Source: Flavobacteriales bacterium (GTDB taxonomy: Bacteria; Bacteroidota; Bacteroidia; Flavobacteriales_D; Sanyastnellaceae). Taken from it: a stretch of 34,847 nt of DNA. Position numbers and translations under genes: made by a program. Where the stretch lies: assembly GCA_029238785.1 (NCBI GenBank), contig JAQWFN010000021.1, positions 1 to 34,847 on the forward strand, given 5' to 3'. How positions within the stretch are numbered: position 1 is the first letter of the stretch; every line of letters begins with the position of its first letter. The notes beneath the pieces were generated by a model. The model was not told the origin of the DNA, ran no database searches, and was given only the letters and a program-made list of their open reading frames with translations. This document shows, piece after piece, positions 1 through 34,847 of the stretch.

Positions 1-627
1 CTACACTCTGAAGTTTTTCCAATCAAACCGAACTAAATAGTCTGCAAGGTCAAGCCCTCTTTCCCTTTCTTCTGGTGTAGCTCTTTCCTCAAGGAATTTC
101 GATGTTCTGAAGTTCATGTTTGAATTGACAGAATTGAACTCTTGTGCTTTCTTGTTCCAAAGGTCAAACGAGCTTCCATCCTTTGAAAGGTCTGGATATA
201 AAAACACTTTCCTTCCTTCCAAGCTCTTCACCTTTTTATACTTCAATGAACTAAGATTGAATACCGCAAGCCAAAGGGGCGAAGTTTCACTCTCTGGAAG
301 CCCAAAGAACAATGTTCCCAAAATAGCGGTCTTGGGTGCTTCCACAAGTGCAATGGGGTTGTGTGGGTACTTCTTCAGGAGGTGTTCTCCAAATAAGCAA
401 GAAACTTTCTTCTCTTGGGTATTGTAGCTTTCAAACCATTCTGGACGGGGTTCGAGAAGGTAGTGCAAAAAGGTTGTGTTTAAGGTGTGGTTCTGTTTAT
501 CAAATTGCTTCACCTGAACCGCTCTAATTTGGTCGAGCTTATTGATAAACGGGAAACATATCGCGCCCTCATATTTACCGCTTGTAATAGTTCCAAGGTA
601 GTACAGCTCAATCACTCTTCGAACCAC
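1..627 (-). CDS. DUF6371 / toprim-like protein, C-terminal part (probably 5'-truncated remnant)
   Basis: The 208-residue product resembles the C-terminal part of DUF6371 (CHC2/toprim-like) proteins found on Bacteroidota mobile elements. Recognisable stretches are IELYYLGT, CLFGEHLL, the toprim-like IALVEAPKTAI (about residue 91), LEGRKVFLYPD, and the ending EERERGLDLADYL. An N-terminal zinc-finger-like part would be expected but is absent. The only start is a GTG at 627, and the frame is open only back to a stop at 667–669, inside a terminator hairpin. Family-like sequence (VVRRVIELYYLGT) begins right at this open edge, so the gene appears cut at its 5' end rather than merely short. No integrase or other mobile gene is visible, but the window ends immediately downstream. 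I infer a decayed fragment of an integrated element. The family call is from memory of conserved motifs, so moderate certainty only. Confidence 0.6.
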   Translation of the reverse strand: MVRRVIELYYLGTITSGKYEGAICFPFINKLDQIRAVQVKQFDKQNHTLNTTFLHYLLEPRPEWFESYNTQEKKVSCLFGEHLLKKYPHNPIALVEAPKTAILGTLFFGLPESETSPLWLAVFNLSSLKYKKVKSLEGRKVFLYPDLSKDGSSFDLWNKKAQEFNSVNSNMNFRTSKFLEERATPEERERGLDLADYLVRFDWKNFRV

Positions 628-653
628 AGGGCTGAATAAAAAACCTAATAATA

Positions 654-687
654 AAAAGGAAAGCGCCTATTACGGCGCTTTCCTTTT
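654..687 (-). terminator. Rho-independent terminator of the outer-membrane protein gene
   Basis: A perfect 14-bp stem (AAAAGGAAAGCGCC at 654–667 with its complement at 674–687) closes a 6-nt loop. It lies 60 bp past the stop of the leftward beta-barrel gene. Read on the minus strand, the stem ends in TTTT followed by an AT-rich tail, as expected for an intrinsic terminator. It also marks the abrupt edge of the truncated DUF6371 fragment. Confidence 0.85.
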
Positions 688-746
688 GGAATTAATAAAC
701 TAAAATTAGTCTCTTTTAAAGGGTAGAGACCCAATACTTTTACTAC

Positions 747-1580
747 TTAGAAATGAAGGTTTAAAGTAAGAGCTGCAGTACCTCCTCCAAGAAGAGAAGA
801 ACCAATCCCGTTGTCTACTTCAAAGCCCCACTCGCGCTCAGAAGCAGCACCATCAGTTTCTGTAGTTTCAATGTCTCCACCTGTATTGGTTTCGGTTTCT
901 AGGCTACCACGTCCAGTTCTTGAGATTCCTAATCCCCATCCAAATTCGGCACCAATAGACATTTTAGGAGCAAAAAAGTACTCTGCACCTACAAATCCAC
1001 GAACACCAAGGCCAAACTCAAAGCCTTGCTTTGCGCTAAGGGTACGAGTAACTTCCTCGGCCAATTCAGACTCGTAGTCGAATTTGTTAGTACCCATTCC
1101 AATGGCCAACATTCCTTCATAACCATAGAAACCTTGCAAACGGTTGTGACCGCGACGCATTTCTTTACCATAGCCAAAAAGAAGTTGAGTAGATCTGTTG
1201 ATTTCAACATCCTCAGTTTCTCCACTTTCTTCTCCATTATCATCGAAGGTTGGAGCAAACGTTGACATCGACATGTTTCTGTGATTGATGTTCAAACGGA
1301 TACGATCTGCAGTAGTGGCAGAAGTATACATTTTCCCTACAATGGTTTGCTCAAATCCCGATACATAATTTGGGTGAACCCCATTGTTACCAGAATCATT
1401 CATGATGTTGATGGCATTCATGGCCATGTTTACCAATGGCACAGCGTCCATACTGATGCAGTAGTCTCCTTCTTGAGGAAGAATTTCATGACCATTCTTC
1501 GAGGTCATTGATGTTACTTGTGCTTGAATGCTAAAGCTCGCTAGCAAGCCTAAGCAAAAAATAATTGCCTGTTTTTTCAT
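747..1580 (-). CDS. Secreted outer-membrane beta-barrel protein (uncharacterised)
   Basis: The 277-residue protein begins with a Sec signal peptide (hydrophobic core LASFSIQA, cleavage near residue 20 after AQA) from an ATG at 1580. The mature part alternates short strands rich in Gly and aromatic residues (LLFGYGKEM, LQGFYGYEGMLAIGMG, FEFGLGVRGFVGAEYFF, MSIGAEFGWGLGISR). It ends in the aromatic TLNLHF, typical of outer-membrane barrels inserted by BamA. Acidic, Thr-rich loops (about residues 110–127 and 226–249) look like extracellular loops. No enzymatic motif is visible. It resembles the generic Bacteroidota 'outer membrane beta-barrel' proteins of unknown substrate. It stands alone, with its own terminator at 654–687 and a 130-bp upstream gap holding no clear promoter. 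Confidence 0.7.
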   Translation of the reverse strand: MKKQAIIFCLGLLASFSIQAQVTSMTSKNGHEILPQEGDYCISMDAVPLVNMAMNAINIMNDSGNNGVHPNYVSGFEQTIVGKMYTSATTADRIRLNINHRNMSMSTFAPTFDDNGEESGETEDVEINRSTQLLFGYGKEMRRGHNRLQGFYGYEGMLAIGMGTNKFDYESELAEEVTRTLSAKQGFEFGLGVRGFVGAEYFFAPKMSIGAEFGWGLGISRTGRGSLETETNTGGDIETTETDGAASEREWGFEVDNGIGSSLLGGGTAALTLNLHF

Positions 1581-1710
1581 AAATTATGTTTTCACCAAAA
1601 ATGAAAAATCTAATGCGATTAAAGATGAAATGGAAATAAAAGTTATTAAATACCACTTTTGGATAACCTTCATTTTTAACTAATTAAGCTAGGATAAAAA
1701 GATAGCTGGA

Positions 1711-1878
1711 TCAAACAAAATACTCCTCAGTGCCACAAAACTTTTGCCCTGGGCATTTTTTACAGCGTTTGCCCTTTTTGAATTTCTTGCAGCACTTCTT
1801 TTTTAATTCAAGTGTGCGCTCAACAGGGAGGTCGAGGTATAAAGACAGCAAAAGGAATGACTCTTCGTGAATTCGCAT
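1711..1878 (-). CDS. Small Cys/Lys-rich protein, function unknown
   Basis: A 55-residue protein from an ATG at 1878; a longer version would need a TTG at 1902. The N-terminal half is a short hydrophobic/acidic helix (SFLLLSLYLDLPVERTLEL). The C-terminal half packs six cysteines among lysines (KKKCCKKFKKGKRCKKCPG, then KFCG). The CC…C..C…C spacing suggests metal binding or nucleic-acid contact, but no named domain is recognised. I recall similar small CCKKxxKGKRCKKCP proteins in Flavobacteriia, which favours a real gene, but I cannot confirm this. It lies 60 bp beyond the response-regulator stop on the same strand and could be the last gene of that transcript. Confidence 0.5.
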   Translation of the reverse strand: MRIHEESFLLLSLYLDLPVERTLELKKKCCKKFKKGKRCKKCPGQKFCGTEEYFV

Positions 1879-1938
1879 GTCACAAAAGTCTGCTCTAAAC
1901 AAGAAGCAATCAATACCTTAAAGAGGGTATTTTAACGA

Positions 1939-2688
1939 CTACAATAAATTGATTTTACTACCCAGAGCATCCCGATAAGATCCACCTACTGGAATTTCTT
2001 TATCGCCTCCTTCAAGGTTGAGATCAGCATTCTTAATGCTGATGATGGTGTCGAGATTCACGATGTATGACCGGTGCACGCGCATGAATTGAGGGGCTGA
2101 GAGCTTTGCTTCCAAATCTTTCATGGTAGAATGAATGGTGTACTTTTCGTCTCGGGTGTTGATGATCACATAATCCTTCAATGCTTCAACATAGAGCAAA
2201 TCATTTGGATTGATTTTCACCAAGCTAGAGTTGTGCTTTAAGAAAATGTAGCGCGCATCTTTCTTCGTCAAGGTTAATGATCTTAAAAGCTCTGCTTCGA
2301 TTTTCAACTCTTTCTCCTTACCGTGCTTGTGCATGGCCATTTCGATGGAGGTATGAATATCGATTTCCTTGAACGGCTTCAAAATATAGCCGTGTGGCTC
2401 GGTAATTTTGGCTTTTTCCAGGGTACTTTCATCTGCATAAGCTGTTAAGAAAATAACCGGAATATCGTTGTTGTTCTTGATTTCTGCAGCAGCCTCAATA
2501 CCGGTCATCTCGCCTTTCAACATGATGTCCATCAAAGCTAAATCCGGCTTCAACTCTGCCGCTAATTGAATTGCTTTCTCACCTGTATCAGTAGATCCAA
2601 TTACATTGTAACCCAATTTTTTCAAACTGCGTTCAATATCTTTTCTTACAATCCCCTCATCTTCGGTTACTAATATATTTACAGGCAT
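1939..2688 (-). CDS. LytTR-family response regulator
   Basis: A 249-residue two-component regulator. The receiver domain (residues 1–120) has acidic residues E9 and D10, the phospho-acceptor D54 (in LALMDIML), T82 (FLTAY) and K104 (LKPF). The C-terminal LytTR DNA-binding domain (about 145–247) has the family hallmarks LLYVEALKDYVIINT, FMRVHRSYIVNL and an IPVGGSYR end. The ATG at 2688 is chosen over a TTG at 2709 because it starts exactly at the receiver beta strand (MPVNILVTEDE). It follows the kinase stop by 10 bp, so the two are almost certainly co-transcribed and form a cognate pair. LytTR proteins bind paired direct repeats; the target cannot be read here. Confidence 0.93.
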   Translation of the reverse strand: MPVNILVTEDEGIVRKDIERSLKKLGYNVIGSTDTGEKAIQLAAELKPDLALMDIMLKGEMTGIEAAAEIKNNNDIPVIFLTAYADESTLEKAKITEPHGYILKPFKEIDIHTSIEMAMHKHGKEKELKIEAELLRSLTLTKKDARYIFLKHNSSLVKINPNDLLYVEALKDYVIINTRDEKYTIHSTMKDLEAKLSAPQFMRVHRSYIVNLDTIISIKNADLNLEGGDKEIPVGGSYRDALGSKINLL

Positions 2689-2698
2689 AGTGCAGGTT

Positions 2699-5600
2699 TT
2701 AGAAATCAAAAGTAATTAAAAAGCCGGTGCCCTTAGAATTGCTCAAAGTGATTTCAGCATCTAATTGTTCCACGAGCGCATAAACTAAATAAAGACCCAG
2801 AGAATCAGAGTCTTCAGGCTTAAATCCTTCAGGCAAGCCAATACCGTTATCTTTTACTTCCAGCTCCACCTTCTCCTTATTCCGAGATACTCGAATACTT
2901 AGCACGCCTTCCGTTCTGCCTTTAAAGGCATATTTCAGGGCGTTAGATACCAGCTCGTTCATGATCAAACCACAAGGAATGGCCTGGTCTAAATCGAGTA
3001 CAATTTCTTCTGTCTGAAGGTCCAACTCAATTTTACTATCTCTAGGCGAATAACTCTGGTGCAGGTTTCTCGCTAAAGTTTCAATGTATTCACTAAAGCC
3101 AATTGAAGAAAAATCGCTGGTTTGATAGAGCGTTTCATGAATGTAACTCATGGTTTTTATTCTGTTCTGACTTTCGGCAAGGATTTCAAGCGTTTTTTCA
3201 TCTTCAACAAAAGAACTTTGTAGGTTCAAGATCGACGAAATTACCTGAAGGTTATTTTTTACACGGTGATGCACCTCTTGAAGAAGCACTTCTTTCTCGC
3301 GAAGCGAACTTCTAATTTTTTGGTCAATTTCCTTTCGATCAGAAATATCATAAGCCAAACAAGAAATCTCATCTAAATCATCGTCTACATAAATTGGGTT
3401 CAGGAATATTTGATGCCAAACTTCCTTAGCGCTTTCTGTGAGTAAAGGCAATTCAAACTGCTGCGGCCTTCCTTTAAAAGCTAGTTTAAATGAATCGAGC
3501 TGACTCTGGTGTTGTGCTGGGTTGAGGGAGTTTACGATTTGCTTCAAATAATTGCTTTTTCGTTGAATTTCAATCGAAAAATCGTCCCTCATACAGGCAT
3601 GAAAATTAGTGTTAAAAGAAGTAATTCTTCCTTTTTTATCGATGGTCCACATCATCAAATTTTCGGTTGAATTGAAGATGGAAATCATTTTTGCTGTTTG
3701 TTCTCTTGCCTTTTTTTCGTGAACTCTAGCGCTCGTTATATCTCTAAATATTCCTCTAACTGAATCTGCTTGTCCGTTTTTATACCTGATACTACAATTT
3801 CCTTGAATGATGATTTCTTCGCCAGATTTAGCAACAAGTACCATTTCGTGTGTTCCATCACTCAATCCCTTTAATATACCGTATTTGAATTCTCTTTTAC
3901 CTCCTTTAATTAGGTCGAAGAAATTGATGCCTTCTTCATTTTCATCAATTCCTAAAGTTCGTTTAAAGGCATTGTTCGCATACAACAATAGTCCATCGTC
4001 ATTGATGTTCAAGATGAAATCGGTAGCATTTTCAAACAAATCTCGGTACTTGGCCTCGGAGTCTTTCAATTCTTGTTCTGCCAGTTTGAAATCGGTGATA
4101 TCTCTTGACACACCCATCGATCCTTCAATTTCTCCCTTTTGATTTCTAATTACTGATGCCGAAAGTAAACTCGTAAATACATTTCCCTCTGCATCTATAT
4201 TCTCAATTTCACCCGTAAAGAATTGTTTTTCTTTGAGCATCGACATTACCCGATCGTAGTCTTTTTCGTTGGCGTAAAGCATTCTAATGCTCATGCCTTG
4301 AACTTTATTCAAGGTGTACTTGAACTGTTGTTGTGCGGCAGAATTAAACTCTGTAATGGCTTCGTTTTCATCAAAAGCAATGATCATATCAATCGAACTC
4401 TCAATGATATTTCGGGTAAAATTACGCGCCTGCAACAACTGCAATTGTGTAGACTTGTGATCTTCAATTTCCCTTTTCAACACAACATTAATCTCCTCAG
4501 CAATCTCTGCTCTCATTTGTTCTTGCAAGAGCATCATGCGTGTCGAAAGGTTGTTTACAGTAACCTGAATTGAGGGTTGGTTATCATAAACAGTTAAGAT
4601 GGCCTTAATACCTACTTGCACTTCCTCTCCAAGCTTGTTTTCCATTACATACTCTTGGTACTCTATATCTTCCCCTTCGCGGGTTTCCTTAAGCACATAG
4701 TCAATAAGGGCCACTTGAGTTTTTGTGAAAAAAGAAGAAAATGGCTTATCGTAAACTTCATCTTCGTCTTTTACCTCAAGCAAATTAAGTGCACTTAAAT
4801 TGAGGTACTTGATCTTACTATCGGTGAGGATGAAAATACCGTTGGGTGAATTTTCGACCAGGTTTTTGTATCGATCTATACTTTGTTCTAAGGCCTGTTC
4901 TGTTCTTTTTCTTTTGGTGATATCGTAAAAGAGTACAACAGATCTTGGGCTCCCTAAATAAAGAATTTCGCTACCTGTTGCTTCTAAAACAAGTGTTTTA
5001 CCTTCTTTGGTTTGAACTCTAATTTCGGTTTTATTAATGCTTTTATGATCAAAGGTGCTTTCAATTCGACGAACATCTCCTTCAGATAAAAAATCGCGAA
5101 TATTCTTACCTAAGAGCTCTTCTGGCCTTCGGTAATCCATCATTTTCACCCATTGATCGTTGCAATCGATAATGTAATTGTTTTCTAAAATCAACATTCC
5201 TTCGATGGCGGCTTGCGACATCAAACGAAAGCGCTCTTCACTCTCTCTGATGGAATTTTCATAAAGCACACGCTCAGAAATATCCCTAACAATCACTTGA
5301 ATAAAACTACGCTTACCCACTGTAAAAGAAACCATAAACACCTCAGAATGGAAAACAGATGCGTCAGACCGTCTTGCTAAAAGCTTGATCCGCTTTCTAT
5401 CTGATTCTTTCTCTAAATGCTTTAGCTTGTGCTCTAATAAATCAAAATCATTGTCCGAAAACAAGAAAAGTCCATCTACGCGATCCCATACCTTTCTCCC
5501 AACAAGCTCCTTTTCTTTGTAGGCAAATACCTCATTCGATCTCTTGTTTGCTTCAATTATGGTATCTTCTTCTAAAATAAAAACAACATCACTGGCCGCG

Positions 5601-6265
5601 TGAAAAAGACGTTGAAACTTTTGATTGATCAATTGCTGATCGCTGATATCTTGTATGGTTCCTGTAATCAAAGCTTGATCACCTTCACCAATTAAAAAGG
5701 CATTCTCAATGCAATAAGCTATAGAACCATCCTTTCGCAAATAAGCATTTTCGTAGTTTTTCAATCGCTTCTTAGCATGAAGCTCAGACAAAAAAGTGTG
5801 CCTATCGCTGTTGTTTACATAAAGCTTAAAACCATCTGAACCGAGCAATTCCTCTTTTGAATATGCAAGTATTTCTGCAAAAGCATCATTGCATGAAATC
5901 ACAACTCCATGTAAATTACTTTGGTAAACACCTGCAATGTTGTGCTTAAATAATGAGGATTCTAGCGAATCACTGTTCGATTTTGAAGTAATGTGAAGTA
6001 GCGCTAATTGACCGTTTTTGGGTTGAAAATGAAGAAAGTGCTCTTCCCACTTTAAGATTAACTCGCTAGGTTCATTTCTGCTAAAACCACACTTTTCTAA
6101 AAGATCATACAGCTCTTTAGCACAAGTCAATTCTGGAAAATCTGATTCAACAGCTGTATTGTGAAGCAAAATTGTTTGCTCATGAAAATTCAGAATCCAA
6201 TGAGGATCACTGCTCTTCAGAACAAGTTCTTCTAACTTCTTTATTAGCTCATTATTCATCACCAT
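2699..6265 (-). CDS. Soluble multi-PAS sensor histidine kinase (HisKA_2 type)
   Basis: A 1188-residue cytoplasmic kinase with no membrane segment. After a degenerate PAS-like start (1–95) there are about seven PAS/PAC modules, each ending in a PAC-like motif such as GTIQDISD, VIVRDISER, LFYDITKRK, GVSRDITD, GIFRDITS or LAYDISDRK. A coiled-coil linker lies between PAS 4 and 5. The kinase core has the HisKA_2 box LQEVHHRVKNNLQ (phospho-His near residue 1000), then an HATPase domain with N box NELVSNALKYAF, G1 box DNGIGLP and G2 box SLGLYLVYAL. It overlaps the MORN gene: ATGs at 6265 and 6259 both precede that gene's stop at 6252–6254. An AAGGA sits 4 or 10 nt upstream respectively, so the exact start is uncertain. 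The number of PAS domains implies integration of several cytosolic or redox/ligand cues; no heme or FAD site could be assigned. Confidence 0.92.
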   Translation of the reverse strand: MVMNNELIKKLEELVLKSSDPHWILNFHEQTILLHNTAVESDFPELTCAKELYDLLEKCGFSRNEPSELILKWEEHFLHFQPKNGQLALLHITSKSNSDSLESSLFKHNIAGVYQSNLHGVVISCNDAFAEILAYSKEELLGSDGFKLYVNNSDRHTFLSELHAKKRLKNYENAYLRKDGSIAYCIENAFLIGEGDQALITGTIQDISDQQLINQKFQRLFHAASDVVFILEEDTIIEANKRSNEVFAYKEKELVGRKVWDRVDGLFLFSDNDFDLLEHKLKHLEKESDRKRIKLLARRSDASVFHSEVFMVSFTVGKRSFIQVIVRDISERVLYENSIRESEERFRLMSQAAIEGMLILENNYIIDCNDQWVKMMDYRRPEELLGKNIRDFLSEGDVRRIESTFDHKSINKTEIRVQTKEGKTLVLEATGSEILYLGSPRSVVLFYDITKRKRTEQALEQSIDRYKNLVENSPNGIFILTDSKIKYLNLSALNLLEVKDEDEVYDKPFSSFFTKTQVALIDYVLKETREGEDIEYQEYVMENKLGEEVQVGIKAILTVYDNQPSIQVTVNNLSTRMMLLQEQMRAEIAEEINVVLKREIEDHKSTQLQLLQARNFTRNIIESSIDMIIAFDENEAITEFNSAAQQQFKYTLNKVQGMSIRMLYANEKDYDRVMSMLKEKQFFTGEIENIDAEGNVFTSLLSASVIRNQKGEIEGSMGVSRDITDFKLAEQELKDSEAKYRDLFENATDFILNINDDGLLLYANNAFKRTLGIDENEEGINFFDLIKGGKREFKYGILKGLSDGTHEMVLVAKSGEEIIIQGNCSIRYKNGQADSVRGIFRDITSARVHEKKAREQTAKMISIFNSTENLMMWTIDKKGRITSFNTNFHACMRDDFSIEIQRKSNYLKQIVNSLNPAQHQSQLDSFKLAFKGRPQQFELPLLTESAKEVWHQIFLNPIYVDDDLDEISCLAYDISDRKEIDQKIRSSLREKEVLLQEVHHRVKNNLQVISSILNLQSSFVEDEKTLEILAESQNRIKTMSYIHETLYQTSDFSSIGFSEYIETLARNLHQSYSPRDSKIELDLQTEEIVLDLDQAIPCGLIMNELVSNALKYAFKGRTEGVLSIRVSRNKEKVELEVKDNGIGLPEGFKPEDSDSLGLYLVYALVEQLDAEITLSNSKGTGFLITFDF

Positions 6266-7790
6266 CTTTTCCTTCAATCAACACTTTGCTTCCGTCAATT
6301 TTTTCTGTTTTTCCAAAGTTGTATTTAATGCTTAAGATGAGTAGTCCAGCTTCGTCATAAAATTTCCACTTGCCGTGTTTCTCACCAGCTTCGTAGGCAC
6401 CTTCTTCTTTAACTACGCCATTTTCGTAGTAATACTTGTGTTTTCCAACGGGCACACCAATTTGATATTCTCCTTCAAAATTCCTTTTTCCATTTAAATA
6501 GGTGAACTTCCATTTTCCATCTTTTTCTCCATCCAAATACGCCCCCTCTTCTTTATGATCATTTACGAAGTAATACCATTCGCCAGTTTTATAACCATCG
6601 ATGTAGGCTCCTTTATGAATTACTTCACCTTCTTCATTGTATTCTACAAACTCGCCTTCTTCTTTACCCTTCCTGTAGTATTCTTCTCGATGTATCTCCC
6701 CATTTTTAAAATACCAACGCCACTCTCCTTGGGGTAAATCTAAACGGTACGCACCTTTCTGCGCAATTTTTCCCTCCGCGTGATAGAATACCCATGGACC
6801 TTCTCTTAATCCATCAACATAAGCACCCTCAGCTTGAATTTCTCCCGTAGGATAGTAGATTTTCCAATCGCCTTGCCTTCTGCCCTCTTCATCCACGATA
6901 CCCTCACCAAGCAGTAAATTTTCTTTGTAAACGTAAGATTGAATTACATTTCCTTCTTCATCATACTCCCGGAAGGTACCTTGTTTTGATCCATTTTTGT
7001 ACGAACCAACCAACTTGAGTTTTCCACTCTGAAAATATTCTTTGCGGATGTCTAAAAGTTGAGCCTCATCTGCGTCTGTTAAAAGTTGACCACCTTGATA
7101 TTTTTCAATTTTCTGAAGTTCACCTTTGCTGTTGTAGTACTTAAAAATGCCGTTTTTAATGCCGTTAGTGTAATACCCTTCTGTTTTCCTGTTTCCGTTT
7201 GGCCAAAATTCAATCCAAACCCCTTTTTTCTGTTGCTGGCTGTTATAGCGATTGATGCGTTCTATACTTCTGATAAAGCCCTTCTCATAATTTAAAAGGG
7301 TAATGATGCTGCCGTCTTTACCAAACTCTTTCCCATTTCCCTCTTCCTTTCCTTCGATAAATGGAACTTCCCTGTATAATTCACCACTTTTGTAATAAAA
7401 TTCGGCCCCACCATTTTCAATTCCGGCCTGAAAAGGAACTTTTTCTAGTAGCACTCCAGTTTCCGAAAAAACAAGTTGAAGTCCGTCTTTCTTTCCAAAT
7501 TTGTACTCAATTGATTTCTCAATACTCCCGTCTTCTCTGAAGAATTTCCATTCGCCATCAAGTTCAAAATTAGATCTACTTCCCTCCGTTTTTAACTGTC
7601 CAGATGGATAGTATGTTTTCCACAATCCTTCTGGTTTGCCATTGAACATATTGCCCTCACTTGAAATTGTGCCATCTTCATATCTAAAAATTTGGTAGGT
7701 CGAATTTAAACTGTCTTGCTGTGCAAAAACGACACTGCAAATGAACAGAAAGAATAGCGAAACGGAAAAATGGCTTATCAAGGACTTCAT
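6252..7790 (-). CDS. Secreted MORN-repeat protein (YwqK-like)
   Basis: A 512-residue protein with a Sec signal peptide (SVSLFFLFICSVVFA, cleavage near residue 23) and then almost wholly MORN_2-type repeats. Units of about 20–24 residues follow the pattern G-x-W-x-x-Y-(x)n-G-x-x-x-x-E-G, for example PEGLWKTYYPSGQLKTEG, REGPWVFYHAEGKIAQKG and KHGKWKFYDEAG. Some 18–20 units fill residues 30–500. Databases often label such proteins 'YwqK family antitoxin', but here the signal peptide and context argue for an exported beta-sheet scaffold. It overlaps the histidine kinase start, so it heads a three-gene unit with the kinase and LytTR regulator and may help in sensing or be linked to the response. 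A weak −7 element (TATCTTTA on the minus strand, 7814–7821) lies 24 bp upstream. Confidence 0.85.
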   Translation of the reverse strand: MKSLISHFSVSLFFLFICSVVFAQQDSLNSTYQIFRYEDGTISSEGNMFNGKPEGLWKTYYPSGQLKTEGSRSNFELDGEWKFFREDGSIEKSIEYKFGKKDGLQLVFSETGVLLEKVPFQAGIENGGAEFYYKSGELYREVPFIEGKEEGNGKEFGKDGSIITLLNYEKGFIRSIERINRYNSQQQKKGVWIEFWPNGNRKTEGYYTNGIKNGIFKYYNSKGELQKIEKYQGGQLLTDADEAQLLDIRKEYFQSGKLKLVGSYKNGSKQGTFREYDEEGNVIQSYVYKENLLLGEGIVDEEGRRQGDWKIYYPTGEIQAEGAYVDGLREGPWVFYHAEGKIAQKGAYRLDLPQGEWRWYFKNGEIHREEYYRKGKEEGEFVEYNEEGEVIHKGAYIDGYKTGEWYYFVNDHKEEGAYLDGEKDGKWKFTYLNGKRNFEGEYQIGVPVGKHKYYYENGVVKEEGAYEAGEKHGKWKFYDEAGLLILSIKYNFGKTEKIDGSKVLIEGKDGDE

Positions 7791-8255
7791 TAACTATATA
7801 TTCTTTTTAAAAATAAAGATAGGTTTAATAATAGGGGTGTTCATTCAGTGTAAAAAAACACAAATGATTATTTGTTTGTTTGACTTGTTAACGCACATTA
7901 CTTGTTTATAAACATCTTATGAGCTAGTTTTTTGTTCATCCTCAGTTTATTGAGCACTTTATTAACTTTAGTGTTAACAAGACCAGGTGATATAACTTTT
8001 TCTAAATATGGGGTTAACAAGTGTGAAGATTTTGGTCGGTAACATTATCAAAACCACTTGCTAAAATACTTGCATTGTTCATAAGCTTTCTTGGTTGCAA
8101 TTTTATCTGGTTAAAGCAAGCTTTTTTAATCATGGCTTATGAACAGAATTTAAATTTATGAACCACTTTCTTGTTCATAAGTGCTTTGGTGCAACACATC
8201 TTAGTGTGGCATTGATTTAGCGCTATCTTTGTGAGACGTAAATTAACAAAAGCAG
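7791..8255. other. Repeat-rich intergenic region; candidate replication origin
   Basis: This 465-bp gene-free, AT-rich stretch lies between divergent genes and is dense in short repeats. The 9-mer TTATGAACA or TTATAAACA is found at 7906–7914 (+), 7903–7911 (−, overlapping to form the palindrome TGTTTATAAACA), 8076–8084 (−), 8137–8145 (+) and 8172–8180 (−). Near copies are at 8156–8164 (+) and 7933–7939 (−). GTTAACAAG occurs at 7973–7981 and 8013–8021, and inverted at 7884–7892. All the 9-mers fit TTATnnACA, the frame of the DnaA box TTATCCACA, but differ at the two central positions. An AT-rich block (GAATTTAAATTTATG, 8146–8160) lies within the cluster. Two parS sites lie 5–7 kb away. An origin is the favoured inference; a multi-site operator is the alternative. 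Confidence 0.45.
8201..8231 (+). promoter_or_regulatory. Promoter of rpiB
   Basis: TATCTTTG at 8224–8231 matches the Bacteroidota −7 consensus TAnnTTTG exactly and lies 24 bp before the rpiB ATG. A TTAG at 8201–8204, 19 bp upstream, is one mismatch from the TTTG −33 element. The promoter sits at the right edge of the repeat cluster. Confidence 0.6.
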
Positions 8256-8693
8256 ATGCAAAAGTCGATTATTATTGGTTCAGACCACGCAGGTTTTGAG
8301 CTTAAATCTAAAATGGTTGATCTTCTTAAATCAGAAGGTTATGAAGTTAAGGATGTTGGAACACATTCGAGTGATAGCACTGATTATCCGGAGTTTGCGC
8401 ATGCCGTTGCAGCAGGTGTTGATGATGAAAGCTATCCTTTAGGCGTTTTGATCTGCGGATCAGCAAATGGGGTTTGTATGACGGCAAACAAGCATCAAAA
8501 TGTTAGAGCTGGAATTGCATGGGAAGTTGAATTAGCTCAATTAACCAGACAACACAACAACGCAAACGTTCTTTGTTTACCGGCACGTTTTATTTCTGAG
8601 GACTTGGCTGGAGACATTTTGAGAGCATTCATTAATACTCCATTCGAAGGTGGAAGACACGATCGTCGAGTTAATAAAATTGCACTATGTTAA
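8256..8693 (+). CDS. rpiB: Ribose-5-phosphate isomerase B
   Basis: A 145-residue RpiB of normal length, interconverting ribose-5-phosphate and ribulose-5-phosphate in the non-oxidative pentose phosphate pathway. Landmarks are GSDHAGFELK at the N-terminus (D10, H11), the active-site Cys in LICGSANG (C67), TANKH, RQHNNANVL (H100) and the C-terminal EGGRHDRRV phosphate-binding motif. The anion-hole loop reads CGSANGVC rather than the CGTGIG familiar from E. coli, and carries a second cysteine (C74). It starts 24 bp after an exact TAnnTTTG promoter element. Its stop (8691–8693) overlaps the ATG of the next gene by 7 bp, so the two are translationally coupled. Confidence 0.95.
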   Translation: MQKSIIIGSDHAGFELKSKMVDLLKSEGYEVKDVGTHSSDSTDYPEFAHAVAAGVDDESYPLGVLICGSANGVCMTANKHQNVRAGIAWEVELAQLTRQHNNANVLCLPARFISEDLAGDILRAFINTPFEGGRHDRRVNKIALC

Positions 8694-10303
8694 GAGTTGG
8701 AATAAGTATTTTTTGTTTGGTGTTCTTGGCTAACTTGTCTAAGGTATTGGCTCAGTCAAATACGGCTGAACCATCACCAACAGAAGCTGAATCAGATTGG
8801 GCACAGTATTATGCAAAGGAGATTACTGCAGAAGAATTAAAAGAACATTTGATGATTTTGGCTTCGGATGAATACGAAGGCAGAGAAACAGGTTTTCCAG
8901 GTCAGAAAAGGGCTGCTGATTATATTCAAAACTACTTTAGTGAATTAGGAGTAGCGCCTTGCGTGGATGGTTCATATTATCAAACCTATCCTTTAAGACG
9001 AATAGACCAAAGTAAAGCGGCATTAAGGCTTAATGGAAAGGACTTAGAGTACATTCAAGATTACTACTTTTTTCCAGGTTTTTCTTTGGATGAATTGAAA
9101 GCTGGGGAGATTGTACTTGCTGGTTATGGAATTAGCCACGAAGATTGGAATGATTATAAGGACCTTGATGTAAAAGATAAAGTTGTACTTGTTTTGCCTG
9201 GTGAACCAAAGGACAAAGAGGGAAATTATATTTTAGGAGTTGGACCAGATCAAACGAGTGAGTGGAGTGGTGATTTTAGGGTGAAGCGCGAGGCCGCAAT
9301 GAAGGCCGGAGCTAAAGCCTTGATTATGATAAATACCGATTATAATTCATACATAGGTAGAATCAAAAATTTTCTTCTTAATCCGCCAATGCGCCTTGAT
9401 ATGGAGCGTGAAGAAAGACAAGATGTACTTCCAGTTTTGTTTTTTCCTTCGAATGCTGCTAATGACTTACTAGCTAAAACTAAACTAAAATCATTAGAAA
9501 AGTGGGAAAAAAGAATGTTTAAGAAACAGCGTTCTTTTTCAGCTACACTGGATATTGATATTCAATTTGAAATGAATGCGATTAATGAGGCCTTAACGGC
9601 CGAAAATGTGCTTTGTTTTATTGAAGGTAGTGATCCTGAGTTGAAAGATGAGATCGTGGTCATCACAGCGCATTATGATCATGTAGGAATTATTAATGGA
9701 GAAATACATAATGGTGCAGACGACGATGGTTCTGGTACTGTAGCTGCATTGGAAATAGCTGAATCCTTTGTTAAAGCAAAGCAGGACGGACATGGCCCAA
9801 GGCGATCTGTATTAATTATGACAGTTTCAGGAGAAGAAAAAGGTCTTTTAGGTTCAGAATGGTACGCGGATCATCCTGTTTTCCCTCTTGAAAATACAAT
9901 CGTTGATTTGAACATTGATATGATTGGAAGGGTAGATCCTGCGCATGAGGCTGATTCAAATTATGTGTACTTGATAGGGTCTGATCGATTAAGCACAGAA
10001 CTTCATGAAATCAGTGAAAAATGCAATGGGGAATATACCGAGTTGGACTTAGATTATACCTTCAATGCAGAAGATGATCCAAATCGTTTTTACTATCGAT
10101 CTGATCATTACAATTTCGCCAAGAACGGAATACCTTGTATTTTCTACTTTTCAGGAGTTCATGAAGATTATCATAAGCCTACAGATACGCCTGAGAAAAT
10201 TATGTACGAAAAGACGGCAGTTATTACTCGTTTAGTTTTTCATACAGCATGGCAGATTGCCAACCAAGATAAGACCATCGAGGTTGACGTAACAGAGCGT
10301 TAG
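8687..10303 (+). CDS. Exported M28-family zinc peptidase with PA-like insert
   Basis: A 538-residue peptidase with a Sec signal peptide (SIFCLVFLANLSKVLA, cleavage near residue 22). The N-terminal lid/PA-like region (about 110–300) contains EIVLAGYGIS and DVKDKVVLVLPGEP. The M28 catalytic domain follows with two-zinc ligands: H329 (TAHYDHVG), bridging D345 (HNGADDDGSG), the Glu pair 383–384 (SGEEKGLLGS; first is the catalytic base, second a ligand), D411 (NIDMIGR) and H496 (EDYHKPTD). The full set of ligands implies an active aminopeptidase acting in the periplasm or outside the cell; substrate preference cannot be read. Its ATG overlaps the rpiB stop, and its own stop is one base from the convergent stop of the next gene. 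Confidence 0.93.
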   Translation: MLRVGISIFCLVFLANLSKVLAQSNTAEPSPTEAESDWAQYYAKEITAEELKEHLMILASDEYEGRETGFPGQKRAADYIQNYFSELGVAPCVDGSYYQTYPLRRIDQSKAALRLNGKDLEYIQDYYFFPGFSLDELKAGEIVLAGYGISHEDWNDYKDLDVKDKVVLVLPGEPKDKEGNYILGVGPDQTSEWSGDFRVKREAAMKAGAKALIMINTDYNSYIGRIKNFLLNPPMRLDMEREERQDVLPVLFFPSNAANDLLAKTKLKSLEKWEKRMFKKQRSFSATLDIDIQFEMNAINEALTAENVLCFIEGSDPELKDEIVVITAHYDHVGIINGEIHNGADDDGSGTVAALEIAESFVKAKQDGHGPRRSVLIMTVSGEEKGLLGSEWYADHPVFPLENTIVDLNIDMIGRVDPAHEADSNYVYLIGSDRLSTELHEISEKCNGEYTELDLDYTFNAEDDPNRFYYRSDHYNFAKNGIPCIFYFSGVHEDYHKPTDTPEKIMYEKTAVITRLVFHTAWQIANQDKTIEVDVTER

Positions 10304-10304
10304 T

Positions 10305-11510
10305 TTATTCGCTGAGTTTTTGTTGTATAAATGCTGAAGTGCTTTCGGTGTATCTATTGTAGTATGCGCCGGTACTTGGTCCGTAAAATCCGGTGTGCAC
10401 CTTACATATTTTTCCTGTTTTATCTACGTAGATAGAAGTTGGATAAGAGATAATTGGTGTGAGCATTGGAAACGCTTTTGTGGCATTCATTTTATTTGCC
10501 TGGCCACCTAGGTATGCGGGATAGGCTATTCCTAAATTATTGAAATAGCGATCTACGATAATGCTCGAGGTTTCGAAGTCCTCTGTGCGTTCAAATGCTA
10601 TCGGAACAATTTGTAATCCTTGATCGGCATACGTATTATAAAGTTCTTGATAGTATTTTGTTTCATCTAAACAGTTTGGGCACCAGGATCCTAGAATTTG
10701 TATAATGGTAACCTTGTTTTGGAAATAGGAGCTATCCAATTTTACAAATTCTCCATCAGTTGACATGATGTTAAGCTCTAATGGCTTAGAATTGTCGAGA
10801 ACAGAGGTAAGTGAATCGGGATGACGAAGTTCATAATCGTTGTTCTTAAGGCCTTGCCAATGCTCTTGCCAATGAGTGCCGCTGAAAAATGTTCCATTAA
10901 TTAGAGAATCTCCATTAAGTTCTGCTTCAAAATGGAACAAATGACTTCCATCGAAACAAGATAGTTGTAGTTGATTATCGATAAAGTGTCCTGCCAGAAA
11001 ACGATAATCACCAGTTTCGGTCAGAAAAGTGCCAGTAGCGTGTTCATGCAAGGTGAACAGTGCTAAAGCAGGGTAGCTGTCTTCTGTATTAGGACTAAAC
11101 TCAATTTGAAACTTTTCAATTTTGTCTTCATCGAAATGGCTTTCTTGAAAGTTTGGTTTTGCTTCAAAGGGCACAAGGTAATCAGCACCGCGTTGTGTAT
11201 TATGCCAGTGGCCAACAATATGATCCTGCGAGCTTATTATTGCACTAAGGTAAGTTTGATAATGCGGAAGTTCAATGTACAAGCTATCGTTTCGAAATAG
11301 TATGGGTGCAGTAATTGTTTCCATGCCATTGTGTATTTGCAGGCTTGAATCTGCTGTGAAATTGGCATGTACAGGAATTTGTGTGGCGTCAATATCAAAG
11401 GTTATGAGCCATTCTCCAATATGATATGGAGGAGGTGTAGTTGTTTCTTCAGTAGAGTCAGTACAAGCGTAAGGCAGTGCTAGTAGAAGAAGTAGGTAGA
11501 ACTTTTTCAT
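10305..11510 (-). CDS. TlpA-like thioredoxin-fold lipoprotein
   Basis: A 401-residue lipoprotein: MKKF, a hydrophobic core, then the lipobox LPYAC with the acylated Cys at 16, followed by a Thr/Pro-rich tether. Residues 30–240 are a beta-rich N-terminal domain like the DUF4369-type regions of Bacteroidota TlpA proteins, with no catalytic motif. The C-terminal redoxin domain has the thioredoxin active site GSWCPNCLDE (Cys 277 and 280), the strand IVPIAFERTED and the cis-Pro region SYPTSIYVDKTGK. It probably acts as a periplasmic, membrane-anchored thiol-disulfide reductase, perhaps in cytochrome maturation. Its 3' end lies one base from the M28 stop with no room for a terminator. Confidence 0.88.
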   Translation of the reverse strand: MKKFYLLLLLALPYACTDSTEETTTPPPYHIGEWLITFDIDATQIPVHANFTADSSLQIHNGMETITAPILFRNDSLYIELPHYQTYLSAIISSQDHIVGHWHNTQRGADYLVPFEAKPNFQESHFDEDKIEKFQIEFSPNTEDSYPALALFTLHEHATGTFLTETGDYRFLAGHFIDNQLQLSCFDGSHLFHFEAELNGDSLINGTFFSGTHWQEHWQGLKNNDYELRHPDSLTSVLDNSKPLELNIMSTDGEFVKLDSSYFQNKVTIIQILGSWCPNCLDETKYYQELYNTYADQGLQIVPIAFERTEDFETSSIIVDRYFNNLGIAYPAYLGGQANKMNATKAFPMLTPIISYPTSIYVDKTGKICKVHTGFYGPSTGAYYNRYTESTSAFIQQKLSE

Positions 11511-11532
11511 GGGGGCAATGTAGTCGAAAAAG

Positions 11533-11565
11533 AAAAAGCTCCACCAAATTATGGTGAAGCTTTTT
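11533..11565 (-). terminator. Rho-independent terminator of the aldehyde dehydrogenase gene
   Basis: A 14-bp stem with one mismatch (AAAAAGCTCCACCA at 11533–11546 pairs with TGGTGAAGCTTTTT at 11552–11565) and a 5-nt loop. It sits just past the ALDH stop. On the minus strand it ends in a T-rich run (GCTTTTTCTTTTT). Confidence 0.8.
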
Positions 11566-11589
11566 GTATTTTATTGGAAAGACAATCGT

Positions 11590-13140
11590 CTAAAGATCAA
11601 ATTTAATTCCTTGAGCTAAAGGAAGTGATGTTGAATAGTTAATGGTGTTCGTTTGTCTGCGCATGTAAACTTTCCAAGCATCAGAGCCAGATTCACGACC
11701 ACCACCTGTTTCTTTTTCACCACCAAAGGCGCCGCCAATTTCTGCACCAGATGTACCTATATTCACATTAGCGATTCCGCAGTCAGATCCTTGTGCTGAA
11801 AGGAATAGTTCTGCCTCGCGTACACTATCTGTCATAATGGCTGAAGATAGGCCTTGTACAACGTCATTTTGCATGTGAATAGCCTCGTTGATGTCACTGT
11901 ATTTCATCAAGTAAAGGATAGGCGCAAAAGTTTCGTGTTGAACAATAGAATAGTGGTTTTCAACCTCTGCTATCGCTGGCTTCACATAACATCCACCCTC
12001 ATAACCTTCACCTGCAAGAACTCCACCTTCAACAAGGAATTTGCCGCCTTCAGCTTTAACAGCTTCTAAAGCTTTTAAGTAGGTGTTGACAGCGTCTACA
12101 TCTGTAAGCGGACCAACGTGGTTGTTCTCGTCTAAAGGGTTTCCAATGCGGAGTTGTCCGTATGCTGCGATTAAAGTCTCTTTTACTTTATCGTAAATAG
12201 AATCATGAATGATGAGACGTCGCGTAGAGGTACATCTTTGCCCACAAGTTCCAACAGCGCCAAACACAAGGGCAGGAACAACCATTTGTAGGTCGGCATT
12301 TTGGGTCAAGATCACTGCGTTATTTCCACCAAGTTCAAGTAGAGATTTACCTAAGCGAGAAGCTACGGTTTGTGCAACTATTTTACCCATGCGGATTGAA
12401 CCTGTTGCACTAATGAGTGGCACACGTTTATCGTTTGTCATCAACTCGCCTACATTGTAATCTCCATTAATGAGGCAAGAGAGTCCTTCTGGGACATTGT
12501 TTTCCTTTGCCACCATGTTAAAGATGTTTTGGCATGCGATAGAGCAGAGAGGTGCTTTTTCTGATGGCTTCCAAACACAACTGTCGCCGCACACCCAAGC
12601 TAGCGCTGTGTTCCAGCACCAAACGGCTACTGGGAAGTTAAACGCTGATATGATACCAACAATTCCCATTGGGTGATATTGCTCATACATTCGATGCCCA
12701 GGTCGTTCACTGTGCATGGTTAAACCATAGAGCTGACGAGAGAGTCCAACAGCGAAATCACAGATATCGATCATTTCTTGCACTTCACCTAATCCTTCTT
12801 GATAAGATTTACCCATTTCATAGGAAACAAGTTGACCGAGTGGTTCTTTATATTCTCTTAATTTATCGCCAAATTGACGAACAAGTTCTCCTCTTTGCGG
12901 AGCGGGTACATTTCGCCATTCTTTAAAGGCAGCGTCTGCTTTTTGAATTACAGCTTCATATTGTTCGGGAGTAGTTACACTTACCTGAGCAATGCTTTCA
13001 CCATTAACGGGTGAGTAAGATGTAATAAGTTCAGTGCTGTTGTGAAATTCAAGGCCTGTACTCGTTCCAGGGTTAATTGCTTTAATACCCAATTTATCGA
13101 GCATGTTTGCTACGTTGATTGGACTGGTACTTGTTTCCAT
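11590..13140 (-). CDS. ALDH7-family aldehyde dehydrogenase (antiquitin-like)
   Basis: A 516-residue NAD(P)-dependent aldehyde dehydrogenase. Key sites are N168 (ISAFNFPVAVW), KPSEKAP of the cofactor fold, the general base E269 (LLELGGNN) and the catalytic nucleophile C303 (CGQRCTSTRR). The C-terminal signature FGGEKETGGGRESGSDAWK identifies the ALDH7/antiquitin branch, whose members oxidise alpha-aminoadipic semialdehyde/piperideine-6-carboxylate in lysine catabolism. The exact substrate here is inferred from family alone. It is a single-gene unit: a terminator lies at 11533–11565, and the minus-strand −7 element TACCTTTG (plus coordinates 13161–13168) lies 20 bp upstream of the ATG. Confidence 0.92.
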   Translation of the reverse strand: METSTSPINVANMLDKLGIKAINPGTSTGLEFHNSTELITSYSPVNGESIAQVSVTTPEQYEAVIQKADAAFKEWRNVPAPQRGELVRQFGDKLREYKEPLGQLVSYEMGKSYQEGLGEVQEMIDICDFAVGLSRQLYGLTMHSERPGHRMYEQYHPMGIVGIISAFNFPVAVWCWNTALAWVCGDSCVWKPSEKAPLCSIACQNIFNMVAKENNVPEGLSCLINGDYNVGELMTNDKRVPLISATGSIRMGKIVAQTVASRLGKSLLELGGNNAVILTQNADLQMVVPALVFGAVGTCGQRCTSTRRLIIHDSIYDKVKETLIAAYGQLRIGNPLDENNHVGPLTDVDAVNTYLKALEAVKAEGGKFLVEGGVLAGEGYEGGCYVKPAIAEVENHYSIVQHETFAPILYLMKYSDINEAIHMQNDVVQGLSSAIMTDSVREAELFLSAQGSDCGIANVNIGTSGAEIGGAFGGEKETGGGRESGSDAWKVYMRRQTNTINYSTSLPLAQGIKFDL

Positions 13141-13160
13141 GGGTTCTTTTTTTAGTGCTG

Positions 13161-13168
13161 CAAAGGTA
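13161..13168 (-). promoter_or_regulatory. −7 element of the aldehyde dehydrogenase promoter
   Basis: CAAAGGTA on the plus strand reads TACCTTTG on the minus strand, an exact TAnnTTTG match 20 bp before the ALDH ATG at 13140. No convincing −33 TTTG was found at the usual spacing. Confidence 0.5.
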
Positions 13169-13228
13169 CGAATACTACTTTGCTGGTGAAAATATATAAG
13201 TTATTGACCTTCAATCAATTACAAATTA

Positions 13229-13319
13229 TTGTTTTAAGGGCGTTAGAAGCAATGAAAAATCTTTTTCCATAATACACGACTAGCGAGGGGTGTAAGCGTC
13301 TTATTTAGCCTTAAAACAA
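13229..13319. repeat. 11-bp inverted repeat in the ALDH–mnmG intergenic region
   Basis: TTGTTTTAAGG at 13229–13239 is exactly complementary to CCTTAAAACAA at 13309–13319, separated by 69 bp. It lies between the ALDH promoter and the parS palindrome after mnmG. It could close a structured leader or tail RNA or be chance in AT-rich DNA; no T-run follows, so it is not an obvious terminator. Confidence 0.35.
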
Positions 13320-13326
13320 GCCGTTT

Positions 13327-13350
13327 GATGTGTTCCACGTGGAACACATC
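13327..13350. promoter_or_regulatory. parS site 1 (ParB-binding palindrome) downstream of mnmG
   Basis: The core TGTTCCACGTGGAACA (13331–13346) matches the parS consensus TGTTNCACGTGNAACA at every defined position. The symmetry extends to a perfect 24-bp palindrome (13327–13350, outer arms GATG/CATC) that ends on the first base of the mnmG stop codon. ParB clamps load at parS for chromosome segregation, and such sites cluster near replication origins in most bacteria. Confidence 0.88.
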
Positions 13351-15221
13351 TATCTACCTAAATAAACGAGGAGCATTGAAATGTCAGACGGTTTAATTCC
13401 AGAAATTCTGGATGCTTGTCCGATTGTTTCTGGTCGAACCGCTTTGAGTTTTTCTTTTGCCTCAGCTCCGAGACTAGCAAGCTTGTCGTATTCAAAGTTG
13501 GTAGGTAGGCTAATTGAGTCTAAGCGACTAAGTTTTTCTGCCATCTCTTGTTCTTTGCTGATATAGCCTTCGTACTTCATTTGGATTTCAGCCAATTGAA
13601 AAACCTCCTCACCCAATTCTGCTAAACCAGATTTGAATTCTTCCAATGCAGGAATGTGTTTTTTAAGATCGTTTAATGTGATGTGCGGTCTGGTGATGAC
13701 ACTAGAGAGTTTAACTTTTTGTTTGAGGCCAGGGGTATCCAAATTCTCGAGATAGGTATTAATTTCCTCAGGAGAGGTGCTGTAGTTGTTAATGAAGTCT
13801 TGTGTTTGCTCTACAAGTTTTGATTTTCGATCAGTATGCCTCAAACGCTCTTCAGATGCAAGACCTAATGAATGAGATAGTGGTGTGAGTCGCTGGTCGG
13901 CATTGTCTTGTCGAAGTAGTATTCTGTACTCAGCTCTTGATGTAAACATGCGGTAAGGCTCTTCGGTTCCCTTGGTTATGAGATCATCAATCAATACGCC
14001 AATATATGCTTCAGACCTGTTTAAGATGAAGGGGTCTTTATCCTGAATAGAAAGATGCGCATTGATACCGGCCATGAGTCCTTGACATGCTGCTTCCTCG
14101 TACCCAGTAGTTCCGTTAATTTGTCCTGCGAAATATAATCCTGATACCAATTTCGTTTCAAGAGTGTGTTTCAATTGGGTGGGAGGAAAGTAGTCGTATT
14201 CGATGGCATACCCGGGGCGAAACATTTTACAATTTTCAAATCCAGGAATGGTTTTAATAGCGCGCATTTGTACTTCTTCGGGCAAGCTTGTAGAAAAACC
14301 ATTGACATAGATTTCAATGGTTGACCTTCCTTCAGGTTCAACAAAGATCTGATGACGTTCACGGTCGGCAAAACGATCAATTTTATCTTCTATTGAAGGA
14401 CAGTAGCGCGGACCTTTACCTCGAATTCTACCGTTGAACATTGGTGAGCGATCAAAACCTTCGCGCAGAATATCGTGCACATCTGGATTGGTGTAAGTGA
14501 TGTGGCAGGGGAGTTGATTGCTAATGGTATGGTGAGGTAAATATGAGAATCTTTCTGGATGTTCATCGCCAGGTTGTTCTTCCATTTTACTGTAGTCTAA
14601 AGAACGGCCATCAACCCTTGGTGGTGTTCCTGTTTTCATTCGACCAGCTTCGAATCCTAATGACACAAGTTGTTCAGTAATGCCGTGAGCGGCCTTTTCA
14701 CCAGCTCTGCCACCACCAAATTGCTTTTCACCAAGATGGATCAATCCGTTCAAAAAGGTACCGTTGGTAAGCACTACAGACTTAGCAAAGATGTGTTGCC
14801 CCATGCTGGTGATAACACCTTCACAACGTTCGTTATTTACAATTAGACCTACCACCATATCTTGCCAAAAGTCGAGTCCTTTGGTTTGCTCTAGGCGATA
14901 TCTCCAGTCGTTGGCAAATACCATTCGGTCGTTTTGCGTTCTCGGACTCCACATAGCAGGGCCCTTGCTTTTATTGAGCATACGAAACTGGATGGCTGAA
15001 ACATCAGAAACAAGACCGGAGTAGCCTCCTAGGGCATCAATTTCTCGCACGATTTGACCTTTGGCAATACCACCCATTGCGGGGTTGCATGACATTTGTC
15101 CAATGGTATTCATGTTCATGGTAATCATCAGTACAGAGGATCCCATATTTGCAGCGGCTGCAGCAGCTTCATTGCCGGCATGTCCGCCACCCACAACGAT
15201 TACATCGTAATTTGGTAGCAT
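13350..15221 (-). CDS. mnmG: tRNA uridine-5-carboxymethylaminomethyl modification enzyme MnmG
   Basis: A full-length 623-residue MnmG (GidA). With MnmE it installs the (carboxymethyl)aminomethyl group on U34 of several tRNAs, using FAD. Landmarks are the N-terminal dinucleotide fold [12 protein letters not shown], the [12 protein letters not shown] motif, [10 protein letters not shown], the conserved [15 protein letters not shown] and the C-terminal helical MnmE/tRNA-binding region (YEGYISKEQ…ISMLLVYLG). It is last in the leftward group DUF4175–ATPase–ybeY–mnmG, 33 bp after ybeY. One parS site lies 11 bp upstream of its ATG and another abuts its stop codon. Confidence 0.98.
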
Positions 15222-15232
15222 AGTATATAAAA

Positions 15233-15248
15233 TGTTCCACGTGAAACA
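15233..15248. promoter_or_regulatory. parS site 2 between ybeY and mnmG
   Basis: TGTTCCACGTGAAACA fits the parS consensus TGTTNCACGTGNAACA exactly and equals the well-known parS inside Bacillus subtilis spo0J as I recall it. It sits in the 33-bp gap before mnmG, so ParB loading here would lie inside the operon. Together with site 1 it brackets mnmG, 1.9 kb apart. Confidence 0.88.
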
Positions 15249-15254
15249 AAGAGA

Positions 15255-15671
15255 CTAAAAACCTCGCAAAATTAGGGATTTTTCCTCCTGAGAACGCATA
15301 GTGGCAGCGTCTTGCTGTGATTTGTCCTTAAAACCAATTAAATGAAGTACACCGTGGATCATAACGCGATGGAGTTCATCTGTAAGTTTGATTTTTAAGT
15401 CGGACGCATTGTCTTTTACTCGATCAACACTAATGAATAAATCACCAGAAACGGTATTGCCGTCGCAGTAATCAAATGTGATGATGTCAGTAAGGGTGTC
15501 GTGCTGTAAATACTCAACATTCATCTCATGCAGGTACTCATCTGAACAAAAAACAAAGTTGACTTCACCCAATGATTTTTGGTGTTGTTCAATCATGATT
15601 TTCACCCAATTCTTGAGCTTCATTTTGTCTTTTAAGACATAGGAAACGTCTTCGTTAAAGAAGTGTACCAC
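15255..15671 (-). CDS. ybeY: Endoribonuclease YbeY (rRNA maturation)
   Basis: A 138-residue YbeY, a single-strand metallo-endoRNase for 16S rRNA 3'-end processing and ribosome quality control. Motifs are VNFVFCSDEYLHEMN, HDTLTDIITFDY, SGDLFISVDRV and the zinc motif HGVLHLIGFKDKS. H106 and H110 are kept, but the third His of the classical HxxxHxxGxDH is replaced by the KDKS stretch, a variant I recall as common in Bacteroidota. The start is a GTG at 15671 (MVHFFNED). No upstream ATG exists before the in-frame stop at 15681, and the next internal ATG would delete the first strand. It begins 9 bp after the ATPase stop. Confidence 0.93.
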   Translation of the reverse strand: MVHFFNEDVSYVLKDKMKLKNWVKIMIEQHQKSLGEVNFVFCSDEYLHEMNVEYLQHDTLTDIITFDYCDGNTVSGDLFISVDRVKDNASDLKIKLTDELHRVMIHGVLHLIGFKDKSQQDAATMRSQEEKSLILRGF

Positions 15672-15680
15672 ACGCTTAAT

Positions 15681-16100
15681 TTAGGCTGAAAGAGCATCGA
15701 ATTCGAGAGCAACGATGGTGCCGTCTTCCAAGAACTCACAACGATCTGCAAGATTTTTCATGAGAAACACACCTCTACCGTTTGGCTTTTCGATGTTTTC
15801 TGGAGCAGTAGGGTCGGGCAGATTGTCGTAATCAAAACCCGGACCTTCGTCTTGGATCGTGAATTTCAAAACCTCTCCGCTATGGGAAACCGCTACACGA
15901 ACCTGCTTATCTTCATCGAGTTTGTTTCCATGAACAATAGCATTATTGACCGCTTCAGTAAGGGCAATAAGGATGTTTCCATAGAAATCTTCTTTGATCG
16001 AATGCGTTTCGCACAGTTCGTCCACTAGATTTTCTACAATGGCAATATTGGCAGTGGTAGAAGAGAAGGTAAGTACCTTTTCAGTGTCGGGCATGATCAT
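15681..16100 (-). CDS. RsbW-like ATP-binding protein (HATPase_c_2)
   Basis: A 139-residue GHKL ATPase of the anti-sigma-factor/serine kinase type. N box EAVNNAIVHGN, G1 box DEGPGFD and G2 box GRGVFLMKNLAD are all present. There is no dimerisation/phospho-acceptor domain, so it resembles RsbW/SpoIIAB-like proteins rather than a histidine kinase. The usual partners (STAS anti-anti-sigma protein, PP2C phosphatase, sigma factor) are not next to it, so its role is open. Starts are possible at GTG 16109, ATG 16100 or ATG 16094; 16100 is chosen as the first ATG. It follows the DUF4175 gene by about 15 bp, an order I recall as conserved in Flavobacteriia. Confidence 0.87.
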   Translation of the reverse strand: MIMPDTEKVLTFSSTTANIAIVENLVDELCETHSIKEDFYGNILIALTEAVNNAIVHGNKLDEDKQVRVAVSHSGEVLKFTIQDEGPGFDYDNLPDPTAPENIEKPNGRGVFLMKNLADRCEFLEDGTIVALEFDALSA

Positions 16101-16115
16101 AGGGTTCACGAGATT

Positions 16116-19100
16116 TTAACGCTCTAAATTATTAAAATATTCATTCACTTTATCCCTATAGTAAGGTTTTAGTGATGGAGGTACTGTTTTCAGCATTTCT
16201 AGCTCACGTTGTTTCTGCAATTGGTACTCGCTGAATTTCATCGGAACACTCTGCAAATTTTGATCGCCAGACGCTGATTTTCGCTTGTCATCTTCTCCTC
16301 GGGTGCGCTCTGCTTCCTCCGCTTTTAGCAGTCTTATTAGGATATCTTGCTGGCGCATCATTGTCTCAGGAGTGATGTTTTGATTAACGATATCGCGCTC
16401 AATTTGTTCCATTTCTTCAGCAATCTTTTGCAATTCATTGCCAGAGCCACTGCCGTCTTTGTTTAATTCCTGACCCATTTTCTGTAGCATTTGGCGAATG
16501 GCAGCTTGCTTCGCAGCCTGCTGAGCAAGTTCCTTACTCATGCCCTCCTGTCCTTTTGACTCTCCTTTATTGGCGTCTTTACCCATTTTCTTTTTAAGCG
16601 CTTCGAGCTGTTGACTCAAACCTTGCTGCATCTTCTTTACATCTCCTGCGCTAGGCTTCGGCGCTCCATTTCCACCAGGTTTTTCACAATTACCTTTACC
16701 CGGTTTTTTACACGACATCTGTTGTTGCATCTGCTGCAGCGCCTCATCTAAAAGTAATGCGAGATTATTGAAACTGGTCATCACATACTGCTGATTGGTG
16801 ACCACCTCGGGTGTTTGTCGCTCAGCAATTCCATCCAAAGCCTTGCCCATGTATTCATTCACCAAGCCAATTTCCCTGTTCACTATGGCTTGGATTTGAA
16901 CTACGCGTTTGCTCAGAGCAAAGAGCGAATCTTCAACCATTTTGGCATCGGTCTTCAATTTTCTTTGCAATTGGCCATATTCAATGTACTTCGGATCGTT
17001 TTTGTCAATTGCCTGAATATCAGACATTAACTGCTCCTCATCAAATGAGAGTGTAATGATGTTTTCAAGCAAGGCACGCAAGGCTTCCATATCTTCCTCT
17101 TGGCTTTCTTGCTCTTGCTGGTCCATGGCCATTTCCATTTTTTGGGCCATTTCTTCCATTTTTTCTGCCGCACCTTGCTGTGACTCTCCAGCCTTACTTT
17201 TCTTTCCCTTATCAAGCTGCTCAGAGCTTTTTTCCATATCTTCCTTAATGGCGTCCTGATCTTCTTGCGTTTCGGGAATAGCATTAGGGTCCTCCAGCTG
17301 TTCGTTCAACTTTTCCAATTCTTTGAGGTCTTCTTGAACTTGCTCAAATTGATCGTTCAGTTTCTCTTGTTCTTCTTTCAGTTCTTCGCTGTCTTTCTCT
17401 CCTTTTTCGCTCTCTTTAGCCAGTTCTTCTTGCTTTTCAGCGAGTTCTTTCATCTTGTCAATTGTGTTTTCCATCTTCATTTCAAACTCCAATTGTTTGA
17501 ATTGCTCCAATGCCCTGTCAAGTTCCTTTTCAAGGTCTTGATTGTCCATGTTCATTTGCTCAAGCTGCTCTTGGATCTCATCTTTGTTCATTTCTTCCAT
17601 GAGCTTTTCGAGCTCCTTGAATAAGGCTTTCATCTCATCAGACATGACTTCATCAAAGAGCTTTTGAAGCTGTTCTTGTTTCTGTCTGATTTCCTCGTCC
17701 TGCTGCTTCATTTGAGCGTTTTGCTCGTCTTTCTGCTTGTTCTCTTTTTGAAGTTCTTCAACTTGTTTCTGCAGTTTTTCCTGGGCTTTCATCAAGTCTT
17801 CCAACTTTTTCTTCTCTTCCCAGCCCATTTCTTTTTTATCAAGAAGGTCTCTTCTTAATTCTTCAAGTTCTTTCTGAAGATCTTGAGCATCATCAATGCT
17901 TTTTTCAAGCTTGTCTTTAATGTCTTCGTTCTTCTCTTCTTGTGCGTTTTCTAGTTCCTCTTCTGTTGGAGCAGAGAGCTGCTGAATTTTGGTTCGAGCA
18001 CTTTTTGAACCGTTAACACCATCATTGTCCCAAACCTCAAAGTAATAGGAAAGTTGAGCACCCGGCTCAATTCCCAAGGATGCAAGCTGCCAGTGATAAA
18101 AGAACTGTCCAGAATTGTTCTTTGGTGCTTCTAAATCAATCACCTTGGTGTCTCCCTCGTTCAAGGTGTATTTGAACTGAAGTCGTTTGAAGCCGTAATC
18201 ATCTTTCACTTCACCTGTGAAGAAAAGGTCAGTATAACTCAAACTATCGCGCTCTTCCTCTACAAAAATGCTTGGGTGCATGTCTGGCACCACATTGATC
18301 TTGTAAGTCATGGAGTCTTTCGACCGCATGAAGGCATTCGCAGTGTGAAGGGTATAGGGCGTGTTTTTACTTGCTGTTAGTTGATGGGTGTAGTGATTGC
18401 GGTCTCTTCCAGGAAGGTCGATGCGTTCACCATCGATGGTCATTTCCACCCGGTCGGTATTTACCGTTTCAAAATCCCATAAAATCTTGGTTCCTTCGGG
18501 CACTGTTATATCCCCAGAATTCCGCAATTGCTCGTCAGGAGAACCAATGTAGGCAGGATAATCTAGGGCAGTAATGAAATTAACCAAAAGTGGTTTTGAT
18601 AAGGTTTTGAGCGTGTATTCTTCTGAGAAAAAGCCGTTACCATAAATTCTGAATGGGGTGTCTTTTTGAACATTTCTGAAAATGTATTCGAAGTTTGTTC
18701 TGCTATCGTTCGAGAAGGGAAACCTTGTTCCTTTTAGTTCTACATAAAGTTGGTTTGGAATTTCTTTACCGCTCACCTTGATGTCGAGCACAAAATCTTC
18801 TTTTTCAGGAGTTTCCAGCTTCGGGTTGATGATTTCAATTTGATAGGGAGCAAGAGGTACAATTTCTGTGCTGTGATTGATTAATCGCTCTGTACTTTCA
18901 CTCACGGTGTTTGGTGCGATGAGAACAATGAGCAAGAAAATACCTAGGGGTGGAAGGACATACTTCAGGTACTTTTTATTTTCGCCGAAGTTGATGGCTG
19001 AGGCAAAAGGAACGGGGCTTAATTCATTGGTTTTCTGAGTGATACTAGCTTCTAATAGGGTATCAGAGGCGGCGTTTTCAGCCATGCGCTTAAGTTGAAG

Positions 19101-19433
19101 CGTATTGAGGAGCTTGTCTTTCACGTCGGGAAAGTGGCTCCCAACGATGGATGAAGCTTGCTCATAAGAAATCACTTTACCAAGTCGGAATAATTTGCTC
19201 ATGGGGAGGAAGAGCCATCTCCCTAATACAGCTAAGCTGCTCAAAACAAAAGTCCAAAACAAAAGCGTTCGAATAGCACTATTGAAATGACCAACAGACT
19301 CAAGTAAAGTCACCAAAAGAAAGAAAACCACAATAAGGCCTAAGCTGTATAAGGCACCCTTGAGCATTTGATTCTTGTAGTACTTTCTTATAAAATCGTC
19401 GAGCTTTTCAATGAGCCCCTCATATCCACCCAT
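16116..19433 (-). CDS. DUF4175 family large membrane coiled-coil protein
   Basis: A 1105-residue protein. Membrane segments are seen at about residues 24–45, 52–72 and 158–180. A beta-rich, probably periplasmic region (190–480) follows, then a long Glu/Lys/Gln-rich coiled coil (about 490–760, with repeats such as EELQKENKQKDEQNAQ). Next come a helical part rich in Met/Gln, a Lys/Gly linker with paired cysteines (CKKPGKGNCEKPGG, about 905–918), and a C-terminal helix ending YYRDKVNEYFNNLER. The overall plan fits the DUF4175 family of Bacteroidota; its function is unknown to me. It heads the transcript leading into the ATPase, ybeY and mnmG, suggesting an envelope or growth-linked housekeeping role. 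Its codon usage makes the opposite strand open over long stretches; those are shadows. Confidence 0.85.
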   Translation of the reverse strand: MGGYEGLIEKLDDFIRKYYKNQMLKGALYSLGLIVVFFLLVTLLESVGHFNSAIRTLLFWTFVLSSLAVLGRWLFLPMSKLFRLGKVISYEQASSIVGSHFPDVKDKLLNTLQLKRMAENAASDTLLEASITQKTNELSPVPFASAINFGENKKYLKYVLPPLGIFLLIVLIAPNTVSESTERLINHSTEIVPLAPYQIEIINPKLETPEKEDFVLDIKVSGKEIPNQLYVELKGTRFPFSNDSRTNFEYIFRNVQKDTPFRIYGNGFFSEEYTLKTLSKPLLVNFITALDYPAYIGSPDEQLRNSGDITVPEGTKILWDFETVNTDRVEMTIDGERIDLPGRDRNHYTHQLTASKNTPYTLHTANAFMRSKDSMTYKINVVPDMHPSIFVEEERDSLSYTDLFFTGEVKDDYGFKRLQFKYTLNEGDTKVIDLEAPKNNSGQFFYHWQLASLGIEPGAQLSYYFEVWDNDGVNGSKSARTKIQQLSAPTEEELENAQEEKNEDIKDKLEKSIDDAQDLQKELEELRRDLLDKKEMGWEEKKKLEDLMKAQEKLQKQVEELQKENKQKDEQNAQMKQQDEEIRQKQEQLQKLFDEVMSDEMKALFKELEKLMEEMNKDEIQEQLEQMNMDNQDLEKELDRALEQFKQLEFEMKMENTIDKMKELAEKQEELAKESEKGEKDSEELKEEQEKLNDQFEQVQEDLKELEKLNEQLEDPNAIPETQEDQDAIKEDMEKSSEQLDKGKKSKAGESQQGAAEKMEEMAQKMEMAMDQQEQESQEEDMEALRALLENIITLSFDEEQLMSDIQAIDKNDPKYIEYGQLQRKLKTDAKMVEDSLFALSKRVVQIQAIVNREIGLVNEYMGKALDGIAERQTPEVVTNQQYVMTSFNNLALLLDEALQQMQQQMSCKKPGKGNCEKPGGNGAPKPSAGDVKKMQQGLSQQLEALKKKMGKDANKGESKGQEGMSKELAQQAAKQAAIRQMLQKMGQELNKDGSGSGNELQKIAEEMEQIERDIVNQNITPETMMRQQDILIRLLKAEEAERTRGEDDKRKSASGDQNLQSVPMKFSEYQLQKQRELEMLKTVPPSLKPYYRDKVNEYFNNLER

Positions 19434-19445
19434 ACTTCAAAAATT

Positions 19446-19496
19446 AAAGCGGTAACGCCACCGTTTTTTCAAATTTACGGAAAACGCTACCGCTTT
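19446..19496 (-). terminator. Imperfect long hairpin after the T9SS cargo gene (possible terminator)
   Basis: AAAGCGGTA at 19446–19454 is complementary to TACCGCTTT at 19488–19496, and the arms continue imperfectly inward (CCGT/ACGG nested). On the minus strand it is followed by TAATTTTTG. It lies 48 bp past the stop of the leftward cargo gene and just before the DUF4175 start. Confidence 0.45.
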
Positions 19497-19543
19497 CAAT
19501 ACAACGTAAAAAACCTGGCTTTGGTTTTACGAAAGTTTAACGC

Positions 19544-21286
19544 CTACTTTTTCATGAATCGGGCGCTGGTGATGTGTCCGTGTTCATGACTTGCAGTTAG
19601 AATATAGATTCCTGAAGTTAAATGAGATACATTTATTTTTGACTGAAGCGATGCGAGGTTGAGCTGCTCAATCAATCGTCCTTGTTGATCGTAAATTGAA
19701 ACTACCCAATTGCCAGGGAGTGGAAGCGAAAGGGTAAGTTCATTTATTGCTGGTTGAGGATAGAGCTTAATCGAGAGCGCTTCTTGCTCACCAATTCCGT
19801 CTCCAGCTTCTACGGTAAGCACGGGAGATGTTACCACACAACCGTATGAAGTGGTGATTTCAAGTGCATAGTTTCCGGGAGCAACATTGAGGAGTTCAGC
19901 ATCATTCTCATCACCCAAAAGCAGCCCATTATAAAACCAAGCATAAGTATCGTAGCTGCCATTACTAGAAATGGTTTGAGTGAGTTCGTTGTAGCTGAGG
20001 AGAACTTGCGGACAAACAACCAAGCTATCTGCGGCTGCAGAGCACCCAAATGCATTACTTACATTAAGACCGTAAACTCCAGGAAGTTCAACAAGGAGGC
20101 TATCGTTTACTTGGTTCTGGAGGGTGTCACCATTCAAAAACCACGTATAGGTGCTTAAGTTCTCGCCTGTGGCAACGAGGTATTCACCAATGCCTCCACC
20201 GCTTATGATTGGGTTTGGGTTAGGAAATACAGAAACAACTTCTTCATCGCTAAATGCCGCACTAGTTTGCAATTCAATGTTTATTGTTCCAGAAGTTCCA
20301 CCTGCATTAATTACTAAATTCCCAGCACTTACTTGGAAAGAAGTTTCGCCTAAAAAGTCGTCGCTTGTGATGGTTCCGTCTGAGTCGTAATACGCAATAG
20401 TGTAAGTTCCTTCCTGCAGTGTAATGTTCAAGTCAGACCAAGATCCGGTTTCAACATTATCAAGATATGGAGCGGTATAAACGGTGTTTCCCTGGAAATC
20501 GGTGATGACGAAGTAAGGGTCTGGATTAAGTAAACCGAATCCATCATCAACATCGCCACCCCAGCCACTTCCAAGAACAAGAATGCTTGCGCCGGTGAGC
20601 ACATAGTTTTGAACAGTTGTACTCAAACTAACGGTGTAATCTCCTGGAGAGCTATAAGTTACAGTGGGAGGGAAAGGCACGTTTGAAGTGCTACCGTTTC
20701 CAAAATTCCAATCGTAAGACACAACTCCACCCTCTGTTATTAAGGCTTCAGGGTTAATTTCAAGAGAACCACAAGCGGCTACTTGGTCGATTGAAAAAGA
20801 GGCATTACCCCCTTCGCCCTGAAGAACAGTTAATGGAAGAGAAAAGCTTTGGGCAAGTTCTTGGGTAAATCCAAAGGCAACAACAACAACATTAACGTTA
20901 ATCACCACATCATAGTTCCCTGCTAATAACGGGGTTCCACAAAGCGTAGCGCATCCATATTCATCACCTTGCGCAGGGAAATAAGTATTGTTGTCGCTAC
21001 TCAGAGTGAAATTCATACCAAAAGGTAAACCGTTCACTCCTGTAACTTCAACTTCTTCCAGTGTAGCTTCGATGCCAGTATCAGGATCTACAATTTGTGC
21101 AGGCAAGTAAAAGGTTAAAGTACTTTGATAGTCTTCACCGGTAGTTGCATCGGGTAATACTAAAGGACAAATTGTTGGGAAGGGATCAGGTGTTGTACAA
21201 GATAAATCAGGCGTGCAGTCTGGACATTGTGCCAGCGTCACCAAGGCGCTCATTAAGAGCAGCATAGTAAAGGCTAAGGTTTTCAT
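19544..21286 (-). CDS. T9SS type A cargo protein with PKD-like domain
   Basis: A 580-residue secreted protein. It has a Sec signal peptide (MLLLMSALVTLA, then QCPDC), a Cys-containing N-terminal region (20–165), a PKD-like fold (about 175–235, with VSYDWNFGNGST and PGDYTVSLST), Ig-like segments that repeat the form 'YTWFLNGDTLQ / YAWFYNGLLLG', and a C-terminal type A sorting domain from about residue 504 (LYPQPAINELTLSLP, IYDQQGRLIEQ, LTSGIYILTA, ARFMKK). Such proteins cross the outer membrane through PorU/Sov-type T9SS machinery and are cleaved and anchored or released. No enzymatic domain is visible; a surface or binding role is inferred. It is divergent from the next cargo gene, sharing a 130-bp regulatory gap. 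Confidence 0.88.
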   Translation of the reverse strand: MKTLAFTMLLLMSALVTLAQCPDCTPDLSCTTPDPFPTICPLVLPDATTGEDYQSTLTFYLPAQIVDPDTGIEATLEEVEVTGVNGLPFGMNFTLSSDNNTYFPAQGDEYGCATLCGTPLLAGNYDVVINVNVVVVAFGFTQELAQSFSLPLTVLQGEGGNASFSIDQVAACGSLEINPEALITEGGVVSYDWNFGNGSTSNVPFPPTVTYSSPGDYTVSLSTTVQNYVLTGASILVLGSGWGGDVDDGFGLLNPDPYFVITDFQGNTVYTAPYLDNVETGSWSDLNITLQEGTYTIAYYDSDGTITSDDFLGETSFQVSAGNLVINAGGTSGTINIELQTSAAFSDEEVVSVFPNPNPIISGGGIGEYLVATGENLSTYTWFLNGDTLQNQVNDSLLVELPGVYGLNVSNAFGCSAAADSLVVCPQVLLSYNELTQTISSNGSYDTYAWFYNGLLLGDENDAELLNVAPGNYALEITTSYGCVVTSPVLTVEAGDGIGEQEALSIKLYPQPAINELTLSLPLPGNWVVSIYDQQGRLIEQLNLASLQSKINVSHLTSGIYILTASHEHGHITSARFMKK

Positions 21287-21331
21287 TTATTCAAATTTTA
21301 GAGCCGATAAGTTAGGAATATTGCTGTAATC

Positions 21332-21365
21332 TTGCACACAAGGAATTAACTTAGAATTAATTTTG
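21332..21365 (+). promoter_or_regulatory. Promoter of the large lamin-tail/T9SS protein
   Basis: TAATTTTG at 21358–21365 matches TAnnTTTG exactly, and a TTG at 21332–21334 lies 23 bp upstream as a possible −33 element. The ATG at 21417 follows after about 50 nt of leader. Confidence 0.5.
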
Positions 21366-21416
21366 TGAGCAGAAAATGACTCGTAACTTCGTAGACCCAA
21401 TAAAATAAAGAAAACA

Positions 21417-24400
21417 ATGCGTTTATTTTTACCCATTCTTGCCGTTTTCATGGCTGTCCTAACAAGCCATGCTCAGTTAAAAATTACGGCCATCGACCCT
21501 GCGACAAACAGCATGGTGATTTCAAATTTTTCAACTCAAAGCATTGATGTTTCAGACTTCAGGCTTTGCAGCTTATTTGAATATGCTGATTTGAATTCTG
21601 TTGCTGTAACGGTAAACGAAGGAAGTTTAGTTATTCCAGCGGCTGGACAAGTAGACATTACTTGGGCTGCTAATGTAGGCTTCACCGTACAGTCAGACAT
21701 GGGCTTGTATTATCCAGTAGGTTCATTTGCTATGCCAGGATCAATGGTAGATTTTGTGCAATGGGGCGCTGGAGGTCTAGGAAGAGAAAATGTAGCTGTT
21801 GCGGCAGGATACTGGACTGCCGGAGATTTTATTGAAGGTGAAGGTCCGTTTGTATTCAATGGAACTCAGGATGATTTTGGACTTTCTTTTTGGGCTCAAC
21901 AAAACGGTGATTTAGACATTGTGATCAATGAAGTAGATGTTGATCAAGCAGGTGGAGACAATACTGAGTTTATCGAGCTTTTCGGTAGTCCTAATACACC
22001 ACTTGATGGTTTGTCAATCATCTTGGTGAATGGAAACGACGATTTGTCGTACGATGCCTTTGACCTTGATGGTGTGAGTTTAGATGAAAACGGTTTTGCC
22101 TTGATTGGTAATGCTGCCTTAGAAGGTGTTGACTTGATTATTCCTAACGGAATTTTACAGAATGGCCCTGACGCGGTTGTTTTGGTAAGCGGAGATGCGG
22201 TGAATTATCCTAATGATACTGCAATTGATGAAGCAAACATCCTTGATGCTTTGGTTTATGTAACCGATGATGTCGCCAGCCCAAGCTTATTATTGTTCTT
22301 GAATGAAGGACAACTAGCTGTTGATGAATCGGGAAATGGTCCGTCTTCTGTGAATTCAATGTCGAGAATTCCCGATGGAGGCCTTGCCCGCAACACAGAT
22401 ACTTACCAAATGCAGCCGCCAACACCAGGCAGCACCAATGTTTTGCAGTGTGATGGAGGTAATATTTTTATTGAGGGAGGAACAGACACCAGTATTGAGG
22501 TTTGTGTTGATGAGCCAGGTGCTGTTGTTGTTTTTGATTTTTCTTCAGCAGTTCCAAATGCCGATTACATCTATGTTTTGACGAATGAAAATGATGAAAT
22601 TATTGAAGTTTTGGATGGCTTTGATGATTATGATTTTACCGGACAAACACCAGGCGTTTGTCGAGTTCATCGAGTTTCATATGCAGGCAATTTAGATTTA
22701 AGCGGCGCTCAGCCAGAAGAAGACCTTTTGGTGATTAGTGCAGATGAGTGCTTCTCTTTTTCTAGCAACTTTGTTGAAGTGGTAAAAACCGATTGCTCTA
22801 TTCCAACTTGCGATCCAGGAACAATTTCTTTGGACGACAACACTACTGAAGGAGCAATTTGTGTTGATGGAGATAACACCGTACTGAACTTTGTGCACAC
22901 TGCGGCAGAAGAGAGCTTCGAGGAAATATACGTTCTGACAACAGAGACTGACGAAATTATTGCTTGGACAGACGAAGCGTTTTATGACTTTGTTGGAGGA
23001 ACGCCAGGTTTTTGCCGTGTTTATGCCATTACTTACCAAGGGAATCTAGACGAAGCTACACTTGTTGAAGACGCCTTAATCAGTTCAATTAGTGCTAGTA
23101 TTTGCGCGCAAGCGAGTACTAACTTTATCACGGTTCAGAAATTAGAATGCCCAACAGAAGGTGCTTGCACCGAGTTGTTCTTCTCGGAATACATCGAAGG
23201 CACAGGTCAGAACAAGGCCATTGAAATTTACAACCCAACCCCTTTTCCTATCGATTTAACACCATATACGGTTTCTGTATTTAACAACGGATCGCCAACT
23301 CCAACCAATCAATTGGCCTTAACAGGAACGGTTGAACCAGGAGATGTTGTGGTTATTGGTAACAACGAGGCCAGCACCTTTATCCAGGTTCAAAGCGATA
23401 TTTTGTCGGTTGTCAGCTGGTTCTCAGGAAATGATGCCATCGCCTTATACAATAATGGGGTTGCAATTGATATTATTGGAGTTATTGGAGAAGACCCAGG
23501 CTTATCTTGGACAGTGAATGGTATCGCAGACGCTATGGAGCAGAACACCTTGGTTCGAAACCCACTGATTACTGCTGGCGAAACAGATTGGAGTTTGTCT
23601 CAAAACCAATGGACTGTTTACGGGGTGAATGAGTTTGATTTCCTTGGTTTCCACACGATGGTTCCCTGTAACTTTAACGAAGAACCAAGCATCTCTTTTA
23701 CAACAGACAACCTCAGCGTTCAAGAGGGCAATACTTTGGATGTATTGGTGAGCATTAACTTCCCTGCAACTGAGATTTTTGCAAACGTAAATTACCTTGG
23801 TGGAACCGCAACAAGTGATCTTGACTTTGTATCTATTTTCCCCTTAGAATTGATTTTCCCAGAAGGAGATTTTTCTCCTCAAACCTTTAGTCTTGACATC
23901 ATTGATGATGAAGAAGCAGAAGCAGCCGAAACCATTGAATTGGAATTGATCGCAGTCACTGAAGGCGTTCAGGTGAGTTTAGGTATGCTCACCATCACCA
24001 TTTTAGCGAATGACCAAGAAATACCAGTGCTTCCAATTGCTGACGTGAACCAAGAAAATGAGGATGGAACAGCGAGTTCATTAGACTTGGAGTGCGAATT
24101 AAGAGGGATTGTACATGGGGTGAACATGGGGGCAACAGGAACGCAGTTTACCTTGATTGATAACACCGGCGGAATAGGGGTTTTCAATGGAGCAAACGAC
24201 TTTGGCTACACCGTTACCGAAGGAGATTCAATCCACGCCATTGGTGTTATAGATCAGTTTAATGGTTTAACTCAGTTATTGCTCGACACCTTGATTTATC
24301 AGGCATCTGGGTTTGATTTGAATGAGCCTGTTCTAATAACTTCATTGAATGAAGACACAGAATCGGAAATGGTGCGTATGAATTGTGTTCGTTTGGTAGA

Positions 24401-25115
24401 TCCAAGTCAGTGGACCAATCAAGGACCAGGTTTTAACGTAGATATCACAGATGGTTTAAACACCATTACCATGAGAATTGATGCACAGGTCGACTTGTAT
24501 GGAAGTGAAGCGCCTCAAGGAAAGTTCTCTGTTATTGGAATTGGTGGTCAGTTCGATGCCAATACTCCTTACGACAGCGGTTACCAATTATTACCTCGTT
24601 ATAGTGCCGATATTTTCGACAACCTTATTGCCAGTTTTGATGCACCTTTGGAGTGGAACATTGGTGAAGGAGCAGTAAGTTTTGACAGTCAAAGCACAGG
24701 TGCCTTCCTACACGATTGGGATTTTGGCGATGATACCAACTCCAATGAAGTAGACCCAGAGCACGTCTATGCAGAACTGGGCGTGTACACGGTTAACCTT
24801 ACCGTTTTCTCAGAAGACGGTTTGTGCAACCACAGCACTTTGCAGCAAGTAAACGTGATTTTTGTGAATGTAGAAGAAAGCCAATTGGCTGATTTGGAAA
24901 TGTATCCTAACCCAGCATCTGAGCTTGTGCAACTGAGTGGATTAGGAGAGAACAATCAAATTGAGCTAAGAGCAATTGACGGTCGACTAATCCAAACACA
25001 TCAAGTTACTGCTGATCAGTTTCTATTGGATGTAAGTGCTTTGAGCAGTGGTATGTACTTGATTAAGGTGCGTCAAGGACAGGAGCTAAAAACACTTCGC
25101 TTAATGGTGAAATAA
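21417..25115 (+). CDS. Large multidomain T9SS type A cargo protein (lamin-tail, Calx-beta, PKD)
   Basis: A 1232-residue extracellular protein. A signal peptide (1–19, ending SHAQ) is followed by a lamin-tail-like domain (20–150, MVISNFSTQSIDVSDFRL) and a second (about 165–330, IVINEVDVDQ…EFIELFG). Two tandem copies of a roughly 105-residue module lie at about 355–460 and 475–580. A third lamin-tail-like domain (from 583, LFFSEYIEGTGQNKAIEIYN), a Calx-beta domain (757–865), a DUF5689/OB-like domain (890–1045, RGIVHGVNM…FTLIDNTGGIGVF), a PKD domain (1072–1140, HDWDFGDDTN) and a type A sorting domain (1158–1232, MYPNPASELVQLS, ending LKTLRLMVK) complete it. No nuclease or protease core was found, so it is probably an adhesive or matrix protein. 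A terminator follows at 25135. Confidence 0.9.
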   Translation: MRLFLPILAVFMAVLTSHAQLKITAIDPATNSMVISNFSTQSIDVSDFRLCSLFEYADLNSVAVTVNEGSLVIPAAGQVDITWAANVGFTVQSDMGLYYPVGSFAMPGSMVDFVQWGAGGLGRENVAVAAGYWTAGDFIEGEGPFVFNGTQDDFGLSFWAQQNGDLDIVINEVDVDQAGGDNTEFIELFGSPNTPLDGLSIILVNGNDDLSYDAFDLDGVSLDENGFALIGNAALEGVDLIIPNGILQNGPDAVVLVSGDAVNYPNDTAIDEANILDALVYVTDDVASPSLLLFLNEGQLAVDESGNGPSSVNSMSRIPDGGLARNTDTYQMQPPTPGSTNVLQCDGGNIFIEGGTDTSIEVCVDEPGAVVVFDFSSAVPNADYIYVLTNENDEIIEVLDGFDDYDFTGQTPGVCRVHRVSYAGNLDLSGAQPEEDLLVISADECFSFSSNFVEVVKTDCSIPTCDPGTISLDDNTTEGAICVDGDNTVLNFVHTAAEESFEEIYVLTTETDEIIAWTDEAFYDFVGGTPGFCRVYAITYQGNLDEATLVEDALISSISASICAQASTNFITVQKLECPTEGACTELFFSEYIEGTGQNKAIEIYNPTPFPIDLTPYTVSVFNNGSPTPTNQLALTGTVEPGDVVVIGNNEASTFIQVQSDILSVVSWFSGNDAIALYNNGVAIDIIGVIGEDPGLSWTVNGIADAMEQNTLVRNPLITAGETDWSLSQNQWTVYGVNEFDFLGFHTMVPCNFNEEPSISFTTDNLSVQEGNTLDVLVSINFPATEIFANVNYLGGTATSDLDFVSIFPLELIFPEGDFSPQTFSLDIIDDEEAEAAETIELELIAVTEGVQVSLGMLTITILANDQEIPVLPIADVNQENEDGTASSLDLECELRGIVHGVNMGATGTQFTLIDNTGGIGVFNGANDFGYTVTEGDSIHAIGVIDQFNGLTQLLLDTLIYQASGFDLNEPVLITSLNEDTESEMVRMNCVRLVDPSQWTNQGPGFNVDITDGLNTITMRIDAQVDLYGSEAPQGKFSVIGIGGQFDANTPYDSGYQLLPRYSADIFDNLIASFDAPLEWNIGEGAVSFDSQSTGAFLHDWDFGDDTNSNEVDPEHVYAELGVYTVNLTVFSEDGLCNHSTLQQVNVIFVNVEESQLADLEMYPNPASELVQLSGLGENNQIELRAIDGRLIQTHQVTADQFLLDVSALSSGMYLIKVRQGQELKTLRLMVK

Positions 25116-25134
25116 AGGATTTCAATAGCATTTG

Positions 25135-25174
25135 AAAAGAGCAAGGAGGTGTTTCCCCTTGCTCTTTTGTTTTT
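25135..25174 (+). terminator. Rho-independent terminator of the large T9SS protein gene
   Basis: A perfect 12-bp stem (AAAAGAGCAAGG at 25135–25146 with CCTTGCTCTTTT at 25157–25168) closes a 10-nt loop and is followed by GTTTTT. It lies 20 bp past the stop of the 1232-residue gene. Confidence 0.85.
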
Positions 25175-25202
25175 AATTCATTTTTTAGGACTAAAAATGA
25201 TT

Positions 25203-25210
25203 TAGTTTTG
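25203..25210 (+). promoter_or_regulatory. −7 element upstream of DUF502 gene
   Basis: TAGTTTTG is an exact TAnnTTTG match 17 bp before the DUF502 ATG, directly after the preceding terminator. The −33 region is only T-rich. Confidence 0.5.
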
Positions 25211-25227
25211 CTTTCAGTTGAATAAGA

Positions 25228-25797
25228 ATGAGAAAGTTAATTAGTTATATGTTGAATGGACTTATTATCAGCTTACCGCTGGTAGTACTGGTCTATATCT
25301 TTTGGCAGCTTTTTATTTTCTTGGATCAAATCATTCCTATTGACGACAAAAAACCAGGCCTTGGTTTATTGGTACTACTGCTGGTGTTGATAGCCATTGG
25401 GTTTTTAGGAAATACGCTTATTGCAGCTCCCATCAAAACATCCTTTGCTCGTTTTCTGAAACGCTTCCCATTATTAAAAACCATTTACTCTGCCATTTCA
25501 GACTTAATGAGCGCTTTTGTGGGCAAAAAGAAGAGCTTTAAAAAGGCCGTTTTGGTTGATTTTTCTCAGGGAGAAGGCATGCAGAAAATAGGTTTTATCA
25601 CTGATGAAGAGCTGGAAGTTCTGAATGGAGATTTTGAAAACAAAGTTGCTGTGTATTTCCCTCATGCCTATAGCTACACCGGAGACCTTTTTTTGGTTGA
25701 TAAGAGTAAGATTCACCCCATCGACAGCCCGCCATCTGATGTGATGAAGTACATTATTAGTGGCGGTGTTTCAGAGATCAAGAAAGATGATGAGTAA
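25228..25797 (+). CDS. DUF502 family inner-membrane protein
   Basis: A 189-residue protein with two membrane segments (about 8–32 and 45–66) and a soluble C-terminal domain. The family's conserved stretch is seen in LLKTIYSAISDLMSAFVGKKKSFKKAV split over residues 91–118, followed by IGFITDEE and VAVYFPHAYSYTGDLFLV (145–162). DUF502 proteins occur widely in bacteria and a plant homologue (COV1) is known; the bacterial function is not established. Its stop overlaps the ATG of the downstream transporter (ATGAGTAA), so the two are translationally coupled. Confidence 0.9.
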   Translation: MRKLISYMLNGLIISLPLVVLVYIFWQLFIFLDQIIPIDDKKPGLGLLVLLLVLIAIGFLGNTLIAAPIKTSFARFLKRFPLLKTIYSAISDLMSAFVGKKKSFKKAVLVDFSQGEGMQKIGFITDEELEVLNGDFENKVAVYFPHAYSYTGDLFLVDKSKIHPIDSPPSDVMKYIISGGVSEIKKDDE

Positions 25798-26686
25798 GTA
25801 CAAATACCTCATTTTGCTGCACCTCATTGTTTTCATCTTTGGGTTCACTGGTATTTTGGGAGAGTTGATTACGCTACCGGCTGTTAATCTTGTTTTCTTT
25901 CGTTGCTTAATAGCCATGGTGGTTATTTTTCTATTCGCTCTTTTGAGCAAACGAATAAAACGTTTCGACACCATAACAAGCCTAAAGATGCTGGGGATAG
26001 GCGTTCTCACAGCTATTCACTGGATCTTGTTTTTTGCTTCCATTAAACTATCAACGGTTTCTGTGGCTGTCTCAATTATGGCCAGTACAGCCCTTTGGGT
26101 CGCCCTTTTTGAACCATTGGTGACAAAAAGAAAAATACTGGCCTCCGAGATCATTCTTGGAGTAATGGTGATCATTGGCTTGATGATCATCTTCAGCTTT
26201 GAAACCAAATATATTCTAGGCTTAAGTGTAGCCCTAATTTCAGCCATGTTTGCGGCTGTGTTCAGCACCTTCAATGCCCAAATGGTAAAGCGAATCGACA
26301 GCGTTAACCTGGGTTTTTATGAAATGACAAGCGCTACAGTAGTTGTTGGTGCTTACCTGCTTCTAAAAGGCGAAATGAGCTTTGATATCTCCACAAACGA
26401 CGTGCTCTGGTTGCTGGTCTTGGGAATTGTTGCTACCGCCTTTGCTTTTGTTATTTCTATTGAGGTGATGAAGGAATTGAGCCCATTTACAGTAGGGCTC
26501 ACCATCAACCTTGAACCCATCTACACCATCATTTTAGCACTCATCATTTTTGGCAGTGATGAGAAAATGACCTGGGGGTTTTATGTAGGAACAGCTATTT
26601 TGATTTTGGCTATTTTTCTCGACACTTTAGTGAGAAGAAGAGCAAAGAAAGCTTTACTCAAAGCAGAAGCACTTCAGGCAGAATAG
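25790..26686 (+). CDS. EamA/DMT-family transporter
   Basis: A 298-residue integral membrane protein with about ten hydrophobic helices in two EamA repeats (about 5–135 and 145–285). The typical pattern is FIFGFTGILGELI at the start, SIMASTALWVALFEP closing repeat 1, and VGLTINLEPIYTIILALIIFG near the end of repeat 2. Drug/metabolite family members export or import small metabolites; the substrate cannot be told. ATG 25790 is chosen (overlap with the DUF502 stop); ATG 25787 directly before it is equally possible and a GTG at 25760 is unlikely. Its 3' end overlaps the convergent hemW by 13 bp. Confidence 0.9.
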   Translation: MSKYKYLILLHLIVFIFGFTGILGELITLPAVNLVFFRCLIAMVVIFLFALLSKRIKRFDTITSLKMLGIGVLTAIHWILFFASIKLSTVSVAVSIMASTALWVALFEPLVTKRKILASEIILGVMVIIGLMIIFSFETKYILGLSVALISAMFAAVFSTFNAQMVKRIDSVNLGFYEMTSATVVVGAYLLLKGEMSFDISTNDVLWLLVLGIVATAFAFVISIEVMKELSPFTVGLTINLEPIYTIILALIIFGSDEKMTWGFYVGTAILILAIFLDTLVRRRAKKALLKAEALQAE

Positions 26687-27810
26687 AACAATGCGGCACT
26701 TACTTCGTCGCACAAAAGCCAATCAAGCTCTTTCATTTTCCAAATTCCATCTTCGATTGAAAGCATAGCAAGGTGCCTGTCGCTGAGCCTTTCCTTGCTT
26801 AGTAATGCGTCTTCACCCAGAAAAGCGAGGTAGTTTGAATTTAAAAGGGCGACATTAATGCCCTCTGTTTTTCTTAAACCAAGCATGATGGTTTCGTTGA
26901 ATTCATCGGCTTTACTCAAGGCTTCCCCGTGAGCTGGGAGTACTGCTTCTGACAGCTTTTTGATGTAGTTGATGTTGTGGGCGATGTTCCAAGAACGTTG
27001 CTTGTTGTGGAAGGAGTGCGCAGCCGGACCAACACCGAGGTAGTCTACCCAGTTCCAGTAATTTCCGTTGTGTTTTGATCGATATCCTTTTTGGGCGAAG
27101 TTGGATATTTCATAATGCTCAAAACCGTTTTCTTTTGCCCAAGAACAGAGGTAGTTGTACTGGTCTTCTACCATTTCGTCGGGTGCTGGTTTTACGCTTC
27201 CTTTTTTTACTTGGTGATGCAAGGCGGTGCGTTCTTCAACAGTGAGTATATAGGCAGAAAAGTGCTGTACGTTCATGGATTTGGCTATGGCGAGTTCTTC
27301 TCTCCACTCCTCAAGTGTACTGGTAGGGAGGCCGTAAATGAGGTCAATCGAAATGTTGTTAAAACCGATGTCTTGAGCTCTTTTTACACAGGCCAAAGCT
27401 TCTTCAGCATTGTGCGCACGATTCATCCAAGTTAAACGCTTGTTCTGAAAGCTTTGCAAGCCAACACTTAACCTACTTATGCCCAAAGTGCGCCACTCTT
27501 GGAGCTTGTCTTTACTCATATCGTCGGGATTGGCCTCCATGCTAATTTCAGCGTTTGAATCAACACGAAGGTGCTTGTAAGCGGCTTCTAGAAGGCGATG
27601 GAGTTGGCCTTTGTTCAAAATGGAAGGACTCCCACCACCAAAGTAAATGGTTTCGAAATGCTGGGTTCTCCAGTCGGAAGACCGTAGTTCTAGCTCTTTC
27701 ACCATAGCAGAAATCATCTCGTCTTCATTAGAACGATTGGTGCTAAAGTGGAAGTCGCAGTACGTGCAGGCTTGCTTACAAAAGGGAATATGAAAATAGA
27801 GTCCGGCCAT
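26674..27810 (-). CDS. hemW: Radical SAM heme chaperone HemW
   Basis: A 378-residue radical SAM protein. The N-terminal cluster motif is IPFCKQACTYCDF (Cys 11, 15, 18), followed by YFGGGSPSIL, SMEANPDD, SRLSVGLQSF and IDLIYGLPTSTLEEW, the set typical of HemW. These proteins are often annotated as oxygen-independent coproporphyrinogen III oxidase but act as heme-delivery chaperones; the absence of the extra N-terminal region of true HemN fits. The start ATG (27810) directly follows the TAA of the upstream aminopeptidase gene with no gap, so the two are coupled. Confidence 0.93.
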   Translation of the reverse strand: MAGLYFHIPFCKQACTYCDFHFSTNRSNEDEMISAMVKELELRSSDWRTQHFETIYFGGGSPSILNKGQLHRLLEAAYKHLRVDSNAEISMEANPDDMSKDKLQEWRTLGISRLSVGLQSFQNKRLTWMNRAHNAEEALACVKRAQDIGFNNISIDLIYGLPTSTLEEWREELAIAKSMNVQHFSAYILTVEERTALHHQVKKGSVKPAPDEMVEDQYNYLCSWAKENGFEHYEISNFAQKGYRSKHNGNYWNWVDYLGVGPAAHSFHNKQRSWNIAHNINYIKKLSEAVLPAHGEALSKADEFNETIMLGLRKTEGINVALLNSNYLAFLGEDALLSKERLSDRHLAMLSIEDGIWKMKELDWLLCDEVSAALFYSA

Positions 27811-30441
27811 TTAATCGAGGTAGTAAAGCAATTCCTGATCACTTTCTTGCTGTTTGATGAAGCTAATTCTAGTTTTTAGATCTTTCGCTTGGCTTTCAAG
27901 TCGGTCTTTCAAGGCAGTATCTGTGGCTTTTTCAGCTTCGCGAAGCAATTCATCGTAAATACTTTCCAGCGCGTAGTAGCCGAGATACCTGTTCCACCAT
28001 TCCGCACCATTTTCAGCCATATTTTCAAATACGGGGGCATATTCCAATTGGGTCTGAACTCCTTCCATTTGAAGTTCGAGGAGCAATAGAGAACCAATAT
28101 CGTAGGCGTCTTCGTCATCAGCCTTATTCAAGAGTTCAACGGTGTAATCGAGTCCTTCTTTCGAGTTATTGGAGTAATACACCCAGGCAATACTGCTTTG
28201 GAGGTCCGTGTTGTTCTCCTGCTCTAAGCCCTTTGCGAGCTCATAAGCAGCCGCGCGGTCGAGGTTTTGAAGTGCAGCAAGTGAAGCGGCCAAAACGTAA
28301 TAGCTGCGTTCATTTTTTAGCAGTCCTTTTAACTTTGGAATAGCGTTTTCTTTGTTGAGTTGATAAGGAAGAAGCTTGATGGCCTCTGCGCGAAGTGTGG
28401 TGTTTTTCTTTGAAAATGCAATGTCTTCCAAGAGCGCTTGATTCTTCGGACTAAATACATCACCCATAGTTAAAGCCAAATACGCAATATACCAATGAGG
28501 ATCGTTCAAAGCCGCAGTGAGCATTTTCTGATATGAGGGGTCTGAAGGTGTAATTTCACCTTTTTCTACACCAAGAGCAATGGACTCAAGGGCGTTTAAG
28601 CGGGCAGAAAAGCTGTTCGTAGGGTCGAGCTGAGCATACCACCATTCATAAGGCTTGCTTTCAGTATAATTCCAAAGAAGCACACCTTTTGGGTCGAGGT
28701 GCGCATAGAGAAAAGCACCAAGATCTTGCTGCGTGTATTCCTTGTCGTAAAGCGAATAATTCATCACCTCTTCAGCCTTACTCAAGAAAAGAGGGATAAT
28801 GCGTTTTCCCTTTTCAAAACACAGCTCAAGACTCGTGTTAAGCTCAAATAAAGGCGCGCCTTCTCTTGAGGAGAATTGGCTGGTAGCCAGTTGAAGTGTG
28901 TCTTCGGCCACAAAAAAACTGGCCATTACAAGAGGGTGTCCGGCACTAAAAAACCACTGATCAAAAAAGGGTTTTAAGTCTCTTCCGCTCACCTCTTCCA
29001 TGGCCAATCTGAATTTATCGGTTTCTACATCTTGAAACTCATTTCTTTTCAAATAGAGCGACATTCCTTTGAAAAAAGCGCTATCACCAAGTTCTCCTCT
29101 TAGCATGTGCAACACGTGCCCTCCTTTATTATAAGAGTGCGCATCAAACATGTCGTCTGGATTTTGGTAATCGAAGCGGATGATAGGCACCTGCTTGTAT
29201 TCGGCTTCACTGAAATAGCCATCTGCCGACTCCCATAAATGATAGTCGGCAGCATCTTTTCCATACTTGTGCTCTTCCCAAAGGTATTCTCCGTAGGTGG
29301 CAAAAGACTCGTTCATGTCGAGGTGCGACCAACTTTCACAGGTAAGCAAATCTCCAAACCAGTGGTGGAAGAGCTCGTGGGCAATAACGTCTTCATAATC
29401 GTCATCCAAAAGCTCGCGATCTGTTTGCTGCATGAATTCGCCGTGAATTACAGCGCTGGTGTTTTCCATCGCCCCAGAAACATAATCGCGAACAACAACC
29501 TGAGCATACTTTTCCCATGGATATTCGTAATCGAGAAGTTCGGAATAGAAGCTCATCATTTCTGGTGTGTTGCCGAAGATTTTAAAGGCGTAAGGCCCAT
29601 ACTCACGTTCCACATAATAATGAACGGGGATGTTTCTACCAGACGGACTTTCCCACGAACTCACAGCGCGAATGAAGTCGCCAACGGCCATCATGGCCAG
29701 GTAAGGCGCATGTGAAAGCTCTTGTTTCCAGTAGTCGGTTCTTGTGCCGTCGTCCAAATAATTGCTGTAAACTAGGGTTCCGTTAGAAATGGTTTGGTAT
29801 TGCTCTTCCACGTTGATGAACAGTTCTTGGGTCATCCGTTCATTGGGTTGATCAATGGTTGGAAACCAACAAGAGCTGCTTTCGGTTTCCCCTTGTGTCC
29901 AAAGCTGGGTTGGTTTATTTGCTTCGGTGCTATCTGGGTTGATGAAATAAAGACCGCGATTATCCGTAATGGCTTGTCCTGAAGCAGCCTTCACAGAGTC
30001 GGGTCTTGCGATATAGTCGATCAAAATGGTGTATTCTTCCCATCGCGAGTAGGTTTTATCGAGCTGAATTTCGATTTGTTGCCCGGTATTGATGAAGCTC
30101 AGTGCCGTCGGGAAGCTGTCTGTTTTAAGACCAACTTCTTGAATGAGCATCGCTTTAGCATCGAGGATGAGCTTATTGGATGGGTAGAAGTAGGGCTTTA
30201 GGCGAAGCTCTGCTTTTCCATGTAATTCGCGCTTTTCCCAGATGGGCTTTACGTGGAGTTTTGTATGGATGAGGTCGTGCACCATTGCTTCAGTGCCACG
30301 TTTTTTTTGAGCGACTGGAAGCACTTCTATCTCGGGGAGCAGCACAATATCTTCTTCATTTGACCTTGAATTTCTAATTGAAGTACAGGAACTAAAGAAT
30401 AGCACTAAGGCGACAAGAGGAAAGAGCTGCTTAATTTTCAT
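27811..30441 (-). CDS. M1-family metallo-aminopeptidase lipoprotein
   Basis: An 876-residue peptidase. The N-terminus has a lipobox (LFFSSC, acylated Cys 19), so it is membrane anchored. The M1 core shows the exopeptidase motif SGAMENTS (G323–N327) and the zinc site HELFHH (H355, E356, H359) followed 19 residues later by the third ligand E378 (MNESF). The region after about 560 consists of helical HEAT/ARM-like repeats (for example LTAALNDPHWYIAYLALT and LLKNERSYYVLAASLAAL), as in the C-terminal domain of aminopeptidase N-like enzymes. It probably trims peptides in the periplasm or at the cell surface. It is divergent from the biotin-carrier gene, with a near-consensus −7 element (TACTTTTA on minus, 30446–30453) 5 bp before its ATG. 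Confidence 0.93.
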   Translation of the reverse strand: MKIKQLFPLVALVLFFSSCTSIRNSRSNEEDIVLLPEIEVLPVAQKKRGTEAMVHDLIHTKLHVKPIWEKRELHGKAELRLKPYFYPSNKLILDAKAMLIQEVGLKTDSFPTALSFINTGQQIEIQLDKTYSRWEEYTILIDYIARPDSVKAASGQAITDNRGLYFINPDSTEANKPTQLWTQGETESSSCWFPTIDQPNERMTQELFINVEEQYQTISNGTLVYSNYLDDGTRTDYWKQELSHAPYLAMMAVGDFIRAVSSWESPSGRNIPVHYYVEREYGPYAFKIFGNTPEMMSFYSELLDYEYPWEKYAQVVVRDYVSGAMENTSAVIHGEFMQQTDRELLDDDYEDVIAHELFHHWFGDLLTCESWSHLDMNESFATYGEYLWEEHKYGKDAADYHLWESADGYFSEAEYKQVPIIRFDYQNPDDMFDAHSYNKGGHVLHMLRGELGDSAFFKGMSLYLKRNEFQDVETDKFRLAMEEVSGRDLKPFFDQWFFSAGHPLVMASFFVAEDTLQLATSQFSSREGAPLFELNTSLELCFEKGKRIIPLFLSKAEEVMNYSLYDKEYTQQDLGAFLYAHLDPKGVLLWNYTESKPYEWWYAQLDPTNSFSARLNALESIALGVEKGEITPSDPSYQKMLTAALNDPHWYIAYLALTMGDVFSPKNQALLEDIAFSKKNTTLRAEAIKLLPYQLNKENAIPKLKGLLKNERSYYVLAASLAALQNLDRAAAYELAKGLEQENNTDLQSSIAWVYYSNNSKEGLDYTVELLNKADDEDAYDIGSLLLLELQMEGVQTQLEYAPVFENMAENGAEWWNRYLGYYALESIYDELLREAEKATDTALKDRLESQAKDLKTRISFIKQQESDQELLYYLD

Positions 30442-30467
30442 GCAGTAAAAGTACGAGCATTATTGGT

Positions 30468-30475
30468 TACTTTTG
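30468..30475 (+). promoter_or_regulatory. −7 element of the biotin-carrier gene
   Basis: TACTTTTG is an exact TAnnTTTG match, 21 bp before the ATG at 30497. The oppositely directed −7-like element of the M1 gene (30446–30453) lies 15 bp away, so the two promoters overlap in the 55-bp gap. Confidence 0.5.
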
Positions 30476-30496
30476 GAACTCTTAAATCAAGAACAC

Positions 30497-31000
30497 ATGC
30501 ACAAGGTTTCGGTAAATGAGCAGGCAGCGAAGGCTGTTGAATGGACAGGGCTTGATTCGCTCAGCGTTGATGGAAAGGATATAAATTTAAAGGTAGAGGT
30601 GCTTAAGCCCCATCATTTACAAGTGGTGCTCAAGCACAAAACCTACCAAGTTGAGGTGCGCGATGTTGATGTTTTAAAGAAGACCGTCTCTTTCAGAATT
30701 GGGGGCAGAAAATATGAAGTTGCTGTTCAAGACAAGTACGATGAATTGCTGAAGCAGCTGGGAATGGAACGCGGCGCAGGAGCCCAAGCCCAAGAGCTCA
30801 AGGCGCCAATGCCAGGCAAGGTTTTGAGCTTAGAGGTTGAGAGTGGAAACGAAGTTGAAGAAGGACAAGCACTCTTGATTCTAGAAGCCATGAAAATGGA
30901 AAATGTGATCAAATCTCCACGCTCAGGAGTAGTTAAAACCATTCACGTAAGCACCTCACAAGTCGTTGAAAAAAACGAAATACTCGTTTCGTTTGAGTAA
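30497..31000 (+). CDS. Biotin/lipoyl-attachment (BCCP-like) carrier protein
   Basis: A 167-residue protein with an N-terminal beta-rich half (1–85) and a C-terminal biotinyl domain (about 100–167) starting at LKAPMPGKVLSLEV. The modification motif is LEAMKMENV, with the biotin-accepting Lys 133. This is the usual form of the biotin carrier subunit of acyl-CoA (propionyl-/acetyl-CoA or pyruvate-type) carboxylases in Bacteroidota. Here the biotin carboxylase and carboxyltransferase genes are not adjacent within the window. The ATG at 30497 is preferred; a TTG at 30473 would lie inside the −7 element. Confidence 0.9.
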   Translation: MHKVSVNEQAAKAVEWTGLDSLSVDGKDINLKVEVLKPHHLQVVLKHKTYQVEVRDVDVLKKTVSFRIGGRKYEVAVQDKYDELLKQLGMERGAGAQAQELKAPMPGKVLSLEVESGNEVEEGQALLILEAMKMENVIKSPRSGVVKTIHVSTSQVVEKNEILVSFE

Positions 31001-31113
31001 TTGATTCCTTGCTTTATCGTTCTCTATACACAAAAGGCTGTGAATAATAACCTTTAGCGAATGATACAGCCCTCAGTCATTGGCTAACTTTACTAATCTG
31101 TATAAGGAGCGCA

Positions 31114-32109
31114 ATGATGAAGCGATTACTTCAAATATTTCTGGCAACCGCATTTCTCACAAGTACTTTGCTTGCTGTGGGGCAGGATTGTAATGATCCA
31201 ACACAACTGTGCGCGGAAACCAACAATGAAGCTGAGGTTTTAGACCAGCTTAACCCACTAGCATTTAACTGCATTAATGCTAATTACACGCTTTTCTATT
31301 CGTTTACCACCAACAACAGCAACAACAATGCTGAAGGGGTTACGGTGAACATTTCTAACATCGATTGCGTTGGAGCCAATGGAGCAGACCTTGTTTATGC
31401 AACGGTAGTGTCTTTTGACCCCGCTAGTCCTTGCAGTCCAGCTTTGTATGGACTAGAAACGGCTTGTGAAAGCGACACCCTAGGGATTGTTCTCGAAACA
31501 GATATCCTGATGCCAGAAACCACTTACATGCTCATTTTGGCAACAGATCACGACCCGGCCATTAGCGACTGTTTGTTTGATGTGAGCATTGATGGAGAAG
31601 CCATTGACATTGACGCTTGTTGTGATGCTAACGTTACTTTAGGTCAGAGCGCCACATTCGGAGTTGAAGGAGGAGATAACAATAACGGCGTTGATTATAT
31701 CTGGTCTGGTGATTATCTGGTTGACAATACCGGAGAAGAGATCAGCGTATTTCCTGAAGAAACAACAATTTACCAAGTTACCGGGAATGTGGCCGGTTGT
31801 GTGGTAACTGATTTTGTAACCGCTTTTATTGGTCCGCCAGTGGGCATTCCCAATGCCATCACCCCAAATGACGACGGCATAAATGACTTGTGGACCATCA
31901 CCGGAATTAATGAGTTTGAAGCGGCACATGTTACCGTTTTTGATCGGTGGGGTCAGGTTGTTTTTAACGATATCGGTTACAACGAACCTTGGGACGGAAC
32001 CAATCGCGGAAGGTTTTTACCAACAGGAACGTACTATTACGTGATTGAGTTGAATTCACTGAATGTAAACATCGAGCCTTTGGTTGGATACGTAGCCATC
32101 ATACACTAA
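31114..32109 (+). CDS. T9SS type B cargo protein (gliding-motility-associated C-terminal domain)
   Basis: A 331-residue secreted protein with a Sec signal peptide (FLATAFLTSTLLAVGQ). The middle region (25–170) has several Cys pairs and resembles the N-terminal domains of CHU_C-type cargos. An Ig-like stretch (175–240, VDYIWSGDYLV) is followed by the type B sorting domain (about 245–331): PNAITPNDDGINDLW, VFDRWGQVVF and PTGTYYYVIELN. Type B cargos need a PorP/SprF-like partner for export, and one follows directly with a TAATG stop/start overlap. The start has one of the few strong Shine-Dalgarno sites here, AAGGAG 5 nt before the ATG (ATGATG, so the second Met may also serve). Confidence 0.92.
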   Translation: MMKRLLQIFLATAFLTSTLLAVGQDCNDPTQLCAETNNEAEVLDQLNPLAFNCINANYTLFYSFTTNNSNNNAEGVTVNISNIDCVGANGADLVYATVVSFDPASPCSPALYGLETACESDTLGIVLETDILMPETTYMLILATDHDPAISDCLFDVSIDGEAIDIDACCDANVTLGQSATFGVEGGDNNNGVDYIWSGDYLVDNTGEEISVFPEETTIYQVTGNVAGCVVTDFVTAFIGPPVGIPNAITPNDDGINDLWTITGINEFEAAHVTVFDRWGQVVFNDIGYNEPWDGTNRGRFLPTGTYYYVIELNSLNVNIEPLVGYVAIIH

Positions 32110-33038
32110 TGAGAAAGTTAATTACCATAGCGTTTGTATTGGCAGGTTTGAGTGCGGATGCGCAGCAACTTACTCAGTATTCCCACTACGTTTTGAATTA
32201 CTTCGCGATCAATCCTGCGGTTGCGGGCTCCTCGCCTTGCTTAGATATGAAATTAGGTTACCGCAGACAGTGGGCGGGCATCGAAGGTTCACCAAGCTCG
32301 GCCTTTGCCAACTTGCACGGTAACTTCGGTAAGAAAAAACACAACTTCCACGGCATTGGTGGTCAGGTTGAGTCTGATGATGCCGGACCCTTAAGCTATA
32401 CCAGTATGGCCATTGCCTATGCCTATCACTTGAAGGTATCGCGCAAGTACATGCTTAGTTTAGGTGTTTCTGCTGGTTTTATGCAGTATAGAATTGATGC
32501 AGCTGGCCTTGTTTTGCCCGATGTCCAATTTGGAAACGACCCTGCCTTCACGGGCGTAAGTTCTGACTTTGTTTTACCAATAGTGAACACAGGATTGTGG
32601 TTGTATAGTGAAGATCGCTTCTATGGGTTTGCGATAAGAAATGTTTCGAATAATCAGGTGGAAGACATAGGCCTGGCGACACGAATAGTACCTCATTTTA
32701 GTTTTACACACGGAAGAGCCATTGAGATGAACGATGGCTTTATGTTCAAGCCGAGCGCCCAATTGAAGTATGTTGGTAGTTCGCGCTTGTCTATTGATGC
32801 AAATGCCATGATTGATTACAAATCCAAGGTAGAACTTGGACTTGGTTTTAGATCTGAATCTGGCTTGGTTGGGCTTTTTCGAGTTGATTTGTTCAAGTAT
32901 GTGACCTTGGCTTATGCCTATGATAATTCCCTCTCCAGAATGAGACTGGGAGGCAGACATAGTCACGAAATTGTTTTAGGCATTAAAGCATGTGCTCTTG
33001 GCGAGTCAAGAGCAACGCATTGTGCAGCTTACGATTAA
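32109..33038 (+). CDS. PorP/SprF family outer-membrane protein (T9SS partner)
   Basis: A 309-residue protein with a signal peptide (IAFVLAGLSADA, cleavage before QQLTQYSHY). The family hallmark is near the N-terminus: QYSHYVLNYFAINPAVAGSSPCLDMKLGYR split over residues 23–52, then RQWAGIEGSPSSAFANLHG. The rest alternates beta strands of an outer-membrane barrel and ends in a Cys-rich tail. SprF-type proteins help deliver SprB-like type B cargo to the surface in Flavobacterium. The ATG overlaps the stop of the upstream cargo gene by one base (TAATG), and an SprB-like adhesin starts 88 bp downstream. Confidence 0.92.
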   Translation: MRKLITIAFVLAGLSADAQQLTQYSHYVLNYFAINPAVAGSSPCLDMKLGYRRQWAGIEGSPSSAFANLHGNFGKKKHNFHGIGGQVESDDAGPLSYTSMAIAYAYHLKVSRKYMLSLGVSAGFMQYRIDAAGLVLPDVQFGNDPAFTGVSSDFVLPIVNTGLWLYSEDRFYGFAIRNVSNNQVEDIGLATRIVPHFSFTHGRAIEMNDGFMFKPSAQLKYVGSSRLSIDANAMIDYKSKVELGLGFRSESGLVGLFRVDLFKYVTLAYAYDNSLSRMRLGGRHSHEIVLGIKACALGESRATHCAAYD

Positions 33039-33125
33039 TCTTTCTGTAACCCTTTAACGAAAGGAGCGTATAAAAAGACTGAAAACTGGAACTTACCGCC
33101 CTTTGGGGTCCTAAACTATATAATA

Positions 33126-34847
33126 TTGAATCTGTTCTCAAGACAGGTGCTGACGGCACTTACCACCCTACTGCTGACGGCCACTCATGTAGAGGCACAA
33201 GATCGTTTTTGGATTGGAACCAATGGAAATTGGGCCGATACAAACAATTGGTCTGCCACCATGAACGGAGCCGGAGGAGCGTCGCTCCCGAATGAATTCA
33301 CTACAGTTCATTTTTCATCCAACAATCAAGAAATTAACGTTTATGCAAGCCAAAATGTTGTGTTGAAAAACATGCACATTGAGGCTAATCGCGTGCGTTT
33401 TCATTTGGATGATGACCTTTTGGTTTATGGGTATTTAAGCGCAACAAACACCCTTGATATCGAGGGCACAGGCAAGCTGCACTTTAAAGGAACAAGGGAA
33501 CATCGACTCGAGGTTCAAGACCTTATTGAAGCTGATGTTTATCTCGACGAAGGAAGCCTTCATTTGGATGAGCAACTGCTACTTCAAAATGATAAAAACT
33601 TGCACATCCTTGGTGAGGCCCTTTTCACCAATGGAAATGCCATCATCCTTGGGGGAATTTATGCGCCAAACAGCCACTGCTACTTGGATGTTTATGGAAG
33701 TAAAATCATTGTTCAAGAAGCGGCGAATATTCACCCATCAATTGAGGTCAATCAAAGCGAACAGACACTTTGGATCAGTAAGGGGGTAGACGCTAACCAA
33801 GTTCAAGCCGGACAATTGACCACGAGCTATCAAGGAAACAGGGTGAATACCTGTGGAACTGGTCCAGGAGAAACGTCTTTTACTATTGACGCTGTTGTTC
33901 TCTCTGATTATAATGGACAAAACATCAGCTGTAATGGTGCAGAAGATGGAGAAGCCTTTGTAACGGTTGTTGGTGGTGTTGGTCCGTTTACATTCACCTG
34001 GATTGGAGCTGATGCTACGGTATTTACCCAAAATTTTTCCGACCTCGGACCAGGAACCTACACTGTTGTCGTTACCGATGTTGGCCAAGGAATCAATTGT
34101 GTGGATAACGTTCAAATGACAGAACCATCTCCGTTAACAACTTTTGCGTTCAGCCAATCGCCGCCATCATGTGGCAATATTTGCGACGGAACAGGAAACC
34201 CAATTATTGTTGGAGGGGTGCCAGGATACACATTCGATTGGTCTAGTGGAGAAACAACGTCTACTGCTAACTTGCTTTGTGCAGGACCAAATAGTCTTAC
34301 TGTGACCGACCTTAACGGATGCGAGTTTAATGCGAACTTTACCATCAACTTTGAAGACATTCTAGCTAACGTAAGCATTACTGATGTAGATTGCTTTGGA
34401 CAAGCTACGGGTGCCGCTGTGAGTAACCCTAGCGGCGGGGATGGCGGACCTTATGATTTTAGCTGGTCAACATCACCCAGCACAAACAATTCAATTGGCG
34501 GACAGTCAGCTGGAGATATTACTTTAACCATTAGCGATGGAAACGGCTGTAGTATTGACACTACCTTTACTATTCAAAGTCCTGATGAGCTCATTATTGC
34601 TGAAGATCTTATCGTTAACGAATCATGCCCAGTGTCTTTCGATGGAAGCATCGATGTTAGCGTTTCTGGAGGAGTTGGACCTTACAACATTACATGGACG
34701 GGTCCGGACGGTTTTAGCTCGAACGATGAAGATATTAGCGCACTTGGCAACGGAACATATACACTAATTGTTGAAGATGACAACGGCTGTATTGTGAACC
34801 AAAACTTTGATGTTACTGTGCCCGACCCTATCGTGATTGATGGCATA
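33126..34847 (+). CDS. SprB-repeat surface adhesin, 5' part (runs off the window)
   Basis: An open frame of 574 codons continues past the window end. The best start is a TTG at 33126; the frame has no ATG before the signal peptide, whose core ALTTLLLTATHVEA is followed by QDRFWIGTNGNW. Residues 26–240 form a beta-solenoid-like passenger region (VYLDEGSLHLDEQLLL). From about 255, four SprB-like repeats of 75–85 residues are visible, each with an SCNG/DC..G-type start, a GG-x-GPY-x-x-x-W core (GGVGPFTFTW, GGVPGYTFDW, GGDGGPYDFSW, GGVGPYNITW), a GTYT-like strand and a DxNGC end. By analogy to SprB it should be a cell-surface adhesin exported by T9SS, probably with a type B sorting domain beyond the window. 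It follows PorP/SprF in the same direction. Confidence 0.88.
   Translation, partial: MNLFSRQVLTALTTLLLTATHVEAQDRFWIGTNGNWADTNNWSATMNGAGGASLPNEFTTVHFSSNNQEINVYASQNVVLKNMHIEANRVRFHLDDDLLVYGYLSATNTLDIEGTGKLHFKGTREHRLEVQDLIEADVYLDEGSLHLDEQLLLQNDKNLHILGEALFTNGNAIILGGIYAPNSHCYLDVYGSKIIVQEAANIHPSIEVNQSEQTLWISKGVDANQVQAGQLTTSYQGNRVNTCGTGPGETSFTIDAVVLSDYNGQNISCNGAEDGEAFVTVVGGVGPFTFTWIGADATVFTQNFSDLGPGTYTVVVTDVGQGINCVDNVQMTEPSPLTTFAFSQSPPSCGNICDGTGNPIIVGGVPGYTFDWSSGETTSTANLLCAGPNSLTVTDLNGCEFNANFTINFEDILANVSITDVDCFGQATGAAVSNPSGGDGGPYDFSWSTSPSTNNSIGGQSAGDITLTISDGNGCSIDTTFTIQSPDELIIAEDLIVNESCPVSFDGSIDVSVSGGVGPYNITWTGPDGFSSNDEDISALGNGTYTLIVEDDNGCIVNQNFDVTVPDPIVIDGI

Follow-up and report, generated by a model that had tools for sequence, protein, structure and literature searches.

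In the accessible part of a study of Tenacibaculum (Flavobacteriales), Ori-Finder 2022 predicted the origin beside rpiB in 6 of 7 chromosomes, distant from dnaA as at the locus described here (PMC9864904); the call served only to orient the chromosomes, and that part describes no box anatomy, consensus or unwinding element, in place of which the box TTATNMACA can be given here. In Bacteroidetes, oriC is commonly far from dnaA (PMC4755523). An rpiB-adjacent origin distant from dnaA has already been predicted in Bacteroidota, and the new part is the box consensus and its possible basis in the protein. No experimentally mapped oriC of Flavobacteriales was found in the open papers searched, and literature searches found no marker-frequency map.

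At the oriC of E. coli, the clustered 9-mers occupy both strands, one edge carries an AT-rich unwinding element, and mnmG is in the neighbourhood; all of these features recur at the present locus. On the other hand, the E. coli box is TTWTNCACA, whereas position 6 accepts A here; DnaA carries A423, K432 and A435, the E. coli residues being P423, R432 and T435; and dnaA is distant. The basal unwinding system (BUS) described for Bacillus subtilis and other bacteria (PMC8287927) consists of tandem DnaA boxes, a short G-rich spacer, central-A triplets ending 3'-GAT-5' by the box, and AT-rich DNA beyond. This layout is shared, but the boxes here fit the lineage motif and not TTATCCACA, and there are three trios only, with fewer in several relatives. 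Helicobacter (TCATTCACN; PMC5043019) and Thermotoga (AAACCTACCACC; PMC10225481) likewise represent bacterial groups with their own box consensus, and in the Epsilonproteobacteria changes in the domain IV helix have been proposed as its cause (PMC5043019). The epsilonproteobacterial core TTCAC, however, keeps C at position 6, which is the position altered here.

Gene context and DnaA boxes of the candidate origin

The window, that is, the whole 34.8-kb stretch of DNA that was analysed, belongs to a 3.1-Mb draft genome. Its 465-bp non-coding gap at 7791-8255 is, in all probability, the chromosomal replication origin (oriC) of this Flavobacteriales bacterium, as the first-pass annotation had suspected: the gap holds a cluster of boxes, skew puts the origin of four complete relatives at this locus, and the divergent gene arrangement and the sequence elements recur in the corresponding intergenic region of relatives. 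The flanking genes do diverge. On the minus strand lies a MORN-repeat protein gene (6252-7790; Pfam MORN_2, 4.8e-37), after which come a PAS histidine kinase and a LytTR regulator, and on the plus strand lies rpiB (8256-8693; Pfam LacAB_rpiB, 1.6e-55), followed by an M28 peptidase gene that overlaps it by a few bases. An in-frame fusion of rpiB to this downstream peptidase gene is seen in several genera of the same family that have small genomes (L013:1495-3417; L028:1468-3423), giving one frame of 640+ aa with RpiB and Peptidase_M28 domains. No RNA family was detected in the window by Rfam, and sigma-70-like promoter matches are at about the chance level.

Five exact TTATNAACA sites, with the sequences TTATAAACA and TTATGAACA, are present in the gap on both strands. 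Two of these putative DnaA boxes, TTATAAACA at 7903-7911 (minus) and 7906-7914 (plus), are the overlapping left and right halves of the 12-bp palindrome TGTTTATAAACA, so that four separate box places are obtained. The others read TTATGAACA and are located at 8076-8084 (minus; TTATCAACA in the sister species), 8137-8145 (plus) and 8172-8180 (minus), the latter two being kept in the sister species. In addition, near boxes are found at 7959-7967 (plus; TTATTAACT, with TTATGAACT in the sister species), 7972-7980 (minus; TTGTTAACA), 8045-8053 (plus; TTATCAAAA) and 8156-8164 (plus; TTATGAACC, not kept in the sister species). At both 7959 and 8076, the sister species differs at the free position 5 alone.

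The earlier statement that the five exact 9-mers exceed chance is borne out, since shuffles of the same region gave 0.18 exact TTATNMACA sites on average and 2 at most. With one mismatch allowed, nine sites compare with 2.8 expected, a number reached by 1 of 500 shuffles, and no stretch elsewhere in the window has more than 4. None of the sites in the gap equals the classical TTATCCACA, as had also been remarked, and every exact site in the window has A at position 6, where the E. coli-type R-box (TTWTNCACA) has C. Across the 3.1-Mb draft, TTATGAACA occurs 25 times, compared with 48 for its reversed control, and 3 of the 25 copies are in the gap. The paired arrangement TTATNMACA-N0-30-TGTKNATAA is found at a single place in the genome, 8137-8180.

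A predicted unwinding unit at the left edge of the gap

The AT-rich block had been placed inside the box cluster, but nearest-neighbour energy puts the 50 bp of lowest stability in the window (7784-7833) at the left edge of the gap and not in its middle. This block is the predicted DNA unwinding element and extends over the initial codons of the MORN gene. From the left edge of the gap, the order is the unstable block, TAA-TAA-TAG, GGG and TGTTCATTC. The three DnaA-trio-like triplets (7826-7834, plus; TAA-TAG-TAG in the sister species) are separated by the GGG spacer (7835-7837, plus; TA[AG]GG..TGTTNAT in relatives) from the putative proximal DnaA box of the unit, GAATGAACA (7838-7846, minus), next to which lies a second, weak tandem box-like site, TTTTACACT (7847-7855, minus). 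From 7790 to 7844, 54 of 55 bases are identical in the sister species, and the sole difference is in the trio region.

According to the BUS rule, at least three NAN trios lie within 16 bp of a DnaA box, and the better box has at most two mismatches to TTATCCACA or to a species-specific motif (PMC8287927). The trios TAA-TAA-TAG, the GGG spacer and the box at 7838 agree with the first part. Measured against the E. coli motif, the pair at 7838-7855 has 4 and 3 mismatches, compared with 2 and 2 for TTATNMACA, and it would agree with the second part only if the lineage motif were used.

In the form TA[AG]GG(0-2)TGTTNAT, the element is found in the rpiB-upstream regions of 29 of 74 relatives, compared with 0.08 in shuffles. 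It is always located 330-650 bp upstream of rpiB, and among the 74 relatives it never occurs within the nearer 330 bp or on the other strand. This strict form is absent from about 60% of the relatives. The tandem position of the second site is also conserved in relatives, where the site is often exact and the box starts are 8 or 9 bp apart; the number of trios varies, and many relatives have fewer than three in phase. By itself, the BUS core TARGGNTGTTNAT occurs more than once, with 4 matches in the genome and 10 for the reversed control. Genomes of other orders also have a similar unwinding element close to parS. In one of them (G378, L343:13460-13850), an unwinding-type element and four TTATTAACA boxes within 250 bp lie beside an L-aspartate oxidase-like gene, about 6 kb from parS.

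A probable relaxation of position 6 in the box of the lineage

The alignment of intergenic regions of relatives, proposed in the first-pass annotation, revealed the same elements. In the rpiB-upstream regions of 34 relatives, the most over-represented 9-mer is TTATGAACA (16 vs 0.5 expected). Over 74 such regions, which are related by descent so that the counts are not independent, position 5 of the box is free, and TTATN-x-ACA is enriched over shuffles 12.6-fold for A and 13.0-fold for C at x and less so for G (3.8-fold), and T is depleted to 0.4-fold; examples of these classes are TTATGAACA for A6, TTATCCACA for C6 and TTATGTACA for T6, and TTATCCACA is enriched 15-fold. Read from these sequences, the putative DnaA site of the lineage is TTATNMACA, with position 6 open to A as well as to the C that E. 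coli requires. Of the shifted consensus suggested earlier, the acceptance of A at position 6 therefore stands; the consensus is relaxed and not replaced, and it extends more widely than the lineage. No paper describing an A6 box in Bacteroidota was found.

It could be argued that the A6 boxes are secondary low-affinity sites, that DnaA affinity is highest for TTATNCACA, and that A is common merely because the DNA is AT-rich. The equal enrichment of A6 and C6, and that of TTATCCACA itself, would be compatible with this reading. However, T6 is equally AT-rich and is depleted, all exact boxes in the window carry A6, and the sister-species substitutions at 8076 and 7959 hit position 5 and leave A6, while the boxes at 8137 and 8172 are identical. 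We consider the low-affinity reading unlikely, although it keeps some weight, and a box that accepts A or C at position 6 is preferred.

Position of the origin

As the genome of the window lies in 132 contigs, complete relatives were used for the analysis of GC skew. Four closed chromosomes were examined, one from the same family and three from other families of the order, with 20-kb stretches sampled around each, and third-codon GC skew was modelled as coding strand plus replichore. The best-fit origins are at 3.64, 0, 1.76 and 2.74 Mb, with narrow likelihood ranges, compared with rpiB at 3.633, 0.001 (886 bp), 1.757 and 2.742 Mb. Thus, the skew check that had been called for places the origin at the rpiB locus, at most about 20 kb from rpiB in all four relatives. 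An apparent mismatch between the raw GC skew of G013 and rpiB disappeared once coding strand was modelled. The cumulative skew minimum of the window itself is at 7684. Elsewhere in the window (16116-19433), a gene for a very Glu/Lys/Gln-rich coiled coil beside ybeY has a strong local skew and an AT-skew dip, which might wrongly be taken for the signal of an origin.

The two parS sites reported at 5–7 kb, the ParB binding sites TGTTCCACGTGGAACA (13331-13346) and TGTTCCACGTGAAACA (15233-15248), are 5.1 and 7.0 kb from the gap by measurement and are the only two in the genome. In the order, parS was found in 23 of 27 genomes, with 1-3 sites each. It lies near rpiB in most relatives tested, at a distance of about 5-36 kb when both are on one contig, except for one extra divergent site in G087. 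The dnaA gene is located on another contig in the genome of the window and is distant (1.98 Mb) in G013. In the complete genomes G098 and G121 (L188-L227, L241, L244), dnaA is the numbered start and the origins are at 1.76 and 2.74 Mb; these chromosomes are cut 1.6-1.8 Mb (shortest arc) from the origin, and numbering from dnaA misleads in this order.

The true origin might instead lie at mnmG (gidA), between the parS sites (13331-15248), with the rpiB gap a mere nearby box cluster. mnmG is a classic origin marker, and here it is flanked by parS sites. Moreover, Ori-Finder named mnmG as the origin in a Flavobacteriaceae strain (PMC12843772). At gene resolution, however, the residual skew to the left and right of the rpiB gap is -0.10/+0.06 in G013, -0.11/+0.14 in G098 and -0.08/+0.04 in G121, and the sign switches at this gap, not at mnmG/parS, in all three relatives for which both flanks were available. 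The skew of the genes between rpiB and parS already has the sign of the right replichore (+0.09 and +0.14 in G013 and G098), which tells the rpiB gap apart from mnmG. In addition, no TTATNMACA box occurs near mnmG; the sole TTATNNACA there is TTATTTACA at 14833, which belongs to the T6 class depleted in origins. An origin at mnmG is accordingly highly improbable, and the comparative skew, parS and motif evidence make the rpiB gap very likely the position of the origin.

A role of the repeats as transcription-factor operators for rpiB and/or the MORN-histidine kinase operon, as their place between divergent genes, the palindrome TGTTTATAAACA formed by two halves and the LytTR regulator encoded in the neighbouring operon might suggest, is rejected as extremely unlikely, because the cluster is seen nowhere else in the genome and is not the regulon motif upstream of many genes that the first-pass annotation had considered, because skew and parS coincide with it, and because the similar element and TTATTAACA cluster of G378 adjoin a different gene near parS, so that it is the origin, rather than rpiB, that the motif accompanies.

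DnaA residues and proposed mechanism

The comparison of DnaA domain IV, also proposed earlier, did reveal differences from E. coli. The motif reads GGKDHATVLHA in the genome of the window and GGRDHTTVLHA in E. coli; Ala, Lys and Ala occupy the positions of E. coli Pro423, Arg432 and Thr435, and Arg399 is unchanged. The base-contacting positions of DnaA are 399, 423, 432-435 and 438-439 (PMC5043019), and the recognition helix from residue 434 reads the TnCACA half, T435M being defective in box binding (PMC5742627). Among about 70 Bacteroidia sampled, T435 was found in none; the residue is mostly A, with S in a Bacteroidales-like group. Clusters of A6 boxes near parS are likewise seen in some Ser435 genomes (G378, G315 and G215), so A435 alone is not the explanation. 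Consequently, a specific co-evolution of A435 and the A6 box within Flavobacteriales is unsupported, and the association remains at class level, where a link between DnaA residues and box, read from sequence, is only a hypothesis. G006 and G038 (L249, L250) each encode, away from dnaA, a further short protein whose match resembles DnaA domain IV, in open frames of 149 and 173 aa.

By analogy with known origins, DnaA binding, strand opening and helicase loading may take place at 7791-8255. DnaA, encoded far off on another contig, would bind the spread TTATNAACA boxes by domain IV, nucleate on the box pair at 7838-7855 and advance from there on the strand of the trios (TAA-TAA-TAG) until it enters the AT-rich block at 7784-7833. 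The duplex would open in this block, leading to helicase loading and to forks in both directions, and ParB on the two parS sites would segregate the new origins. It is possible that DnaA has a dual use and also regulates rpiB.

Implications for Bacteroidia

Through this analysis, the origin of an uncultured lineage is located from a draft genome, and an explicit box consensus and unwinding element are given for Flavobacteriales. A broader proposal, for which the chances appear evenly balanced, is that in the class Bacteroidia a DnaA without the Thr435/Pro423 contacts (Ala or Ser at 435) goes with the box TTATN(A/C)ACA and with one conserved unwinding unit (AT block, trios, TA[AG]GG and TGTTNNT pair), which would stay with the origin as its neighbours change, from rpiB in Flavobacteriales to another gene in G378. 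This opens the testable question of whether the changes at DnaA 423, 432 and 435 cause the tolerance of A at box position 6. If the proposal is true, systematic under-calling of the origins of Bacteroidia would be expected from origin finders that rely on TTATCCACA.
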